64,000 nt of DNA from assembly GCF_001443605.1 (NCBI RefSeq), contig NZ_CP013118.1:4675001-4739000 (forward strand), read 5' to 3'. The notes below the pieces were generated by a model. It saw only the letters and a program-made list of their open reading frames with translations. It was not told where the DNA came from and searched no databases. Position numbers and translations under genes: made by a program. The number at the start of each line of letters is the position of its first letter. Positions within the stretch are counted from its first letter, which is position 1. Source of the stretch: Salinivirga cyanobacteriivorans (lineage in GTDB: Bacteria > Bacteroidota > Bacteroidia > Bacteroidales > Salinivirgaceae). This document shows, in pieces, positions 1-64,000 of this stretch.

Positions 1-1625
1 TCGCGGTGCGATATGAACAGGGTTTCAAAGTCGGCAGCATTTTCGGCATTCATGCGCGACGATTGTTGTGGGTCGGCCACATCCATGTCGCGTGAAGTGT
101 AAATGGCTGCTGTTTTTTCGAGTTTATATGTTTTTCCTTTTTCTGCATTAAATTTCAGGTGTTCATATATCTCCTCATCTTTTTCCTGCACTTTGGAGGT
201 GTGCAACTGGTATTGTTTTTCATCTTCAAACAGCTGGTTGCGAATCGTGGTGTGTATGTCAACCTTTGATGCATTGGTACGCGCATGCAGATACACGGTT
301 CCTTTTTCAGCATGCTTATCAATCACATCAAGATGCTTCGAATTTAATTGCCTGTAACGGGGTACACCATAGTTTATAATGGAACCATCAATACCACTGA
401 TGATGGTAATTTTTTCGTTGTAATTGAGTGGTGTAATTTCATATTTGATATGGCCGTGGTGCGGCAGTTGTATATTGGCAAATCGTTCTACGTTTATTTC
501 GGTTTCCCTGCCTTTTTTATCGCGCACTACCATGTAACGGGTCATTATGGCATCGCGCATGTTGAGGCGGTGCTCATAATCCAGTACTTCGCAATTGGCA
601 AGGGTGAGCGGCTTTTTATCTTCGCCTATTTTAAATTGCACCAGGAGCCAGTTGGGTATATTCACAAAGTCGTTGTTGAATATGGTTTTATCGTGTACTT
701 TTGACGGTGTTTTGTTAAATACACCGGCCACATAAGTACCCGGGTAGTGGGTATCATCGTCGGCGCGTTCGCTTTCAAAAGCACCGCGCGATCCGAAATA
801 GCCGTTCCCTGTGGTGGTAAGTGCTTCGCGCAGCATCTCCTCTTCAGGATTGTAGCCATGGTAAGTCAGGTGCCAGTTGTCTTCGTAAACATCGTTTTTG
901 AACCATTGCAGCACATTCTCAAACGATATTTCTTCCATATCGTTTACAACAATATCAGCACCATTGGCCAGGAGCGCCTGTTTGTCGCCTGTACGTGTGA
1001 TGCCTAAAACAAGGCCAAAGTTACCATTGCGACCTGCCTGCACCCCTGAAATAGCATCTTCAACCACCACACACTCTTTGGGCTGCAATCCCATGTCGGC
1101 AGCTGCTTTTTCAAAAATATCGGCTTCGGGTTTTCCTTTTAGTTGTAGTTTTTGCGAAACTTCTCCATCAACAATGGTTTCGAAACGCTCGGCGAGGTTT
1201 ACACTTTCCAGTATAAACCGGCAATTTTTACTTGATGAAGCCACGCCTATCTGAATGTTTTGCTTCTCTAATTCTTTGATGAATGCCAGTGTGGAGTCGT
1301 ACAAGTCAACACCTTCATGTTTTATTACATCTCTGAATGCTATGTTTTTATTGTTTCCAATGCCGCAATAGGTCATTTTTCCGGCTTTGTCAGACGGGTC
1401 GCCAAAAGGAAGCTTAAATCCACGAGATTCAATGAATGATTGAACCCCTTTGTACCTTGGTTTTCCATCTACATAGGGTACGTAATCATCTTCATACGTA
1501 AATTTCGGGTCGGCTCCTTTACTTTTCAAAAACTCCTCAAATGTGCGCTTCCATGCGATGAAGTGCACATTGGCAGTTTGCGTTATTACGCCATCTAAAT
1601 CGAATATCACTCCCTTGACTTGCAT
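1..1625 (-). CDS. beta-phosphoglucomutase / glycoside hydrolase family 65 sugar phosphorylase fusion (3' end outside window)
   Basis: The reverse frame is open from the ATG at 1625 to the left edge, about 541 codons, so the C-terminus is missing. Residues 1 to about 225 form a HAD phosphomutase of the beta-phosphoglucomutase type: the nucleophile motif is GVIFDLDGVITQT near the start, followed by GVASSSKN and later VVEDAISGVQAGRNG. From about residue 240 the sequence (YHGYNPEEEMLREALTTTGN, then NGYFGSRGAFE) is the N-terminal super-sandwich domain of GH65 enzymes such as maltose, trehalose or kojibiose phosphorylase. Such fusions phosphorolyse a disaccharide to beta-glucose 1-phosphate and isomerise it to glucose 6-phosphate in the cytoplasm. 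The catalytic domain is not visible, so the sugar is unknown. It lies 30 bp downstream of a HAD phosphatase gene, probably in one operon. Confidence 0.85.
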   Translation of the reverse strand, partial: MQVKGVIFDLDGVITQTANVHFIAWKRTFEEFLKSKGADPKFTYEDDYVPYVDGKPRYKGVQSFIESRGFKLPFGDPSDKAGKMTYCGIGNNKNIAFRDVIKHEGVDLYDSTLAFIKELEKQNIQIGVASSSKNCRFILESVNLAERFETIVDGEVSQKLQLKGKPEADIFEKAAADMGLQPKECVVVEDAISGVQAGRNGNFGLVLGITRTGDKQALLANGADIVVNDMEEISFENVLQWFKNDVYEDNWHLTYHGYNPEEEMLREALTTTGNGYFGSRGAFESERADDDTHYPGTYVAGVFNKTPSKVHDKTIFNNDFVNIPNWLLVQFKIGEDKKPLTLANCEVLDYEHRLNMRDAIMTRYMVVRDKKGRETEINVERFANIQLPHHGHIKYEITPLNYNEKITIISGIDGSIINYGVPRYRQLNSKHLDVIDKHAEKGTVYLHARTNASKVDIHTTIRNQLFEDEKQYQLHTSKVQEKDEEIYEHLKFNAEKGKTYKLEKTAAIYTSRDMDVADPQQSSRMNAENAADFETLFISHR

Positions 1626-1655
1626 ATAGGTGTATTTTAAGTTTATATTTTCTGT

Positions 1656-2858
1656 TTATTTTAAAGCCAGTTCATTAAAAATGCTTACCAGTATGTCGGG
1701 TGCATTCACAAACAGACATTGATTCCGGGGTACGCTTTCAAGTACCTCATTCATGAGTTTTTTGTCTTCCGTTACAAAAATAACAGCCATATCTTTTGAT
1801 TGTTCGGCTACTTTTTTCACCATCGCCACGTCTGAATGTGTGTCGCCACAAATCAGGTTGCAGCTATTTTCTATTTTAAGGTTCAGTGCTTCATTTAAAT
1901 ACATCACACCATCGCCTTTGTCGAAATCTTTTGTGCCGCCTTTATCGCTGTCTACAGTCAGAATGATTTCAATATCTTTTCCGGTATCTTCAATGCGGAA
2001 ATAGTGCTTGCCCGGGTCTATTTCATTTACTAATGCCACTACAGACTTAAAAAACTCCTGCGATTCGCTTTCGGGAACAGATTTACTTACATCCTGACGC
2101 GCTATGGTGGTTTGCCCGAATTTATGTTGAATGCCCGAACCTATCAGTCCGAACTTTTCGTATGCCGGGTTTTTAAGTAATTCATCCAGTTTATCGTTAA
2201 GTTCATTTAGCATGGCTTGTTTTTTTTCGGCAATGGGCAGTTGATGTCGTTCGCCGTTAATCATAAATTCCCGGCCTTTCGAAGCTGCATAAATAAAGTC
2301 TTCATCGGGTGTGGTGCTTACGTCCACAAGTCCCGGATCCTGCAATGGTGCTGAGGTAAGAACGATGCTGTTTTTGACTTTTTTCCTGGCAAAACGTGTA
2401 AGGTAAATAGCATTGTAAAGCGACTGAATGGAGGAGCGATACCGGCCGCAATAGTTATTGATGGTGCCATCGCGGTCAGTGATCAGGTTTTGTATGTTTT
2501 TTTCGTTTAAAAAATTAACACCTTGCTGTACTTGTTCTGAATATCCGGGGTGTATACTGCTTAGGTGGCTGATTAAGGCTTCTTCACCGTTCTCAAGGAA
2601 TGCAATATCTCTCTTAAGTTCGTCTATTTCATAACCGAGTTCGACTTTGATGGATTTCTGCGCGTCAATTTTGAGTATAAAGCTGTTGCCTTCGTGAGGA
2701 ATATTTTCGAGTGCATTCAGAGCATTTTTTAAATCTTCAATTGCGCCCTTGTTTGAAATTCGGCTATTTTGGAGATATTCAGCTACCATTTTTTTCCTGA
2801 CCTGCCTTGTGGCTGCCATGGTTTTATAAAAGTCTTGTAACGTATTAATTTTTATCAT
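1656..2858 (-). CDS. HAD superfamily phosphatase, possibly trehalose-6-phosphate phosphatase-like
   Basis: A 400-residue protein. It has the HAD nucleophile motif DRDGTINNYCGRY around residue 130, a downstream SAPLQDPG segment, and the acidic motif LICGDTHSDVAMV near residue 340 preceded by a KGDGV segment. That order (DxDGT, then KG and GDxxSD) matches the HAD-IIB/trehalose-phosphatase type. The N-terminal ~110 residues are helical and not recognised. The GH65/phosphoglucomutase gene follows after 30 bp on the same strand, which suggests a shared role in trehalose or another glucoside. Sugar specificity is inference from the neighbour only. There is no signal peptide, so it should be cytoplasmic. 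Confidence 0.65.
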   Translation of the reverse strand: MIKINTLQDFYKTMAATRQVRKKMVAEYLQNSRISNKGAIEDLKNALNALENIPHEGNSFILKIDAQKSIKVELGYEIDELKRDIAFLENGEEALISHLSSIHPGYSEQVQQGVNFLNEKNIQNLITDRDGTINNYCGRYRSSIQSLYNAIYLTRFARKKVKNSIVLTSAPLQDPGLVDVSTTPDEDFIYAASKGREFMINGERHQLPIAEKKQAMLNELNDKLDELLKNPAYEKFGLIGSGIQHKFGQTTIARQDVSKSVPESESQEFFKSVVALVNEIDPGKHYFRIEDTGKDIEIILTVDSDKGGTKDFDKGDGVMYLNEALNLKIENSCNLICGDTHSDVAMVKKVAEQSKDMAVIFVTEDKKLMNEVLESVPRNQCLFVNAPDILVSIFNELALK

Positions 2859-2985
2859 TTACAACTTTATTTTTAAATCGTTTCTCAATATTTCGCCCGT
2901 AAATTATGTAGCAAGCTTATGCCTGTTTGTAATTTAGTGAAATTAGTTTATATTTTCGATTAAAATACAAAAAGCTGAAACCGGT

Positions 2986-4023
2986 CTATTGAATTACTAT
3001 CTTTTTGGGTTTTACCAGATTTGTACTGTTCAGAATATAAACGCCTTCCGGCAGATTCGGCAATTTGATTTGTGCTACAGGTGATGTGCGTCTAATTATG
3101 AGCCGGCCGTTCATATCAAAAATAGCTACATCGGATAAAGTCTGACTAAAATGCAGCGTTTGTTGAGCTTTTATTGGGTTAGGATACAGGTCAATGTTTG
3201 ATTGATGTATGCTGACAATACTTTGAGGATCTTCGTCAATCATGCGCATATGCTGTATTTCATTTTGCCAGCTCATTTGTATTTCAACTACTGGTACGCC
3301 ATATGTGGGTGTGTAGAATTGCAATCCTTTTGTGGAATCTATTACCGCATCATTCTGCATAAGGTACCAGCCACCATAGGATGGTTTACCGTACAGGTCG
3401 ACTTCAAAAATGGTGGAATTCGACACTTTAAACGCCGGGTAAGCATACTGCAAAGTTGTTACTGTGCCTGTATCTTCGACCATTGTAGAAGCTGTTACAT
3501 TGATGTCGAAACGTACCGAATCATGTAAAGGTATGGTTAGACCAAAGTCTCCGGGAGTTCCCTGGATTTGATGGTTGATTGATTCAGAACCTCCTTCTCC
3601 TATTGTTAAAGGAAAGTGCAGATATTCAGGTGCCGGATCGAGCAGAACAGGAAACATTGTTCCATCCATATCGATTAACATGCCGAGCAGATACAGAATG
3701 TTGTTTTCCAGATTGAGGCAGGTGTAGCTGTTGTCCTTGTTTTGCATTACCATGGTGGATTCAGGTAGTGTGTCAAGCTCTGGAAATTCGTTTTTGCTTA
3801 ATATTTCAATAGTTCCACTCTGGTTTGGTTGCAGCGATGAAAAATTCCACATTTGTGGGTCAATGCTATCTGCCGGAATCCAGTCGGCGGTATCAAGTTG
3901 CAGTTCACGGGTATAAAAAAGATCTCCAACAGCACCCATATCACTTGATGAATAGGTCAGATCTTGTGTAAAGGCTGTTGTCCAGATGTTTAGAATTAGT
4001 AGTATGAGTATTATTTTCTTCAT
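2986..4023 (-). CDS. Secreted protein with T9SS type A C-terminal sorting domain
   Basis: I start the gene at the ATG at 4023 because it gives a clean signal peptide (MKKIILILLILNIWTTAFTQ); the frame itself opens 10 codons earlier. The body (about 345 residues) has no family I recognise; it is beta-rich with many aromatic and Thr/Ser residues. The last ~75 residues look like a type IX secretion sorting domain: IDLYPNPIKAQQTLHFSQ, then IFDMNGRLI and LPEGVYIL, ending in KKIVIQ. It should be exported through the outer membrane and anchored or released there. It stands alone, with no operon partner in the same direction closer than 80 bp. Confidence 0.8.
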   Translation of the reverse strand: MKKIILILLILNIWTTAFTQDLTYSSSDMGAVGDLFYTRELQLDTADWIPADSIDPQMWNFSSLQPNQSGTIEILSKNEFPELDTLPESTMVMQNKDNSYTCLNLENNILYLLGMLIDMDGTMFPVLLDPAPEYLHFPLTIGEGGSESINHQIQGTPGDFGLTIPLHDSVRFDINVTASTMVEDTGTVTTLQYAYPAFKVSNSTIFEVDLYGKPSYGGWYLMQNDAVIDSTKGLQFYTPTYGVPVVEIQMSWQNEIQHMRMIDEDPQSIVSIHQSNIDLYPNPIKAQQTLHFSQTLSDVAIFDMNGRLIIRRTSPVAQIKLPNLPEGVYILNSTNLVKPKKIVIQ

Positions 4024-4104
4024 ATTCTGGATTTTGAGGGTTCGGTAATTCAAAACTAATAAAAATCGTGTATTTGGCGGTTAAGCAATCGTTAAACCTG
4101 ACTT

Positions 4105-4668
4105 TTAAATTCTGTCAATAATCATAATAATTGAAGTACCAATTCCTGCCCCGGAGAGTAAAAAAATCCAGTCGCGGAGCTTTATTGAGGTGATGCGAAG
4201 CACCAAAAAACTTAACAAAAGCAGCGATGCTACAATAAGTATTTGTCCTGCTTCTACACCCGTATTAAAACCAAAAAGTGGTAATACGAGACTGTTTTCT
4301 TCACTAAGCAAAACGCTGAGATAATTAGAAAATCCCAAACCGTGTATTAATCCAAAGAAAAGCGCCAGTAAATATTTTGCTGGCATCAATTTACGTTGTG
4401 TGGGGTAAATAATGTTAATTATAGCAGAAATAAGAATAGTTACGGGAATGAGTATTTCGATTAACGTGGAATTGACATTTAAATAATCTAATGTAGCCAG
4501 TGCAAGTGTAAGCGAATGGCCTATGGTAAATGCTGTAACCAAAATGAGCAGTGGTTTCCACTCTCTGATTTTATATACCGCACAGAGTGTAATTAGGAAA
4601 ATAATATGATCGTAACCCTTAAGATTGGCAATGTGTTCCAATCCAAGTATAAAATAAGTATCAAACAT
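4105..4668 (-). CDS. HupE/UreJ-family membrane protein
   Basis: About 187 residues from the ATG at 4668 (MFDTYFILGLEHIANLKGYD), which fits the start of HupE/UreJ-like proteins better than an earlier in-frame start. The motif GLEHIANLKGYDHIIFL and the later GLIHGLGFSNYL carry the conserved His-containing segments of this family. Six or so hydrophobic helices are visible. HupE/UreJ proteins are linked to metal (nickel, cobalt) import in other groups; in Bacteroidetes the substrate is unproven. It is divergent from a DUF6702 gene with only 49 bp between starts, a pairing common in Bacteroidetes, so the two probably work together in the envelope. Confidence 0.75.
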   Translation of the reverse strand: MFDTYFILGLEHIANLKGYDHIIFLITLCAVYKIREWKPLLILVTAFTIGHSLTLALATLDYLNVNSTLIEILIPVTILISAIINIIYPTQRKLMPAKYLLALFFGLIHGLGFSNYLSVLLSEENSLVLPLFGFNTGVEAGQILIVASLLLLSFLVLRITSIKLRDWIFLLSGAGIGTSIIMIIDRI

Positions 4669-4717
4669 TTTGTAATTAAAGCTTTTGTTTTCGGGTTGCA
4701 AGATAGTAAATTTACGC

Positions 4718-5182
4718 ATGCTTAACACCCTGAGTTTTGTCATATCGTTAATGTTTTTTCATCCCCTGCATTTGGGTGTGATTCATTTTAATGCTACTGA
4801 GGCCGGAAAGGTTACCATTAATGTGAAAGTATTTACCGATGATTTGGAAAATGCCGTAATTCATAACTCCAACAGTAGGTTTAAGATGGATTATGCCAGT
4901 GATGATGCTGTAGCCCAGGCCAGCCAGTACATTGAAAGTCGTTTTGGTTTAATACAGTCTGGTAAAAATATTGAACTAAAACTACTTGAGGTTGGACCTA
5001 AAAAGGATGTTACCATTTTTAAATACACAACAACAATTGCTCCTAATGTGGCGTTTGACGTATGTTGCAGCATATTCTATGAAATCTTTAATGATCAAAC
5101 CAATTTGTTGATTGTCAATATAGTTGATCAGGAAGATGGCTATCGATTATCGTCCCGTAAAAAGTGTGCCCATGTGGAATAA
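4718..5182 (+). CDS. DUF6702-like periplasmic protein
   Basis: About 154 residues from the ATG at 4718; an upstream TTG gives an unlikely N-terminus. The N-terminus MLNTLSFVISLMFFHPLHLG is hydrophobic and could be a signal peptide or anchor. The body (VIHFNATEAGKVTINVKVFTDDLE) resembles the DUF6702 family seen next to HupE-like genes in Bacteroidetes. Its function is not known. The last codons overlap the start of the next gene by 11 bp, suggesting translational coupling with the following large T9SS protein, although the two need not act together. Confidence 0.6.
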   Translation: MLNTLSFVISLMFFHPLHLGVIHFNATEAGKVTINVKVFTDDLENAVIHNSNSRFKMDYASDDAVAQASQYIESRFGLIQSGKNIELKLLEVGPKKDVTIFKYTTTIAPNVAFDVCCSIFYEIFNDQTNLLIVNIVDQEDGYRLSSRKKCAHVE

Positions 5183-7748
5183 GCGTTTCATATTAACTGT
5201 TTTTAGCTTCTGGTTTATAGTAGCCGGTGCATGGGCCACGCACAACAGGGCAGGGGAGATTACTTATGTGCAAATCGATGAATTTACTTATGAAATTACC
5301 ATAACCACATTCACCAATACGCAACCCACCACCTCCGGTTGGCCGCCGGTAGATCGCCCTGTACTCGAAATAGCCTTTGGCGATAATACCACAGCCATGG
5401 TCGACCGGGTAGAGATGATCGATTTGCCTGATTATTACCGCAAAAATACCTACATCACCACCCATACTTTTCCTGGTCCGGGCACATATGAACTGGTTGT
5501 TGAAGATCCCAATCGTAACGAGGGTGTATCAAACATTCCCAATTCGGTTACGGTAGTATTTTCCATAAAAACCATTATGCAAATTAATCCGGCCCTTGGA
5601 CCGAACAGCACCCCTCAGCTCCTGAGTCCCCCGGTAGATAAAGCCGCACTAAACCGTTTGTTTATACACAACCCGGCAGCGTGGGATCCCGATGGCGACA
5701 GCCTGGCATACAAGCTTACTCCATGTACCGGCGAAAACGGCCAACCCATCGAGGGTTTTACTTTTCCTGATGATATCAGCATGAATGAAACTACAGGAGA
5801 TTTGGTTTGGGATAAACCTACAGAACTGGGGGTGTTCAATGTGGCCATTCTTATTGAAGAGTGGCGTGAGGGCGTTAAAATTGGGCAAATAACCCGCGAC
5901 TTACAAATTGAGGTGTATGAGACAGAAAATATGCCGCCTGAGCTTTTGTCTGAACAGCAGATATGCGTCGAAGCAGGCGATTCGGTAACCATCGATATAA
6001 AAGCGTACGATCCCGATGGAGACGACCTGGTACTTACCCCGTTGGGTGGTGCATTTGAAGTTGATAATCCGGCAACATATACAACTACAGGAACAGTAGC
6101 AGATACGATCTATGGCCAAATCAAATGGGGTACAGATTGCAGCCATATTCGCCGTCAGCCTTATTTACTCGTTATAAAGGCCGAAGATCAGGATGAAGAT
6201 ATTCCGCTGGCCGACCTGCATCATATTCAGGTATGGGTAAATGGACCGGCAACACAATTTATATCTGTTACCCCTACGAACAATAGTATTGAGCTAAACT
6301 GGTTCTCCCCTTCGTGTGACGTTACTGGTTACGATCTATATCGAAAAACACAAAGTTATCAATGGCTGTTTGATCCATGCCTAACAGGTATACCCCAGGG
6401 TAGTGGGTATGAAAAAATTGCCATTTTAGATTCAGCCATCACTACATTTACCGATAATGAAGGGGGAGAAGGCCTTTTACAGGGTTTTCAGTATTGCTAC
6501 CGAATAGTTCCTCGCTACAACGATGCCCCGGGCTATGCCTCTGCCGAAGCCTGCGAAACCCTGGTGAGGGGAGTGCCTGTTATTACCAATGTGAGCATAG
6601 AAAATACCGATACCCTAAATGGTAAAATATACCTTGCCTGGAGTAAACCCACTGAAATTGATACAGTGGAGTATCCGGGGCCTTACACTTACAGGGTTTT
6701 CCGGTCACCAGACCTGTGGGGAAGCAATTTCGAGCCTACACCAATAGCCACATTAAGTGGATTAAATGATACGCTTTTGCTTGATAGTGGGATGAATACG
6801 GCTGCAAATGCATACAGCTACAAAGTCGAACTGCATAATACGAATGGTCTTGTTGCTCAACCTATGGTTGCCAGCTCTTTGCATTTGAAAACCTACGGTG
6901 CTGATAATCGTGTAGTGCTTACAGTAGAGAAAAATGTACCGTGGATTAACCATACCTATGCATTTTATCAGGTCGATGGTCAGAATGAGATTTTGCTTGC
7001 AGAAGTTGATACGCTTTCTTTCTTACATGAAAACCTACCCAATGATGAGCCGTTTTATTATCGTGTAAAATCTACCGGAAGTTATACCGAAAGTGGTTTT
7101 GTGTATCCGATTGTCAATTTTTCGCAAATAGCCAGAGGTATACCGGTTGATACAGTGCCGCCAGAAGCACCCTTAATAAACGTGGAGGCCAATTGTGATG
7201 CTTTTTATAATGAAGTAACCTGGCAAAGCACCGATGCAGAAGTGGTAGATGTGGAACTTTATTATGCATCGCGCACAGATAAACCTTTGTCAATGCTCAG
7301 GAAATTTCCTTATCCCGACACAACGATGTATCGCCATACACCCGAATTATCGGTAAGTGGCTGTTATTCAGCAAAGGCTATTGATTCCGCAGGAAATAGA
7401 AGCGCGTTTTCAGCGAAAGTGTGCATCGATTCTTGCGACTATTATGATTTACCCAATGTAATTACCACCAATAACGATGGCTTGAATGATGTGTTCAGGC
7501 CCAAAGCATCAGACGATATTATTTTAAAAACTATTGCTGAAGCAGAAATTCAGATTTTTAACCGTTGGGGCAACCTGGTTTTTGAAACTACTGACCCACG
7601 TATTTTGTGGTACGGGCGCGATAAACATACAGGTAAACCTGTACCCAGCGGGGTGTATTATTATATTTGTAATTTGAAAGAAAAACGCATTTCCGGGTTG
7701 GAAGAGCGCTATAAAGTTGGCTTTGTGCATGTGTATCATACCAAATAG
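5172..7748 (+). CDS. Large cell-surface protein with gliding-motility-type (CHU_C, T9SS type B) C-terminal domain
   Basis: About 858 residues from the ATG at 5172, which begins a signal peptide ending near GAWATHN. The N-terminal third contains cadherin/Ig-like repeats: DPDGDSLAYKLTP and later DPDGDDLVLTPLGG. The middle has several fibronectin-III-like beta repeats (SIELNWFSPSCDVTGYDLYR; KIYLAWSKPTEID). The C-terminus is a CHU_C domain: LPNVITTNNDGLNDVFRP, IFNRWGNLVFE and PSGVYYYI. The usual motif is NVITPNGDGLND; here it is NVITTNNDGLND. Such proteins are exported by the type IX system and sit on the cell surface, often as adhesins. A TPR protein gene follows after 10 bp, likely in the same transcript. 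Confidence 0.9.
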   Translation: MWNKRFILTVFSFWFIVAGAWATHNRAGEITYVQIDEFTYEITITTFTNTQPTTSGWPPVDRPVLEIAFGDNTTAMVDRVEMIDLPDYYRKNTYITTHTFPGPGTYELVVEDPNRNEGVSNIPNSVTVVFSIKTIMQINPALGPNSTPQLLSPPVDKAALNRLFIHNPAAWDPDGDSLAYKLTPCTGENGQPIEGFTFPDDISMNETTGDLVWDKPTELGVFNVAILIEEWREGVKIGQITRDLQIEVYETENMPPELLSEQQICVEAGDSVTIDIKAYDPDGDDLVLTPLGGAFEVDNPATYTTTGTVADTIYGQIKWGTDCSHIRRQPYLLVIKAEDQDEDIPLADLHHIQVWVNGPATQFISVTPTNNSIELNWFSPSCDVTGYDLYRKTQSYQWLFDPCLTGIPQGSGYEKIAILDSAITTFTDNEGGEGLLQGFQYCYRIVPRYNDAPGYASAEACETLVRGVPVITNVSIENTDTLNGKIYLAWSKPTEIDTVEYPGPYTYRVFRSPDLWGSNFEPTPIATLSGLNDTLLLDSGMNTAANAYSYKVELHNTNGLVAQPMVASSLHLKTYGADNRVVLTVEKNVPWINHTYAFYQVDGQNEILLAEVDTLSFLHENLPNDEPFYYRVKSTGSYTESGFVYPIVNFSQIARGIPVDTVPPEAPLINVEANCDAFYNEVTWQSTDAEVVDVELYYASRTDKPLSMLRKFPYPDTTMYRHTPELSVSGCYSAKAIDSAGNRSAFSAKVCIDSCDYYDLPNVITTNNDGLNDVFRPKASDDIILKTIAEAEIQIFNRWGNLVFETTDPRILWYGRDKHTGKPVPSGVYYYICNLKEKRISGLEERYKVGFVHVYHTK

Positions 7749-7758
7749 AAAATAATAA

Positions 7759-8949
7759 ATGAGAATAACCGTATTATTGATCACTATTTTTGTTAACCAG
7801 CTGGTATTTGCACAGGCAGATACGGTTTTGTTGAGAGCCCAGGGGTTATACAACCAGGGAAATTATGAGGCTGCCCGTGGGTTGTTCGCGCAAACAGAAA
7901 ATGATGATGATTGGGTGATGAAACGAAAATTAGAATTGGCCTGGCTTACCGGACGATTTGATGAAATGTACCAGTTGGCTGATCAGATGGACGGATATCG
8001 TCACACTGGTACAAAATTGCACTATTTGATGCGCTACCATGCTGTTAAAGGTGACAATGATAAGGCCTTTGAAATGTTAACCAAATTGCTTGAAAACCGA
8101 TATAAGCCGCCACGGGCAGCCATAAGAACCGATACCGCTTTCGACAGGTTAAAGAAAATGCCCGAATGGGACAGCATCTGGAAAGGCGAACATTATAAAA
8201 GTTACGATATTAAGCTGGCCATGGCCAAAAGAGAACTGGAGGTGCAAAATTATGACCTGGCGATTACCCTGCTCGATGAATTGATAGCAGACCGTTCGTA
8301 CCGCGAAATGCCCTGGTTTTATCGCAGCAAACTGCTCTTTGAGCAGGGCTTTACAAAGTCGGCACTTGAGGATATCGACCGCGCCATCGAGGAGGAGGAC
8401 GATGAGGCTGCATTTTATGCACTACAGGCCAAAATATTACATAAACTTGGGCGGGAAAGAAAAGCATTGAAAAGCATCAGTCGCGCCATTGATATTGATC
8501 CCTATCAACCAGATTTTTATCTGCAGGGCATTGAGGTTTGTAAAACACTCGAGAAGTACCAGGAGGGATATAAATATGCAGAAAAATATTTAACAGCTTA
8601 TCCTGATAAACCAGAAGCGCTCCACAAATACGCTTTAATTGTTTACCGTACAGGAAGCTGCATGAAAGCGCTGCCATATATAAACAAAGCTATTGCAAAG
8701 CAAAAGTATAACCCGGAACTCTATTTTTTACGGGCACAAATTTATCAGAGCTGTAAAGTTTATGCACAGGCAGAAAAAGACTATGCCATGTGCCTGGACT
8801 TTTGGCCCCAAAAAGCTGCTTTGTACTATGGTCGTGCCATTTGCCGCCATCACACAGGCAACAAAAAAGGAAGCTGCCGCGATTTACAAAAAGCCCTTGA
8901 CCTGGGTGCACTTGAAGCAGATAAAAAACTGAGCGAGTGGTGCAGGTGA
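7759..8949 (+). CDS. Exported tetratricopeptide-repeat protein
   Basis: 396 residues with a signal peptide (MRITVLLITIFVNQLVFAQA). At least five TPR-like helix pairs are visible, for example YNQGNYEAARGLFAQ near residue 30, ALEDIDRAIEEEDDEAAFYA near 210, ALKSISRAIDIDPYQPDFYL near 235 and KDYAMCLDFWPQKAALYYG near 345. TPR arrays mediate protein-protein contacts. The gene begins 10 bp after the CHU_C surface protein, so it may assist that protein's export or anchoring, but this is inference from position. Confidence 0.8.
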   Translation: MRITVLLITIFVNQLVFAQADTVLLRAQGLYNQGNYEAARGLFAQTENDDDWVMKRKLELAWLTGRFDEMYQLADQMDGYRHTGTKLHYLMRYHAVKGDNDKAFEMLTKLLENRYKPPRAAIRTDTAFDRLKKMPEWDSIWKGEHYKSYDIKLAMAKRELEVQNYDLAITLLDELIADRSYREMPWFYRSKLLFEQGFTKSALEDIDRAIEEEDDEAAFYALQAKILHKLGRERKALKSISRAIDIDPYQPDFYLQGIEVCKTLEKYQEGYKYAEKYLTAYPDKPEALHKYALIVYRTGSCMKALPYINKAIAKQKYNPELYFLRAQIYQSCKVYAQAEKDYAMCLDFWPQKAALYYGRAICRHHTGNKKGSCRDLQKALDLGALEADKKLSEWCR

Positions 8950-9079
8950 GGGGTTGCCATCTGGAGTATCACATAATTTTAAATACAAAAATCTATTGAG
9001 TTATATGAAGATACTTTGTCTGGGTACTCTATTTTTTTTAAATTAGTCTAATTGCCATCCAAAACTTAAAGCCTCGTTT

Positions 9080-9754
9080 ATGACTTTTCAGCAACTTGTT
9101 AAACTACGCATGGAAGCACTGGGTATTAATAATAATACTTTTGTACGTAAAGGCTTAAACTATAAAAATGTGAACAAAGGTATGCGAAAATTTCAGCGTC
9201 TGATGAACGGACAGGAACTGGAAGTATCGCTTATCCCGCAAATTGCAAAATTATTGGAAGTTCCCGAAGGAGAAGTAGTGAGTGCCATGCTTGAAACAGC
9301 AAAGGAGCAGGCAAAAGAGCAAGAAAAGAAACTGTCCGTTGAGCGGAATGCTTTTGTACCTTATTTTTATTCAGTGCACGAAAACAAAGTACCTTCACCG
9401 ATTTTTGTAGGCAATATAACCCATAATTTAAGGTTTGTTCGCTACCATAAAGATATGCTTAAATATTCGCTTGAAGAACAATTAAAGCTTATACGTTTCG
9501 GTGTTGTGGCGCATTATCAGAAGCACGGAGGCGGCATTGCCGGTTTTGGTAAAATAACCCACTACATTTACCGGCATGATTTTGATGCTGAAAACCACCA
9601 ACTAACCGCCTTGAACATCAAGGGAGATGTAATAACCGGTACAAACCTGTACTCAGACGAAGGCAAACCCGGAGGTCTGCACTCAAAAAATAACCAGGCC
9701 CTATTCGATCAACTCGTGAGTTATAAAAAGCAAATTAACGATAACAGGGGTTGA
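9080..9754 (+). CDS. Unknown protein with N-terminal HTH-like region
   Basis: 224 residues. The first ~70 residues (FQQLVKLRMEALGINNNTF, then KFQRLMNGQELEVSLIPQIA) resemble a Cro/C1-type helix-turn-helix, in which a degenerate repressor fold precedes IAKLLEVPEGEV. A Glu/Lys-rich linker (EQAKEQEKKLSVE) follows. The C-terminal ~130 residues (FVPYFYSVHENKVPSPIFVG) are a separate globular part with no family I recognise. There is no signal peptide. The gene stands alone at the left edge of the mobile-element island. Confidence 0.6.
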   Translation: MTFQQLVKLRMEALGINNNTFVRKGLNYKNVNKGMRKFQRLMNGQELEVSLIPQIAKLLEVPEGEVVSAMLETAKEQAKEQEKKLSVERNAFVPYFYSVHENKVPSPIFVGNITHNLRFVRYHKDMLKYSLEEQLKLIRFGVVAHYQKHGGGIAGFGKITHYIYRHDFDAENHQLTALNIKGDVITGTNLYSDEGKPGGLHSKNNQALFDQLVSYKKQINDNRG

Positions 9755-9894
9755 GCCTTCCTGCTGCTATTGGAACATCAAAACTCACACTCCAAAATCT
9801 TTTGTGACTGTGGTAGGCACCATTCTTTTGAACCCTTGAAGTAAGTTGGTTGGCAACATAAACAATCAATACGAGTATTGTAGCTGATAAATAC

Positions 9895-10669
9895 GTGAGG
9901 TTTTATTTTGAAATTTTCTGTTTAATCGATGACTTTTGCAAAGAATATCACAAAGCCGAGGAGGGACATATCCTTGATGAAAAAGGCGCTAAAAAACGTC
10001 GTAAACGCAAATTTAAGATGGATGACAGCGAGGTGATTACGATACTTGTAATATTCCATTTAAAACAATATAGAAGCCTTAAGCGCTTCTATATCAATTA
10101 TGTACAAAAGCCCATAAAAAAGGAATTTCCCGAAACAGTCTCCTATAACAGATTTATCGAACTTTAGAAAAAAGCTTTCTTACCAATGTGCGTATTTCTT
10201 CAAACATGCTGCCTGGGTGAATGTACAGGGGTTTCCTTTTATAGATTCTACTCCCCTGAGAGTCTGTCATATAAAAAGAGAAAAGCAACATAAAGTATTT
10301 GATGGGTATGCTACAAAAGGCCATTGTTCAATGGGTTGGTTCTTTGGTTTCAAACTTCATATCGTTATCAATGACAAAGGAGAGATCATCGATTTTTTGT
10401 TTAACCAAGGTAATATTGACGATAGAGAATCATTGAAAAACAGTCTCATGCAAACATCCGATAGGGTTTTGTTACGTAAGAGGACTCTTGTTGAAACGGT
10501 AAACGATGAATTGCAGAATACTTGCCAGATCGAACACACAAGACATAGAAGCGTTGATAACTTCCTGTCAAATTTGATTTCTGGCCTAATTGCCTATCAC
10601 TTTTTACCCAAAAAACCATCCCTTAATTTAGAAGTAGTTGACGAAAAGAGGGTTAGGAAAGCTGCTTAG
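9895..10669 (+). pseudogene. Decayed IS982-family transposase
   Basis: Two stretches (9895-10167 and 10217-10669) together match the IS982 transposase order: IFCLIDDFCKEYHK, then DDSEVITILVIFHLKQYRS, then FIDSTPLRVCHIKREKQHK, GWFFGFKLHIVINDKGEI and CQIEHTRHRSVDNFLSNLIS. Three lesions are visible. An in-frame TAG lies at 10166-10168. A one-base frame change lies near 10240 in a run of T. An internal deletion removes the usual segment between DDRESL and KNSLMQ, where a catalytic acidic residue and a DKGY-like motif are normally found. The likely right terminal repeat is at 10670-10683 (ATCGAACTCACGTT); the left end is degraded near 9890. The element should be dead. Confidence 0.8.
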
Positions 10670-10971
10670 ATCGAACTCACGTTATTTAGTATTTATGATC
10701 TCTTGGGGTTCTTTTTATAAAAATCGGCTTAGTACATGACAAAAATATAAATCTTTGATTTTCAGTAAATTAACACCGAAATCTTTTGGTTAATACGTTG
10801 AATTTCAGTATGTTAGAAGAGTAAAATCACTCATTTTTCTAATGGAGAAAATCAACGTCGAGAACAAAAGTAAGGAATTCATATCAATTATGAATGAACA
10901 ATTCCAAGGAACAATAAATTTAGCCCGGTTAAAACTAATTTCAATGTTTGTATTTGCCTTATGTAAGGTAC

Positions 10972-11082
10972 AAACAGTGGGTTTTGAGAAACTTGCCAAT
11001 GCATTTGACAGTAATGCTAAGTCAACATCTAGTTTGCGTCGCATTCAGCGTTTTATCGCATCGTATGCATTGGATGCAGACT
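10972..11082. repeat. Left copy of 111-bp target-site duplication
   Basis: Identical to 12705-12815 and directly abutting the left terminal repeat of the IS1634-type element. The sequence belongs to the interrupted IS4-type transposase gene (VGFEKLANAFDSNAK region). Bases just outside differ (C at 10971 against G at 12704, which is the element's last base). Confidence 0.95.
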
Positions 11083-12704
11083 CCTGTTTTCCGGATTATT
11101 TTCACCTAAAAAAATAAGCTATTAGTTATCAGCACATTATCATAATGATTCTTTTAAAAGTGGGTGTCCCGTGCTATATTTGTTGAATGTTTGTTCGGAA
11201 GAAGAAAAATAAAAGTGGTAGTGTAAGCATTCAAATCATTAAGAAAATTGATAGGAGTAATAAAGTTATCAAGACTATAGGCTCCTCATCAGAACCAGAT
11301 GAAATTGAACGACTTTATTACAAAGCCTTATATGAACTGCCTCGTTTATATGGCCCTACGTTATTTGATCCACTAAAAGAATCCAGAATATGCGATCTAA
11401 CAAATGATGATATTCATGTAGTTGGACCTGAGCTTATTTTCAGCAAAATTTTCAATTATATAGGATTTAATCAAATAAAGGATGAGTTGTTTAAAGCCTT
11501 GTGTATTTCCAGGATAACACATCCAGGCAGTAAACTTAATTTATCTCTATATCTACAGGAAAACCATAAATCAGATATTTCTGTAGATAGGATTTATTAT
11601 TTCATGGATCGTTTAAACTCGAGGTATAAAAAGCAAGTTGAAGAGATCAGTTTTCAATACACAAAAAAAGTATTGGGGGGCAAAATAGGAATTGTCTTTT
11701 ATGATATGACTACGATTTATTTTGAAAGTAGTCAACCAGACGAACTAAAACAAACAGGATTCTCAAAGGATGGGAAACACCAGCACCCACAAATATTTTT
11801 AGGGCTGCTAGTCGGCAAGGAAGGGTATCCAATTGGATACGATATTTTTGAAGGTAGTATCTATGAAGGCCATACTTTGATCCCTATATTAGAAAAATTT
11901 GAGCGGCGGTTTAGTTTAAATAAACCCATTGTAGTAGCTGATGCCGGGTTATTATCAGCAAAAAATATTGAGTCACTGAAAATCAATCGATATACATTCA
12001 TTTTAGGAGCAAGAATCAAAAATGAAAATAATATCATAAAAAAACAGATCAGGGAACTGAACCTGCAAGATGGACAAATTGCAAAAATAGAAAAGCCAGA
12101 TAACACTGTCTTATTTATAAGTTTTTCTGATAAAAGGGCAAAGAAAGACCTTTCAAATAGAGAACGTGGATTAAAAAGATTAGAGAAAAGCCTAAATGCA
12201 GGTCGATTGACAAAAAGCAATATTAACAACCGTGGTTACAACAAGTATCTAAAAATGCAAGGAGAACTCAAGATAAATATTGATTATGAAAAGTTTAGAA
12301 ATGATTCTACATGGGATGGTTTAAAGGGATATCTCACAAACACAAAACTATCAGGGAAAGAAGTAATTGAAAACTATAATAACCTATGGAAAATTGAAAA
12401 AGCATTTAGGATATCTAAGACTGACCTTAAAATCAGACCAATTTATCATCGATTAAAAGAAAGAATTGAAGCTCATATTTGTATTTCATTTGTTTCATAC
12501 TTACTGTACAAAGACTTAGAAAAAACACTTAAAGAGAATGACACTGGCATATCTATAAATAAAGCAATTAAAGCTATAAATAAGATGTATGAAATTCAAG
12601 TCGGTAATAAAAGAATTCTACTTAGGAACAATGAAACTCAACAAAACATTATTGACCTAATAAACTCGAAATTTTAAAAATGGGTGTCCTATCCGGAAAA
12701 CAGG
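11083..12704 (+). mobile_element. IS1634-family insertion sequence (1622 bp)
   Basis: The element is bounded by perfect 14-bp terminal inverted repeats: CCTGTTTTCCGGAT at 11083-11096, with its reverse complement at 12691-12704. It is flanked by 111-bp direct repeats of the target gene. Its only gene is a 496-residue transposase. IS1634-family elements are known for exceptionally long and variable target duplications, which fits. It looks intact and potentially active. Confidence 0.9.
11187..12677 (+). CDS. IS1634-family transposase
   Basis: 496 residues, full length for the family. The N-terminal part (MFVRKKKNKSGSVSIQIIKK, then VIKTIGSSSEPDEIERLY) is the typical beta-strand start of IS1634/IS1549 transposases. 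DDE-type segments are visible: GIVFYDMTTIYFES near residue 168, PIVVADAGLLSAKNIESL near 248 and the late glutamate region YNNLWKIEKAFRISKTDLKIRP near 400. It ends 27 bp before the right terminal repeat. No frameshift is seen. Confidence 0.9.
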   Translation: MFVRKKKNKSGSVSIQIIKKIDRSNKVIKTIGSSSEPDEIERLYYKALYELPRLYGPTLFDPLKESRICDLTNDDIHVVGPELIFSKIFNYIGFNQIKDELFKALCISRITHPGSKLNLSLYLQENHKSDISVDRIYYFMDRLNSRYKKQVEEISFQYTKKVLGGKIGIVFYDMTTIYFESSQPDELKQTGFSKDGKHQHPQIFLGLLVGKEGYPIGYDIFEGSIYEGHTLIPILEKFERRFSLNKPIVVADAGLLSAKNIESLKINRYTFILGARIKNENNIIKKQIRELNLQDGQIAKIEKPDNTVLFISFSDKRAKKDLSNRERGLKRLEKSLNAGRLTKSNINNRGYNKYLKMQGELKINIDYEKFRNDSTWDGLKGYLTNTKLSGKEVIENYNNLWKIEKAFRISKTDLKIRPIYHRLKERIEAHICISFVSYLLYKDLEKTLKENDTGISINKAIKAINKMYEIQVGNKRILLRNNETQQNIIDLINSKF

Positions 12705-12815
12705 AAACAGTGGGTTTTGAGAAACTTGCCAATGCATTTGACAGTAATGCTAAGTCAACATCTAGTTTGCGTCGCATTCAGCGTTTTATCGCATCGTATG
12801 CATTGGATGCAGACT
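12705..12815. repeat. Right copy of 111-bp target-site duplication
   Basis: Identical to 10972-11082 by base-by-base reading, starting directly after the element's right end (CCGGAAAACAGG) and running into the continuing transposase frame (TTAATTGCCAAG). Confidence 0.95.
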
Positions 12816-13749
12816 TAATTGCCAAGTTCATTTTCAGTCTTTTACCCAACAAAAAAGACCTTAAGCTTAGCATAGATAGAACGAACTGGAAGTTTGGTCA
12901 AACAGACATAAATATATTTATGCTGGGGGTAGTATACAAAGGAGTAGCTTTCCCTTTATTGTTTAAAATGTTGGATAAACGAGGTAACTCAAGCTCACAA
13001 GAAAGAATAGACTTAGTTAACCGTTTTATACGACTTTTCGGTGCTGATTGTATTGATTCATTAATGGCTGATAGAGAGTTTGTTGGCGAGGAGTGGATTA
13101 AGTTCCTTAATGATAATCAAATACGTTATTACATTCGAATCCGTAATAATTTTAAAATCTTCATTCCACATAAGATTAAAGAAATTAAAGCTTGGTGGCT
13201 GTTCAACAATCTAAAAATGAACCAGTTCTTACATTATCAACCGATCGTACGTATGGGCTCACAACTATGTTATATTTCTGGATGTAAGTTAAAATCCAAG
13301 AATAAAGGTTCTGATTTTTTGATTATTGTATCATTCAACAAACCCGAACAAGCTCAAATAAATTATAAAGATAGGTGGCAAATTGAAACATGCTTTAAAG
13401 CGATGAAATCTAGTGGGTTTGATATTGAAAAGACTCACTTGCAAGAGATAGACCGGATTGAAAGATTAACACTAATGGTAATGATTGCCTTTGTTTGGTG
13501 ATATAAAATAGGAATATTCCTTCATGAACATATTCAGAAAATAGAAATAAAAAAACATGGTCGTAAGGCTAAAAGTATATTTAAACTAGGGCTTTCATTT
13601 GTTGCGAATGTTTTACTAAACTTTAAAAGACAGACAGATATAAATGTGTTTAATTTTTTGTCATGTACTTAGCAATTGGCTATCTTTTTCAATTTTATCG
13701 CTCATGGCCGAAATCTTTATAACAATGTAAAGTTAGTAATATATTATTC

Positions 13750-13910
13750 TCACCCAAACCCCCACCTTACTGACCATTCTATCATCGAGCGTCTCCTCCA
13801 TGCAATACTGCTCCAATTGCTTTGCGTTGGGCTTTTTGCCATGAATCACCTCTTCCATGGTGGCTTTTTGAGGATGTTGTCGATTTGGGGGTCGCTGAAG
13901 TGAAATTGGA
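13750..13910 (-). pseudogene. 3'-terminal fragment of an AAA ATPase gene
   Basis: The sequence aligns closely with the last ~165 bp of the intact AAA ATPase gene at 15314-15480, in the same orientation. Shared blocks include CAATACTGCTCCAATTG, TTTGCGTTGGGCTTTTT and ATCACCTCTTCCATGGTGGC, and both end in the same TGA context. The fragment has five T where the intact gene has six (after GGTGGC), which shifts the frame. It corresponds to the region around KKATMEEVIQGKKPNAKQLE. The rest of this copy is absent; the nucleotidyltransferase gene begins its stop codon at 13917. Confidence 0.8.
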
Positions 13911-13916
13911 AGTAGT

Positions 13917-14606
13917 TTATCTTATGGCTTTTTTCAATTTTTTGATCAATAGTTCGTATCTTTCTGATTGTGTATAAGGATCTAAATGACTTAATACAGC
14001 TTCTTCCATTTCATTGGTTAAGAGTGACTTAATTTGCACTTGAAGAAATTCCTTCACATCATTGGGAGCATCTAATATTTCTTGTGAAATGTTCGTGTTA
14101 TTGTCCATTACGTATATGATATCCTCAAAATCTTTGCTTGTGCGTGGATCATTATCACCCCGACTGGAATAGGCATCAAACTTAGTTGCCAAAAAATAGG
14201 GCAATGATAATATACGTATTTCTAATTCAGATTCAAGCTCTAATAATTTCAAATGCTTAAACCCCGGCTTAAACCAACGGTTGGCCGGAGCCCATCCAAT
14301 TTCTTCTGTTGCCATAATATCTACCGGAATACCCTGATACCGAAATCGACATATTACAGGGTCTTCAGGACTTTGCATGAATCGCTTCTCGGCTAATTCC
14401 TGCCTCAAATTCTCTAATTCACCCAACGATGTTATTTCTAACGATAAGTCAATATCTTGCGTTGGTCGCACATCATCTGCTCCCGGATCGTTTACATACA
14501 GGCTGACAACAGATCCACCCACATATACAACTCGTTGGTTTAATTCTCCCAATGCATGGGCTATTCTTTTGATTACATCAATATTGATGGCGTTGAATTG
14601 TGACAT
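13917..14606 (-). CDS. Nucleotidyltransferase-fold protein, AbiEii-like
   Basis: 229 residues. The nucleotidyltransferase signature is clear: YVGGSVVSLYVND near residue 30 followed by PTQDIDLSLEI near 50 and the third acidic strand GIPVDIMATEE near 92. A later helical segment (YFLATKFDAYSSRGDNDPRTSKDFEDI) matches AbiEii-like and related minimal nucleotidyltransferases. Such proteins act as NTP-transferring toxins or as regulators of partner toxins. Its start overlaps the stop of the upstream HTH gene (TAATG), so the two are translationally coupled. Which protein is toxin and which antitoxin is not decided by sequence alone. Confidence 0.8.
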   Translation of the reverse strand: MSQFNAINIDVIKRIAHALGELNQRVVYVGGSVVSLYVNDPGADDVRPTQDIDLSLEITSLGELENLRQELAEKRFMQSPEDPVICRFRYQGIPVDIMATEEIGWAPANRWFKPGFKHLKLLELESELEIRILSLPYFLATKFDAYSSRGDNDPRTSKDFEDIIYVMDNNTNISQEILDAPNDVKEFLQVQIKSLLTNEMEEAVLSHLDPYTQSERYELLIKKLKKAIR

Positions 14607-15118
14607 TATGCGATTCGCTTTTTAAGTTCTTGAATGGCAATCTTTTTTTCTCTCACTTTTCCTGCCCGTAATGCATCACTTAGTGCTACTAATTCATAAA
14701 ACCCGATATCTTTCAAACATGCTTCGGCCAAATTTGCATGTAATGGCTCAATTATTTGACCTTTAGTATCTCCTTTGGCATAAGGAATAACAAAATGCTC
14801 GTCACTGGAAATAATACTATTTAATGGTTGAGCCGAATGAGCTGTTTTAATTCCACGAGCCAATGATCCTGGTTTTTGAGGATACACATATTGGATTCCA
14901 TATTCCAGAAATTCCAGTAAAGCAGACCTCATCAAGCGTTTTTTATCCTGTGCTATTAAATTTGCATATGCAGAGCGGTTTATGCTTTCACTAATTTCAC
15001 TGGCACTTATTCCAAGTTCATAAGACAAATCTTTCATCAACCAATTGTTTTTGCCTTTTGCAGCTATTTTAAGTAAAACGACAATGTCGTGTGGTCGCAT
15101 CCCATTGTGCTTCTTCAT
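14606..15118 (-). CDS. Winged-helix-like DNA-binding protein, partner of the nucleotidyltransferase
   Basis: 170 residues. The N-terminal 65 residues (MRPHDIVVLLKIAAKG, then LMKDLSYELGISASEISESI) form a helix-turn-helix with a likely recognition helix in SASEISESINRSAY. The C-terminal half (IGFYELVALSDALRAGKVRE) is helical. The downstream nucleotidyltransferase gene starts within its stop codon. An inverted repeat about 45-70 bp upstream of this gene is a good candidate operator, so autoregulation as in toxin-antitoxin modules is likely. There is no signal peptide or other domain. Confidence 0.7.
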   Translation of the reverse strand: MKKHNGMRPHDIVVLLKIAAKGKNNWLMKDLSYELGISASEISESINRSAYANLIAQDKKRLMRSALLEFLEYGIQYVYPQKPGSLARGIKTAHSAQPLNSIISSDEHFVIPYAKGDTKGQIIEPLHANLAEACLKDIGFYELVALSDALRAGKVREKKIAIQELKKRIA

Positions 15119-15164
15119 ATTGTGTTCTTTTAATGAACTTGCAATTTAGGAAAATTTATAATTA

Positions 15165-15197
15165 TTCGCAATTCGCGAATCGCGAATCAAGAATTGC
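15165..15197. promoter_or_regulatory. Nested palindromic operator candidate upstream of the HTH/nucleotidyltransferase pair
   Basis: A perfect 10-bp palindrome ATTCGCGAAT (15171-15180) is followed at once by CGCGAAT, and the whole is enclosed by GCAATT (15168-15173) and AATTGC (15192-15197). It lies about 50 bp before the HTH gene start, where autoregulatory operators of paired toxin-antitoxin genes are usually placed. Confidence 0.5.
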
Positions 15198-15232
15198 AGT
15201 GGAGAATTTAATCAATTTAGCCCTTTGCAAAG

Positions 15233-15265
15233 AATCCTAACAGGTTTCCAAAACCTGTTAGGATT
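15233..15265. terminator. 15-bp hairpin between divergent/convergent accessory genes
   Basis: AATCCTAACAGGTTT and its exact inverse AAACCTGTTAGGATT are separated by CCA. It follows the stop of the AAA ATPase gene by about 50 bp on the minus strand. The stem is strong but the T-tract is weak, so it may be a terminator or one of the dispersed CCTAACAGG-type hairpins common in Bacteroidetes intergenic DNA. Confidence 0.5.
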
Positions 15266-15313
15266 TAGTAACTAACTACATACCTTTTCGAGTTTTTTTT
15301 ATCCATATTACCT

Positions 15314-16972
15314 TCACCCAAACCCCACTTTCCTCACAATTCTTTCTTCTAACGTCTCCTCCCGGCAATACTGCTCCAATTGTTTTGCGTTGGGCTTTTT
15401 ACCTTGGATCACCTCTTCCATGGTGGCTTTTTTGAGGATGTTGTCTATTTGGCCGCCGCTGAAATTGAATTGAGTGGCGAGCGTTTGGCAATGGAATTTT
15501 TTCAGTCTGGGGAACTTCATTTTCCAGATGTGTGCCCGCGCTTCTATGGTGGGTTTATGCATCTGAATTTTAAATAAGAATCTGCGCTCAAATGCCGGAT
15601 CTATGTTTTTGGTGAGATTGGTGGTGGCAATGAGTATGCCCTGGAAGTTTTCTAATTGCTCCAGCAATATGTTCTGAATGGTATTTTCTGTACGTGAGAT
15701 GTTGCTCATTTCCACATCGGTACGCTTGCTCAGAATGGCATCGGCTTCGTTGAAAAGCAATATGGGAAAACGCTCCTCGGCCTCTGCTATTTTCATGTAT
15801 TGCGTGAAAATGCTTTTAAGTATCTTTTCGCTTTCACCGTACCACATAGATTTGCTATTGCTGATATCCACATGGGCAATGCTTCTGCCGGTCCTTTTGG
15901 CCAGTTGGTATACGGTTTCAGTTTTGCCCGTGCCTGGCTCTCCATGTAGGAGCACTACAATACCTTTTGATAATCCTTTTTGCGAAAGCTTTTGCTGTAT
16001 TTTTCGTAGTTTTTTTGGTTCCAGTGATGCTTGTAAACGATTTATCTGTTCTTCTTCTGCAGCGTTATAAATCATTTTCTTTTGACTGATCGTTTCAGGC
16101 ATAATGATATTTTTCCGCTGTTTAGGTTTTGAAACCATACTAATTCCGGACTCTTCAAGCAGCATTTTACCCTGATCTGAAATTGTGATTTCCAAATCAT
16201 CAATAAATGAGTTGCTTTCGATTGCAATGAGGTCATTTTTAATGAGTGGGCTGGCTTCTTTTATGAGTGTTTGAATGAATACAAATTTAACGGATTGACT
16301 ATGAAACCAATTATCTAACAGTCTGGATGGACTAACGCTCTGTGTGCCTACAATAGCCGTTTGCCATGCTGTTTGCAAAAAGATATACTTTTCTTCATCT
16401 TCCAATTTATATTGGTTTATCTTATTTATGATCGGCAATTTTTTGTGCTCATCCAGTAACTGCATGAAATTGGATTTTAACTCATAACGGTCAATTTCAT
16501 CTTTTTCAAAATCTTCTTCTAACTTATAAACAGCTTCCAGCAGCATAATGGGATTGTTAATGACAACCGGTTCAAATTCAGGGGCTTTTTTACCTCTTAT
16601 GATGGAATCCGCTAATTCGTCATTGATGAGGAAGTCAAAACTATTCAGCCTTCGTCGGGAATCATGGTCTTTCATCATTTTGATGAGGTTTCTGTGTCGC
16701 AGATTATCAAAAACCTCCTGGTAAGCCAATACTTTATGTGAATTACAGTTGAAGAAATCCTTGAGCGTGCCAAAATCCACATAGTGTTCTTCATAATTCA
16801 ATGAAAAAATGGTCGCCAGAAAAAATGCCTCAATAGGTGAAGTATTAAAATATTTTGAAAGGATCTGGAGTTGTGGCTTGATCTTTTCGAAAAATTCAGG
16901 TTTTAATTGTGAGTCTTTTGATTGATCGTGCACATCGGCAATCACTTCTAGAATGTGGTTTTGAGTTTGCAT
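15314..16972 (-). CDS. AAA+ ATPase
   Basis: 552 residues. The N-terminal ~290 residues are helical and unassigned. The AAA+ core follows: Walker A LLHGEPGTGKTETVYQLA near residue 345, Walker B-like ILLFNEADAIL near 405 (Asp replaced by Asn before the Glu), sensor 1 LIATTNLTKNID and arginine-finger region FERRFLFKIQM. The C-terminal part SGGQIDNILKKATMEEV is the small lid domain. Family members act as unfoldases or remodellers; no partner is encoded next to it. A truncated second copy of its 3' end is found 1.5 kb away, beyond the nucleotidyltransferase pair. Confidence 0.85.
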   Translation of the reverse strand: MQTQNHILEVIADVHDQSKDSQLKPEFFEKIKPQLQILSKYFNTSPIEAFFLATIFSLNYEEHYVDFGTLKDFFNCNSHKVLAYQEVFDNLRHRNLIKMMKDHDSRRRLNSFDFLINDELADSIIRGKKAPEFEPVVINNPIMLLEAVYKLEEDFEKDEIDRYELKSNFMQLLDEHKKLPIINKINQYKLEDEEKYIFLQTAWQTAIVGTQSVSPSRLLDNWFHSQSVKFVFIQTLIKEASPLIKNDLIAIESNSFIDDLEITISDQGKMLLEESGISMVSKPKQRKNIIMPETISQKKMIYNAAEEEQINRLQASLEPKKLRKIQQKLSQKGLSKGIVVLLHGEPGTGKTETVYQLAKRTGRSIAHVDISNSKSMWYGESEKILKSIFTQYMKIAEAEERFPILLFNEADAILSKRTDVEMSNISRTENTIQNILLEQLENFQGILIATTNLTKNIDPAFERRFLFKIQMHKPTIEARAHIWKMKFPRLKKFHCQTLATQFNFSGGQIDNILKKATMEEVIQGKKPNAKQLEQYCREETLEERIVRKVGFG

Positions 16973-17091
16973 AGCTTTATCTTTTTAGACAAAGGTAGGA
17001 GTGGAGTGCGACAAATTGTGGCGCCGCAGAATTGCGGATTAAAAATATTTAACGCAATGTCCATAATTCTATGATTCGTTGCGATCGCCGC

Positions 17092-17627
17092 GTTTTATCG
17101 TTGCGTTCGTTGCGTTAAACCAACGTGTCACACCTCCGGTGTTTTCGATGGGTGTATACTCGTTTCTACCGACATGACACGCTTAACGGTGTTAAGAGGA
17201 AGGGCTATTTTGTGTTCATTTTGCCTTCTTTGTGTACATTGTGGTAAAAAATATTAGAACGCGGATCAGGCGGATTGAATTGACGAGTTTGATTACGGTG
17301 TGTTGTTGGTTGAGGTTTTCTGTTTTTATGAGTTGACGAATTAACTACCTAATGAATATCTACGATAAGCGGATTTTTTCGGATGATCCGTTACGGTATT
17401 TTGTCGTATCACACCTCCGATGTTTTCGTTCGGGGGATTGGCTTTTCTACTGATAGACCATGCCGCGTTTATTATTATTTGAGCTGGAATAGATAAGAGA
17501 ATTTTCTAGACGCTGATTTTAATGACTTTGACTGATTAAATGTGCGCCAATAAAGCTCCTAAAACTAGTCATATCTGCGTCTAATAATCCTGATTCTTAC
17601 TTTGCGATCGCTGTGTTTTTATCGTTG
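17092..17627. repeat. Repeat unit A of ~525-bp tandem array
   Basis: This intergenic stretch starts with GTTTTATCGTTGCGTTCG and ends with CTGTGTTTTTATCGTTG, where an IS3 copy is inserted. It contains two copies of a ~70-bp motif beginning TCACACCTCCG (17128 and 17409). The motif carries small hairpins (ACACCTCCGGTGT and CTTAACGGTGTTAAG). Unit B after the IS repeats it in the same order. No gene is visible from 16973 to 17684 apart from this repeat. Confidence 0.8.
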
Positions 17628-17684
17628 TGGAGTTGCTACATTTGCCCGGACATATAGTTAAGCCTAAAGAACTAGATTTGCATT

Positions 17685-18005
17685 ATGAGTGTACGAAGAA
17701 AGAAGTATGACAAAGAATTTAAAAAAATGGCAGTAGAGCTTTGTCAGACACAGCAAAACAGGCCAAAAAAGGAAATTGCACAAGAGTTGGGCATTACAGA
17801 CAACATGTTAAACCGTTGGGTCAGGGAGCATGATAAATATGGAGATAACAGCTTTGCTGGACAAGGCAGGCCTGTGATGACCGACAAGGAGAAAGAGCTG
17901 GCACAGCTTCGAAAAGAACTGCGGGAAACGCAAATAGAGCGCGATATCTTAAAAAAGGCAGTGAGCATTTTCTCCAAGGGCGACAGCAGAAATACGAATT
18001 CATAA
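17685..18005 (+). CDS. IS3-family transposase OrfA
   Basis: 106 residues with an HTH_Tnp_1-type N-terminus (KKYDKEFKKMAVELCQTQ; IAQELGITDNMLNRWVREHD) and a C-terminal coiled coil with leucine heptads (ELAQLRKELRETQIERDIL). A slippery run AAAAAAG at 17951-17957 lies where IS3 elements shift to -1, and the -1 frame is open from there to the orfB start, so a fused OrfAB transposase is expected. Confidence 0.92.
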   Translation: MSVRRKKYDKEFKKMAVELCQTQQNRPKKEIAQELGITDNMLNRWVREHDKYGDNSFAGQGRPVMTDKEKELAQLRKELRETQIERDILKKAVSIFSKGDSRNTNS

Positions 18006-18007
18006 AC

Positions 18008-18862
18008 ATGTACCAGCAAGAATTTGCTGTTGAGAAAATGTGTAAAGTGCTGGGGGTGGCAAGAAGTAGTTACTATGCATGGTTAGAAAGGAAACCATCA
18101 GCGAGGGTCATGGAAACGATAAGGTTGATGAAAAAAATCGGAGAAATATATCATGATAATAAAGGGCGTTACGGGAGCCCAAAGATAACCGATGAGCTGA
18201 ATGAGCAGGGGTTTCAGGCATCGCGCCCGCGTATTGGCAGGATGATGAAGAAAATGGGGCTTCGGAGCATTACCCGCAAAAAGTACAGGGTAGCTACGAC
18301 GGATTCAAACCATGGGTTCCGGATAGCTGAAAACATCCTGAAAAGGGAGTTTTACCAGGAAGAGGTTTCTAAGGCATGGGTATCAGACATCACATACGTC
18401 CCCACGGCAGAAGGGTGGTTGTATTTGACCATCATCATGGACTTATTTGACCGTAAAATCGTGGGATGGTCGCTTTCAGAAGACTTAACCACTGAGGCTA
18501 CGATCATCCCGGCCTGGCAAATGGCCAAAACCAACCGGCCAGTAGCACCCGGGTTGATTTTTCACTCTGACAGGGGCGTGCAATATGCCGCAGATAGCTT
18601 TAGAAAAGAATTAAAAGGCAATGATGTGGTTCAAAGCATGAGCCGCAAGGGCAACTGTTGGGACAATGCAGTGGCCGAAAACTTCTTTAAAATCATCAAG
18701 TCCGAGATGATTTATCACTATGATTACCGCTCTGTAAAACAAGCAAAAAACGCAATTTTTGAGTTTATAGAAGTATGGTATAATCGAAAAAGAAAACATG
18801 CTTACCTGGGATATAAAACACCAGAAGCTTTTTCAAATTTTTTAAATATGAACGCGGCTTAA
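18008..18862 (+). CDS. IS3-family transposase OrfB (DDE integrase)
   Basis: 284 residues with the rve integrase core. The DDE residues sit in KAWVSDITYVPTAEGWLYL, LIFHSDRGVQYAADSF and the late NAVAENFFKIIKSEMIYH. An HTH_21-like segment (KGRYGSPKITDELNEQGF) precedes the core. It is intact and complete. It lies in the -1 frame relative to orfA, 2 bp after its stop, and is probably made mainly as the OrfAB frameshift product. Confidence 0.92.
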   Translation: MYQQEFAVEKMCKVLGVARSSYYAWLERKPSARVMETIRLMKKIGEIYHDNKGRYGSPKITDELNEQGFQASRPRIGRMMKKMGLRSITRKKYRVATTDSNHGFRIAENILKREFYQEEVSKAWVSDITYVPTAEGWLYLTIIMDLFDRKIVGWSLSEDLTTEATIIPAWQMAKTNRPVAPGLIFHSDRGVQYAADSFRKELKGNDVVQSMSRKGNCWDNAVAENFFKIIKSEMIYHYDYRSVKQAKNAIFEFIEVWYNRKRKHAYLGYKTPEAFSNFLNMNAA

Positions 18863-18892
18863 TCTTTTGTCCATTTTTTTGTTGCAATTCCA

Positions 18893-19419
18893 GTTTTTAT
18901 CGTTGCGTTCGTTGCGTGAAACTATTGTGTCACACCTCCGGTGTTTTCGATGGGTGTATACTCGTTTCTACCGACATGACACGCTTAACGGTGTTAAGAG
19001 GAGTAAGGGCTACTTTGTGTTCATTGTGCCTTCTTTGTGTACATTGTGGTAAAAAATATTAGAACGCGGATCACACGGATTGCATTGACGAGTCTGATTA
19101 CGGTGTGTTGTTGGTTGAGGTTTTCCGGTTTTATAAGTTGACGTATATACTACCTAATGAATATCTACGATAAGCGGATTTTGGCGGATGATCCGGTATG
19201 ATATTTTGCAGTATCACACCTCTGGTGTTTGCGTTCGGAGTATTAGCTTATCTACCGATATAACACGCTTAAGGGCTTTTACTATTCTTTCAGAAAGATA
19301 AATGAATCTTTTAGACCCTGATTTTAATGACTTTGACTGATTAAATGTGCGCCAATAAAGCTCCTAAAACTAGTCATATCTGCGTCTAATAATCCTGATT
19401 CTTACTTTGCGATCGCTGT
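18893..19419. repeat. Repeat unit B of ~525-bp tandem array
   Basis: 527 bp directly after IS3 copy 1. Motif copies begin at 18930 and 19214. Its last ~115 bp, including CAATAAAGCTCCTAAAACTA, match the end of unit A, and its first 189 bp are identical to unit C. Short open frames through this stretch are chance reading of the repeat and are not called. Confidence 0.85.
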
Positions 19420-19608
19420 GTTTTTATCGTTGCGTTCGTTGCGTGAAACTATTGTGTCACACCTCCGGTGTTTTCGATGGGTGTATACTCGTTTCTACCG
19501 ACATGACACGCTTAACGGTGTTAAGAGGAGTAAGGGCTACTTTGTGTTCATTGTGCCTTCTTTGTGTACATTGTGGTAAAAAATATTAGAACGCGGATCA
19601 CACGGATT
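19420..19608. repeat. Repeat unit C, truncated
   Basis: Identical to the first 189 bp of unit B (through CACGGATTG), then diverges. It contains one motif copy at 19457. It lies about 145 bp upstream of the AAA_14 ATPase gene; the AT-rich spacer 19609-19754 shows nothing else. Confidence 0.85.
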
Positions 19609-19754
19609 GGACTGATTTATATGGATAATTGGGGTGTTGTAATTCATAAGTCAATAACAAATTATTGATTTTATAATTAAAATTCATAAATGGATTATTG
19701 AATTTATACAATTTTTTCGTAAATTCGCTTATGAAATTATTAATCTAAGGCAAC

Positions 19755-20945
19755 ATGGAAAGATTATTTCGCATCTCAAATGAAGCTAAGCGCAGGGTTT
19801 CGAATCGTTTTCATCGTTACCTGTATGATGAAATCGATTGGGATAACCGTTTAATTGGCATTTCAGGTGCCCGGGGAAGTGGAAAAACTTTTTTGATGCT
19901 TCAAAAACTTAAAGAACTTGCATCGCATACAATGGCGCTTTACGTAACCCTTGACGACGTTTATTTTACGGGTAACAGTCTGGTTTCATTCGTGGATGAT
20001 TTTGAAAAACAAGGTGGTAAATATCTTTTTTTGGATGAGGTGCATAAATATCCTAATTGGTCGCAGGAGTTGAAAAATATTTATGACTTTCATCCCCATC
20101 TGAAAATTGTTTTCTCAAGTTCTTCAGCACTGGAAATTTTTAAAGGTTCTCATGATTTAAGTAGAAGAGCACTGGTTTATAATCTTCCGGGATTGTCTTT
20201 TCGGGAATATCTTTTGCTAATGCATAAGGTTGATATTGATTCTGTTACCCTGTATGATTTGTTGCATGAACATGAAGAATTCTCATCTAAAGTGCTGACG
20301 CATATTAAGCCTCTTCCGCTTTTTAAACAATATCTGAAAGAGGGCTATTACCCTTTTGTGATTGAAACCGGGAGAAATTATCTCAGACAATTAATGAATA
20401 CAATCAATACTGTGTTGGAAGTAGATTTGCCTGCCATTCATCATATTGACTTTCATTCGTCGTTAAAAATTAAAAAACTTTTATCTATTATAGCTCATAT
20501 TGTACCGTATAAGCCGAATGTGGAAAAACTGGCCAGACAAACTGATCTGACGCGGCCAACACTATTGAAATATTTATCTTATCTCGATAAAGCACAGGTT
20601 TTGAAATTGTTATCCACGGATCCAATTGGTATAAATTATCTCAATAAACCGGAGAAGGTTTATTTGCAAAACACTAATATTGCCTATGCATTTGCAGATT
20701 TGAATGCTGATATTGGAAATTTGAGAGAAACCTTTTTCTTAAATCAGTTGTCAAACAAACATCAAGTTATATATCCACAAAAAGGAGATTTTTTGATTGA
20801 TGGAAAATATCTTTTTGAAGTGGGTGGAAAAAATAAAAATCGTAATCAGATTCAAGGTGTAGAGCATGCATTTGTGGCTGCTGACGATATTGAGTATTGG
20901 TTTAAGTCTAAAATCCCATTATGGGCTTTTGGATTTTTGTACTAA
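19755..20945 (+). CDS. AAA_14/DUF4143-type ATPase
   Basis: 396 residues. The Walker A is IGISGARGSGKTFLMLQKL near residue 38, and Walker B is KYLFLDEVHKYPNWSQELK near 95. A winged-helix segment follows (VEKLARQTDLTRPTLLKYLSY near 265), then a nuclease-like C-terminal DUF4143 region (NLRETFFLNQL, GDFLIDGKYLFEVGGK). These are accessory-genome ATPases, widespread in Bacteroidetes and of unknown function, possibly related to mobile DNA or defence. The gene is bracketed by repeat units C and D in the same orientation. Confidence 0.8.
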   Translation: MERLFRISNEAKRRVSNRFHRYLYDEIDWDNRLIGISGARGSGKTFLMLQKLKELASHTMALYVTLDDVYFTGNSLVSFVDDFEKQGGKYLFLDEVHKYPNWSQELKNIYDFHPHLKIVFSSSSALEIFKGSHDLSRRALVYNLPGLSFREYLLLMHKVDIDSVTLYDLLHEHEEFSSKVLTHIKPLPLFKQYLKEGYYPFVIETGRNYLRQLMNTINTVLEVDLPAIHHIDFHSSLKIKKLLSIIAHIVPYKPNVEKLARQTDLTRPTLLKYLSYLDKAQVLKLLSTDPIGINYLNKPEKVYLQNTNIAYAFADLNADIGNLRETFFLNQLSNKHQVIYPQKGDFLIDGKYLFEVGGKNKNRNQIQGVEHAFVAADDIEYWFKSKIPLWAFGFLY

Positions 20946-20950
20946 GAAGT

Positions 20951-21300
20951 AGTGTCACACCTCCGGTGTTTTCGATGGGTGTATACTCGATTCTACCGAT
21001 ATGCCACGCCTAACGGCGTTAAGAGAAGTAAGGGCTACTTTGTGTTCATTGTGGTAAAAAATATTTGAACGCGGATCACACGGATTGGACTGATTGAGCG
21101 GATTATAGTGTAATTGTGTTTGAGATTAGGCAGTTATCAGATTTTGGCTGTCAATTACGTAACGAATATCTCCGATAAGCGGATTTTTGCGGATGATCCG
21201 TTACGGTATTTCGTCGTATCACACCTCCGGTGTTTTTGTTCAGGGTATTAGCTTTTATACCGATATACCACATCTAACGGGGTTACTTAAGGGCATTTTT
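20951..21300. repeat. Repeat unit D, diverged partial copy
   Basis: Motif copies begin at 20955 and 21219, in the same order and orientation as in units A and B. The stretch also shares the GCGGATCACACGGATTGGAC-type spacer and the CCGATAAGCGGATTTTTGCG segment. It lies 10 bp after the AAA_14 stop, so units C and D flank that gene as direct repeats. Confidence 0.75.
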
Positions 21301-21459
21301 GTGTTAACTACGCTATGAGTTAATATGTAGTGTCTTTGTTGTAAGTGTTAAGTGAAAATGTTACAAAGTAACCATCTTTCCATCATCAACTTTTAAAACT
21401 GGGTGATTAAAAATTTGCTCATAATCATCTGGAATTGCAACAAAAAAATGGACAAAAGA

Positions 21460-22314
21460 TTAAGCCGCGTTCATATTTAAAAAATTTGAAAAAGCTTCTG
21501 GTGTTTTATATCCCAGGTAAGCATGTTTTCTTTTTCGATTATACCATACTTCTATAAACTCAAAAATTGCGTTTTTTGCTTGTTTTACAGAGCGGTAATC
21601 ATAGTGATAAATCATCTCGGACTTGATGATTTTAAAGAAGTTTTCGGCCACTGCATTGTCCCAACAGTTGCCCTTGCGGCTCATGCTTTGAACCACATCA
21701 TTGCCTTTTAATTCTTTTCTAAAGCTATCTGCGGCATATTGCACGCCCCTGTCAGAGTGAAAAATCAACCCGGGTGCTACTGGCCGGTTGGTTTTGGCCA
21801 TTTGCCAGGCCGGGATGATCGTAGCCTCAGTGGTTAAGTCTTCTGAAAGCGACCATCCCACGATTTTACGGTCAAATAAGTCCATGATGATGGTCAAATA
21901 CAACCACCCTTCTGCCGTGGGGACGTATGTGATGTCTGATACCCATGCCTTAGAAACCTCTTCCTGGTAAAACTCCCTTTTCAGGATGTTTTCAGCTATC
22001 CGGAACCCATGGTTTGAATCCGTCGTAGCTACCCTGTACTTTTTGCGGGTAATGCTCCGAAGCCCCATTTTCTTCATCATCCTGCCAATACGCGGGCGCG
22101 ATGCCTGAAACCCCTGCTCATTCAGCTCATCGGTTATCTTTGGGCTCCCGTAACGCCCTTTATTATCATGATATATTTCTCCGATTTTTTTCATCAACCT
22201 TATCGTTTCCATGACCCTCGCTGATGGTTTCCTTTCTAACCATGCATAGTAACTACTTCTTGCCACCCCCAGCACTTTACACATTTTCTCAACAGCAAAT
22301 TCTTGCTGGTACAT
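21460..22314 (-). CDS. IS3-family transposase OrfB, copy 2
   Basis: 284 residues, translation identical to the OrfB of copy 1, with DDE core segments VSDITYVPTAEG, HSDRGVQYAADS and NAVAENFFKIIKSE. Complete and apparently functional; the two identical copies suggest recent transposition. Confidence 0.92.
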   Translation of the reverse strand: MYQQEFAVEKMCKVLGVARSSYYAWLERKPSARVMETIRLMKKIGEIYHDNKGRYGSPKITDELNEQGFQASRPRIGRMMKKMGLRSITRKKYRVATTDSNHGFRIAENILKREFYQEEVSKAWVSDITYVPTAEGWLYLTIIMDLFDRKIVGWSLSEDLTTEATIIPAWQMAKTNRPVAPGLIFHSDRGVQYAADSFRKELKGNDVVQSMSRKGNCWDNAVAENFFKIIKSEMIYHYDYRSVKQAKNAIFEFIEVWYNRKRKHAYLGYKTPEAFSNFLNMNAA

Positions 22315-22316
22315 GT

Positions 22317-22637
22317 TTATGAATTCGTATTTCTGCTGTCGCCCTTGGAGAAAATGCTCACTGCCTTTTTTAAGATATCGCGCTCTATTTGCGTTTCCCG
22401 CAGTTCTTTTCGAAGCTGTGCCAGCTCTTTCTCCTTGTCGGTCATCACAGGCCTGCCTTGTCCAGCAAAGCTGTTATCTCCATATTTATCATGCTCCCTG
22501 ACCCAACGGTTTAACATGTTGTCTGTAATGCCCAACTCTTGTGCAATTTCCTTTTTTGGCCTGTTTTGCTGTGTCTGACAAAGCTCTACTGCCATTTTTT
22601 TAAATTCTTTGTCATACTTCTTTCTTCGTACACTCAT
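22317..22637 (-). CDS. IS3-family transposase OrfA, copy 2
   Basis: 106 residues, identical to OrfA of copy 1, with an HTH N-terminus and a leucine-rich coiled coil. The same A6G slippery site precedes the -1 open frame into orfB. Confidence 0.92.
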   Translation of the reverse strand: MSVRRKKYDKEFKKMAVELCQTQQNRPKKEIAQELGITDNMLNRWVREHDKYGDNSFAGQGRPVMTDKEKELAQLRKELRETQIERDILKKAVSIFSKGDSRNTNS

Positions 22638-23926
22638 AATGCAAATCTAGTTCTTTAGGCTTAACTATATGTCCGGGCAAATGTAGCAACTCCAATCTTT
22701 ATGAAATGTATGAACCGGAATAATAGCTTTGGGGTTAATGGCATCGACCAATTTTTTTAATGTAGCCACATCAGCATGGCCACTGGTGTGAATGTTGTGA
22801 ATTGAAAAACCCTTCGATTTAAACCGATGAACAAATGCTTTGGTTGAAGATTGAGCTTTGTATCCTTCCCACAGTGAATAGATGAAATTTCCATTTGATA
22901 GATCAAGTTTTCTAATTTCGGGCTCCATAGAAGGTCGCACCACCATTACGAACTGATCAGGGTTGGCGTGAATTTCTTCCCGGGTAATTTTATATTTTGT
23001 GAACTGATATGCTACTTGTTCTTTTCCTGAATCAAACAATCGCGTTGTGGTTCTATGTGCGTAAAAAACTTTTATGTTCGTAAAACCTTTGGCAGGTGAG
23101 GGGAGGCCTGCATACTTTGATAATGTGTTGAGAATCTGTGCTGTGTAAATATCAACAACAAAAGTTTTATGCGTTTGCAAACAAGCTTTGTAAATGGAAA
23201 CCAGCCGATCTATATTTTGACTTGATGTATAGATATAGTTAATTCCTGTCGAATTTTTAAATGTATCAACCAGTTCATTTTCAATATCTTCTTCGGTTTT
23301 TAATTGTGATGGATTTCTGCCAATGGTGGTTCCTTCCATCATCAGGTAATCGACATTTTTAGGGGCATTGTGCAGTAACCAATAAAAAGCTTTTTGTTTT
23401 CTGCCGTGCGCACGAAAATCGCCGGTGTAAAAAATACGTTTGCCTTCGGCCTCAATTAAAAAAGAATATGCATCAAATGCTGAATGATCGTTCCAGTATG
23501 GCGTAATGGTAAAATCTCCAATCTGGAACGGTTCGTTTTTATTAAAATACTTTGGGTGACTAATTACGTTGTTTTGAGGTAAAAATATATTGTTGATTTT
23601 CAATATTTCATGTGTTGCTTTACCCAGCCATATCGGAATCTGGGGCGATAAATATTGCATGAGTCCAAAATGATCGGCATGTGGATGCGAAATCAGCAAT
23701 CCACCAATTTGAGTGTTCGAATCGTATGCACTTTTGATATCAGGAAGTATTCCGTCCCTAATAAGTCTATCAACTGAATGATGCTTGTGCTGATCAAAAT
23801 GAAAACTACCACCTTGCTTATTAACCAGTGGCGTTCCAAAATTGACGAGAATGCGTGTGCTTGCAGTTTGTAGTTCGATGCAGGTACCGCCAATTTCGGA
23901 TGAGCCGCGGTGGATGATTAGGTTCA

Positions 23927-24541
23927 TCATAATATTTGTGGTTCAAACTTCTTGAATACCCAATTTACATCATTTGCATCAATTTCCACTAATAAAGTGC
24001 ACCTTTCCTTGCTGCGTCTGATGATTTTCTCTTTGAGATTGCTATGGAAAAACACTTCATTCTTTTTACCAACAATTATCAATATATCTTCATCGGGTAA
24101 TGTGCTTTTTCCATCGTAAAGGCTTCGCAAATCTGTTTTAGGAAATAGTTCGGGAATAGTAGCCGGACATACTTCCTCTTCAGTTGAGAGTTGTGACATA
24201 CATTTTGCTATTTCAGTATCCTGATAGCGGTCATACATGTAGCCCATCTCAAAATATTTCCCTTCATGCTCCAAATGCTCTTTGTCACCAAAAGAGGCAA
24301 CTATTATCGGATATTTTCTTCCGGGTTCTTCCTGGATTTTGATTATGGTATCAGCCACAGCCGAAAAGACATCTGAATAATTGGCCAGCCCTTTCTGCAC
24401 AAGTACAAGAACACTTTTATAACTTCTATACGTCTCTTCGTATTCATCATAACCATATCCACGTGAATCTCCCTCTTTTGAAAATGAAGGCGCATAATAT
24501 TTTAAGTCGCTGAGAATACGATATGGTATTTCAGTTTTCAT
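23927..24541 (-). CDS. Unknown protein, middle gene of WYL-linked operon
   Basis: 204 residues, no signal peptide or membrane segment. I recognise no family. Visible parts: an N-terminal segment with many Tyr residues (SRGYGYDEYEETYRSYKSVL), a predicted alpha/beta region (YPIIVASFGDKEHLEHEG), and a C-terminal region with strands ILIIVGKKNEVFF and CTLLVEIDANDVNWVF. The 3' end overlaps the beta-CASP start by 4 bp and the 5' end overlaps the upstream gene by 11 bp, so three proteins are made from one coupled transcript. A role in the same process as the nuclease-like protein is likely but unspecified. Confidence 0.7.
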   Translation of the reverse strand: MKTEIPYRILSDLKYYAPSFSKEGDSRGYGYDEYEETYRSYKSVLVLVQKGLANYSDVFSAVADTIIKIQEEPGRKYPIIVASFGDKEHLEHEGKYFEMGYMYDRYQDTEIAKCMSQLSTEEEVCPATIPELFPKTDLRSLYDGKSTLPDEDILIIVGKKNEVFFHSNLKEKIIRRSKERCTLLVEIDANDVNWVFKKFEPQIL

Positions 24542-24935
24542 GTTTTAATAGTTTTAAAATTCTTTGCAAAAACAACCGCTCTTCAATAAATGCTTTGATC
24601 CAATCAAACGAAAACTTTGCGCTTATTAACTTCTCGGGAATGCCGGTTGTGCTACTCATTTTAAATTGTGTAGTTTCATCTGCTGCAATAACTAAAAAGC
24701 GACTAAGCTGTGTATGGTCTGATGTTTCCAGATCAACAGGATTGATACACGCAACCAGTTGATTTTCTTTTGCAAAAACCTTTATCTGGTCTGTAAGTAC
24801 TCTATTTGTTGACAAAACGAGTATTGAATCGGCATTTTCCGGTAACAAATCAATTCTACTTGTGGAAACCAATTCTAATCCATGTCCGGTTAGCAAATGA
24901 TGAATCTTTTCTATTTTTCGACTGTCCATAAACAT
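24531..24935 (-). CDS. Unknown protein, first gene of WYL-linked operon
   Basis: About 134 residues from the ATG at 24935, which has a GAGG 13 bases upstream; a longer frame begins only at a TTG (24986). The sequence shows an alternating strand/helix pattern (ADSILVLSTNRVLTDQIKVF, then LVACINPVDLETSD, then RFLVIAADETTQF), suggestive of a small alpha/beta domain such as a Rossmann-like or receiver-like fold. The family is not recognised. A basic C-terminal helix (EERLFLQRILKLLKHEN) overlaps the next gene's start. Confidence 0.65.
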   Translation of the reverse strand: MFMDSRKIEKIHHLLTGHGLELVSTSRIDLLPENADSILVLSTNRVLTDQIKVFAKENQLVACINPVDLETSDHTQLSRFLVIAADETTQFKMSSTTGIPEKLISAKFSFDWIKAFIEERLFLQRILKLLKHEN

Positions 24936-24990
24936 CTGTTTATTATCGTCCTCTTTATTTTCAAATGTGCAAACACAAGACGCCAAAACA

Positions 24991-25053
24991 TGTCGTTTTT
25001 AAAAATACTTTGCACTTAGCGACGCATATTGTCGTTTGGTTTTCCTACCTTTG
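24991..25053 (+). promoter_or_regulatory. Divergent promoter region between the WYL regulator and the beta-CASP operon
   Basis: A TACCTTTG at 25046-25053 matches the Bacteroidetes -7 consensus TAnnTTTG for the WYL gene, 24 bp before its ATG; no well-spaced -33 TTTG is seen. TGTCGTTT occurs twice (24991-24998 and 25030-25037), the second forming an inverted CGAC/GTCG pair around 25021-25034. These are candidate sites for the WYL regulator controlling both directions. Confidence 0.45.
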
Positions 25054-25077
25054 ACTAAACAATTAAAATTCAACAAC

Positions 25078-25977
25078 ATGGGTAAAAGAACACAAATACT
25101 ACGTTATCACCGCATTATCAGTCATTTGATGAATGCCCCGCTTAGTTACGATGAGCTAAATCACAAGCTTGAGAGCGATTCTAAATGGCACGGAGAAACC
25201 CTAACCCGCTCTCAGCGTACTTTGCAGCGCGATATTAAAGATATTTGGGAGCTGTATAATATTGAAATCAAGGCAAAACAAGATGGAAAATACTATATCA
25301 TTTCCAATGAACAACAGGAGTTTAATAACCGCTTGTTTGAAGCGTTTGATACGTTTATTGCGCTGAACATCAAAGAGAACGTGTCAAAAGATATTCAATT
25401 TGAACAACGCCGGCCACAGGGAACAAGCAATTTTTCCGGATTATTGCATGCAACACAGGAAAAGTTGGAGATAAAATTTTTATACCAAAAATTCTATGAA
25501 GAGGAGCCGGAAATGCGGCATATTGATCCTTATCTGCTCAAGGAATTTCGGTATCGGTGGTATATTATCGGGAAAGACCATAAAGATGACCACATAAAAA
25601 GTTTTGGATTAGACCGCATTCAGGGATTAGAACACACGAAAGTGCATTACGATTCAAAATCAAAAAATGAAGTTGCCAAACGCTACAAAGACTGTTTCGG
25701 CATTGTTTCTCCCAATGCAGAAAAGCCGTCGAAGGTGGTTATTTCATGTACAAAAATCCAGGGAAGATATATACAAGCTATACCCTTACATCATTCACAA
25801 CACACCATCAAAGAAACCAAAGATGAAATCGTTTTGGGCATGAAAGTATATCTCACTTACGACTTATTTATGGAGCTATTGAGTTATGGCGAAAACATTA
25901 AGGTGCTTGAGCCCAAATCACTGGTAGTTATTATGAAACAAAAACTAAAAGCCGGGTTTGAACAATATCAGGTTTAA
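25078..25977 (+). CDS. WYL-domain transcriptional regulator
   Basis: 299 residues from the ATG at 25078 (MGKRTQILRYHRIISHLMNA). Residues 1 to about 90 are a winged helix (YDELNHKLESDSKWHGE, SQRTLQRDIKDIWELYNIEI). Residues ~120-200 are the WYL domain: LEIKFLYQKFYEEE, HIDPYLLKEFRYRWYIIGKD and KSFGLDRIQGLEH; the family's name motif appears as RWYIIG. The C-terminal WCX extension (KPSKVVISCTKIQGRY, ENIKVLEPKSLVVIM) follows. WYL proteins bind DNA and sense ligands, often nucleic acid derivatives, and frequently control defence or repair genes. It is divergent from the three-gene operon and so the likely regulator of it. Confidence 0.88.
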   Translation: MGKRTQILRYHRIISHLMNAPLSYDELNHKLESDSKWHGETLTRSQRTLQRDIKDIWELYNIEIKAKQDGKYYIISNEQQEFNNRLFEAFDTFIALNIKENVSKDIQFEQRRPQGTSNFSGLLHATQEKLEIKFLYQKFYEEEPEMRHIDPYLLKEFRYRWYIIGKDHKDDHIKSFGLDRIQGLEHTKVHYDSKSKNEVAKRYKDCFGIVSPNAEKPSKVVISCTKIQGRYIQAIPLHHSQHTIKETKDEIVLGMKVYLTYDLFMELLSYGENIKVLEPKSLVVIMKQKLKAGFEQYQV

Positions 25978-26326
25978 ATGAATCTTTACTATTATGCAAT
26001 TTTCCTGTTCATTATTAATGGTTTTTTTAGGAGTAGTTCCCTAAATGTTGCTAAAATTAGGGCATGTGTTGCATAAACCAATTATTATTATGAATTACAT
26101 TTCCAGTCTTTTAAAAAACAAACATGACATTAGTTTGAGTTGGGGTTTGAGTAGCCAGCAATAAAAAATGGAGTGTGAATTTTGTACTTTTCCCACAAAA
26201 ATCAAATTTTAAACTTTTCGTGGCCGGGTGAGGAGGTCGCAATTAATACATTGCAATAAATCTTGTAATAACGAATTAAAATACGACCTGCCGGGTATTA
26301 TAGTCATTGCTACGGTAAAAAGCATA
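25978..26326. other. Gene-free spacer before rnpB
   Basis: About 350 bp downstream of the WYL gene. No gene with support on either strand. A weak inverted pair AGGTCG (26233-26238) / CGACCT (26283-26288) is the only structure I see, possibly a degraded terminator of the WYL gene. Confidence 0.4.
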
Positions 26327-26350
26327 AAAGCCCGCCGGGAAGCGGGCTTT
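26327..26350 (-). terminator. Rho-independent terminator of rnpB
   Basis: AAAGCCCGC (26327-26335) pairs exactly with GCGGGCTTT (26342-26350), and on the minus strand the stem is followed by TTTTATGCTTTTT. It lies directly downstream of the RNase P RNA 3' end. Confidence 0.8.
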
Positions 26351-26360
26351 ACATGGCTAA

Positions 26361-26717
26361 ACAGCAAGCCTGTAAGCCGGGTTCTGTCATCCTGCAGAGC
26401 AGGAGTTTCTATCATTTATCTGGGATTGCCATCGCTGACAATCTCTAGCAACCTACCCTCCAACATCGGGCGGGCCGCCCTCGGGCGTTGGTTTACATGG
26501 TTTTACAGCCTGCGGAGTGCACAGCAACTGTAGTTGCCTACAGCCCTGGTGAGCTCTTACCTCACCTTCTCACCCTTACCCCGACGAATCGGGGCGGTTA
26601 TTTTCTTCTGCACTTTCATCCCCTCACGGAGATCTTTCGGTTAGGAAGCACAGTGCCCTTTGCTGCCCGGACTTTCCTCACTTTGCCGTAGCAAAGCGCG
26701 ATAGAATGGCTTGCTGT
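26361..26717 (-). ncRNA. rnpB: RNase P RNA, bacterial class A
   Basis: Read on the minus strand, the conserved blocks are in order: GAGGAAAGTCCGGGC near the 5' end (CR I), GTGCAGAAGAAAATA, the central GGTAAGAGCTCACC, and GATGACAGAACCCGGCTTA near the 3' end (CR V). The ends are set by pairing of ACAGCAAGCC with GGCTTGCTGT, the P1 helix. Length about 357 nt is normal. A terminator hairpin follows at once. The RNA is the catalytic subunit that trims the 5' leader of tRNA precursors. Confidence 0.96.
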
Positions 26718-26735
26718 ATTGCTTTCAAATATTGT

Positions 26736-27140
26736 TTACATGCCTTTGTCCTTAAAAAAAGCAGTATATTGTTTATCAGCACTCATAATGTGCTTGGTGA
26801 GCCAATTGTTTAAAAACCGATATGTATCGGTGGTTATTTCTCGTTTGTCAGCTTTGTAGTCTTTAATTAACTCATCAAGTTGATCAATTAAAACTTTATG
26901 CTGGTTTTTATGCTCTGTTACTTTCGGGTAGCCAAGCTTTCCCATTTTTTCTTCTTCAGCTCCAAAATGATACTGAGTATACGACTTTAAATCATCAAGT
27001 ATGGTACCCACAACCTGTTTTCCCTGGCCGTCGAGCATACTCTGATGCAGTTTTCTTAATAAAGCCAATAGTTTCTGGTGATGTTCGTCAAATTCATCAA
27101 TATGAACGCTATACCTTGGTTCCCATTCAAAAAGTGCCAT
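26736..27140 (-). CDS. Bacteriohemerythrin
   Basis: 134 residues, a single hemerythrin domain. The di-iron ligands are visible in order: DEFDEHHQKLLALL, YHFGAEEEKM, HKNQHKVLIDQL and the terminal HIMSADKQY. The N-terminus FEWEPRYSVHIDEFDEHH is the usual beginning of the family. Such proteins bind O2 (or NO) reversibly and serve oxygen storage or sensing in microaerobic and anaerobic bacteria. It is just 18 bp from the 5' end of rnpB and is followed by the Smr gene, with no co-regulated partner evident. Confidence 0.92.
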   Translation of the reverse strand: MALFEWEPRYSVHIDEFDEHHQKLLALLRKLHQSMLDGQGKQVVGTILDDLKSYTQYHFGAEEEKMGKLGYPKVTEHKNQHKVLIDQLDELIKDYKADKREITTDTYRFLNNWLTKHIMSADKQYTAFFKDKGM

Positions 27141-27152
27141 GTTTTTAGGTTT

Positions 27153-28211
27153 TTAGTTGTTTAATACTACAAGCGTTGCCCCAAAGCCATATTCTTTAAA
27201 AGAGGCATCATGAAAGACATACTTTGAATACTGCTGTGTGAGTGTTTTGCGCAACTCGTTTTTCAGGGTGCCATTGCCAATGCCATGTATAAAAACAATG
27301 CGTTTTATGCGATCCTTAATGGCCTGTTCCATTTCAGACTTGAATTTATCCATCTGAATGGCTAAGATCTCGCTATTGCCGAGTCCTGTTGTATTATCAA
27401 TAAGCTCATTGATGTGCAAATCGATTTCTCGCTTCTCCTCGGGTTCAATTTTTTTGACTGTCTTTCTGGGTCGCGCATCAGCTTTCTTCTTCGATTGCAT
27501 CATTTTTTCAAGCTCTTTGAGCTTTTTTTTCTCCTCAGTGCCCATTTCGGGGGCTTCATTTTCCGGCTTTTCAGCTGCAACAAGGTCAAAAATCAACGAT
27601 TTTTCATGAAAGAAATCATTCTCTTTAAAAGTTTGCTCCTTATACAGCTTTATCGGACTGATTACAATCTTTTTCTCAATGGGCCGTACAGGCTTGTATA
27701 TACCTTCATTGTAAAAAACCACCTGAAAAATATAATCACCTGATTTTCCGATCTCTTGTCTGAGCAGTGTAAAAAGTGAAATTTTTGTGTTGGGTTCAAC
27801 AATGCCTGCGTCTATACCTCTTGATTGTGCTTTGGTTACTTCAACCAGGTTGTAAAACAGTATGTAGTTGCTGTCGTTAATCAGGTATGTTTCCAGGTCG
27901 GCATCTGTGGCATCGCGCCCGGGTTGAGGTACCATGGCAAAAAATGCTTTGGCCTCTTCGTTACCAGCTATTTGTGAAACTTCCGGGTAAAAATCAGGTG
28001 TGCCTGATGCTTGTGCAGGAGCTTCTGTTTCCTGTCCACCAGCTTCCGGTTCCTGGTATTCGCTAATTAAAATTAGTTCATCCTGCTCAGCAGGGTTTTC
28101 AAACCCGGTATCATCCAACACAAAAACAGTTCCATCGGCTGTTGTTTTTGTCACTACTCCTTCTCCCACGGCATTCAAAAACCGCACTTTATCTCCTTTT
28201 TTATACTTCAT
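27153..28211 (-). CDS. DUF2027/Smr-domain protein
   Basis: 352 residues. The N-terminal ~60 residues (YKKGDKVRFLNAVGEGVVTK) are an SH3-like strand domain of DUF2027. The central part binds nothing recognised. Residues ~265-352 form a Smr domain with DLHINEL and RIVFIHGIGNGTLKNELRK, the second and catalytic motifs (HGxGxG) of MutS2-type nickase domains. A Lys-rich segment (MMQSKKKADARPRKTVKK) lies just before it. The protein is typical of Bacteroidetes and may cut or bind DNA or RNA; the biological role is not established. Confidence 0.85.
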   Translation of the reverse strand: MKYKKGDKVRFLNAVGEGVVTKTTADGTVFVLDDTGFENPAEQDELILISEYQEPEAGGQETEAPAQASGTPDFYPEVSQIAGNEEAKAFFAMVPQPGRDATDADLETYLINDSNYILFYNLVEVTKAQSRGIDAGIVEPNTKISLFTLLRQEIGKSGDYIFQVVFYNEGIYKPVRPIEKKIVISPIKLYKEQTFKENDFFHEKSLIFDLVAAEKPENEAPEMGTEEKKKLKELEKMMQSKKKADARPRKTVKKIEPEEKREIDLHINELIDNTTGLGNSEILAIQMDKFKSEMEQAIKDRIKRIVFIHGIGNGTLKNELRKTLTQQYSKYVFHDASFKEYGFGATLVVLNN

Positions 28212-28369
28212 TTTTCTTCCTTTTTATGCTACTTCACTTTATCAAAATTAGTATCCGCAAACTCAAAAATGAAACCTTGTTATAAGATACTGATCTTTTA
28301 TTGTTGCCACTAATTATAAACAAAAAAGAATAGGTTTGTTCATAAAGGTTAAAATTATGCTTGTTTGCT

Positions 28370-28377
28370 TATCTTTG
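28370..28377 (+). promoter_or_regulatory. Candidate -7 element of queA
   Basis: TATCTTTG matches TAnnTTTG and lies 50 bp before the chosen queA start. A TTTG at 28335-28338 is 31 bp upstream, too far for the usual 19-21 bp spacing, so only the -7 box is supported. Confidence 0.4.
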
Positions 28378-28427
28378 TGGCCCAAAATTTTCACAAAAGT
28401 AAGTATTTTGTTTTGAATAGTGAGCAA

Positions 28428-29624
28428 ATGAAAGATATTGACATAAATAAATACAACTATGAGCTTCCATCAGAGCGCATTGCCAAATATCCGCTAAAAA
28501 AACGCGATGCCTCGAAATTACTTGTCTACAATAAAGGCGCCATTGAGGATCACATTTTTAGTGAACTTCCAGAACTTCTTCCACGGGATACCAGAATGTT
28601 TTTTAATAATACCAAAGTTCTATATGCCCGTTTACCGTTTGAGAAAATTACGGGGGCACAAATCGAAATTTTTTGCCTGGAGCCTCACGATCCTGCAGAT
28701 TATTCCATGAACCTTACTACCCGAAAGCGTTGCCAGTGGAAATGCCTTGTTGGAAATCTGAAAAAGTGGAAATCAGGTGTTTTAAAACTAAAAGGGCACG
28801 ATAAAATCGGGCTCGAAGCTTCCATGATAGAGAAAACACCTGAACACGTGGTAGTGGAATTTACATGGAAAACCGACTTTAGTTTTGCAGAAATACTCGA
28901 AGAGGCAGGTAATGTACCTATTCCGCCATATTTAAACCGTGCTGCAGAAGAAGAAGACAAATCCACATACCAAACTACTTATAGTAAAATCGATGGATCA
29001 GTAGCGGCACCAACTGCAGGCTTGCACTTTACGCCTGAGGTTTTTCAGCAATTAAAAGCACAGCACATACCGCTGCATGAAGTAACCTTACATGTAAGCG
29101 CAGGTACATTCAGACCAGTTGATCATGATAATGTCAGGCGTCATCAGATGCACGAGGAGTACATCCATGTGGACAGGGCAACAATAGCATCTTTAATTGA
29201 TAATAAGAACAACGTGCTTGCCGTTGGTACCACTACGGTGCGCACTTTGGAGAGTCTTTACTGGATCGGGGTACAAATTCTGAATAACAAACCAAATCAG
29301 GAACATTTCTTTAATGTCGAGCAGTGGGAGCCATATAAAGAGGTTGGCAGCAGTACAACACAAGAGGCATTAAAGGCCATATTGGAATATATGGACCGTT
29401 TCAGGCTTGATTACATTACAGGTAATACCAGAATTATTATTGTACCCGGTTATGAGCATCGTGTGGTAGACTTACTGTTGACCAATTTTCATCAGCCAAA
29501 GAGTACGCTTTTATTACTGCTGGCCTCATTTATAGGTGATGAATGGCAAAAAATGTATCAGCATGCACTTAATAATAATTACCGGTTTTTGAGTTATGGC
29601 GACAGCTGCCTGATTAAGCTGTAG
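28428..29624 (+). CDS. queA: S-adenosylmethionine:tRNA ribosyltransferase-isomerase
   Basis: About 398 residues from the ATG at 28428 (MKDIDINKYNYELPSERIAK); an upstream start would add 21 residues that do not resemble the family. QueA converts preQ1 in tRNA anticodons to epoxyqueuosine with SAM as ribosyl donor. Diagnostic segments are present: YELPSERIAKYPLKKRDASK, TRMFFNNTKVLYARL, GSVAAPTAGLHFTPEV, LHVSAGTFRPVDHDN and LTNFHQPKSTLLLL. Length is slightly long for the family. No other queuosine gene is next to it. Confidence 0.93.
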   Translation: MKDIDINKYNYELPSERIAKYPLKKRDASKLLVYNKGAIEDHIFSELPELLPRDTRMFFNNTKVLYARLPFEKITGAQIEIFCLEPHDPADYSMNLTTRKRCQWKCLVGNLKKWKSGVLKLKGHDKIGLEASMIEKTPEHVVVEFTWKTDFSFAEILEEAGNVPIPPYLNRAAEEEDKSTYQTTYSKIDGSVAAPTAGLHFTPEVFQQLKAQHIPLHEVTLHVSAGTFRPVDHDNVRRHQMHEEYIHVDRATIASLIDNKNNVLAVGTTTVRTLESLYWIGVQILNNKPNQEHFFNVEQWEPYKEVGSSTTQEALKAILEYMDRFRLDYITGNTRIIIVPGYEHRVVDLLLTNFHQPKSTLLLLLASFIGDEWQKMYQHALNNNYRFLSYGDSCLIKL

Positions 29625-29780
29625 GTCAAATAATTATCAGGATGAAGTGCGAATTACCTTTATGTTTTAGTTTTATGTGTTGTTATTTTTTCAAAACAGG
29701 TGATTTTGCCTTGTTTATATAAATAAAGAGTTGTATTTTCACCCTATACCAATTGAAATAGTTAAGACTTATTACTGTTT

Positions 29781-32144
29781 ATGATTCGTAAAAAGACAAA
29801 GAGCAAGTCGTTAACTGCTATCTCTTTTAGAAATAATTTGATAGTTAGTATCTCAATTGGTTTTACTGTAGCGGCCATATTTATATTTTTTGAAGTCAGA
29901 GAGTTCAATAAAGATGCAGAAAAGGCCCGTGAAGAGGGCTTGGAAAGCAAAAAAGAATTGGTAAAGGCAGAGGTAGAAAAGGTAATAGATTACATTCATT
30001 TCACAAGGCTTTTTATGGAGAAACGAATGCGCAATAACCTCAAAGAGCGCACCTACGAAGCCTGGAGTATAATCAATAATATTTATAATAAGAACCATGA
30101 AACCCATACAAAACGGGAAATTCTCCATTTGATAAAGCAAGCTTTGAGGCCTGTCCGGTTTAATAATGGACGGGGATATTATTTTTTAGTGAATCTAAAC
30201 GGTGTTGAAGAATTATATCCTGTAAGGCCTGAATTTGAGGGTGAAAACCTTTTAGATTTGCAGGATGCCAGAGGTAATTATGTAATAAAGGATGAAATAA
30301 AAATAGCAAAAGAAAAGGGTGAAGGCTTTGTGAAAGGTTATTGGCGTAAACCTTATGCCGATAGTACAAAAATGTTTGCTAAAACCTCATTTATCAAAGT
30401 TTTTAAACCATTGGGTATTTATGTCGGCTGTGGTGACTATCTGATAGATGTTCGTAAAGATATTCAGGATGATATAAAAATGCGGATAAAGCGTACAAGG
30501 TTTGGCGAATACGGCTATGTATTTGTGAATACCTATACCGGTGTGGCTGTGGTAATCGATTCTAAAAAATATAGCGAAGGTGATACTATTTGGGAACTAA
30601 CCGATTCCTATGGTGTAAAAGTAATTCAGGAGGAATGGAAGGCGGTGAATAAACCCGGAGGTGGTTTTATCCGCTACCATTGGCTTAAGCCGGGTACAGA
30701 TAAAATTGCGCCAAAAATTTCGTTCATAAAAGGAGTAGATGAGTGGCAATGGATGATTGGTGCAGGTGTATATATTGATGTAATTGAAGAAAATATTGCC
30801 AGAGAACGCGAGCTGCTTTACAAAAGAATGATAAGAAAAGGTGGATTAGGTTTGTTACTGATTCTTATTGTCTTGGTTCTGATTTTTTATATGGCTCAAC
30901 GCAATGCCAGAATAATTCATTCAAACCTTGAAACATTTATTTCTAAGTTGAGAATTGCAGTGAAAAGCGGTAAAAAAATGAATGCTGATGACTATTCACT
31001 TGTTGACCTTCAGAATATACTGCCTCCAATCAATGAAATTATAGTGCATAAAACAGAGGCTGAAGCAAAATTGAAAGAAAGTGAAATACGATTCCGCACT
31101 ATTTTCGAGAATGTACCCGTGATGTTGTTAGTGTTTGATAATGATTTGAATATTAAGTTTTGTAATAAGGAATTTAACAGAGAGTTTGATATTAAAGACC
31201 ATACAAAACTTCTCAAAAGATCGCTATTGCGATATTTGCCTAATAATAAAACCAATAAAGATTTTATTACTGCATTGCCTAAATGCGATGGTAATTTTCG
31301 TGAAATTAATATTAAAACAGCACAAGGTGACAAGTGGCATAACTGGGCCTGTTTTAATACACCTGTTAATGAGACTATTTTAGCCGGATTCGACATTACG
31401 CCAATTTATCAGAACCAAAAACGCCTTGCAGAATCAAATGCCACAAAAGATAAGATACTTTCCGTAGTATCTCACGATTTACATGGTCCGTTTAATACCA
31501 TTATCGGGTTCTCAAAGATTCTCTTATCAAATGAGGGTAAACTAAGTAAAGACAAACGCGACAGGTATTTACAGCATATTCACAACTCATCGAAATCGAT
31601 GCATACAATGCTAACCAACCTGCTTAGCTGGGCCCGGGCACAATCCGGAAAAATAAAACTTTACTTTACGGTGGTTGAATTGTATTTGTTGACAAGTGAG
31701 GTGGTTAAAACACTTTCACCTCTGGCAGCACAGAAAAAAATTAAACTTATCAATGAAATTGAAACCGGATTGACGCTTACCAGCGACATTTCTTTGTTGC
31801 GCATTATTGTACAAAACCTGGTAGCTAATGGAATTAAATTTACAAAGCCAGGGGGGCGTGTGGAAGTTAGCGCCCGCCGTTCTGCCGGCAATAAAATAGA
31901 AATTATAGTAACCGACTCTGGTGTTGGCATGTCTGCTGATATGGTAGAAAAAATAAATAGTGGTGAAAAGGTGGAGTCTTCACCTGGCACAAACAAAGAG
32001 TCGGGTACGGGGCTTGGTTTATTAATTTGCCAGGAATTTATTACTTATTTAGATGGCACACTAAAAGTAAAGAGCCACCCCAACGAGGGCAGCTCTTTTG
32101 TAGTGAGTTTGCCTGCTCATAAAGAGTTGAGACAAGAACTTTAA
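29781..32144 (+). CDS. Cache-domain hybrid-less sensor histidine kinase
   Basis: 787 residues. Transmembrane helix 1 lies at ~19-38, a periplasmic double-Cache-type sensor at ~45-345 (two repeats of GYYFLVNLNG/GYVFVNTYTG and WMIGAGVYID), and helix 2 at ~354-373. A PAS domain follows at ~425-540 (RFRTIFENVPVMLLVFDND). The HisKA domain has its phosphoacceptor His at ~565 in SVVSHDLHGPFNTIIGFSKI, and the ATPase domain shows NLVANGIKFTKPGG, DSGVGMS and GTGLGLLICQEF. No response regulator gene is adjacent, so its partner is elsewhere. The ligand is unknown; the Cache type binds small metabolites. Confidence 0.92.
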   Translation: MIRKKTKSKSLTAISFRNNLIVSISIGFTVAAIFIFFEVREFNKDAEKAREEGLESKKELVKAEVEKVIDYIHFTRLFMEKRMRNNLKERTYEAWSIINNIYNKNHETHTKREILHLIKQALRPVRFNNGRGYYFLVNLNGVEELYPVRPEFEGENLLDLQDARGNYVIKDEIKIAKEKGEGFVKGYWRKPYADSTKMFAKTSFIKVFKPLGIYVGCGDYLIDVRKDIQDDIKMRIKRTRFGEYGYVFVNTYTGVAVVIDSKKYSEGDTIWELTDSYGVKVIQEEWKAVNKPGGGFIRYHWLKPGTDKIAPKISFIKGVDEWQWMIGAGVYIDVIEENIARERELLYKRMIRKGGLGLLLILIVLVLIFYMAQRNARIIHSNLETFISKLRIAVKSGKKMNADDYSLVDLQNILPPINEIIVHKTEAEAKLKESEIRFRTIFENVPVMLLVFDNDLNIKFCNKEFNREFDIKDHTKLLKRSLLRYLPNNKTNKDFITALPKCDGNFREINIKTAQGDKWHNWACFNTPVNETILAGFDITPIYQNQKRLAESNATKDKILSVVSHDLHGPFNTIIGFSKILLSNEGKLSKDKRDRYLQHIHNSSKSMHTMLTNLLSWARAQSGKIKLYFTVVELYLLTSEVVKTLSPLAAQKKIKLINEIETGLTLTSDISLLRIIVQNLVANGIKFTKPGGRVEVSARRSAGNKIEIIVTDSGVGMSADMVEKINSGEKVESSPGTNKESGTGLGLLICQEFITYLDGTLKVKSHPNEGSSFVVSLPAHKELRQEL

Positions 32145-32159
32145 GCGTATTATTTCTAT

Positions 32160-32873
32160 TTAAAATGTATATTTGGCGCCCAGCGTAGGAAATAGTTCAA
32201 GCTTTTTTGATCCGGGAATGAAATTATGCGATATTTCTATCTCACCGCCGGCAGATAACCACGGTGCAATGTTATACCAAATTTGTGGCTCTGTAATGAT
32301 AACCAGTTTTTTGCCATCAGGTTGTGCCGGGGCGTTGTAATCATCCTGTGTCCAGATGTCAAAAAATCCGGTAAGCGATATCTTGTTGTCTGCAAGATTT
32401 TTGAACCAGGTAAATGTCCACTGAAAATCAGGGCCCTCTTCTGGCTTATGGCCGAATCGGTATCCTGCATAAGTGCTAAAACCAATACTTGCAAATGAAA
32501 ACGCTGCCGAAGGACCTACAATGCCAATATGCTCAAGCGGGCTACCAAAATTACTATTGTCAATATTGTGTATCAGTCCTCCATTGTACTCTGCATGGAG
32601 CGCAACCGGAAAATCCCAAAATTTAAGATCACGCATAAATTCCACATATGCCAAAGCAGGTTCGCTATGCGGTCCGCTGAAATCTATATCTATGAACCAG
32701 AATGTGGAGCCTACGCTGTCTGGTTTAAACATTTCGAATGTAGCGGTCATGTAATTGCGTCCTTTGATGTTTTCAGAATTTGCATCTGTAAAATCGTAGT
32801 GCAATTGAAGGTTTTGGCCACTTAAAACCGCTATGCTAAACAATGAGACCGATAAGAGCAGAATTTTTTTCAT
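32160..32873 (-). CDS. DUF5020-family outer-membrane protein
   Basis: About 237 residues from the ATG at 32873, giving a clear signal peptide (MKKILLLSVSLFSIAVLSGQ); the frame opens earlier at a less likely start. The body is rich in aromatic beta strands such as LQLHYDFTDANSENIKGRNY, FWFIDIDFSG and IWYNIAPWLSAGGEIEISHN, ending in LGAKYTF with the terminal Phe typical of outer-membrane barrels. DUF5020 proteins resemble the Tsx nucleoside channel family; the substrate is not known. The gene is convergent with the sensor kinase gene, only 15 bp apart. Confidence 0.8.
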   Translation of the reverse strand: MKKILLLSVSLFSIAVLSGQNLQLHYDFTDANSENIKGRNYMTATFEMFKPDSVGSTFWFIDIDFSGPHSEPALAYVEFMRDLKFWDFPVALHAEYNGGLIHNIDNSNFGSPLEHIGIVGPSAAFSFASIGFSTYAGYRFGHKPEEGPDFQWTFTWFKNLADNKISLTGFFDIWTQDDYNAPAQPDGKKLVIITEPQIWYNIAPWLSAGGEIEISHNFIPGSKKLELFPTLGAKYTF

Positions 32874-33042
32874 TTTCGTGTTTTTATATGTTACAGGAGA
32901 TCGGGACAAAAATAGCAAAATTGATCTTTGCTGGTAATAAAAAAAACATTTGATATCGCATTAAAATTTAGTTACTGTTTGTTGCAGAAATTTATTACTT
33001 AGTATAATATAAGGAATTATTTATTGTTTTTTTGCGTCCTTG

Positions 33043-33073
33043 TTTGAAAAAAAGGCGCAAACTTGTATATTCG
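33043..33073 (+). promoter_or_regulatory. Promoter of the 33.1-kb small membrane protein
   Basis: TTTG at 33043-33046, 19 bp, then TATATTCG at 33066-33073. This matches the Bacteroidetes TTTG-N19-TAnnTTTG layout except for one base in the -7 box. The ATG follows 25 bp later. Confidence 0.5.
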
Positions 33074-33098
33074 TCGACGAATTAATACTTGTTATGCT

Positions 33099-33602
33099 AT
33101 GAGAAAAGTTGTATTTATACTAATTGTTTTACTTGCCTCGGGCCTTATTAATGAATCATACGGACAGAAAAAAGATGACAAGCTCAAGCTTGAATCTGGT
33201 TTTTTGGGCAATAAATATTATAAAGGTGTGTGGAGTATAAGCAGAGGTGAGGCATTTAATATGCTTAGCGAAAACGGAGAGGCTTATAATTTGGCTATTG
33301 AAGGAGAAAAACTGCAAAAAACCAGTACAATAACTTCTGCCGTGGGAGCCGCATTAATTGGCTACACAGTTGGCTCAGCGCTGGGTGGAGCAGAAGATCC
33401 GAAGTGGTATATTGCAGGAATTGGCGGAGGAATAGTATTAATTAGTATCCCTATTTACTCGACCGGTAATAAAAAAATACATGAAGCCATTGAGGTATAC
33501 AACGAAGAAGAATTGTCGGCAAGCCTGAATAAAAAATCTTTTATCGATAAAATTTCTTTAGCTGCAGGCCCTGATGGAGTAGGGTTGAGGCTAACCTTTT
33601 AA
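33099..33602 (+). CDS. Exported glycine-zipper-like protein of unknown function
   Basis: About 167 residues from the ATG at 33099 (MRKVVFILIVLLASGLINES), a signal peptide ending near SYGQ. Residues ~80-125 contain two short hydrophobic, glycine-rich helices (AVGAALIGYTVGSALGG and YIAGIGGGIVLISIPIYSTG), a possible membrane-inserting hairpin. The remainder is charged. The family is common as hypothetical protein in Bacteroidetes; no function is assigned. A bidirectional terminator follows. Confidence 0.65.
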   Translation: MRKVVFILIVLLASGLINESYGQKKDDKLKLESGFLGNKYYKGVWSISRGEAFNMLSENGEAYNLAIEGEKLQKTSTITSAVGAALIGYTVGSALGGAEDPKWYIAGIGGGIVLISIPIYSTGNKKIHEAIEVYNEEELSASLNKKSFIDKISLAAGPDGVGLRLTF

Positions 33603-33610
33603 ATTAAATA

Positions 33611-33646
33611 AAAAGGGAGGCACCCATGAAGGATACCTCCCTTTTT
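33611..33646. terminator. Bidirectional terminator
   Basis: AAAAGGGAGG (33611-33620) and CCTCCCTTTTT (33637-33647) form a 10-bp stem with U-tracts on both strands, between the convergent small membrane protein and osmC-like genes. Confidence 0.85.
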
Positions 33647-33661
33647 CTTACTATGAGAAAA

Positions 33662-34093
33662 CTAGTTTACTATTGTTTTTAAAGTACTTTGAGCAACAAT
33701 GTTGTCTGCAATTGGGCAGCGACGCTCAATTTCTTCTACAAATGCTTCTTTTTCTTCCTGCGTCATATCTGCATCTATTTTAACATTTGTTACAATTTCA
33801 GTAAATCCGGCGCGTCCATCTTCAGTCTTACCTAGTAAGAAGTCTTTATCGATTGAACCTTCAACATCCACATCAATGCTGCGTACAATAAGACGCTTCT
33901 GGTTTGCAATAATGCGTCCAATTGCACAAATACATGCAGGCAATGATGCCAGGAAAATTTCCATTGGGTTGGCTCCCTCGTCGTTGCCACCCATGGCTTT
34001 AGGTTGATCGATAATAAAATTGTGTGAGCATCCTATCTCGGTGCGAAAACCGTCATTTACTTTACCGTTAACTTTTACTTTTGATATAGCCAT
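33662..34093 (-). CDS. OsmC-family protein
   Basis: 143 residues. The fold signature is seen in GGNDEGANPMEIFLASLPACICAIG, with the conserved Cys in LPACICAIG, and in ERRCPIADNIVAQ, the second Cys. OsmC/Ohr-type proteins use this cysteine pair as thiol peroxidases; the two-cysteine spacing here fits the YhfA-like branch, which need not be a peroxidase. A palindrome nearly identical to the one before the NifX-like gene lies 62 bp upstream, suggesting shared control. Confidence 0.88.
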   Translation of the reverse strand: MAISKVKVNGKVNDGFRTEIGCSHNFIIDQPKAMGGNDEGANPMEIFLASLPACICAIGRIIANQKRLIVRSIDVDVEGSIDKDFLLGKTEDGRAGFTEIVTNVKIDADMTQEEKEAFVEEIERRCPIADNIVAQSTLKTIVN

Positions 34094-34155
34094 AATAGTA
34101 TATTTTAATAATTAAATCATTCTATATATGGCTAAAAATGTACCATTTCAGGTTC

Positions 34156-34169
34156 TGAACTTATGTTCT
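34156..34169 (-). promoter_or_regulatory. Candidate operator upstream of the OsmC-family gene
   Basis: TGAACTTATGTTCT matches the perfect palindrome TGAACATATGTTCA (38353-38366) at 12 of 14 positions. It is 62 bp before the gene start. Confidence 0.45.
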
Positions 34170-34260
34170 AAAGCATCTGGATATATGTTGGGCGGCAATT
34201 ATGCGGTAAAATAAAATATGTTTGTAAAATCTTGTTTTAGAGTAATTAAAACTTTATTTG

Positions 34261-34986
34261 TTATTCGCTTGTTGCCTTTAGTTGTAATATTATCTCTTTT
34301 ATGTAGGTCATTGTTAAGTTGTGTTTTCTTTTAATCCGACCTAATCGTTCATTTTTGGCATCGTAAGGTATATGTAATGCACTGCATAAATCTTTTGCTG
34401 ATATACCATGTTGAATACAGGCTTCTCTTAATGTTTGTCTGCCATTTACATCGATATCAACTTCTTGTTTGTGTCCTTCTACAGCTGAAAGGGTAGACGA
34501 TTGTGATTTCTTTATTTGTTGCCCGGTATTATGATTTTGTATTTGCACAGGTTGTTCAGGTGCTATTCTGATTTGTTCATCTAATAAATGTAAGGATGAT
34601 TCAGGCATGCGCCCTTGAATTTCAGGTTGTATGAAAAATGGCAAGATCATGATGCCGAGTGTAAAGAAAATGAGTAAAAAAATAATAGGACGATGGTACC
34701 GCGTTCGGCGAAAACATGTTTTCATCATGTTGATGAGCATTTTCCAATGCAATACTATATGCAAAAATAGTACTGCTAAAAATATAAAACATAGAATTAA
34801 ATGGATATCGGCCCATTCGAAACGGCTGAGACCCCAAAATTTAAGTTCTGCATAATGTCCGTAAATTGCTTTGGCTTCACGTCCGGGAACAAGTACATAA
34901 TAAACCAAAAAACCACCCCCTGCAAGTCCTGCTGTCAGTAGCAGAAGAACGGCATCAAGAAGCAGATTGAGCTTGTTTTTTTTCAT
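34261..34986 (-). CDS. DUF4405-type integral membrane protein
   Basis: 241 residues. Three or more hydrophobic helices: residues ~7-30 (LNLLLDAVLLLLTAGLAGGG), ~60-82 (WADIHLILCFIFLAVLFLHIV) and ~100-120. His residues sit in the second helix region (DIHLILC, LHIVLHWK), as expected for heme-binding DUF4405 proteins. The C-terminal ~60 residues (RQTLREACIQHGISAKDLCSA) are a soluble tail with a Cys in the DLCSA motif. It overlaps the upstream ATPase gene by 32 bp. A redox role linked to that ATPase is possible but unproven. Confidence 0.7.
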   Translation of the reverse strand: MKKNKLNLLLDAVLLLLTAGLAGGGFLVYYVLVPGREAKAIYGHYAELKFWGLSRFEWADIHLILCFIFLAVLFLHIVLHWKMLINMMKTCFRRTRYHRPIIFLLIFFTLGIMILPFFIQPEIQGRMPESSLHLLDEQIRIAPEQPVQIQNHNTGQQIKKSQSSTLSAVEGHKQEVDIDVNGRQTLREACIQHGISAKDLCSALHIPYDAKNERLGRIKRKHNLTMTYIKEIILQLKATSE

Positions 34987-35860
34987 AGTTTTCAGGTTTT
35001 TGCAAATATGTAACTATATTTCTCAATGATTCAGTTATAGCGTCATCGGGCTGATATTCAGGATATGTAAGGGCTTGTGTTGTAGCATCCACCAGGTTTT
35101 TATCAAAAGGGATTTTAGCAAGTAGGGGGATGTTGAGTTCACCAAGATATTTTTCTATTTCAGCTGTTAGGGTTTTATTAATGTCGTGTTTGTTTATAAC
35201 AGCTACTATTGGCGTTTTAAAGCTGTCGACCAGTTTTTGTGCCCGTTGAAAATCGTGAAAACCACTTTTAGAAGCTTCAATTACCATAACCACCATATCG
35301 GTTCCTGTAACAGATGCAATGGCAGCACAACCAATTCCCGGAGGGCCATCGTTTATTATAAAGGAAGCCTGGTTTTCATCGGCCTTTTTGCGTGCTGCAT
35401 CTCTGAGTTTGGTTACAAGTTTGCCTGAATTTTCTTCTCCTGGTTTCATGTGGGCATGAATCATGCTTCCATAGCGGGTGGTTGAGACATACCATCTATT
35501 GCTGAATTCCTGCACCATCTCAATGGCATTTGCCGGACAAATATTTTTACATAATCCGCATCCTTCGCACTTATAATCATTTACAGCAAGCACACCATCT
35601 TCGTTGTAGTGTAAGGCATCGAAACGGCAATGATTTATGCATTTCCGGCAATTAACGCATAGTTGCTGATTTATAATAGCTTTGGCGCCACCCGGAAATG
35701 TGTGGGTTTCCTGTACTTCAGGTTGAAGTAAAAGATAAAGGTCTGCTGCGTCTACATCGCAGTCTGTAATTACCGGTTTATTCAATAAACTTGTCAGCGC
35801 TCCGGTAATGGTGGTTTTTCCGGCTCCTCCTTTACCACTTATCACAGTAATTTCTCTCAT
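34955..35860 (-). CDS. MinD/Mrp-type ATPase with ferredoxin domain (second paralogue)
   Basis: 301 residues. The N-terminus ITVISGKGGAGKTTITGAL is a deviant Walker A (KGGxGKT). A two-[4Fe-4S] ferredoxin insert follows at ~60-115: CVNCRKCINHCRFDAL and CEGCGLCKNICPANAIE. Then the switch region SFIINDGPPGIGCAAIASV. Such ATPases carry or insert Fe-S or other metal clusters in anaerobes. It lies 1 bp after the first paralogue and overlaps the DUF4405 gene, forming a tight set with the NifX-like and DUF89 genes. Confidence 0.88.
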   Translation of the reverse strand: MREITVISGKGGAGKTTITGALTSLLNKPVITDCDVDAADLYLLLQPEVQETHTFPGGAKAIINQQLCVNCRKCINHCRFDALHYNEDGVLAVNDYKCEGCGLCKNICPANAIEMVQEFSNRWYVSTTRYGSMIHAHMKPGEENSGKLVTKLRDAARKKADENQASFIINDGPPGIGCAAIASVTGTDMVVMVIEASKSGFHDFQRAQKLVDSFKTPIVAVINKHDINKTLTAEIEKYLGELNIPLLAKIPFDKNLVDATTQALTYPEYQPDDAITESLRNIVTYLQKPENYEKKQAQSAS

Positions 35861-35861
35861 C

Positions 35862-36731
35862 TCAGGCTGTTTTTTTCTTTATATGGTTCCAAATATGTTT
35901 AAGGTGTTTGTCCATCTCTTTGTGTGCAGCTATTTCCTGAATTGATGCATTGGAATAGGCCTCTGCAATTTCGCGATTAAAAGGAATTTTGCTTATAATC
36001 TCTATTTTTTCTTTTTTAAGGTAGTCTTCCATGTCATTGTTGCCAGTACCGGCTTTATTGATTACTACACCAAATGGAAGTTTAATGTCTTTTATTACTT
36101 CTACAAGCAATTTCAGATCATTAAGGCCAAATGGTGACGGCTCGGCTACCACAATTACATAATCAGCATCTTCTAAAGTTGTTACCACCGGACAGCTGGT
36201 TCCGGGAGGGGCATCAAATATGGCCAGATCAGTATCGGGTAAATGGCGCTTTTTCATATCGCGTATTACAGCTGTTTGGTGGGGAAGTCCTACCTCCAGT
36301 CTACCCTCTTTGAGAATAATGGTTTGATCTTTACCAAATGTATTTACCTCTCCAATGGGATGGAATAGCTCATCAAGTGCATCATCTTTACAAACGACAA
36401 GACAGGCTCCGCACGAATGGCATAAATCTGTTGAAATTTCGGCAATCCCTGCTTTTGGTATGAGCGTGATGGCATTAAATGCACAGGCCTCTTTGCATTT
36501 TCCGCAATAGGTGCATTTTTCTTTATTGATGACAGGCACTGGTAAAGTTACTGCAGATGATTTTAGAAGATCGAGGTTATTAAAGAACAAATGATCGTTT
36601 GGTTCCTCCACATCAAAATCCATTAAAGTAGCTGGCTTACCATAATATTGCGGGGCAGTATATTGTAAGCCTGCTGAAATGGTGGTTTTACCTGTGCCTC
36701 CTTTTCCGCTTGCGACAACTATTCTTTTCAC
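35862..36731 (-). CDS. MinD/Mrp-type ATPase with ferredoxin domain (first paralogue)
   Basis: 289 residues, homologous in order to the next gene. Walker A is IVVASGKGGTGKTTISAGL; the ferredoxin insert has CTYCGKCKEACAFNAI and CHSCGACLVVCKDDAL, each with the four-Cys pattern, and the switch region is IFDAPPGTSCPVV. The C-terminal part (PFNREIAEAYSNASIQEIAAH) is the usual MinD-like end. It probably forms a heterodimer or heteromultimer with the adjacent paralogue on the metal-cluster or Fe-S pathway; direct function is not proven. Confidence 0.88.
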   Translation of the reverse strand: MKRIVVASGKGGTGKTTISAGLQYTAPQYYGKPATLMDFDVEEPNDHLFFNNLDLLKSSAVTLPVPVINKEKCTYCGKCKEACAFNAITLIPKAGIAEISTDLCHSCGACLVVCKDDALDELFHPIGEVNTFGKDQTIILKEGRLEVGLPHQTAVIRDMKKRHLPDTDLAIFDAPPGTSCPVVTTLEDADYVIVVAEPSPFGLNDLKLLVEVIKDIKLPFGVVINKAGTGNNDMEDYLKKEKIEIISKIPFNREIAEAYSNASIQEIAAHKEMDKHLKHIWNHIKKKTA

Positions 36732-36766
36732 TTTTTTTATGTTTTTTTGGTTGCTTGCTTAATTAT

Positions 36767-37630
36767 TTAAGCTTTTTTTGTTTTGTCAACGCGCCTGCTG
36801 TTAAGTAATGCCGTTTGGTTTTTTTCAATACCTATAAAATTTGCAATCACTTCGCATTTTGCCACAAGCGCAAAATAAATTCTTGGATCTTTATCAAACA
36901 TCAGTCCCTCGAAATTACCCTGACCTTTGGCAATAATAACATCAGCCTCGCGATATTCATTCATGAATTCGGCACTGCAGCGGTCGAGCAAAGTAGAAGG
37001 GGCATCGTTTCCGTTATGAATAACTTTAGCTACATCTTGCAAGCCGGCAATATTGGCATCTTTCATGGTAGCATCGTTAATAACCGGAAAACCCCTTACG
37101 GCCACCGTAATATCTGCATAGGCGATTTGTTCCAGAAATAGTTTATCGAAAACTATTTCTCCGGCATTATCGGCCAGATAGAGCACTTTAGTTTTGTTTT
37201 TAATGCTAGTGAACAAGGAACTGGAATCATCAATGGCAAGCTCCTGTTTTTGCAATTTACCTATATCAATGGCAATATCGAATTTATGTCCGGGACCAAA
37301 ATCAATGATGTTGGCTGCTAACGCCAATTTTATGGCCTCATATGCTTTGTTTGATGTTTGGTCTAGTATTTTACGCCATTCCTTTACTATTTCAATTGCT
37401 TTGCGGTTGCTTTCAGCCTTTTCTAATTCGTACGGATCCTCTACTTTGAGATATTTACGAATCATGGCGTGTATGGCAGCAGCTGCATAAGGATTGTATT
37501 GTTTCTGCAGTCCGGTATATTTATCAATAAATTCGCCCACAAGCTGTTTTCTTACCTCTTCAGGCGGGGCAAATTTTTTAATTTGTTTCTCAAGTGTGCG
37601 CAGGTGACAAAAAAAGCAGTCTGTTTGCAT
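36767..37630 (-). CDS. DUF89 damage-control phosphatase-like protein
   Basis: 287 residues. The DUF89 fold is seen in VLYLADNAGEIVFDKLFLEQ and ADITVAVRGFPVINDATMKD, followed by ADVIIAKGQGNFEGLM. The conserved D in LADNAGE and the metal-proximal ND in the VINDAT motif fit the metal-dependent phosphatase family. The N-terminal MQTDCFFCHLRTLEKQ is a Cys-pair start seen in archaeal-type DUF89 proteins. Such enzymes remove harmful phosphometabolites; here it lies in a group with Mrp ATPases and a NifX-like protein, which argues for metal or redox metabolism. Confidence 0.8.
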   Translation of the reverse strand: MQTDCFFCHLRTLEKQIKKFAPPEEVRKQLVGEFIDKYTGLQKQYNPYAAAAIHAMIRKYLKVEDPYELEKAESNRKAIEIVKEWRKILDQTSNKAYEAIKLALAANIIDFGPGHKFDIAIDIGKLQKQELAIDDSSSLFTSIKNKTKVLYLADNAGEIVFDKLFLEQIAYADITVAVRGFPVINDATMKDANIAGLQDVAKVIHNGNDAPSTLLDRCSAEFMNEYREADVIIAKGQGNFEGLMFDKDPRIYFALVAKCEVIANFIGIEKNQTALLNSRRVDKTKKA

Positions 37631-37643
37631 ATGGAACCTTTAA

Positions 37644-37769
37644 AAAAAGCTGCTCCCGGTGAAATAATCAACTATGAAATGAATTTAGTGTGTGTGAACC
37701 AAATATAGCGTATCTTGCTCTGCCAGCAAGTTACACTTTGATATTGAAATGTTCGGGGAGCAGCTTTTT
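37644..37769 (-). other. Long 14-bp inverted repeat enclosing ~98 nt in the gap between DUF5320 and DUF89 genes
   Basis: AAAAAGCTGCTCCC (37644-37657) and its exact inverse GGGAGCAGCTTTTT (37756-37769) frame a 98-nt interior. Inside, CTTGCT (37714-37719) and AGCAAG (37725-37730) make a second hairpin. On the minus strand the closing arm ends in seven T, terminator-like. The transcript between the two genes could fold into a stable element, possibly an attenuator. No known riboswitch matches what I see. Confidence 0.5.
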
Positions 37770-37775
37770 ATTCTG

Positions 37776-37997
37776 TTAAATATTTCTTCCGCGGCCGTTA
37801 CGTAAGCCTCTGCCTAAGCCTCTTCCACGGCCTGCAGGCTTTCTGCGCCCCAGTCCACGACCCTGGCCCGGCTGAAATGTGTCTCTGAATGTTGTTTCAG
37901 TCTTTGCCTGAGATTCTGTAGGTTTACCACAGTTTCCTAGACCTCTGCCTGTTCTTGGACCTTCTCCTTCCGGTCCTCTATGATTTAAGCCTGGCAT
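37776..37997 (-). CDS. Small Gly/Arg-rich DUF5320-type protein
   Basis: 73 residues, MPGLNHRGPEGEGPRTGRGL then a C-terminal run GLGRGLRNGRGRNI. The N-terminus MPGxxxxGPxGxGPxTGRGxGxC is typical of DUF5320 proteins, including one Cys in GLGNCGK. These small proteins sit next to NifX-like and Mrp genes in many anaerobes; no biochemical role is known. It lies 16 bp after the NifX-like gene. Confidence 0.75.
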   Translation of the reverse strand: MPGLNHRGPEGEGPRTGRGLGNCGKPTESQAKTETTFRDTFQPGQGRGLGRRKPAGRGRGLGRGLRNGRGRNI

Positions 37998-38013
37998 AAT
38001 TACCTCCTTTTTT

Positions 38014-38328
38014 TTAATTCATATTGTTTATGATATGTTCTACCGTTTGGCTTTGATCGGCTGGCACAATCATTTGAATTTTTAATTGTTCTAATAGTGC
38101 TTGTGCTTTTGGTCCAAATTCTGTAGCAACTACCTGGGTTACTTCTTTGTTGGCCAAAAGTTCTACTACCCGTGTGCCTACGCCACCCTGATCATCTCTG
38201 TAAGGATTTTCGATAAACTCAGTTTTGCCCGTATTATGATCGTATATGGCGAAATATGGGCAACGTCCAAAACGCTCATCAAGGTGAGCTGTCGTGTTTT
38301 TGTCTTTTGCTGTAATTGCAGTTATCAT
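38014..38328 (-). CDS. NifX/NifB-like iron-molybdenum-cofactor-binding family protein
   Basis: About 104 residues from the ATG at 38328 (MITAITAKDKNTTAHLDERF); an upstream start would add 13 residues of promoter DNA. The family signature is DERFGRCPYFAIYD and the later GGVGTRVVELLANKEVTQVV. These small dinitrogenase-cofactor-type proteins are widespread in non-nitrogen-fixing anaerobes, so nitrogen fixation is not implied. It leads the operon with the DUF5320, DUF89 and Mrp genes. A perfect 14-bp palindrome sits 25 bp upstream. Confidence 0.88.
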   Translation of the reverse strand: MITAITAKDKNTTAHLDERFGRCPYFAIYDHNTGKTEFIENPYRDDQGGVGTRVVELLANKEVTQVVATEFGPKAQALLEQLKIQMIVPADQSQTVEHIINNMN

Positions 38329-38352
38329 ATTGTAAATTTTATACAAATATAA

Positions 38353-38366
38353 TGAACATATGTTCA
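38353..38366. promoter_or_regulatory. Perfect 14-bp palindromic operator before the NifX-like operon
   Basis: TGAACATATGTTCA is its own reverse complement and lies 25 bp upstream of the NifX-like start, overlapping the expected core promoter. A 12/14 match stands before the OsmC-family gene, so one dimeric regulator may govern both. Confidence 0.6.
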
Positions 38367-38382
38367 ATTAAAAAATTTATAT

Positions 38383-38418
38383 AAAAAAAACTGTCTCATG
38401 GAAAGACAGTTTTTTTTA
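38383..38418. terminator. Terminator of the DUF5606 gene
   Basis: A8-CTGTCT (38383-38396) and AGACAG-T9 (38404-38418) form a 14-bp stem with a 7-nt loop, downstream of DUF5606 and separating it from the NifX-like operon. Confidence 0.85.
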
Positions 38419-38434
38419 TAACCCTGGTTGTATA

Positions 38435-38884
38435 TTATTTTTGGTTATCCTCATTTGATTCTCCGGGTTCGTTTTCATTTTGTTCATCTTCCGGTTCTGG
38501 TTCACTAAAGTCAAGCATGTCATGTTTTTGCAGCAAATTGTACCAGTTAATTACCTTTTTAATGTGGTTAGGATAAACTCTATCCTCATCATAATCAGGT
38601 ATTACTTCCTGAAAGTATGAAATGAGTTCGTTTTTTGATGATTTATGATTGATAGACGGGCCGCCGTTTTCTTTATCACTAATGGCCTTGAAAACATCTT
38701 TCAAAGGTAAATCATCATCTTCGGTGAAAATTGCAATATCTTCCAGGGCACTAATTTTAGCTGCCGCGTAAAATGGCATTCTTCTCCCTGTTTCAATATT
38801 TTCAACAATTACACCTTTTGGTGTTTTTGACACTAGCTTGTACAATCCGGGCTCACCGGTAATGGCTAAAATATCTTTTAACAT
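38435..38884 (-). CDS. DUF5606-family protein
   Basis: About 149 residues from the ATG at 38884 (MLKDILAITGEPGLYKLVSK). The N-terminal ~60 residues (GVIVENIETGRRMPFYAAAK, DIAIFTEDDDLPL) are an SH3-like strand domain typical of this Bacteroidetes family; a second helical part (VIPDYDEDRVYPNHIKKVIN) follows, then an acidic tail (EPEPEDEQNENEPGE). It has no known role. TATCTTTG (-7 type) is found at ~38909-38916 on the minus strand, supporting the start. Confidence 0.8.
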   Translation of the reverse strand: MLKDILAITGEPGLYKLVSKTPKGVIVENIETGRRMPFYAAAKISALEDIAIFTEDDDLPLKDVFKAISDKENGGPSINHKSSKNELISYFQEVIPDYDEDRVYPNHIKKVINWYNLLQKHDMLDFSEPEPEDEQNENEPGESNEDNQK

Positions 38885-38973
38885 AATAGTAGCTTTTATT
38901 TTGTGCGACAAAGATAGAATTATGATGGTTTAGAGGAATCAAATTTTTCAAAAAGTTTTGTGTTTTCTTTTTG

Positions 38974-39693
38974 CTAATTCATATTTCGCTCTTTCTTAAT
39001 GGTCTCATAAGCTTCCGAAAGTTTTTGAAACTTATCTTTTGCTTTTTGCTGGAAATCTTCTCCCAAATGAGAAACCTTATCCGGGTGGTATTTGACAGCC
39101 ATTTTCCGATAGGCTTTTTTTACCTCCTGGTCTGATGCATCAGGTTTAACCTCCAACACATCGTAAGCCCAGTTTGTATTTTTAACAAACATAGACCTTA
39201 CAGAGCCAATATCTCCGGCTGAGACGCCAATGCGATATCCGATTTCATCTATCACCTTTTGCTCAGATTTGTCAATTTGGCCATCGGCCTGGGCAATTCC
39301 ATATAAAAAATGTAATAATTGGGTGCGCGAAGCATAATCCATGTTGGCCTCGATTTGAGCGCAAACTTCATTAAGTGGAATGTTCTGCTTTAATATATCT
39401 CTGAGCATGCGCAGCGCTTCTGATGCTGCGTCGGGACCAAATGCCTGTATGAAATATCTTTTTACGTAATCGAGTTCTGACTTAACTACTTTACCATCGG
39501 CTTTCATTACGGCTGCAGTAAGCACGAGCAGCGTCATGGCGTATCCGCCGGTTGTGGTTGCCCTTCGGCCTTTTTGCGTTGGTTCAGCCTCTTTCTCCAG
39601 GTAGGCTCCTGCAACAAATCCTACAATACCTCCCAGGGGACCGAATAGAGCCCATCCAAGTCCGCCTGCAATCCATTTCCCAAATTTACCCAT
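38974..39693 (-). CDS. DjlA-like TerB-DnaJ co-chaperone
   Basis: 239 residues. An N-terminal Gly-rich hydrophobic segment ([20 protein letters not shown]) could be a membrane helix. A TerB-like four-helix region is next ([20 protein letters not shown] and [19 protein letters not shown]), and a C-terminal J domain has [20 protein letters not shown] and the HPD motif in KYHPDKV. The order is that of DjlA, a J protein stimulating DnaK at the membrane. Its start overlaps the end of coaE by 8 bp. Confidence 0.9.
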
Positions 39694-40276
39694 GAGCTAA
39701 AAGTTTTAAATGTATTTTTTTTACCTGCAATGTTATACTGTTTTTGTTATCATTAATAATTATGAAATCAGCATATTTATTACGCTCTTCGTCTCCAAGT
39801 TGCGCTTCCATTCTTTGCAAAATCTGTTCCTTTGACAAATTGTCACGTTTGCGGATTCGCTCGATTCTTAAATTTTCGTTTGCTACCACATTAATAATTT
39901 GGTCCATTTGTTTATAAAAGCCGCTTTCAATTAATATGGCTGCTTCATGCAGGATATAGCCGGTTTTTTGTTTGGAAACCCATGTATTAAATGTGTCTCT
40001 TACTTTTTTGTGGACCTGGTTGTTCAGTTCAGTGCGTAATTCGGGGTTATTAAATATTTTTTTTGCCACAAAAGGTTTATTAAGGGCTCCGCTTGCTGTG
40101 TAACTTTCATTTCCCAATAATTGAATTATACTTTCCTGTAGATTTTTATCTGTGCTCATCAATTTTTTTGCAATTTGATCGGCATAAAATACAGGAATAT
40201 CGAAAAACTCTTCAAATACCTTAGCTACCAGGCTTTTGCCAGAACCTATTCCTCCGGTGAGACCTATTTTTAACAT
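39686..40276 (-). CDS. coaE: Dephospho-CoA kinase
   Basis: 196 residues, normal length. The P-loop [19 protein letters not shown] is at the N-terminus, followed by [12 protein letters not shown] (the conserved Asp), HKKVRDTF, and the lid region [20 protein letters not shown]. It catalyses the last step of coenzyme A synthesis, phosphorylating the 3' OH of dephospho-CoA. It follows the YbbR gene by 9 bp and overlaps the TerB-DnaJ gene, so it sits inside a housekeeping operon. Confidence 0.95.
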
Positions 40277-40285
40277 GCAATAAGC

Positions 40286-41302
40286 TTATTTTTCGTTGAT
40301 GATAAATCTGGCTTTCTGAGGCCAATAGCGCAAAATTTTAGCTTCTTCAGGGACAAAGAGTAAATTAATATTCAATTCTTGAGGCTCATTTTGCTTTTTA
40401 ATTTCTTTGTAGTTTATGGCTGCCTGAAAATCACTGGCATTAATAATTTCATAATCTTCAAACGAAATAAGATAGGTTATATTTATTTTATTTGGGAAAA
40501 TTGTAAGATTTATGGAGTCGGGTTTATTGGTAATGCTGATTGGCACTTGTATGGTGTTTTCGGTAAACTGTTCTGTGCGCAAATCTATTCTGACTTTTTT
40601 ACGCATAAGATTGCACTGTTCCGGCGCTATTAAATCAGCCGTGTATGATTTGTTTTTCTTTATTTGCTCATCTATAATGAGTTCTGTTTTAATGTAATCC
40701 AGTGTATCCAGTTTTGTTTTGGGACCATTAACTATAACGGAGTCAGGTGTTGTTAAAAGGTTTCCCTTTTGCCTGTATTGGGGTGCCCATGAAAAGTTGG
40801 TTGCTGGTTTAATGCCTATTTTCTTTTTATGTAGTTTATCGAAATGGAGGCGCAGCGTTGAAGGCCTTACATCTAAAACTTTTATTTCGTCGTTCAGGAA
40901 ACGCTCGAATTGTTCCTTTTTACTGGAAAGGTAGTACTGAAAGTGTACATTTTCCTGATCTTCCTGGTTGCCAGAAAAATACGACTGCAAGTCGAGGTTA
41001 AATGGCAATGCAATAGATCCAAGGGTATATTTGAGTAATGTGAATCCGCGTCCTGAAACCTGAAGCTGTACTTCTGCAGGTATTTCGCCAATCATAACGT
41101 AATTGTCCGGAATATTATAAAACTCAACAGGGCAATCAATTTCTGTAATGTAATCTTTCGATAAAGCATTCATTAACCACAGAAACGCGCTAATTGCTAT
41201 GAAGATCAGGAAAATGGGAATTCTGCGATCAATATTTTTTAGCTGTTCCAGCCAGCTATTTATTTTTGGATCTTTTTTATTGCTTTTCTTTTCTACTGCC
41301 AC
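40286..41302 (-). CDS. YbbR-like domain protein
   Basis: 338 residues. One N-terminal membrane helix at ~29-45 (IPIFLIFIAISAFLWLMNAL) is followed by extracellular beta-rich YbbR repeats, for example VEFYNIPDNYVMIGEIPAEV, VQLQVSGRGFTLL and PDSVIVNGPKTKLDTLDYI. In Bacteroidetes a YbbR gene commonly lies in the order nusB, DUF1573, yajC, ybbR, coaE, as seen here. The biochemical role is not established; in other groups the partner is a diadenylate cyclase. Confidence 0.85.
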   Translation of the reverse strand: MAVEKKSNKKDPKINSWLEQLKNIDRRIPIFLIFIAISAFLWLMNALSKDYITEIDCPVEFYNIPDNYVMIGEIPAEVQLQVSGRGFTLLKYTLGSIALPFNLDLQSYFSGNQEDQENVHFQYYLSSKKEQFERFLNDEIKVLDVRPSTLRLHFDKLHKKKIGIKPATNFSWAPQYRQKGNLLTTPDSVIVNGPKTKLDTLDYIKTELIIDEQIKKNKSYTADLIAPEQCNLMRKKVRIDLRTEQFTENTIQVPISITNKPDSINLTIFPNKINITYLISFEDYEIINASDFQAAINYKEIKKQNEPQELNINLLFVPEEAKILRYWPQKARFIINEK

Positions 41303-41375
41303 GGGTATTTTTTAAGCGAATATAAGAAAACCTTACGAGTTTTGATAGGGTTATTCTTAAAATGGTATTATATAA

Positions 41376-41422
41376 AAAGCTGCCAGTGATAAAACCTAAA
41401 GATTTTACCAACAAGCAGCTTT
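41376..41422 (-). terminator. Terminator between yajC and ybbR-coaE
   Basis: AAAGCTGC (41376-41383 arm) and GCAGCTTT (41415-41422) pair, with an inner GGTAAAA/TTTTATC stem, and the minus-strand arm is followed by TTTTTATA. The nusB-DUF1573-yajC group probably ends here. Confidence 0.7.
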
Positions 41423-41459
41423 GAATTATAAGCTTTTTAAAGATTCAGTTATTCAGCAA

Positions 41460-41774
41460 TTAGCGGTTTGCGTTTGCTATTTCGCTAGTATCTTTTACCA
41501 GTGCGGTTTTGTCAACCTTTACTCTGGTATTGTCTGAAATTTCTAAATCAACATGTTTTTCACTTACATCGGTTACTTTTCCATAAATACCACCAATTGT
41601 AAGTACTTTATCGCCTTTCTGAATGTTTTCTCTGAATTTGCGAGCTTCTTTTTGTCGCTTCATTTGAGGGCGAATCATGAAAAAGTAAAAAATTACAATT
41701 ATGATCAGCAGGGGTAGAAATGCCCCTAAACCTCCGGTTTCGCCTTCTGGCGACATCATTAATAAAATGTCCAT
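41460..41774 (-). CDS. yajC: Preprotein translocase subunit YajC
   Basis: 104 residues with one N-terminal membrane helix (AFLPLLIIIVIFYFFMIRPQ) and the conserved FFMIRPQMKRQKEARKF followed by GDKVLTIGGIYGKVTDV. It is an accessory of the SecDF-YajC complex in the inner membrane. It follows the DUF1573 gene by 10 bp. Confidence 0.93.
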   Translation of the reverse strand: MDILLMMSPEGETGGLGAFLPLLIIIVIFYFFMIRPQMKRQKEARKFRENIQKGDKVLTIGGIYGKVTDVSEKHVDLEISDNTRVKVDKTALVKDTSEIANANR

Positions 41775-41784
41775 AAAGTTTATT

Positions 41785-42252
41785 TTAATTTGGTACTACA
41801 ACATTTGCTTCGATTACTAATTTTTTTGACGCTGGTTGTGCATTTGTAAGCACTGTGACTGCTTTGTGCTGGCGCCCCTTACGTCCACCACTGGAAAAAG
41901 TGACATCGATTTTTCCGCTTTCGCCTGGAGGAACTGGTTTTTTTGTATAAGATGATACGGTGCATCCACATGTTGAACTTGTGGAACGTATTAAGAGGTC
42001 AGATTTTCCAGTATTCTTGAATCGAAATGTATGTGAAACAACTTCTCCTTGTATAATAACGCCAAAGTCAAAATATTGTGGCTTATCACTATTGTCATCA
42101 ACGAAAGTGATTTCAGGCATTTTTAAATTTTGGTCATTACCTTTACCACTAACAGGGTTTTTTACCATATCAGCTGTAACAGTCTCTTTGTCTCCACTGT
42201 TACATCCAAATGCAAGTACAATAATGAATATTAATCCTGTTATCCGTATCAT
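41785..42252 (-). CDS. DUF1573 lipoprotein
   Basis: 155 residues. The N-terminus MIRITGLIFIIVLAFGCNSG has a lipobox with Cys at ~17. The DUF1573 body has FDFGVIIQGEVVSHTFRFKN, the TCGCTVSSYTKKPVPPGESG segment with its conserved cysteines and GKIDVTFSSGGRKGRQHKAV, an Ig-like fold. It is presumably anchored in the membrane facing the periplasm. It lies 10 bp upstream of yajC and 12 bp after nusB. Confidence 0.88.
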   Translation of the reverse strand: MIRITGLIFIIVLAFGCNSGDKETVTADMVKNPVSGKGNDQNLKMPEITFVDDNSDKPQYFDFGVIIQGEVVSHTFRFKNTGKSDLLIRSTSSTCGCTVSSYTKKPVPPGESGKIDVTFSSGGRKGRQHKAVTVLTNAQPASKKLVIEANVVVPN

Positions 42253-42264
42253 ATTATCTATAAT

Positions 42265-43224
42265 TTAATGGTTGTTTTTGTCTTTATCAAAAATTGAACC
42301 ATCAATTTTGTTCAGTTCATTATTATTTTTGAGTTGGAGTACAATTTTATCCAAAACTCCGTTTACAAAGGTATTACTTTTCTCTGTGGAATAGAATTTA
42401 GCCATTTCAATATACTCATTGAGTGTCACTCTGACAGGAATTTCAGGGAAATTCCGAAGCTCAGTAATACCTAAAGCAATAATCACTTTGTCCATTAACG
42501 CAATTCTGTCAAGCTCCCAGTTGCTGGCTGTCTTTTTTATTATTTCCTGGTGGTCTTTAAAGTGTGCTGTGGTTTTTCGGAAAAGTGCGTAAACAAACTC
42601 CTGGTCAGCCTCATTTTTAAACAGCTTCATGGGCTTGAGCCGATAGGTTCTTTTAATTCTTTCTACAGTTCTGATATTCATACTGAGCACAAGTTCAATA
42701 TCGTCGTTCCAGTAGACGGATTTTTCTTCAAGTGCTTCAAAAACCGACTCTGAAGCGGCAATTATGTCAGTAAGAATTGTTATTATAACTTCTTTATGCG
42801 CTTTGTGATCTGGTTCTTCTTCCCGCACCATATACCGGTTGTAAAAATTGCTTTCTTCAATTTCATGTGCCAGCTTTTTTACTAGGTCGGTATTGTCATT
42901 CCATGTTATATGGTTATTGCGCACATAACTTTGAATTTGTTCGTCATTTACAATTGCCTGCATTGCAGGATTTTCTATGAAGCGCATATTGGGATTTAGC
43001 TCTTCTTCTGTGGGCAGGTGTTTTGCTTTTTTGCGCTCAATTTCCTGCAAAAGATGGTGGTGTATTTCTATGAGTAGCTGAAAAAAAGTATAGTAAAGAT
43101 CTTCAAAACTTGTAATACTTTTTTGTAGCTCTTTATGGTACTGTTCTATAGAACCTTCAGGGTTGCGTAACCATGCATAAACGATGTGCATGTTTTTTAT
43201 TCTGAGTAACCTTCTGCTTATCAT
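42265..43224 (-). CDS. nusB: Transcription antitermination protein NusB (long Bacteroidetes form)
   Basis: 319 residues, longer than the ~140 of other phyla. The start MISRRLLRIKNMHIVYAWLR is the usual one. The extra N-terminal ~190 residues are helical; the C-terminal ~120 residues hold the NusB fold, with ELDRIALMDKVIIALGITEL, FPEIPVRVTLNEYIEMAKFY and KSNTFVNGVLDKIVLQL. NusB binds boxA RNA with NusE in rRNA antitermination. It leads the nusB-DUF1573-yajC transcript. TACTTTTG on the minus strand near 43250 is a possible -7 box. Confidence 0.92.
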   Translation of the reverse strand: MISRRLLRIKNMHIVYAWLRNPEGSIEQYHKELQKSITSFEDLYYTFFQLLIEIHHHLLQEIERKKAKHLPTEEELNPNMRFIENPAMQAIVNDEQIQSYVRNNHITWNDNTDLVKKLAHEIEESNFYNRYMVREEEPDHKAHKEVIITILTDIIAASESVFEALEEKSVYWNDDIELVLSMNIRTVERIKRTYRLKPMKLFKNEADQEFVYALFRKTTAHFKDHQEIIKKTASNWELDRIALMDKVIIALGITELRNFPEIPVRVTLNEYIEMAKFYSTEKSNTFVNGVLDKIVLQLKNNNELNKIDGSIFDKDKNNH

Positions 43225-43632
43225 ACTCCTTCAATTTCCTTTGTTGAACTGCAAAAGTAATGGAATTGTCTTTATCATCAGCATATCAGCTGATATTTTT
43301 ATTAAAATCATTCAAATTATATTGTGGTACAAGTTAATTCGTGGATTTTAGAGATGAACCGAGCCATGATCCGCCGGCTGGCGGAACACACACTCGCATG
43401 ATTATAACTAACCTACAGATAGTATGTGACGGACATTGGACTTTTCATGGCGAGCTCCATATGACCACTAAAATCAAAATTATAAACATATGAAAAACGA
43501 CAAAAAGCCAGGAATAAAGTTGACTTTTTACCAATAATAATAGTTTTATGCCGATTTTTATTCTTTAATGTTCTAAACAAAAAATAATTTCTATTTTTGT
43601 CAATGATTGTTGAAATTGAAAATGTTTGAATA
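43225..43632. other. Gene-free divergent region between nusB and PUR gene
   Basis: About 408 bp. It carries a TCCGCC-GGCT-GGCGGA hairpin (43368-43383), no supported open frame and no RNA gene that I recognise. The right part holds a TATTTTTG box at 43592-43599, 34 bp before the PUR gene start, a plausible -7 element. Confidence 0.45.
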
Positions 43633-44019
43633 ATGGAAGGATTTGAGAACAAAGCAAACGGCAAAGACAAAGGGAGAGAAGAAATTTATGCGAAAGCAGT
43701 TAGAGCCGGTAAACGGACTTACTTTTTTGATGTGAAGGCTACACGTAGGAATGATTACTACCTGACCATTACAGAAAGTAAGAAAAAGTTTAACCAGGAC
43801 GGTACTTTTTACTACGAGAAGCATAAATTATTTCTTTACAAAGAGGATTTTGACAAGTTTGCTGAAGGATTGGAAGAAGTTGTTGAATACATCAGAGCCA
43901 ACCAACCTGAGCTAAAACCGAAAGATAACCACGAAGATCAAAGCGAAGGAAAAGAGGGGGCAACCGAAAAATTTACCGACGTAGATTTTGACGATCTGAA
44001 TGACGAAAATAACGCCTAA
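43633..44019 (+). CDS. DUF3276/PUR-domain DNA/RNA-binding protein
   Basis: 128 residues. The PUR-alpha-like repeat is clear: EIYAKAVRAGKRTYFFDVKA, NDYYLTITESKKKFNQDGTF and EKHKLFLYKEDFDKFAEGLE. The C-terminus is acidic and low in complexity. PUR-type proteins bind single-stranded nucleic acid as dimers; the Bacteroidetes role is unknown. It is transcribed alone and followed by a terminator. Confidence 0.88.
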   Translation: MEGFENKANGKDKGREEIYAKAVRAGKRTYFFDVKATRRNDYYLTITESKKKFNQDGTFYYEKHKLFLYKEDFDKFAEGLEEVVEYIRANQPELKPKDNHEDQSEGKEGATEKFTDVDFDDLNDENNA

Positions 44020-44157
44020 TTAACAAGGGGCTGTCTGAAAATGTCTGTATTCGCTTTTGCGGGATTTTTTCTTGCATAGTTAAATTTATGTGCGCACCCG
44101 TAAGCATAGTTGTATGAGGTTGTATTAGCACTTATGCAATAAATAATATGTGCGAAA

Positions 44158-44189
44158 ATTCCTTCTCCATCGGTTGACAGAGAAGGAAT
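44158..44189. terminator. Terminator between PUR and M28 peptidase genes
   Basis: ATTCCTTCTC (44158-44167) and GAGAAGGAAT (44180-44189) form a 10-bp stem with a 12-nt loop, between two convergent genes. U-tracts are modest. Confidence 0.65.
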
Positions 44190-44218
44190 GTAAAAAGATT
44201 TTTTCTGATAGCTCCTTT

Positions 44219-45526
44219 TTATTTTTTTACCGATAATTTTTGATCGGCATTTACAAGCCCGGCTACCAACTGAATAATTTCTTTCATTCGTCCAAAGTCA
44301 GTGTTGTCAAATGTGTCATACACCGTATGATAATGTTTTGAGGGTGCTAATCCTGTTGAAAGAAAAATTGCTGGTATATCGTGCTCTGTAAAATAATAAT
44401 GATCGCTGTTTGGTGTGTTTTCTTTTATGACTAGCGTGTCAACCAATTGGCCATGATTATTTATTGTCTTTAGCTGCTTTACAAGCCGGGGTTCATTTTT
44501 TCCATTCCAAACCTGCAGTCCGGCTTTACCGAAACCAATCATATCCATATTTATTACATAACTGATGCGTGAATCCGCAATGGGTAAGTTTTCTGTGAAA
44601 TATTTAGAACCTATTAATCCGGCTTCTTCGCCACTGAAACCTACGAACAGAATACTTTTTTCCGGTTTTGTTTTTTGAGCGTTCAAAAAATGAGCGAGTT
44701 CTATCATTGCAGCAATTGAAGAGGCATTGTCGTCAGCACCCGGATAAAATGCTTTTGGACCCATTTCTCCCAGATGATCATAATGCCCGCAAACAATAAT
44801 AATCGAATCGTGCTCTGCTTTACCTTGCAGCATGCCCATCACATTATTTGTAGTTATGTTGTTGAATTCTGTTTTAAGTCTCAACTCCAGTTTTTTTGCC
44901 GACTTGTTAAATGCTTGCTTTCTGATACTAATGACAACTTTTTCGCTTTTTTTGCGGCCATATACCACATAATCTTTGATTGCATCTTCCTGAAGCAGAA
45001 TAAATTTGTCGGCCGCGCTGCCAAATAAGATTTTTGCCGCAGAGTCGTACATTTCACGGTTTTTTCTTAAATCATCAAGATCAACAACCATAAATTGATT
45101 CTCTAAATCGATTTTTTCAATCAGAGAAGCCATTTTCTCCGGATTTTTTAAGTGTTGGGCTTCAATCATAGTGAGGTCCCAGTTTCCTTTAATAACAGGA
45201 CTATTTCTTCTTACAACGTAATCAGCCCCCGGGATTAATTTTTGTCCATCGATTTTTAGTTTAACTTTTATGATCTGATTCAGATCGAAGCTAAATGGTT
45301 GTTCCCATTTTCCATTAACAGGCTGTAATCCTGATTTTTCGAATTCAGATTGAATGTATTTGCCGGCCTTTTCAGCTCCCCGGTGTGTGTAGCATCTCCC
45401 ATGGTACTTTTTTGATGATAACTCTTTTACAATGGATTTTACACGATCGACATTTTGTGCCTGTGTTGAACCAAAATACAATAAGAAAAGAAAGAGAAAC
45501 GGAAGCATTGATTTTAAATTTTTCAT
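44219..45526 (-). CDS. M28-family zinc aminopeptidase, exported
   Basis: 435 residues with a signal peptide (MKNLKSMLPFLFLFLLYFGS, cut near TQAQ). The zinc-peptidase motifs are in order: VCGHYDHLGEMG, FYPGADDNASSIAAMIE, FVGFSGEEAGLIGSKYF, VINMDMIGFGKAG and the late His in KHYHTVYDTFDN. A PA-like insert (residues ~90-200) precedes the catalytic domain. M28 enzymes release N-terminal residues from peptides in the periplasm or outside. It stands alone. Confidence 0.9.
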   Translation of the reverse strand: MKNLKSMLPFLFLFLLYFGSTQAQNVDRVKSIVKELSSKKYHGRCYTHRGAEKAGKYIQSEFEKSGLQPVNGKWEQPFSFDLNQIIKVKLKIDGQKLIPGADYVVRRNSPVIKGNWDLTMIEAQHLKNPEKMASLIEKIDLENQFMVVDLDDLRKNREMYDSAAKILFGSAADKFILLQEDAIKDYVVYGRKKSEKVVISIRKQAFNKSAKKLELRLKTEFNNITTNNVMGMLQGKAEHDSIIIVCGHYDHLGEMGPKAFYPGADDNASSIAAMIELAHFLNAQKTKPEKSILFVGFSGEEAGLIGSKYFTENLPIADSRISYVINMDMIGFGKAGLQVWNGKNEPRLVKQLKTINNHGQLVDTLVIKENTPNSDHYYFTEHDIPAIFLSTGLAPSKHYHTVYDTFDNTDFGRMKEIIQLVAGLVNADQKLSVKK

Positions 45527-45684
45527 AATGTCGTTTTAAGGGTTTATAGATATGAATACCAAACTAAACACATGCCATTTCAGTTAATGCTAAGATTTAC
45601 AGTTGTTTAGTGGATATGTATGGATAACCGAATTGTACGTTTTTCCTGTACAGTGTACGGTATTGATGCAGAAGGTGCGATTGC

Positions 45685-46767
45685 TTAATGCCGTGTATTG
45701 GAAGATTTTATTTTAGCTTTTATCCACGCACTTTCATTGCTTTTGAGATAATTCCTGGTTGATTCTGGCAAAAATTCTTCAATTTCAGAAAGGCGATCGT
45801 CTTTTATGGCCTGACGTACTTTTGATGCACTTATGACACTGGTTTCACCTGTAGTGGTTGCTGCCTTTTTCCGGTTAATTTCGATTAACTTCACACCTGC
45901 ACGTGGCAAGAGTGTTTTCATGGCATTATTGTAGGCGAGGGTGGTGGCATCATAATTTTCTGTACCCACATAACGCCGTGTGATACCTAAAACGGGAACG
46001 ATGTATTTTATGAAAGTTCGAATATCCAGCTCTGCCTGTTTTTCAGCTATCATTCCGGGGTTTTCATTTTTTAAAAAATAGGAGGGGAAAATGGTCCCCG
46101 AAACAACGTAATCGCCCCCTTTAAGCATAAAAACATTTTGAAGGTGTGCTATACCTTTTTTTATTAGTTCCCATCTTACTTCAAAAGGAAAGCTTGAACG
46201 GTCTTCCTCCACTACAAAAAGGTACAGAATTCTGCTTTCCTGCGCAGCTTTTTCAATCAAATATTTGTGTCCGTTTGTAAAAGGATTGCAATTAACAACA
46301 ATAGCAGAGACCGGTCCCGTTGATACATCCTGTTTTTGCTTGCGCAAATATTGCTGGTAGGTTTTTATGTTTTCATAGCCAAATTCCAGCACAGAGAAAA
46401 GGGGAGGTGCAGTTGCTATTTCTGTAAATCCAAGTCCCTCAAATACTTTAGTGTTTCGCGGAAGTGTGTATACAAATATGTTTTTATACCTGGTGAGGAG
46501 TTTATCCATTAAATGTGTCACAATTTGTGAGAAGGCGGCAGAAGAACGGTAATCAGGAGCTACCGCCACATACTTCAATACATGGTTTTGGTATGATCCG
46601 GTGCCTATAATTTCATCATTGAGTGTATAAAGCACCATTGTATAATCCACATCTTCTGGCGTATAGTCAAAATCAAGTTTCTTAAGAAATTTAGAAACAA
46701 ACTTTACATCAAAAGGATTTTCTATATCGAGCACTTCCTCACGAAAGTCAGCATTTTCAAAACTCAT
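45685..46767 (-). CDS. citC: [citrate (pro-3S)-lyase] ligase
   Basis: 360 residues. An N-terminal GNAT-like part (VAPDYRSSAAFSQIVTHLMD) is followed by the nucleotidyltransferase core IVVNCNPFTNGHKYLIEKAA (HxGH-type) and a late SASKVRQAIKDDRLSEIEEF. The enzyme acetylates the prosthetic group of CitD with acetate and ATP, activating citrate lyase. Its start overlaps the end of citXG by 11 bp. It is the last gene of the operon. Confidence 0.92.
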   Translation of the reverse strand: MSFENADFREEVLDIENPFDVKFVSKFLKKLDFDYTPEDVDYTMVLYTLNDEIIGTGSYQNHVLKYVAVAPDYRSSAAFSQIVTHLMDKLLTRYKNIFVYTLPRNTKVFEGLGFTEIATAPPLFSVLEFGYENIKTYQQYLRKQKQDVSTGPVSAIVVNCNPFTNGHKYLIEKAAQESRILYLFVVEEDRSSFPFEVRWELIKKGIAHLQNVFMLKGGDYVVSGTIFPSYFLKNENPGMIAEKQAELDIRTFIKYIVPVLGITRRYVGTENYDATTLAYNNAMKTLLPRAGVKLIEINRKKAATTTGETSVISASKVRQAIKDDRLSEIEEFLPESTRNYLKSNESAWIKAKIKSSNTRH

Positions 46768-48145
46768 AGGGCTTTAATAATGGGTTAATGGTACAAAGGT
46801 AAATGAAAATCGTTAGGGCCAAAAGATCTGCTGATCCTCCAGGAGATAGATTCTTATTTTTTGTCCATTTGCAGAATTCGTTGTATGTATGGTTTTGGTT
46901 TTCGAGCAGAGCAACTTTACTTTCCTTGGCTTTTTGTTGCAGTATTTTCAGGAGCTCTGGGCCTCCTCTGTGAATTATATTGCTATCAATATTTTCTTCC
47001 ATAATGCTTAACAGGCTTATTTTTAGAGTGGCGCTTAGCTCTTCGATTTTTTGCTGCGGACTGAAATGCCGGGTATACATGGGTATAATTCCACCCTGAA
47101 AAACTGCAGGTAAGCCGTCCATCACCTGTTGTCTGATGCCTGCTTTCAATTGTGGAAAGGCTTTTTGAACAATATTGCCATGCGTTTGCTCATAGACCTG
47201 TGCCTTGTCGTTTTCGATATGTTTATTGTAGTTTTTCAGCCCATTTTTTATTGTCTGTATAGATATTGACTCATTTGTTTTAATAATATCTGTGATGATT
47301 TTACCCACAAGCAACATCAGAAATATAGCGCCTTTGTGGGTGTTAATTCCTTCTGTAGCAGCATTCATTTTTTTTTCTGCCTGTATACCCCAAATCCGCA
47401 TATCTTCGATCGTAAGATTTTGATTAGGATCAAGGCATTTTAAATAGAATTGATTAAATATTGGAGACAGTGCTGATATAGACCGTGAAAATGTATTGAA
47501 GTCCATATCGTTATGCGCCCCATTGTCGAATGGGCTTACCAGGCCGGGTTTAGGATGCAGTGAAGCTTCAGTGAAAAGCGCATAAATTGTTAGTTCTGTA
47601 AGTTTGTGGCTTTGATTTTTTCTATGGTTGCCAATCAAAAAATCTTGAATCTTATTCTGCTGGAATTTTCTTAATTCTTCTGTAGTGTGTCGTTGATTGC
47701 GCATACAATCTATTGCAGGATACTGCCCGCAGAAAAAACATACTTTTTGTTTTTCACTGCTCACGATTTCTCCGGATTCATCAATTACATCCACGTCTAT
47801 AAAACGGCCAAGCACTTGATTAGCTTCAAAACGCTCTGAGATTATTTTTATCTGTGCTGAGTCTTCCGGTGCATTGATACAGGCTATGAAAGTTAAGCCG
47901 TTGTCGTTGTCAATTATCCTAGCTGTTTGCGGACTCACAGGTAACCTGTTGGCATAGAGGTGTTCATGCAATTTGTTCAGCATGTGGAAGAAAAACTTTC
48001 TTTTTTGCCTGTCTGTTTTAGGCCACCCGGCTATATTGAGCGCCATACTCACAACCGGCAGTTTGTATTGCTGAATCAAAGCGTGTTTTATGGCATGAAT
48101 TGATTCTCTGGCTGCGAGTACTTTCTCTAGCGGTGTTTGAGTCAT
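46757..48145 (-). CDS. citXG: CitX-CitG fusion: apo-citrate lyase phosphoribosyl-dephospho-CoA transferase / triphosphoribosyl-dephospho-CoA synthase
   Basis: 462 residues, two enzymes in one chain. Residues 1 to ~175 are CitX (LEKVLAARESIHAIKHALIQ, DNDNGLTFIACINAPED, GRFIDVDVIDESGEIVSS). Residues ~185-462 are CitG (LHPKPGLVSPFDNGAHNDMD, INTHKGAIFLMLLVGK and the C-terminal GGSADLLALTIF). Together they make the 2'-(5''-triphosphoribosyl)-3'-dephospho-CoA precursor and attach it to CitD. CitXG fusions occur in some other bacteria. It lies 12 bp downstream of citF and overlaps citC by 11 bp. Confidence 0.9.
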   Translation of the reverse strand: MTQTPLEKVLAARESIHAIKHALIQQYKLPVVSMALNIAGWPKTDRQKRKFFFHMLNKLHEHLYANRLPVSPQTARIIDNDNGLTFIACINAPEDSAQIKIISERFEANQVLGRFIDVDVIDESGEIVSSEKQKVCFFCGQYPAIDCMRNQRHTTEELRKFQQNKIQDFLIGNHRKNQSHKLTELTIYALFTEASLHPKPGLVSPFDNGAHNDMDFNTFSRSISALSPIFNQFYLKCLDPNQNLTIEDMRIWGIQAEKKMNAATEGINTHKGAIFLMLLVGKIITDIIKTNESISIQTIKNGLKNYNKHIENDKAQVYEQTHGNIVQKAFPQLKAGIRQQVMDGLPAVFQGGIIPMYTRHFSPQQKIEELSATLKISLLSIMEENIDSNIIHRGGPELLKILQQKAKESKVALLENQNHTYNEFCKWTKNKNLSPGGSADLLALTIFIYLCTINPLLKPYEF

Positions 48146-48157
48146 ACATTATTTTTA

Positions 48158-49714
48158 TCAAACTTTGATTTGTTTGATGGTATCTATTATGGTGCCATCT
48201 CTGTATTCTATTACGCCCACGATTTTGTTTGTATGTTCAATTTTTTCAGGTGTACCCGTAATTTTATCAACCTCTTTTTCCAGGTCAGCAATTTCTCTGA
48301 CATGCATTCCTGCTTCCAATAGATTTGCTTTGAGCTCTTTGTTTTTTGGGTTCACACAAATACCACGTTCTGTTACAACAACATCAACACTTTCACCGGG
48401 TGTAACTACATTGTTTACGTTTTTCTTTATAATGGGTAATCGTCCGCGAAACGAGGGGCACACTACCACTGTAAGTTTAGCGCCTGCTGCAGTATCAGAA
48501 TGTCCGCCTGAAGCACCTCTTACTTCGCCCTCTGAGCCTGTAATGACGTTCACATTGAAGTTGACATCGACTTCCAGCGCACCCAGCACAACTACATCGA
48601 GTTTATTAATCATGCAGCCGCAATTGAAAGGATTGGCATAAAGCCCGGCAGGTATTTCAATGTGATATGGATGTTCTTTAAGTGAGCTGCTCACAGCTGC
48701 ATCGAATGATTGTACATCGAAAATAGCATGAAATAAACCTTCATTTAACATATCGACTCCATAAGATGTAACACCACCCAGTAAAAATGAGCCTTTAATG
48801 TTGTGTTTTTTCATTGCTTCACGAATAAACCGGGCCACTGCCAATGAAGCACCTCCTGCGCCAACCTGAAAGGAAATTCCGTTTTTGAAATAACCAGAAT
48901 TTATAATGGTATCAGAAGCGATACGAGCAATTCTTAAGTCAAGTGGAGCTTTTGTAATGCGTGTTGTACCAGAGGCAATTTTCTTTGCATCGCCAATGGT
49001 ATCTGTGGCTACTACGTAATCTACATAGTTCTGCCTGATTGAAGGCGGTACACAAGGGTAATTGACCAGGTTGTCTGTTACAATAACCACCTGTTTGGCA
49101 TACCAGGCATCAATCATGGCATATCCCATAGACCCAAAAGCTGAAGGGCCATGCGTGCCGGTTGCATTTCCTTCTTCGTCGGCTGCTGAGGCTGCAATTA
49201 TGGCTAAGTCTATTTGTATTTTTCCTGTTTGTACACTTCGTACACGCCCACCATGTGAGTGAATGACAAAAGGTTTTTGTAAAACCCCTTTTGCACATGC
49301 TTCACCTATTGTTCCCCTGATACCTGAGCTGTAAATCTGTGTGATTGTGCCTTCTTCGATATAAGGTAAAACGGATTCGTGTGCTGAAGTAAGGGATGAT
49401 GAAGCCAGGGTTATATCTTTAATACCCATGTTTGCCAATATCGTTATGGCTTGTATCAGAATACAGTCGCCACCCCTTAAGTGATGATGAAAAGAGACGG
49501 TCATGCCATTTCTGGGATTACATTTTAAAATGGCTTCTTCCAGGTTGTTGTGCATTTTGGAGCTGTGGGGTAACCGCGCCTTAATGGCTGGCGGTACAGT
49601 TTGCTCGTCCATCCAGCCTTTTTGTAGCTTATTCCATACACCCTGATAGGGTTCAAGTTTGCCAAGGCCTTCCAAATATTCTGGTATTTCTATGTTAAGG
49701 GCGTTTTTTATCAT
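48158..49714 (-). CDS. citF: Citrate lyase alpha subunit
   Basis: 518 residues, full length. Matches the CoA-transferase-like alpha subunit: NPRNGMTVSFHHHLRGGDCI, SSGIRGTIGEACAKGVLQKP, SHGGRVRSVQTGKIQIDLAI, and EVRGASGGHSDTAAGAKLTV, plus the start KLEPYQGVWNK. It transfers the acyl-carrier thioester group onto citrate to form citryl-ACP in the cytoplasm. It is 6 bp after citE and 12 bp before citXG, and the operon is intact. Confidence 0.96.
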   Translation of the reverse strand: MIKNALNIEIPEYLEGLGKLEPYQGVWNKLQKGWMDEQTVPPAIKARLPHSSKMHNNLEEAILKCNPRNGMTVSFHHHLRGGDCILIQAITILANMGIKDITLASSSLTSAHESVLPYIEEGTITQIYSSGIRGTIGEACAKGVLQKPFVIHSHGGRVRSVQTGKIQIDLAIIAASAADEEGNATGTHGPSAFGSMGYAMIDAWYAKQVVIVTDNLVNYPCVPPSIRQNYVDYVVATDTIGDAKKIASGTTRITKAPLDLRIARIASDTIINSGYFKNGISFQVGAGGASLAVARFIREAMKKHNIKGSFLLGGVTSYGVDMLNEGLFHAIFDVQSFDAAVSSSLKEHPYHIEIPAGLYANPFNCGCMINKLDVVVLGALEVDVNFNVNVITGSEGEVRGASGGHSDTAAGAKLTVVVCPSFRGRLPIIKKNVNNVVTPGESVDVVVTERGICVNPKNKELKANLLEAGMHVREIADLEKEVDKITGTPEKIEHTNKIVGVIEYRDGTIIDTIKQIKV

Positions 49715-49720
49715 TTTTTA

Positions 49721-50614
49721 TTATTTGACCGGTTCTACTTCAATGTCGGCCAATGCCAGCGTGTGCATTGCCCTTGTAACTACAGGCGCATCAACCATTT
49801 TGCCGTCGACGGCGAATACACCGAGGTCTTTGGCTTTGTTTTCATAGTAGGCTTTCACAATACGGTATGCTTTGCGTATTTCTGTATCGGTAGGTGTAAA
49901 AACTTCATTTACAATACTTATTTGTCGTGGATTGATGACTGCTTTTCCTGTGAAACCCAGCTTTTTTATGTATGCGGTTTCTTCCCTAAGACCTTCTTCA
50001 TCTTCAACATCGGCATAAACCGTGTCCATGGCATCTATTTTAGTAGCTTTTGATGCCATTACAATTCGCTTACGTGCATAGTCAATACCATAGTTATCTT
50101 TAGATTTCTCGATTTGCATGTCGGCCGTAAGATCCTGACCACCTATAGTAATGGCGTCTATTCTTGGGGAGTGGGAAGCCAGTTCATATACGTTTTGTAC
50201 GCCAAGGGCAGATTCAATCATCACATGTATTTTCATTTTATCATGAGCCAGCCCATAACGATTTTCAATTTCTTCAATTATTTTAAGAACCTTGCTTAGT
50301 TCCTCAACGGTTTCGGTTTTTGGAAGTCGCAGGGCATCGGGCTGCAATGGAACGATCTCTTCAAGGTCCGCTACTCCAAAGGGCGTATTGATGTGATTTA
50401 CTCTGATGGTGATTTCACAACCGTAGTAGTCAACTTCTTTGAGCATATTACGAACAAGAATACGGGCCGCATCTTTTTGGTTCAATGCCACCGCATCTTC
50501 TAGGTCAAGCAATACACTGTCGGCTCCGTAAACTCCTCCTTGCTGCAACATGGCCGGATTATTGCCCGGAATATATAGCATACTCCTGCGTTTTTTTATG
50601 TTGTGTGTGTTCAT
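49721..50614 (-). CDS. citE: Citrate lyase beta subunit (citryl-ACP lyase)
   Basis: About 297 residues from the ATG at 50614 (MNTHNIKKRRSMLYIPGNNP); an upstream non-ATG start would add 15 residues overlapping citD. HpcH/HpaI aldolase fold: SVLLDLEDAVALNQKD, ITIRVNHINTPFGVADLEE, ALRLPKTETVEELSKVL, MIESALGVQNVYELA and AITIGGQDLTADM. It splits citryl-ACP into oxaloacetate and acetyl-ACP. It sits 16 bp downstream of citD. Confidence 0.95.
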   Translation of the reverse strand: MNTHNIKKRRSMLYIPGNNPAMLQQGGVYGADSVLLDLEDAVALNQKDAARILVRNMLKEVDYYGCEITIRVNHINTPFGVADLEEIVPLQPDALRLPKTETVEELSKVLKIIEEIENRYGLAHDKMKIHVMIESALGVQNVYELASHSPRIDAITIGGQDLTADMQIEKSKDNYGIDYARKRIVMASKATKIDAMDTVYADVEDEEGLREETAYIKKLGFTGKAVINPRQISIVNEVFTPTDTEIRKAYRIVKAYYENKAKDLGVFAVDGKMVDAPVVTRAMHTLALADIEVEPVK

Positions 50615-50630
50615 AGTAAACTCCAAATTT

Positions 50631-50921
50631 TTATTGCAAAGTTCCTTTTTGCATGTCAAGCGATCTTTTTACAGCAGTCTCTACACGCGCTTTGATTGTA
50701 GGCGTAAGTGCACCTTTATCTTTGGCAATAAGATGGACGCCACTTATATCGTATGCTTCTAAAACCTGGTTTATCGCATTTTTTATTTGTTGCGAAAAGT
50801 GTTTGTCTACATTCGAAGAGAGTTCAATTGAGTTTTCTTCACCATCGTTTATGGGTTCAATAAGCACCATGATGTCACTCGATTCAAACGTGCCGGCCTG
50901 GGCTTTATGTTTTGGTTTCAT
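50631..50921 (-). CDS. citD: Citrate lyase gamma subunit (acyl carrier protein)
   Basis: 96 residues. The attachment region is QAGTFESSDIMVLIEP; Ser14, the first Ser of SSD, is where the phosphoribosyl-dephospho-CoA arm is expected by comparison with characterised CitD proteins. The rest (FSQQIKNAINQVLEAYDISG and TIKARVETAVKRSLDMQKG) fits. First gene of the cit operon. Confidence 0.93.
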   Translation of the reverse strand: MKPKHKAQAGTFESSDIMVLIEPINDGEENSIELSSNVDKHFSQQIKNAINQVLEAYDISGVHLIAKDKGALTPTIKARVETAVKRSLDMQKGTLQ

Positions 50922-50992
50922 CTGTTTATAATTTTGATTTCAGTTGTCAGATGGAACCTCCTTTGCCTGACATTCAGTATCTTACTTTTGAT

Positions 50993-51046
50993 GTTCCAAA
51001 TAATCATGCGCGTGTGTGTTTAAATGGTTAAACATGGAGGTTTCAT
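50993..51046. repeat. Upstream cit repeat, copy 1
   Basis: GTTCCAAATAATCATGCGCG, TGTGTGT and CATGGAGGTTTCAT are shared in order with copy 2 at 51141-51193, with a different 12-13 nt middle. Lies 72 bp upstream of citD. This copy includes a GTTTAA/TTAAAC hairpin. Confidence 0.65.
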
Positions 51047-51140
51047 ATGTTTATTTTTAATTTTCAAAGGTCATTACCTGTCCCGATACCAATCGGGATG
51101 GAACTTCCTATTTCCTGTTTTAAAGCTTTTTACCTGTAAA

Positions 51141-51193
51141 GTTCCAAATAATCATACGCGTGTGTGTCAAAAGCTTTGTCATGGAGGTTTCAT
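51141..51193. repeat. Upstream cit repeat, copy 2
   Basis: GTTCCAAATAATCATACGCG, TGTGTGT and CATGGAGGTTTCAT, the same order as copy 1, 22 bp after the cyclotransferase stop on the minus strand. Between the copies lies a small CCCGAT/ATCGGG hairpin near 51082-51097. Confidence 0.65.
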
Positions 51194-51215
51194 TCTTCTA
51201 TAGTTTGGTTTATAC

Positions 51216-52313
51216 TCATCGGTTAATACCTTCAACTGTAATTTCGAACATCACAGGCCAGTATTTTCCGGTAGCGTATAGTTTTTCATTGTCTGCATCC
51301 CATGCTATGCCATTAAGAACATCTGCCTTAGCAGGTAATTTTGCTTTTTCTTTTAGCATGCTTAAGTCAATTTCTTGTAATACCTTACCTGTAGCCGGGT
51401 CTATCATCAAAACAAAATCTTCTCCATATACATTGGCCAAAATTTTATCATTAATGTATTCCAGTTCATTTAACCGGGAAACCGGTCCATTTTGGTCATA
51501 TACAGAAATTTGGCGTGTTTCTGTGAAGTACTCGCGGTCGATATAGTAAAGCCTGTACGAGCCGTCGCTCATAATGAGCGATTCTCCGTCATTGGTCAAA
51601 CCCCATCCTTCAGTCGGATAGACGAATTCATACAATTGTTTAAATGAATTTACATCGTAGACAAATCCAGTGTTCGACTGCCAGGTAAGTTGATAGATTT
51701 TATCGCCAATTACTGTCATGCCCTCCCCAAAAATATCATCTTTTAAATTGATAATGTCAATAACTTTTCCGGTTTCAATATCAATCTTGCGCATGGAGCT
51801 TTCCTTGTATTGGCCTGTGCTTTCGTAAATAAAATCTTTATGTATTTCCAGTCCTTGTGTATAAGCCCCCGGGTCATGATAAAGCTTTTGCACAATACGG
51901 GCCCTGGTTTTTTCAGGAGTGATTTCGGAAAGTACTTCTACAAGAACCTGATCACTGCTTTGCTTATCATTTAAATAACTGCGTAAAATAAAATGTTGTA
52001 TGCCAACGGGCAGGTCTGTAGGTACAACAACTTTTTCACCTTTACTCAGTTTTGCAATGCGTGTTTTGTTGGCATACCAAACCACACTGTCACTTTTTTT
52101 AACATCTTTCCATTTCCAGTCAAAGGTAATCTCTTTACCCGGGACAATTTTGTAGTTGACTTTGGGTTTGGTTATGTCCAAATGTTTTTTTGAAGGTTGG
52201 GCTTTTTTTCGTGAAATGGTTTTTCGGCCCTCAGGAATATCGTTGCATGTTGCAAAAGCAGTAAGGACAGTAAATATTATTAGTATGGATTTAACGCTGA
52301 GTTTAGTAGGCAT
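51216..52313 (-). CDS. Glutaminyl-peptide cyclotransferase-like lipoprotein
   Basis: About 365 residues from the ATG at 52313 (MPTKLSVKSILIIFTVLTAF), ending in a lipobox with Cys in FATCNDIP. The beta-propeller enzyme signature is clear: RIVQKLYHDPGAYTQGLEIH, FIYESTGQYKESSMRKIDIE, YQLTWQSNTGFVYDVNSFKQ, GWGLTNDGESLIMSDGSYRL and NELEYINDKILANVYGEDFV, and the C-terminal VLNGIAWDADNEKLYATGKY. It cyclises N-terminal Gln of exported peptides. The N-terminal ~120 residues are an Ig-like extra domain. Confidence 0.88.
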   Translation of the reverse strand: MPTKLSVKSILIIFTVLTAFATCNDIPEGRKTISRKKAQPSKKHLDITKPKVNYKIVPGKEITFDWKWKDVKKSDSVVWYANKTRIAKLSKGEKVVVPTDLPVGIQHFILRSYLNDKQSSDQVLVEVLSEITPEKTRARIVQKLYHDPGAYTQGLEIHKDFIYESTGQYKESSMRKIDIETGKVIDIINLKDDIFGEGMTVIGDKIYQLTWQSNTGFVYDVNSFKQLYEFVYPTEGWGLTNDGESLIMSDGSYRLYYIDREYFTETRQISVYDQNGPVSRLNELEYINDKILANVYGEDFVLMIDPATGKVLQEIDLSMLKEKAKLPAKADVLNGIAWDADNEKLYATGKYWPVMFEITVEGINR

Positions 52314-52393
52314 ATTTTGGATATCTTTAAATGAAATGATAAAACTATATAAAATCAATATATTACAAAATTATAACAATCGACGATTGATTA

Positions 52394-52401
52394 TACCTTT
52401 G
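52394..52401 (+). promoter_or_regulatory. Candidate -7 element of pbpC
   Basis: TACCTTTG matches TAnnTTTG exactly and lies 59 bp before the pbpC start in an AT-rich gap between divergent genes. No TTTG is found at the usual upstream spacing. Confidence 0.4.
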
Positions 52402-52460
52402 TTAGCATAAAAATGCCCGGATAATTTTTAATTTAACGGTTTTAATCGGTTGTTTGGTTT

Positions 52461-54848
52461 ATGAAATCTATCAATAATGCAAAAATAAAGACCTGGAGCA
52501 TAATAATAGGCTCGGCTGTGCTTCTTTTATTTTTTATTTTTTCGCATAAATTTTTAGACTACAGTAACAACTACGCTCAACTTATTTTTAGTGAGCGTGG
52601 GGTGCTAATGAACGCAACTCTTGCAGCAGATGATCAGTGGCGTTTTTCACCCACACTTGATGTTCCGGAAAAACTGGAAAAAGCTATTCTGACTTTTGAA
52701 GATAAACGGTTTTATCACCATCCGGGAGTTGATCCAATTGCTGTTGCAAGGGCTTTGTGGCTAAATGTGCGCTATATGCGTAAAGTTAGCGGTGCTTCAA
52801 CCCTAACCATGCAACTGGCCCGGCTGGGCCGTAAAAAAGCACCCAGGTCCATTGGCGAGAAATTGCTTGAAATGTTGATTGCATTGCGACTTGAGCTTCG
52901 GTACTCAAAAAAAGAAATTTTAGGTTTATGGGCTGCCAGGGCTCCTTACGGTAGCAATGTGGTGGGATTTGAAGCCGCATCATGGCGTTATTTCGGACGT
53001 AGCCCCGATCAGTTGTCATGGGCAGAAGCATCTTTACTTGCTGTGCTGCCTAATTCTCCTGCACTTATTTTTCCGGGTCGCAATCAGAGCCGCCTGGAGA
53101 AAAAACGCAATAGCTTGCTGGAAAAATTGTATGAAGAAACAATAATCGATTCACTTACCTGGCAGCTAGCGCTTGATGAACCTTTGCCAGATAGGTTTTA
53201 CAGTATGCCCAGGGCTTTGCCGCATTTGGCTCAGCACATTGAGCGACTTGAAGGGAAGCGAAGTTCAAACCGTTATGTTGTCAGTATTGATCCCCTTTTA
53301 CAAAAACGATTAGCGCATTTGGCTGCAAGATACCAGCAGCAATATGCACGGCAAATGGTAAGAAATATTGCAATTATTGTAGCTGAAACACGCACTGGTA
53401 AGGTGTTAGGTTATATTGGTAATGCAGGAGACACAAAAACCCCTGGAGTACAGGTCGATGTAATTCAATCTCTACGCAGCACAGGTTCATTGTTGAAACC
53501 ATTTTTATACGCAGGAGCACTATCAGAAGGATTTATTGCACCAGATGAACTGATCAAAGACCTACCCGTGAATTATTCCGGTTACAGCCCCAAAAATTAC
53601 AGTAATGAGTTTTTCGGCGCGGTACCTGCATCAGAGGCATTGTCACGCTCATTGAATGTGCCCATGGTACGTTTGCTCAGGAGGTTTGGTGTCGATCGGT
53701 TTCATCGCAGGTTAAAAGAAATCGGGATGACTTCATTGAACAAATCATCTACACATTACGGACTGTCATTGATTTTGGGCGGAGCAGATGCTACCTTGTT
53801 TAACCTGACGGGGATGTATGCCGGTTTGGGAAGGCTGTTAATAGAGTACCCCAGGTTATCGGGGCGCTATAATGAAAAAAATTACCACAAGTTAAGTTTT
53901 TCCAGTAGCAAAAATGATGAAAGAGTATATGATGAACCTCCCTTAACCGCCGGGGCTGTTTGGTACACACTTGAAGCTATGCGAAAGTTAGAAAGGCCTG
54001 TGGGCGAGGGGAGGTGGCAGCAATTTTCATCATCGCGCAGGCTGGCCTGGAAAACGGGCACAAGCTACGGATTTAGAGACGCCTGGGCCATTGGTTTGGA
54101 TCCCGAATATACAGTTGGCGTTTGGGTCGGGAATGCCGATGGAGAAGCGCGAGACGGTTTGGTGGGTGTGCTTAAAGCAGGACCTGTACTTTTCGATGCT
54201 TTCAGACTGCTGCCGGCAGCAGAAACCTGGTTCCCTGTTCCCTGGGATGATATTAAAAGCACTGAAATATGTAAACTAAGTGGTATGCCGGCAGGAGACT
54301 ATTGCAGTAAAACCAGGCAAATGCATATTCCACACCGAAGTTTACGTACAGGGAAATGCCAGTATTGTCGTCTGGTAATGCTTTCAGAAGACCTTAAAGA
54401 GCGCTATTTTGTACAGTGTGCACCTGATAATATTGTGGATACAACATGGTTTGTTTTACCACCGGGAATGGAGTGGTTCTATCAGCGCAGACACAGTCGC
54501 TATAACCCTTTACCACCTTTGTCAGGAGCTTGCCGGAAAACAGGTCAGGATCATAACCCTATAGCATTTGTATATCCACATTCAGGTGCGAAATTGGTGA
54601 TACCATACGATTTGAGCGGTAAGCAACAGGAAGTAGTATTTCAGGCTGTACATCGATATGCAAATTCGATTTTATTTTGGTATCTTGATGATCGTTTTAT
54701 TACAAAAACCAGTAATTACCATCAAATTGGCATAACACCCGAAAAAGGTTGGCATACGCTACTGGTGGAAGATACAAAGGGTTTTCGTAAAACATTAAGA
54801 TTTAAAATTGAAGAAAAAAATGCAACGCGACGCAGCGTTCAAAAATAA
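52461..54848 (+). CDS. pbpC: Penicillin-binding protein 1C
   Basis: 795 residues. One N-terminal membrane helix at ~12-30 (TWSIIIGSAVLLLFFIFSHK). The transglycosylase domain has the catalytic Glu in ILTFEDKRFYHHPGVDPIAV and the GASTLTMQLARL motif. The transpeptidase domain has SLLKPFLYAGAL (active Ser343, Lys346), SLNVPMVRLL and KTGTSYGF (531-535). A BiPBP_C-type C-terminal domain follows with HSGAKLVIPYDLSGKQQEVV. It is followed by the interrupted sigma factor gene after 20 bp. An alpha-2-macroglobulin partner gene, common beside pbpC elsewhere, is not in the window. Confidence 0.93.
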   Translation: MKSINNAKIKTWSIIIGSAVLLLFFIFSHKFLDYSNNYAQLIFSERGVLMNATLAADDQWRFSPTLDVPEKLEKAILTFEDKRFYHHPGVDPIAVARALWLNVRYMRKVSGASTLTMQLARLGRKKAPRSIGEKLLEMLIALRLELRYSKKEILGLWAARAPYGSNVVGFEAASWRYFGRSPDQLSWAEASLLAVLPNSPALIFPGRNQSRLEKKRNSLLEKLYEETIIDSLTWQLALDEPLPDRFYSMPRALPHLAQHIERLEGKRSSNRYVVSIDPLLQKRLAHLAARYQQQYARQMVRNIAIIVAETRTGKVLGYIGNAGDTKTPGVQVDVIQSLRSTGSLLKPFLYAGALSEGFIAPDELIKDLPVNYSGYSPKNYSNEFFGAVPASEALSRSLNVPMVRLLRRFGVDRFHRRLKEIGMTSLNKSSTHYGLSLILGGADATLFNLTGMYAGLGRLLIEYPRLSGRYNEKNYHKLSFSSSKNDERVYDEPPLTAGAVWYTLEAMRKLERPVGEGRWQQFSSSRRLAWKTGTSYGFRDAWAIGLDPEYTVGVWVGNADGEARDGLVGVLKAGPVLFDAFRLLPAAETWFPVPWDDIKSTEICKLSGMPAGDYCSKTRQMHIPHRSLRTGKCQYCRLVMLSEDLKERYFVQCAPDNIVDTTWFVLPPGMEWFYQRRHSRYNPLPPLSGACRKTGQDHNPIAFVYPHSGAKLVIPYDLSGKQQEVVFQAVHRYANSILFWYLDDRFITKTSNYHQIGITPEKGWHTLLVEDTKGFRKTLRFKIEEKNATRRSVQK

Positions 54849-54979
54849 TTAACGTCATACATACAGAAATGAGCAAAACAAAAGTAGACAATCGACAGCT
54901 CAATGTGCACGCAAAGCTTGTCAAGCAGTGCCGGAAAGGCAGCCGGAAAGCTCAGTTCGAGTTGTACCAGCTTTTCTAT

Positions 54980-56489
54980 TTCTACTTTAACACATTTATT
55001 GTTTTGAATAACAGTAATCTATATCCCGTTGCCTTTTTTTGTGTCGATGTTCCAATTTTTCCAACATACGCTCATCTGTCATTTCACGGTAAAACTTATA
55101 TACCAAAAAATCCATGATGTCCCTTGCAGAAAGCAATGGAATCTGGTCATGATTTAAAATTTTCTCCTTTAACATAAAACTGCCTACAATCATATTTAAT
55201 GCAACTTGATGATACCATGATTTCCATTTACGAGTCTGAAAATGGTCCATCCCCAATATTTGCTTTTGTTCTTTGAAACTGTGCTCTATAAAAAAACGCT
55301 GTGCCTGCATATATGCCAGTGCTTGTTCGGTGTACTGGACAAGTTCGGCATTTGTGAATGAATATTTAGTCTCTACGCAATCATTTGTTTTTCTTTTCGA
55401 AACAACCAATAAACGTTTTTCAACGGCATTGGAGGCTTTGTCCCAAATGTAAACAGTCTTGAAATGAAAGAGCCCCTTGAGTTTGCCTTTTGCAGAATCG
55501 CGAATATTTAATTTCTTCCAATCCTTTGCGGACAGGGTTTTAATGTAGGTGTCGGCATTAACTGCTGATGTACTTGCTTTTAGCTTTTTTGGGGCGCGCC
55601 CCCGATTACTCTTGCGTTCGGGCAAATAAAGTTCTGGCTCTTCTAAATATATCTTTTGATTACTATGAATATCAAGCATATAAATTAAGCCCAAATCAGC
55701 CACAGAACGGGTAAATACAATGTCATTTCCATATAGGCCATCCGCTCCAACGTAATCAAATGATATACCCATTTCAAGTTGATGCTTTACTATTTCTGTT
55801 GCCAACTCTGGTTTTGTGCGGAAAATCCTATCTTCACGGGGTATACCTGCAGCTTCACATCTACCCTGATCATCGATCCATGATTTTGGTAAATAAAGCC
55901 TGGTATCGACCAACGAGGCGTATTTGTCATTACAAAGGCAGCCAAAAACGGCTACCTGTGAGTTTGCTGTTTTTCCTACATTCCCACAATACTGATGATC
56001 AACACCAACGCTTTTCTTTCCCTTTTTAACCCAACCACTTTCATCGATGAGTAGTCCTGTTAACTTCCGATTGGGCAATGCTTGGTCTACATTTTTTGCA
56101 GTTTGATCGATGACAGCCCGAGCATCCCAGTTAGATTCTGTTATGAAATGCTGCATCTGATGATAGTTGGCATTCAATGTTTCACTTATGCGTTCTATGT
56201 TTTTCAAATCGCTTAATGCAAGTCCTTCGACATATTGAGAGGCTTTATCGAAGTTTGTCTTTGTTTTATTTTTGAAAAAATACTCATATTCAGACAAATA
56301 CACTTCAAGACGGTCGTTAACCGCAAGCAGTGTTTTACCATTGTTATAATCTTTTTTTAAGTGATTCGCTCGTTACCCATTGCAAATAAAATTACATTTT
56401 TTTAACATGCGCAATATACTAAATGTTAACGGATTATCACTGTTATTCACTTAAAATAACTTCGTTTTTTTTAATCTGTTAAAGTAGAA
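54980..56489 (-). mobile_element. IS701-family insertion sequence (1510 bp)
   Basis: The ends are inverted repeats TTCTACTTTAACACATT (54980) and, reversed from 56489, TTCTACTTTAACAGATT (one mismatch in 17). Direct CTAT copies at 54976-54979 and 56490-56493 are the 4-bp target duplication. The sole gene is a 435-residue transposase on the minus strand. Confidence 0.92.
54996..56303 (-). CDS. IS701-family transposase
   Basis: 435 residues, full length. The first catalytic region is LTGLLIDESGWVKKGKKSVG, the second FDYVGADGLYGNDIVFTRSV, and the third RFFIEHSFKEQKQILGMDHF, in the DDE order of the IS701 family (DDE_5-type). VDHQYCGNVGKTANSQVAVF is a further family marker. The C-terminus has a basic run HRHKKRQRDIDYCYSK. 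No frameshift is visible. Confidence 0.93.
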   Translation of the reverse strand: MYLSEYEYFFKNKTKTNFDKASQYVEGLALSDLKNIERISETLNANYHQMQHFITESNWDARAVIDQTAKNVDQALPNRKLTGLLIDESGWVKKGKKSVGVDHQYCGNVGKTANSQVAVFGCLCNDKYASLVDTRLYLPKSWIDDQGRCEAAGIPREDRIFRTKPELATEIVKHQLEMGISFDYVGADGLYGNDIVFTRSVADLGLIYMLDIHSNQKIYLEEPELYLPERKSNRGRAPKKLKASTSAVNADTYIKTLSAKDWKKLNIRDSAKGKLKGLFHFKTVYIWDKASNAVEKRLLVVSKRKTNDCVETKYSFTNAELVQYTEQALAYMQAQRFFIEHSFKEQKQILGMDHFQTRKWKSWYHQVALNMIVGSFMLKEKILNHDQIPLLSARDIMDFLVYKFYREMTDERMLEKLEHRHKKRQRDIDYCYSKQ

Positions 56490-56974
56490 CTATAAACAAA
56501 TGTATAATGCCAGTTTACGCATTGTGCAAGATACACAGGAAGCTGAGGATATAATGCAGGAATCGTTTATTACTGCATTTGAAAAACTGGATACTTATAA
56601 AGGTGAAGTACCCATTGGAGCATGGCTAAGACGCATAGTTGTAAACCGATCGCTCGACGCGCTTAGAAAGAGAAAGGTTGAATTTGAGACACCTGATGTG
56701 ATTAAAGATGAACCAGAAGAAGATGATAATGAAATGCAATTTGACCTCAGTATTAATGATGTAAAAGCCTGTATAAATGAATTGCCAGATAATTACAGAG
56801 CAGTTTTATCGCTCTATTTACTCGAAGGCTACGATCATGAAGAGATTAGTCAAATATTAAATATAACCAATTCAACTTCACGCTCGCAATATGCTAGAGC
56901 AAGAAAAAAATTGCAGGTGAAAGTAAAAGAAAAGATGCAAACATTAAGTTAAAAATTGGACAAAACATAAAATT

Positions 56975-57535
56975 ATGAGCAATATAGAGGAATATATAAA
57001 GAAAAACAGAGCAGCTTTCGATAGCGAAGAGCCTCGTGCCGGCCACGAAGCCCGGTTCCTGGAAAAATTGCCCCGTCAGAAAAACCGGACGGTAATATAT
57101 CTCAGGTATGCCGCAGCTGCTGCAGTTATAGCATTTTTGGTCACATTATCCGGTTTGTATATTCATGACAATTGGATAGCCGAACCAACACAAAAGCTAC
57201 CCACCCTGGCTGATGCCGGGCCAAAATATGCTGAAGCAGAAGCTTATTTTGTATCTACAATTCAACATCAGCGTAATACAATTGATAAGCTCAGCGGTGA
57301 TAATATGCAGGCCGAAAAAGCACAGATGGAAAAAGACCTGAAGGAGATGGATAAGCTTTATAAACAGCTGCAAAAGGATTTGGATGCAAATCCGGGCGAT
57401 CCCCGCGTAATTAATGCTATGATTAAGCACTACCAAACGCGCATTAATGTAATGAAGCAAATAGTTGAGCAATTACAAGAAGCAAAAAGAATTAAATCAC
57501 ATAAAACCCAGAACCATGAAAAAGTATCTTTATAA
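56975..57535 (+). CDS. Putative anti-sigma-like membrane protein
   Basis: 186 residues. The N-terminal ~35 residues (MSNIEEYIKKNRAAFDSEEP) are soluble; one membrane helix at ~43-64 (YLRYAAAAAVIAFLVTLSGL) follows, then a periplasmic coiled-coil domain (KAQMEKDLKEMDKLYKQLQK, VMKQIVEQLQEAKRIKSHK). It follows the sigma factor with 22 bp between, the usual place and topology of an anti-sigma factor, though no known family motif is seen. It overlaps the next gene by 20 bp. Confidence 0.6.
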   Translation: MSNIEEYIKKNRAAFDSEEPRAGHEARFLEKLPRQKNRTVIYLRYAAAAAVIAFLVTLSGLYIHDNWIAEPTQKLPTLADAGPKYAEAEAYFVSTIQHQRNTIDKLSGDNMQAEKAQMEKDLKEMDKLYKQLQKDLDANPGDPRVINAMIKHYQTRINVMKQIVEQLQEAKRIKSHKTQNHEKVSL

Positions 57536-58547
57536 AATCACAGCACTGTCAGTAGCACTTTTATTTACATTTGCTGCTGCACAAGCCGATGACCTTAAAC
57601 GCAGTAAAAAAGAGGTGTATAAGGTTGCAAAAGGCCACTCACTCATAGTTGAGACGCGTTTTAGCGACGTGAATATTGTAAAATCAACCACCGATCAGGT
57701 AGAAATTAATGTTACCATTGAGGTAGAAGGTGACAGCCGGAGAGATAAGGCTCTATTCGAAGGAGTAAAAGTGAATTTGAAACAGAGCGGAAGTGAAGTC
57801 TCGGTTATAACTGATTTGCCAAGCCGGATAAATAGCAGTGACCTGGAGATTAAGATTGATATTAAAGCGCCAACATACATACAGGGCAATATAGATTTAC
57901 AATATGGTAATTTATATCTTGAGGAATTAGAAGGTAAAGCAGATATAGATCTGAGGTACAGTAACTTCAAATCTGATGTTTTAGCCTCACCAGATAATCA
58001 ATTTCAATTGGCTTATATGGACCAGGTTACAATTGGTTATGTTAATAAGGCATTGATTGATATAAGCTATTCAGAAATAAATATAAAAAAGGCAGGCGTG
58101 CTATCGGGCCGGAGTGCTTATTCTGAATACCGCATTGGCGATATCGATCAGTTGAGTTTGAGTATGAGTAAGTACGATGAGTGGGAGATCAATGAAATAC
58201 TGGACTTTTCTGCCACAAGTCGATATGCTGAAATCGAGATAGGCTATGTAAAAAAATCTTTTGTGCTGGACGCCAATTTTGGGGAGTGTGAAGTAAGTAA
58301 AACCTCTGCCAACTTTAAAACCATAGAGCTTGACCTTAGCTATACCGACTGCGAGATGAATATAGACGGCAATGCATCTTATACATTAAAAGTCGATGGA
58401 AGTTATGCCGATGTGGAATATCCAAAAGACCGTTTCGAAGGCTCTTTCCACTCCAGAATGATGTCATTGTCTATTGATGGAACCATTGGCAAATCGCCAA
58501 CCGGAAAAGTACTAATTGAGACTTCATATGGTGATGTAGAATTGTAA
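57516..58547 (+). CDS. Exported DUF4097-like beta-helix protein
   Basis: About 343 residues from the ATG at 57516 (MKKYLYKITALSVALLFTFA), a signal peptide ending near AAAQADD. The body has repeated short strands such as VETRFSDVNIVKSTTDQVEI, YGNLYLEELEGKADIDLRYS, SEINIKKAGVLSGRSAYSEY and YADVEYPKDRFEGSFHSRMM, as in DUF4097-type beta-solenoids. In Bacteroidetes such proteins follow sigma/anti-sigma pairs and may be their targets or envelope sensors. It overlaps the previous gene by 20 bp. Confidence 0.7.
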   Translation: MKKYLYKITALSVALLFTFAAAQADDLKRSKKEVYKVAKGHSLIVETRFSDVNIVKSTTDQVEINVTIEVEGDSRRDKALFEGVKVNLKQSGSEVSVITDLPSRINSSDLEIKIDIKAPTYIQGNIDLQYGNLYLEELEGKADIDLRYSNFKSDVLASPDNQFQLAYMDQVTIGYVNKALIDISYSEINIKKAGVLSGRSAYSEYRIGDIDQLSLSMSKYDEWEINEILDFSATSRYAEIEIGYVKKSFVLDANFGECEVSKTSANFKTIELDLSYTDCEMNIDGNASYTLKVDGSYADVEYPKDRFEGSFHSRMMSLSIDGTIGKSPTGKVLIETSYGDVEL

Positions 58548-58560
58548 GAGAAATAACAAA

Positions 58561-58596
58561 AAAATGTCCCTGTAGAGGTTTCTGCAGGGACATTTT
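58561..58596. terminator. Bidirectional terminator
   Basis: AAAATGTCCCTG (58561-58572) and CAGGGACATTTT (58585-58596) form a perfect 12-bp stem with a 12-nt loop, flanked by A-rich and T-rich tracts between convergent genes. Confidence 0.9.
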
Positions 58597-58610
58597 ATAT
58601 TCTTAAATTT

Positions 58611-59306
58611 TCAGGTAAGTTTTCTTAATTCTGCACAGCGCTCTATTGTTTGCACAATTTCCTGATTCGATAATTTGTCGCGATTTAAAATTAAATCAAA
58701 CATTTCGGCCTCAGGCTTATCTCCCTTGTAAAACTTCATAAATTTTTTGCGTTGTTCGTCGCGTTCTTTTATGCGTTTAATAGCTGCTTTTTTATCAAGG
58801 TTAAACCTTTTCATTATTTGATTTATTCTGTATTGATCAGGGGCTATTAATCTTACATGCAATGATTTTTTAATGTGTTTTGCCAATACGCAGCCTGCAC
58901 GGCCTACAATGATTGCATGACCTTGTTCAGCATATTTTTTGACAATATTGCTAATTAATCTTTTTATTTGAGGATCTCTGGCATATCGTTTTATTGAAAA
59001 AGCAATGGCCATATCCTCAAAAAAGGACCGTTCGTTGGCGGCGAAAACATGCGCTATTTTTGAAGGGTCAGTTTCAAGGGTCTTTGCAGCTTCATCTAAC
59101 ACCTCTTTTGCAATCCATTTCCACTGGTATTCTCCCCGCTTTTCTTTTATTGTAGTGTTCAGCTGTTCAGATAGTAGTCGTGCAATTTCACTTCCATAGC
59201 ATCCATATTGTCGTGAAATGGTAATTACAGGACCCGGTTCGCGTTGGGTCTGATCTTGTTCTTTACGAACACGCTCACTAAGGTATTGCAAAAGAATGTT
59301 GTCCAT
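58611..59306 (-). CDS. Cytidylate kinase-like protein
   Basis: About 231 residues from the ATG at 59306 (MDNILLQYLSERVRKEQDQT). The first core segment PVITISRQYGCYGSEIARLL is the Cytidylate_kin2-type P-loop (SRQYGxxG). It is followed by HAIIVGRAGCVLAKHIKKSL and the lid-like RINQIMKRFNLDKKAAIKRI. The family is widespread in Bacteroidetes and Firmicutes; true CMP kinase activity is not certain. No neighbour supports a more precise pathway. Confidence 0.85.
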   Translation of the reverse strand: MDNILLQYLSERVRKEQDQTQREPGPVITISRQYGCYGSEIARLLSEQLNTTIKEKRGEYQWKWIAKEVLDEAAKTLETDPSKIAHVFAANERSFFEDMAIAFSIKRYARDPQIKRLISNIVKKYAEQGHAIIVGRAGCVLAKHIKKSLHVRLIAPDQYRINQIMKRFNLDKKAAIKRIKERDEQRKKFMKFYKGDKPEAEMFDLILNRDKLSNQEIVQTIERCAELRKLT

Positions 59307-59400
59307 AATTCTTATTTTTTTCTCTAGCAAAAAGTTAATGAAATTATGGATATAAAGCAATTTTTTTAATCAGTGGGCTTCTAAAAAGTTTTAAGGCAGA

Positions 59401-60624
59401 TCACCTATTTGGAGTTAAAATTACGTAAGCCCCTGAAACTGCTTTATCCGGATCTGAAAGTGGAAAATAACCTGCAAGCGGTAAATCATTTTGCAGAATT
59501 AAAGGATAATCATTTACAAGTTGATTATGTATTTCTGAAAATGGCTTTTGCGGGTTTATGTGTATGTGAAAGCTGCCGCCAGCTTCAGAATGTATGAATT
59601 GTTCCAGTTGCAAAGCTATCAGCCCCATGTTATAGCGCCAATTCACTTCCACAAAAGGATGGATGTATGATTCATCATTGATTTTCACATGCATTAGGTC
59701 TACTCCGGCATAACCCTCATAGCGTTTGTCAATACCATTTATTAACAGGGCTTCTTTTATTTTTTTTGCAAGTGTTTCTATCCAGGCACTGCTATGGCTA
59801 TTTTTTATGTTGGGTTTTATGATGTTTTGTTCATACTGGCCATTCTTATTTGTTTTAAACTCGCCATAACCCACATATTGAATGTGGTTCCTGTAAATAT
59901 GAAAATGCATCGAGAAATCCATCGTTTTATTGAGCAATGGTTCCACCATAATGTGCCCCTGTTGTTTCAATACCGAATTTATCCACTGACGGTTTGAGGT
60001 GTTTAAATAACCATATCGCAATATTTGTATACCTCTACCTGAAGCGCTCCAGGGTGCCTTAAGCACTAGTTTTGGCCATTTTTCAAAAAGTTTTTCAACC
60101 GCTTCTGTCGAGTTGGCAACTTCAGGATGATATCTGTAGGGCAAAAATTTATCATGGGGGTATTGGGCTACAATTGTTTTAAGAAGTTCAAGCGCTGTTG
60201 ACCGTCCATAGAAACTTTTACTTTCGGCTTTCCACTGACTTGAAGGACTTTTTTCAAAGTCAGCTGATGTGTATGATTTAAGGTATTTTAATTCATTGTG
60301 CATTGCCGGGCTCCAGCCCCAGGGATGCAATTCGTCAGGGAAAGAGCCATTTTTTTCTATATCCGCAGTCAAATGAGCTCTGTCAATTAGTTTAGGTTTG
60401 AGTTTTAATGTTTTGTTTAACCATTCATTGAATATTGCTGAAGGGTAACGATGTACTGCCAGTAAATCATTCCCGGAAGTGAAAAGTAGCGGTAGGTATT
60501 CCAGGTCTTTTTCGAACTGTTGCAAATGTTTGTTTGCTGACCAGGATATGGTTCCATTGGCAATGGCCATTTCACAGGTCGGATTAAATATAAAAAGTTT
60601 TATTTTTCCACTATTTGGCGGCAT
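59401..60624 (-). CDS. ATP-grasp-like protein of unknown substrate
   Basis: 407 residues. ATP-grasp features are suggested by KLVLKAPWSASGRGIQILRY (a glycine-rich loop after a Lys-bearing strand, near residue 190), GHIMVEPLLNKTMDFSMHFH, and PFVEVNWRYNMGLIALQLEQ (the metal-binding strand with Glu and Asn). The N-terminal ~100 residues (IFNPTCEMAIANGTISWSAN) are unassigned. ATP-grasp enzymes join carboxylates to amines or thiols; I cannot name the substrates. It is transcribed alone. Confidence 0.65.
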   Translation of the reverse strand: MPPNSGKIKLFIFNPTCEMAIANGTISWSANKHLQQFEKDLEYLPLLFTSGNDLLAVHRYPSAIFNEWLNKTLKLKPKLIDRAHLTADIEKNGSFPDELHPWGWSPAMHNELKYLKSYTSADFEKSPSSQWKAESKSFYGRSTALELLKTIVAQYPHDKFLPYRYHPEVANSTEAVEKLFEKWPKLVLKAPWSASGRGIQILRYGYLNTSNRQWINSVLKQQGHIMVEPLLNKTMDFSMHFHIYRNHIQYVGYGEFKTNKNGQYEQNIIKPNIKNSHSSAWIETLAKKIKEALLINGIDKRYEGYAGVDLMHVKINDESYIHPFVEVNWRYNMGLIALQLEQFIHSEAGGSFHIHINPQKPFSEIHNQLVNDYPLILQNDLPLAGYFPLSDPDKAVSGAYVILTPNR

Positions 60625-60769
60625 GTGATAAATATTTGAGAAACAGTATATATGTTAGAAAAACATACAATTCATTAAGTTTTTTAACAAGTTGAAATAT
60701 GTAATTAGGATGTTTTTTTAAACATAAAACTCTATATTTACATCTGTTAGTAACCGAAACAGCTCAACT

Positions 60770-62449
60770 ATGCAACAAATTAACGATTTTTTACTCACTC
60801 TGCACAGTTATTTGGGTGGTCATCCGTGGTTTGTATTTCTTTTATTAGGTACCGGATTGTTTTTTACCCTGTATTTAAGATTTCCTCAGATTCGATATTT
60901 TAAACATGCTATTCGAGTCGTGAAAGGGAAATATGCCAAAGAGGATGATGAAGGAGATACATCTCATTTTCAGGCATTAGCTACAGCACTATCTGGGACT
61001 GTTGGTACCGGAAATATAGCCGGAGTAGCCCTTGCCATTCATTTGGGTGGGCCGGCAGCCCTGTTTTGGATGTTGGTGACTGCCTTCTTTGGAATGACAC
61101 TGAAATTTGTTGAAATCACCCTTTCTCATAAATATCGCGACTTTACTTCAGACGGTACAGTTTCAGGTGGACCAATGTACTACATGCGCAAGCGCTTAAA
61201 CATGAAGTGGCTGGCTGCTTTTTTTGCTATTGCTACTGTATTGTCATCATTTGGATCGGGAAGTTTACCTCAAATTAATTCCATTTCGAACTCGGTTTTT
61301 GCAACTTTTGGAGTGGACCATGTCATTACGGGTATAATTATGGCGCTGTTGCTCGGATTTGTAATTATTGGAGGAATCAGAAGAATTGCGAGGGTTACAG
61401 AAAAGCTCGTACCTGGTATGGCTTTGATTTATATAATCGGTGCTTTTGCTGTAATAGCTTATAATTATAATAATATCGGACCTGCCTTTGCAGCTATTTT
61501 TACAGATGTTATTAATGGTACATCAGCAGTGGGAGGTTTTATAGGCGCTAGTTTTGCTTTCGCTTTTAATAATGGCGTAAACAGAGGACTTTTTTCCAAT
61601 GAAGCAGGACAGGGGTCAGCAGCTATTGCTCACGCAAGCGCCAGAACAAAAGAGCCCGTTTCAGAAGGTTTGGTAGGTTTGTTAGGACCATTTATCGATA
61701 CAATTATTATTTGTACCATCACCGGTTTGGTGTTGCTTTCATCTGGTGTGTGGTCTAAAAAAGTTCAGAATGAATTTCAGGAAACCGACATCGTAGTGCT
61801 TGACCGCCAATATGATCCTTCCAGTGAAGCCGATCACCAGGAAATGAAAAATTATCTGATGGAAAAGGGTGATGCGGGGATGTTTACTGGTACTTTGAAC
61901 GTGGTTGATGGGGAGATCGAAAATAAAAATACACTATTGCACGCTCGATCAGTGGCTGAAGATGTAAAAGTTTATAAAAATGCCAATCCCTATACGGGGA
62001 AAATTAAAGTTGATGCCGGAATGCTCGACACCCAAAGTGGCGAAATTGTGTTAAAAGGTAAATCGTTAATTCATAGTGCCCCCTTGACGGCGGAAGCTTT
62101 CACTAAAAGTTATTTTGGCGATTATGGACAATACATAATTTCAATAGGATTGATCCTTTTTGCCTTTTCAACTGCCATTTCGTGGTCGTATTATGGCGAT
62201 CGTTCTATAATTTATTTGTTCGGATCAAAATATGTTATATGGTACCGTTTAGCCTATGTGGTGGCTTTCTTTTTTGCCAGCTTTACCGATACTTCAATCA
62301 TTTGGAGTTTATCTTATCTGACAGTCGTATTTATGGCCATTCCGAACCTTTTCGGCATTTTAATGCTACGTAAAGAGGCACGGTCAACGATTAAAAAATA
62401 CTGGTTCGACTTTAAAAAGGAATTCCCGAATGAGAAGTCTCCTGAATAA
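60770..62449 (+). CDS. AGCS-family sodium:alanine/glycine symporter with extra domain
   Basis: 559 residues; the family is usually 450-490. Motifs are clear: [20 protein letters not shown] near residue 66, [19 protein letters not shown] and [20 protein letters not shown] near 268 (the conserved cation-site loop). Ten or so membrane helices are seen. A soluble insert of ~107 residues (about 329-435, from [18 protein letters not shown] to [17 protein letters not shown]) separates the last helices ([20 protein letters not shown]). The gene imports small neutral amino acids with Na+. No partner gene is adjacent. Confidence 0.92.
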
Positions 62450-62481
62450 GGAGTGATTTGTTCATGGAGATAAACAAATAT

Positions 62482-63205
62482 TTAGATTAAATATACTTTA
62501 TTATTGGCCAATACATAAATGGTTTGCGGGTCGCCAGGTTTAAAAATAAATTCACCAATACCTGCATGCTCCTGGTATATATCCGTGAGCATCATTTCCG
62601 GGTTTTACCCGCCCTGGGTGCTTTTAAATATGCCATAACCACCCCAGTGATGGTACATTCCATTATTATGCACTTCTGCAATTCCATATATAATGTTCGG
62701 GTTGTTGGGATGCACAATAAAATCTCTTACGCCTCCTGGCATTTCAGGCGTAAGGCATACCCAGTTTTGGCCGCCGTTTAGTGTTTCCCATAACCCGGCA
62801 CTGGCACTGCCAATTTTGATATGGTCTGAATTATTGGGATTAATCCAAATAGAGTTTACCCGGCCAATATTGCTTCTAGTTTGGCCTAAATGACGGGGCC
62901 CGGGGTTCTCCCATACTTGCGTCTGTGTTGTGCTTTTATCTGAGGTTTGAAAGAACTTCTGTAATTGTTTGTGGTAGGTATCATAATTTCCCTGCTCATC
63001 GGCACGGTGTTGCCACCAGAAGTCATGTCGTTCAAATAGTTTAAGGAATGTACTATCAGTTTCAATTTTAGGGTTGTCTTTGATAAACTGATATAGTGTG
63101 TTGTAATTTTCGGAGGCTTCTTTAACTTGCTGTTTGAGGGTTTGTGCTATGCCCCCCCCCCATTGTTAAAATAAAGATTACGATAATAATTGATATTTTT
63201 TTCAT
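62482..63205 (-). pseudogene. Exported BNR/Asp-box-like protein gene, out of frame at a G10 tract and stopped
   Basis: The gene starts at 63205 with MKKISIIIVIFILTM, a signal peptide. The next bases are a run of 10 G, after which frame 0 stops at a TAA within 10 codons. With 9 G the frame would read GGGIAQTLKQQVKEASENYN and continue for ~180 codons through DFWWQHRADEQGN, VNSIWINPNNSDHIKIGSAS, LWETLNGGQNWVCLTPEMPG and IVHPNNPNIIYGIAEVHNNG, typical of BNR/sortilin-like propeller repeats. An in-frame TAA at 62605-62607 stops even that frame; 40 more codons are open to a TAA at 62482-62484. A full-size protein of this type would be far longer, so this is a remnant or a switched-off gene. Confidence 0.75.
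63152..63161 (-). repeat. Homopolymeric G10 tract in a signal-peptide region
   Basis: Ten consecutive C on the plus strand (G on the coding strand), within the start of an exported-protein gene. Changing the count by one (to 9, or to 12) would restore the frame to IAQTLKQQ. Tracts of this length are slippage-prone in replication and also in sequencing. Confidence 0.85.
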
Positions 63206-63217
63206 GGCTAATTTGTT

Positions 63218-64000
63218 TTATTGTTCAATAATAAACTTTCCGCTTAAGAATTTTTTACCGGCATCTACCAGACTGTACATATAAATCCCTTCTCCTAAAT
63301 TGATGCGTGGAAATGGAATCGTATTCCCTTCTTGTACAATTTGCTGGTGTAGTATCCGGCCGTTAGGGTCCATAATGGTTAAATTTATCGGGAATTGAGT
63401 ATTGTTTGGTAGTTCAAATTTGGAGCATTCCGTGACCGGATTAGGGTAGAGGTTTGCTTGTAGTTTGCCCCGGGTCTCTTCAATTCTAATTCCTTCGCAC
63501 CAAACCCAGAAGAAAATCTCCGGTGAAAGAAAGGCAATACCAGCATGAGGCGTTGAAGTTTTACTTATATAAGTTAGCCTTAAATGTGTTTGCATTACTG
63601 AACCTGCATCCTGTAAAGTCCAATCATGGTACAACTCAACAGCAAACTGGTCAACCCATTCTGATTGAGGGAACCACACTGGTTTTCCATCAAGATAACC
63701 AACTGAGTCTATCCATGCTTGTGTCCCAAAGTCTGTTGAGATCCCTGTAAAATCAATATATGCTGCTTCATCTTCCATATCCAGAAGATTGTACCAGTGC
63801 ACACTGTCAGGTGATACTTCTATCAAAAGTCCTGTACTGTCCGGTATACCACTAAATATTGCACTATGTGTATAAATAGAGGACATATGGATACAATTGT
63901 TAATAAAATCCAGTGTGTCGCGGTTTACACCGAAATACATCTCCCAGCGGCCGGTGTCGCGGATGTATTCGCTGGTGTCTGTGCATAGCCTATACGGTCC
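63218..64000 (-). CDS. C-terminal part of a T9SS-exported protein (5' end outside window)
   Basis: The frame is open to the right edge (..LCTDTSEYIRDTGRWEMYFG is read before 63940), so at least 260 residues are seen. The C-terminal ~80 residues are a type A T9SS sorting domain: LYPNPVTECSKFELPNNTQ, LTIMDPNGRILHQQI, LGEGIYMYSLVDAG and KFIIEQ at the end. The remaining visible part (GISTDFGTQAWIDSVGYLDG) has no recognised family; a beta-rich, secreted function is expected. It ends 12 bp before the start of the broken BNR-like gene, which could have been co-transcribed with it. Confidence 0.8.
   Translation of the reverse strand, partial: GPYRLCTDTSEYIRDTGRWEMYFGVNRDTLDFINNCIHMSSIYTHSAIFSGIPDSTGLLIEVSPDSVHWYNLLDMEDEAAYIDFTGISTDFGTQAWIDSVGYLDGKPVWFPQSEWVDQFAVELYHDWTLQDAGSVMQTHLRLTYISKTSTPHAGIAFLSPEIFFWVWCEGIRIEETRGKLQANLYPNPVTECSKFELPNNTQFPINLTIMDPNGRILHQQIVQEGNTIPFPRINLGEGIYMYSLVDAGKKFLSGKFIIEQ

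Follow-up and report, generated by a model that had tools for sequence, protein, structure and literature searches.

A WYL regulator beside an IS-interrupted beta-CASP hydrolase gene in Salinivirga cyanobacteriivorans: a possible reduced copy of a mobile nuclease cassette

Background

WYL regulators of the BrxR/CapW type control defence operons (PMC9122601, PMC9122589), and BrxR-type members frequently accompany phage-defence systems (PMC9122601). Beta-CASP nucleases have also been described in immunity, as Cas14, the effector nuclease of type VII CRISPR-Cas, belongs to this group (PMC10910872, PMC12669027).

The locus described here combines a WYL regulator with a beta-CASP protein. It is found in a stretch of 64,000 nucleotides from Salinivirga cyanobacteriivorans (contig NZ_CP013118.1, positions 4,675,001 to 4,739,000), hereafter called the window. 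The original prediction proposed an undescribed system consisting of a WYL regulator, an RNase J-like hydrolase and two small proteins, here named p134 and p204.

Results

The arrangement of a WYL gene facing three overlapping genes is real and is confirmed by open reading frames and Pfam matches (Table 1). The overlaps are 11 bp between p134 and p204 and 4 bp (ATGA) between p204 and the beta-CASP gene. Alternative TTG starts at 24986 and, upstream of the WYL gene, at 25036 would give proteins of 151 aa for p134 and 313 aa for the regulator. The description of the surroundings as a mobile island has partial support: on one side there are two IS3-type copies and dispersed repeats of about 200-270 bp, but the other side resembles ordinary chromosomal genes as judged from translations.

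Table 1. Positions of the features of the locus in the window
Feature	Position	Strand	Basis
WYL+WCX transcription regulator	25078..25977	+	299 aa from ATG; Pfam WYL and WCX over cut-off
Divergent intergenic region	24936..25077	.	TGTCGTTT twice; TACCTTTG at 25046
p134, small protein	24531..24935	-	ORF
p204, conserved cassette accessory protein	23927..24541	-	Homologues in L107, L172 and L173
Beta-CASP (RNase J-like) hydrolase ORF, 421 aa	22665..23930	-	Pfam; alignment with invariant metal-ligand motifs; IS boundary
IS3-type element splitting the beta-CASP gene	21430..22694	-	Pfam rve and HTH_Tnp_1; 10 full genome copies; GAT on both sides
IS3-type orfA	22317..22637	-	
IS3-type orfB	21460..22314	-	
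Beta-CASP gene, displaced 3' end	21361..21429	-	Frame continues the C-terminus of the homologues

The divergent gap measures 142 bp from ATG to ATG, close to the 140 bp first given, and TGTCGTTT does occur twice within it (24991-24998 and 25030-25037). However, the repeat is not above chance. When the 142-bp gap is randomised, 31-48% of the resulting sequences contain an exact 8-base direct repeat, as do 172 of 900 windows taken from this region, so the repeat gives no evidence of an operator and was rejected as one. No clear inverted-repeat operator was found in the gap. The TACCTTTG upstream of the WYL gene resembles the Bacteroidota -7 element and may have that role.

The third gene of the operon encodes a beta-CASP protein with Pfam matches over the cut-off to Lactamase_B_2 and RMMBL and with the HxHxDH motif. 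Nine residues (H82, H84, D86, H87, H149, D171, H381, H385 and H407) are invariant in the beta-CASP alignment. A histidine in motif C is typical of RNA-acting beta-CASP enzymes, and since His407 in this position is invariant, the substrate is probably RNA.

A hydrolase of about 433 aa was predicted and a beta-CASP gene is indeed present, but it is interrupted by an insertion sequence that the prediction missed. The homologues have about 434 aa and the window protein diverges from them after residue ~410. An IS3-type element has been inserted after codon 412 with a flanking 3-bp duplication, so that the present frame consists of 412 native codons (22695-23930) and nine derived from the IS. The break comes after every catalytic motif and after the motif-C histidine, and the residues lost are the last ~22, beyond motif C. 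There are 10 full copies of the element in the single-contig 4.8-Mb genome, and because they are near-identical the insertion is likely to be recent.

Two of the ten copies (17628-18893 and 21430-22694) are less than 4 kb apart in opposite orientation. Between and beside them (17091-21273) are dispersed direct repeats of ~140-270 nt, in 3-4 copies that are 64-99% alike, which do not form a CRISPR array. An AAA_14/DUF4143 ATPase gene (19755-20945), related to the PADLOC candidate PDC-S01, adjoins the IS copy that breaks the beta-CASP gene.

Relatives of the beta-CASP protein are sporadic. With the window's own genome included, 8 of 295 genomes from the class and 28 of 393 from the order have one. 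Four further genomes from the same family have none, and relatives occur also in genome contigs from many phyla. Plasmids of Rhizobium, Ochrobactrum, Cupriavidus, Sphingomonas, Cereibacter, Butyrivibrio and Prevotella carry them. An alignment-based scan found relatives in viral contigs, where a scan with the single protein found nothing. In the phylogenetic tree the window protein falls in a supported clade of 13 rows (100/95) with members from Cloacimonadota, Thermodesulfobacteriota and Neomarinimicrobiota. The tree conflicts with taxonomy, and this mixing of phyla points to horizontal spread. One beta-CASP protein, in a Spirochaetaceae contig (L016, 4656-7649), has 997 aa and its C-terminal part reads as an AAA ATPase.

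The genes beside these relatives were compared in 80 dereplicated loci, considering same-strand genes of 150-520 aa that directly adjoin the beta-CASP gene and scoring PD-(D/E)XK by a motif pattern. Archaeal and other distant loci (L048-L061) were excluded from the linkage counts because they are far from the family. The motif is present in 48 of 88 adjoining genes and in 13 of 223 control genes at least four genes away. An iterative profile search gathered 45 ORFs into one partner family in which E, D and E-x-K are invariant. These residues, together with model and structure matches, place the partner in the PD-(D/E)XK superfamily, its Pfam matches being below the cut-off. In one locus (L107) the partner is fused to p204, and the AlphaFold model of the fusion is confident for the PD-(D/E)XK domain. 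The structural matches of this domain are nearly all PD-(D/E)XK enzymes, including Shedu SduA (Z 7.8), Upx (7.3), Can2 (6.6) and Card1. These Z values are middling and the weight lies on the coherence of the list, which suggests a PD-(D/E)XK fold. Some loci have partners from other PD-(D/E)XK-like families, and the beta-CASP protein therefore appears as the constant component and the partner as the variable one.

Accessory genes are found in some loci and encode a calcineurin-type phosphoesterase (L121 and L122) or, as judged by eye, a TPR-like protein. L121, from pORIO1 of Cereibacter, has an intact cassette of partner, beta-CASP and phosphoesterase, and L120, from Rhizobium phaseoli, one of beta-CASP and partner. 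The phosphoesterase genes are located at 9215-9859 in L121 and 9455-10024 in L122, and one of the phosphoesterases matches the PADLOC candidate PDC-S10 weakly (E 5e-4). By eye, similar genes are also found near the beta-CASP genes of L072, L097, L102, L103, L026, L034 and L035.

The window copy differs from this pattern in having p134 and p204 in place of the PD-(D/E)XK gene. No such gene was found in the operon, or in the rest of the genome with two queries run without a positive control. The copy is atypical because the usual partner is absent, and beta-CASP activity in the window is uncertain since the last ~22 residues are lost as well.

Neither small protein was recognised by the original prediction, and p204 and p134 indeed have no match in Pfam, NCBIfam, PADLOC or PHROGs. 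Conserved linkage to the cassette holds for p204 but not for p134. Homologues of p204 with 34-41% identity were found in three further loci, all with an adjacent PD-(D/E)XK partner, and in two of these (L107 and L172) also with a beta-CASP gene. In L107 the beta-CASP gene that comes after the p204 fusion is frameshifted. The order in L172 is p204 (with an internal TGA), PD-(D/E)XK and beta-CASP, and in L173 p204 precedes a gene of 180 aa and a PD-(D/E)XK gene of which the contig, ending there, contains the start. Of the four p204 loci, the window alone lacks a PD-(D/E)XK gene. No match to p204 was found among PDB sequences or in plasmids, phages and viral contigs. In its succession of strands and helices p204 is reminiscent of alpha/beta proteins of the Rossmann or vWA kind, but the two-sequence structure prediction (pLDDT 42) is too poor and no fold is claimed.

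For p134, the 395 genomes of the phylum gave no firm homologue. The best match (E 0.001, inside a frame of 960 residues) is discounted because this value is at chance level for 395 genomes. A protein of 133 aa encoded directly downstream of the L013 beta-CASP gene has weak similarity to p134, which from these searches appears to be essentially an orphan.

The WYL protein matches PF13280 (E 1e-13) and the WCX family PF25583 (E 1e-6). Its nearest solved sequence is PafBC (E 2e-8, phmmer against the PDB), and neither BrxR nor CapW is among the phmmer PDB matches at E 0.1. Of the 80 loci, 15 have a WYL gene no more than three genes away from the beta-CASP gene (14 of 79 if the window is left out), compared with three WYL genes in this whole genome. 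Relatives of the window regulator adjoin beta-CASP genes in other loci, while most members of the beta-CASP family have no WYL gene nearby.

Defence genes are common around the beta-CASP genes. In ten genomes, 98 flanking genes matched 92 PADLOC families at 1e-10 compared with 25 for 99 control genes of the same genomes, a comparison that counts families rather than genes and includes generic helicase models. The flank matches include AbiE and components of Mokosh as well as several candidate families with very low E values, whereas those of the control genes are mostly to helicase-type models. Downstream in L107 are genes for GmrSD/Schlafen, reverse transcriptase and HsdR, downstream in L042 is an apparent type I methylase gene, and restriction genes adjoin in L120 and L125. 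The L107 reverse transcriptase gene (11150-13096, RVT_1 E 1e-8) lies between the GmrSD/Schlafen and HsdR genes, on the island that carries the p204 fusion.

Discussion

Our favoured reading, with moderate confidence, is that a WYL-associated nuclease cassette spreads horizontally and is represented at this locus by a reduced copy with fresh damage. The cassette is probably directed against phages or mobile elements. Its constant part would be the RNase J-like hydrolase of the beta-CASP group, which in other loci is mostly paired with a PD-(D/E)XK-type protein, with p204, the TPR-like protein and the calcineurin-type phosphoesterase as variable accessories. The WYL protein might keep the operon low until it senses infection or damage through a nucleic acid or nucleotide. 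The accessory or PD-(D/E)XK partner could then recognise foreign nucleic acid, and the beta-CASP effector, activated by its partner, would degrade RNA and so protect against phage or mobile DNA. A point against reading the cassette as a defence system is that defence-rich neighbourhoods are also found around many restriction and toxin genes.

The original prediction of an undescribed WYL/beta-CASP system thus survives in part. WYL linkage, the recurrence of p204, the defence-rich flanks and the lack of PADLOC models for the cassette agree with it, but it missed the usual PD-(D/E)XK core and included the nearly orphan p134. A broader and tentative proposal is that the cassette represents a widespread new immune system in which exchangeable partners of the PD-(D/E)XK type and accessories like p204 switch an RNA-cutting beta-CASP effector, often under WYL control. 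The window would then be a sub-type that worked with p134 and p204, without PD-(D/E)XK, until the IS struck.

Function may have been lost in the window, given the absent partner and the displaced end of the gene. The IS inside the beta-CASP gene, the failure of two queries (run without a positive control) to find the partner in the genome and the lack of a copy in four other genomes of the family would all suit a dying, functionless remnant that survives by chance after losing PD-(D/E)XK and being hit by the IS. This is nevertheless rather doubtful, because the remaining genes have open frames, p204 and beta-CASP keep their ATGA coupling, the IS lies behind the catalytic motifs and the near-identical IS copies point to a recent event.

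A role in stress or repair is unlikely. The WYL protein would in that case answer DNA damage like PafBC, and the nuclease pair would act on RNA or DNA, damaged or stalled, from the host or the mobile element. PafBC is a DNA-damage regulator and is the nearest solved sequence to the WYL protein, and both the beta-CASP and the PD-(D/E)XK fold are common in repair enzymes. However, the patchy distribution, plasmid carriage, defence-gene flanks and RNA-type motif-C histidine are against this role. An addiction or element-competition module, with the nucleases as a host toxin checked by accessory proteins or the regulator and serving the carrier plasmid or island, is improbable, because despite the plasmid carriage, the tight translational coupling of small partner genes and an IS hit in the nuclease gene that could have been selected, the commonest partner is a nuclease-type protein with intact active-site residues rather than a small antitoxin, and gene orders and partner families vary.

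If the nuclease cassette is confirmed as a defence system, a multi-phylum RNase J-like family annotated as 'MBL fold metallo-hydrolase' becomes a candidate immune effector with interchangeable partners, and one more cassette is linked with WYL regulators. The window also serves as a warning that a damaged copy without its partner can be mistaken for a complete system.

Compared with known systems, the window protein shares with RNase J (TIGR00649) the MBL and beta-CASP architecture, HxHxDH and the RMMBL region, and the nearest solved sequence (E 8e-21) is EF2904 of Enterococcus faecalis (PDB 2az4), an uncharacterised hypothetical beta-CASP protein. Membership of RNase J was rejected (87.5 bits against a TIGR00649 cut-off of 400). 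The family members have ~434 aa compared with ~550 in RNase J chains, and their patchy distribution and gene partners are unlike those of a housekeeping RNase. Type VII CRISPR-Cas was likewise rejected, with 30.5 bits for Cas14 against a cut-off of 800, and no CRISPR-like repeat array was found at 12-34 kb of the window.

The usual partner has the PD-(D/E)XK residues in common with Shedu (SduA), Can2/Card1 and Upx, and its predicted fold is similar to theirs. In contrast to these, it lacks a sequence match to the PADLOC models, has a beta-CASP companion and is absent in the window copy; as the similarity is in fold only, the partner was rejected as a Shedu member. The window regulator resembles BrxR/CapW in its winged-HTH-like N-terminus, its WYL and WCX domains and the adjacent nuclease operon, but phmmer against the PDB matched it to PafBC and not, at E 0.1, to BrxR or CapW, and no clear inverted-repeat operator was found in the divergent gap.

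The beta-CASP protein, p204, p134 and the partners match no system model in PADLOC 2.0.0, where matches are limited to the WYL gene (CRISPR-associated WYL models) and the phosphoesterase (PDC-S10). The pairing of beta-CASP and PD-(D/E)XK is not described in the open literature searched, a scope mostly outside subscription papers and preprints. As this scope is partial and PADLOC dates from 2023, so that newer catalogues might describe the pairing, the cassette is only provisionally regarded as undescribed. The folds of its components are already known; what is apparently new is their pairing.
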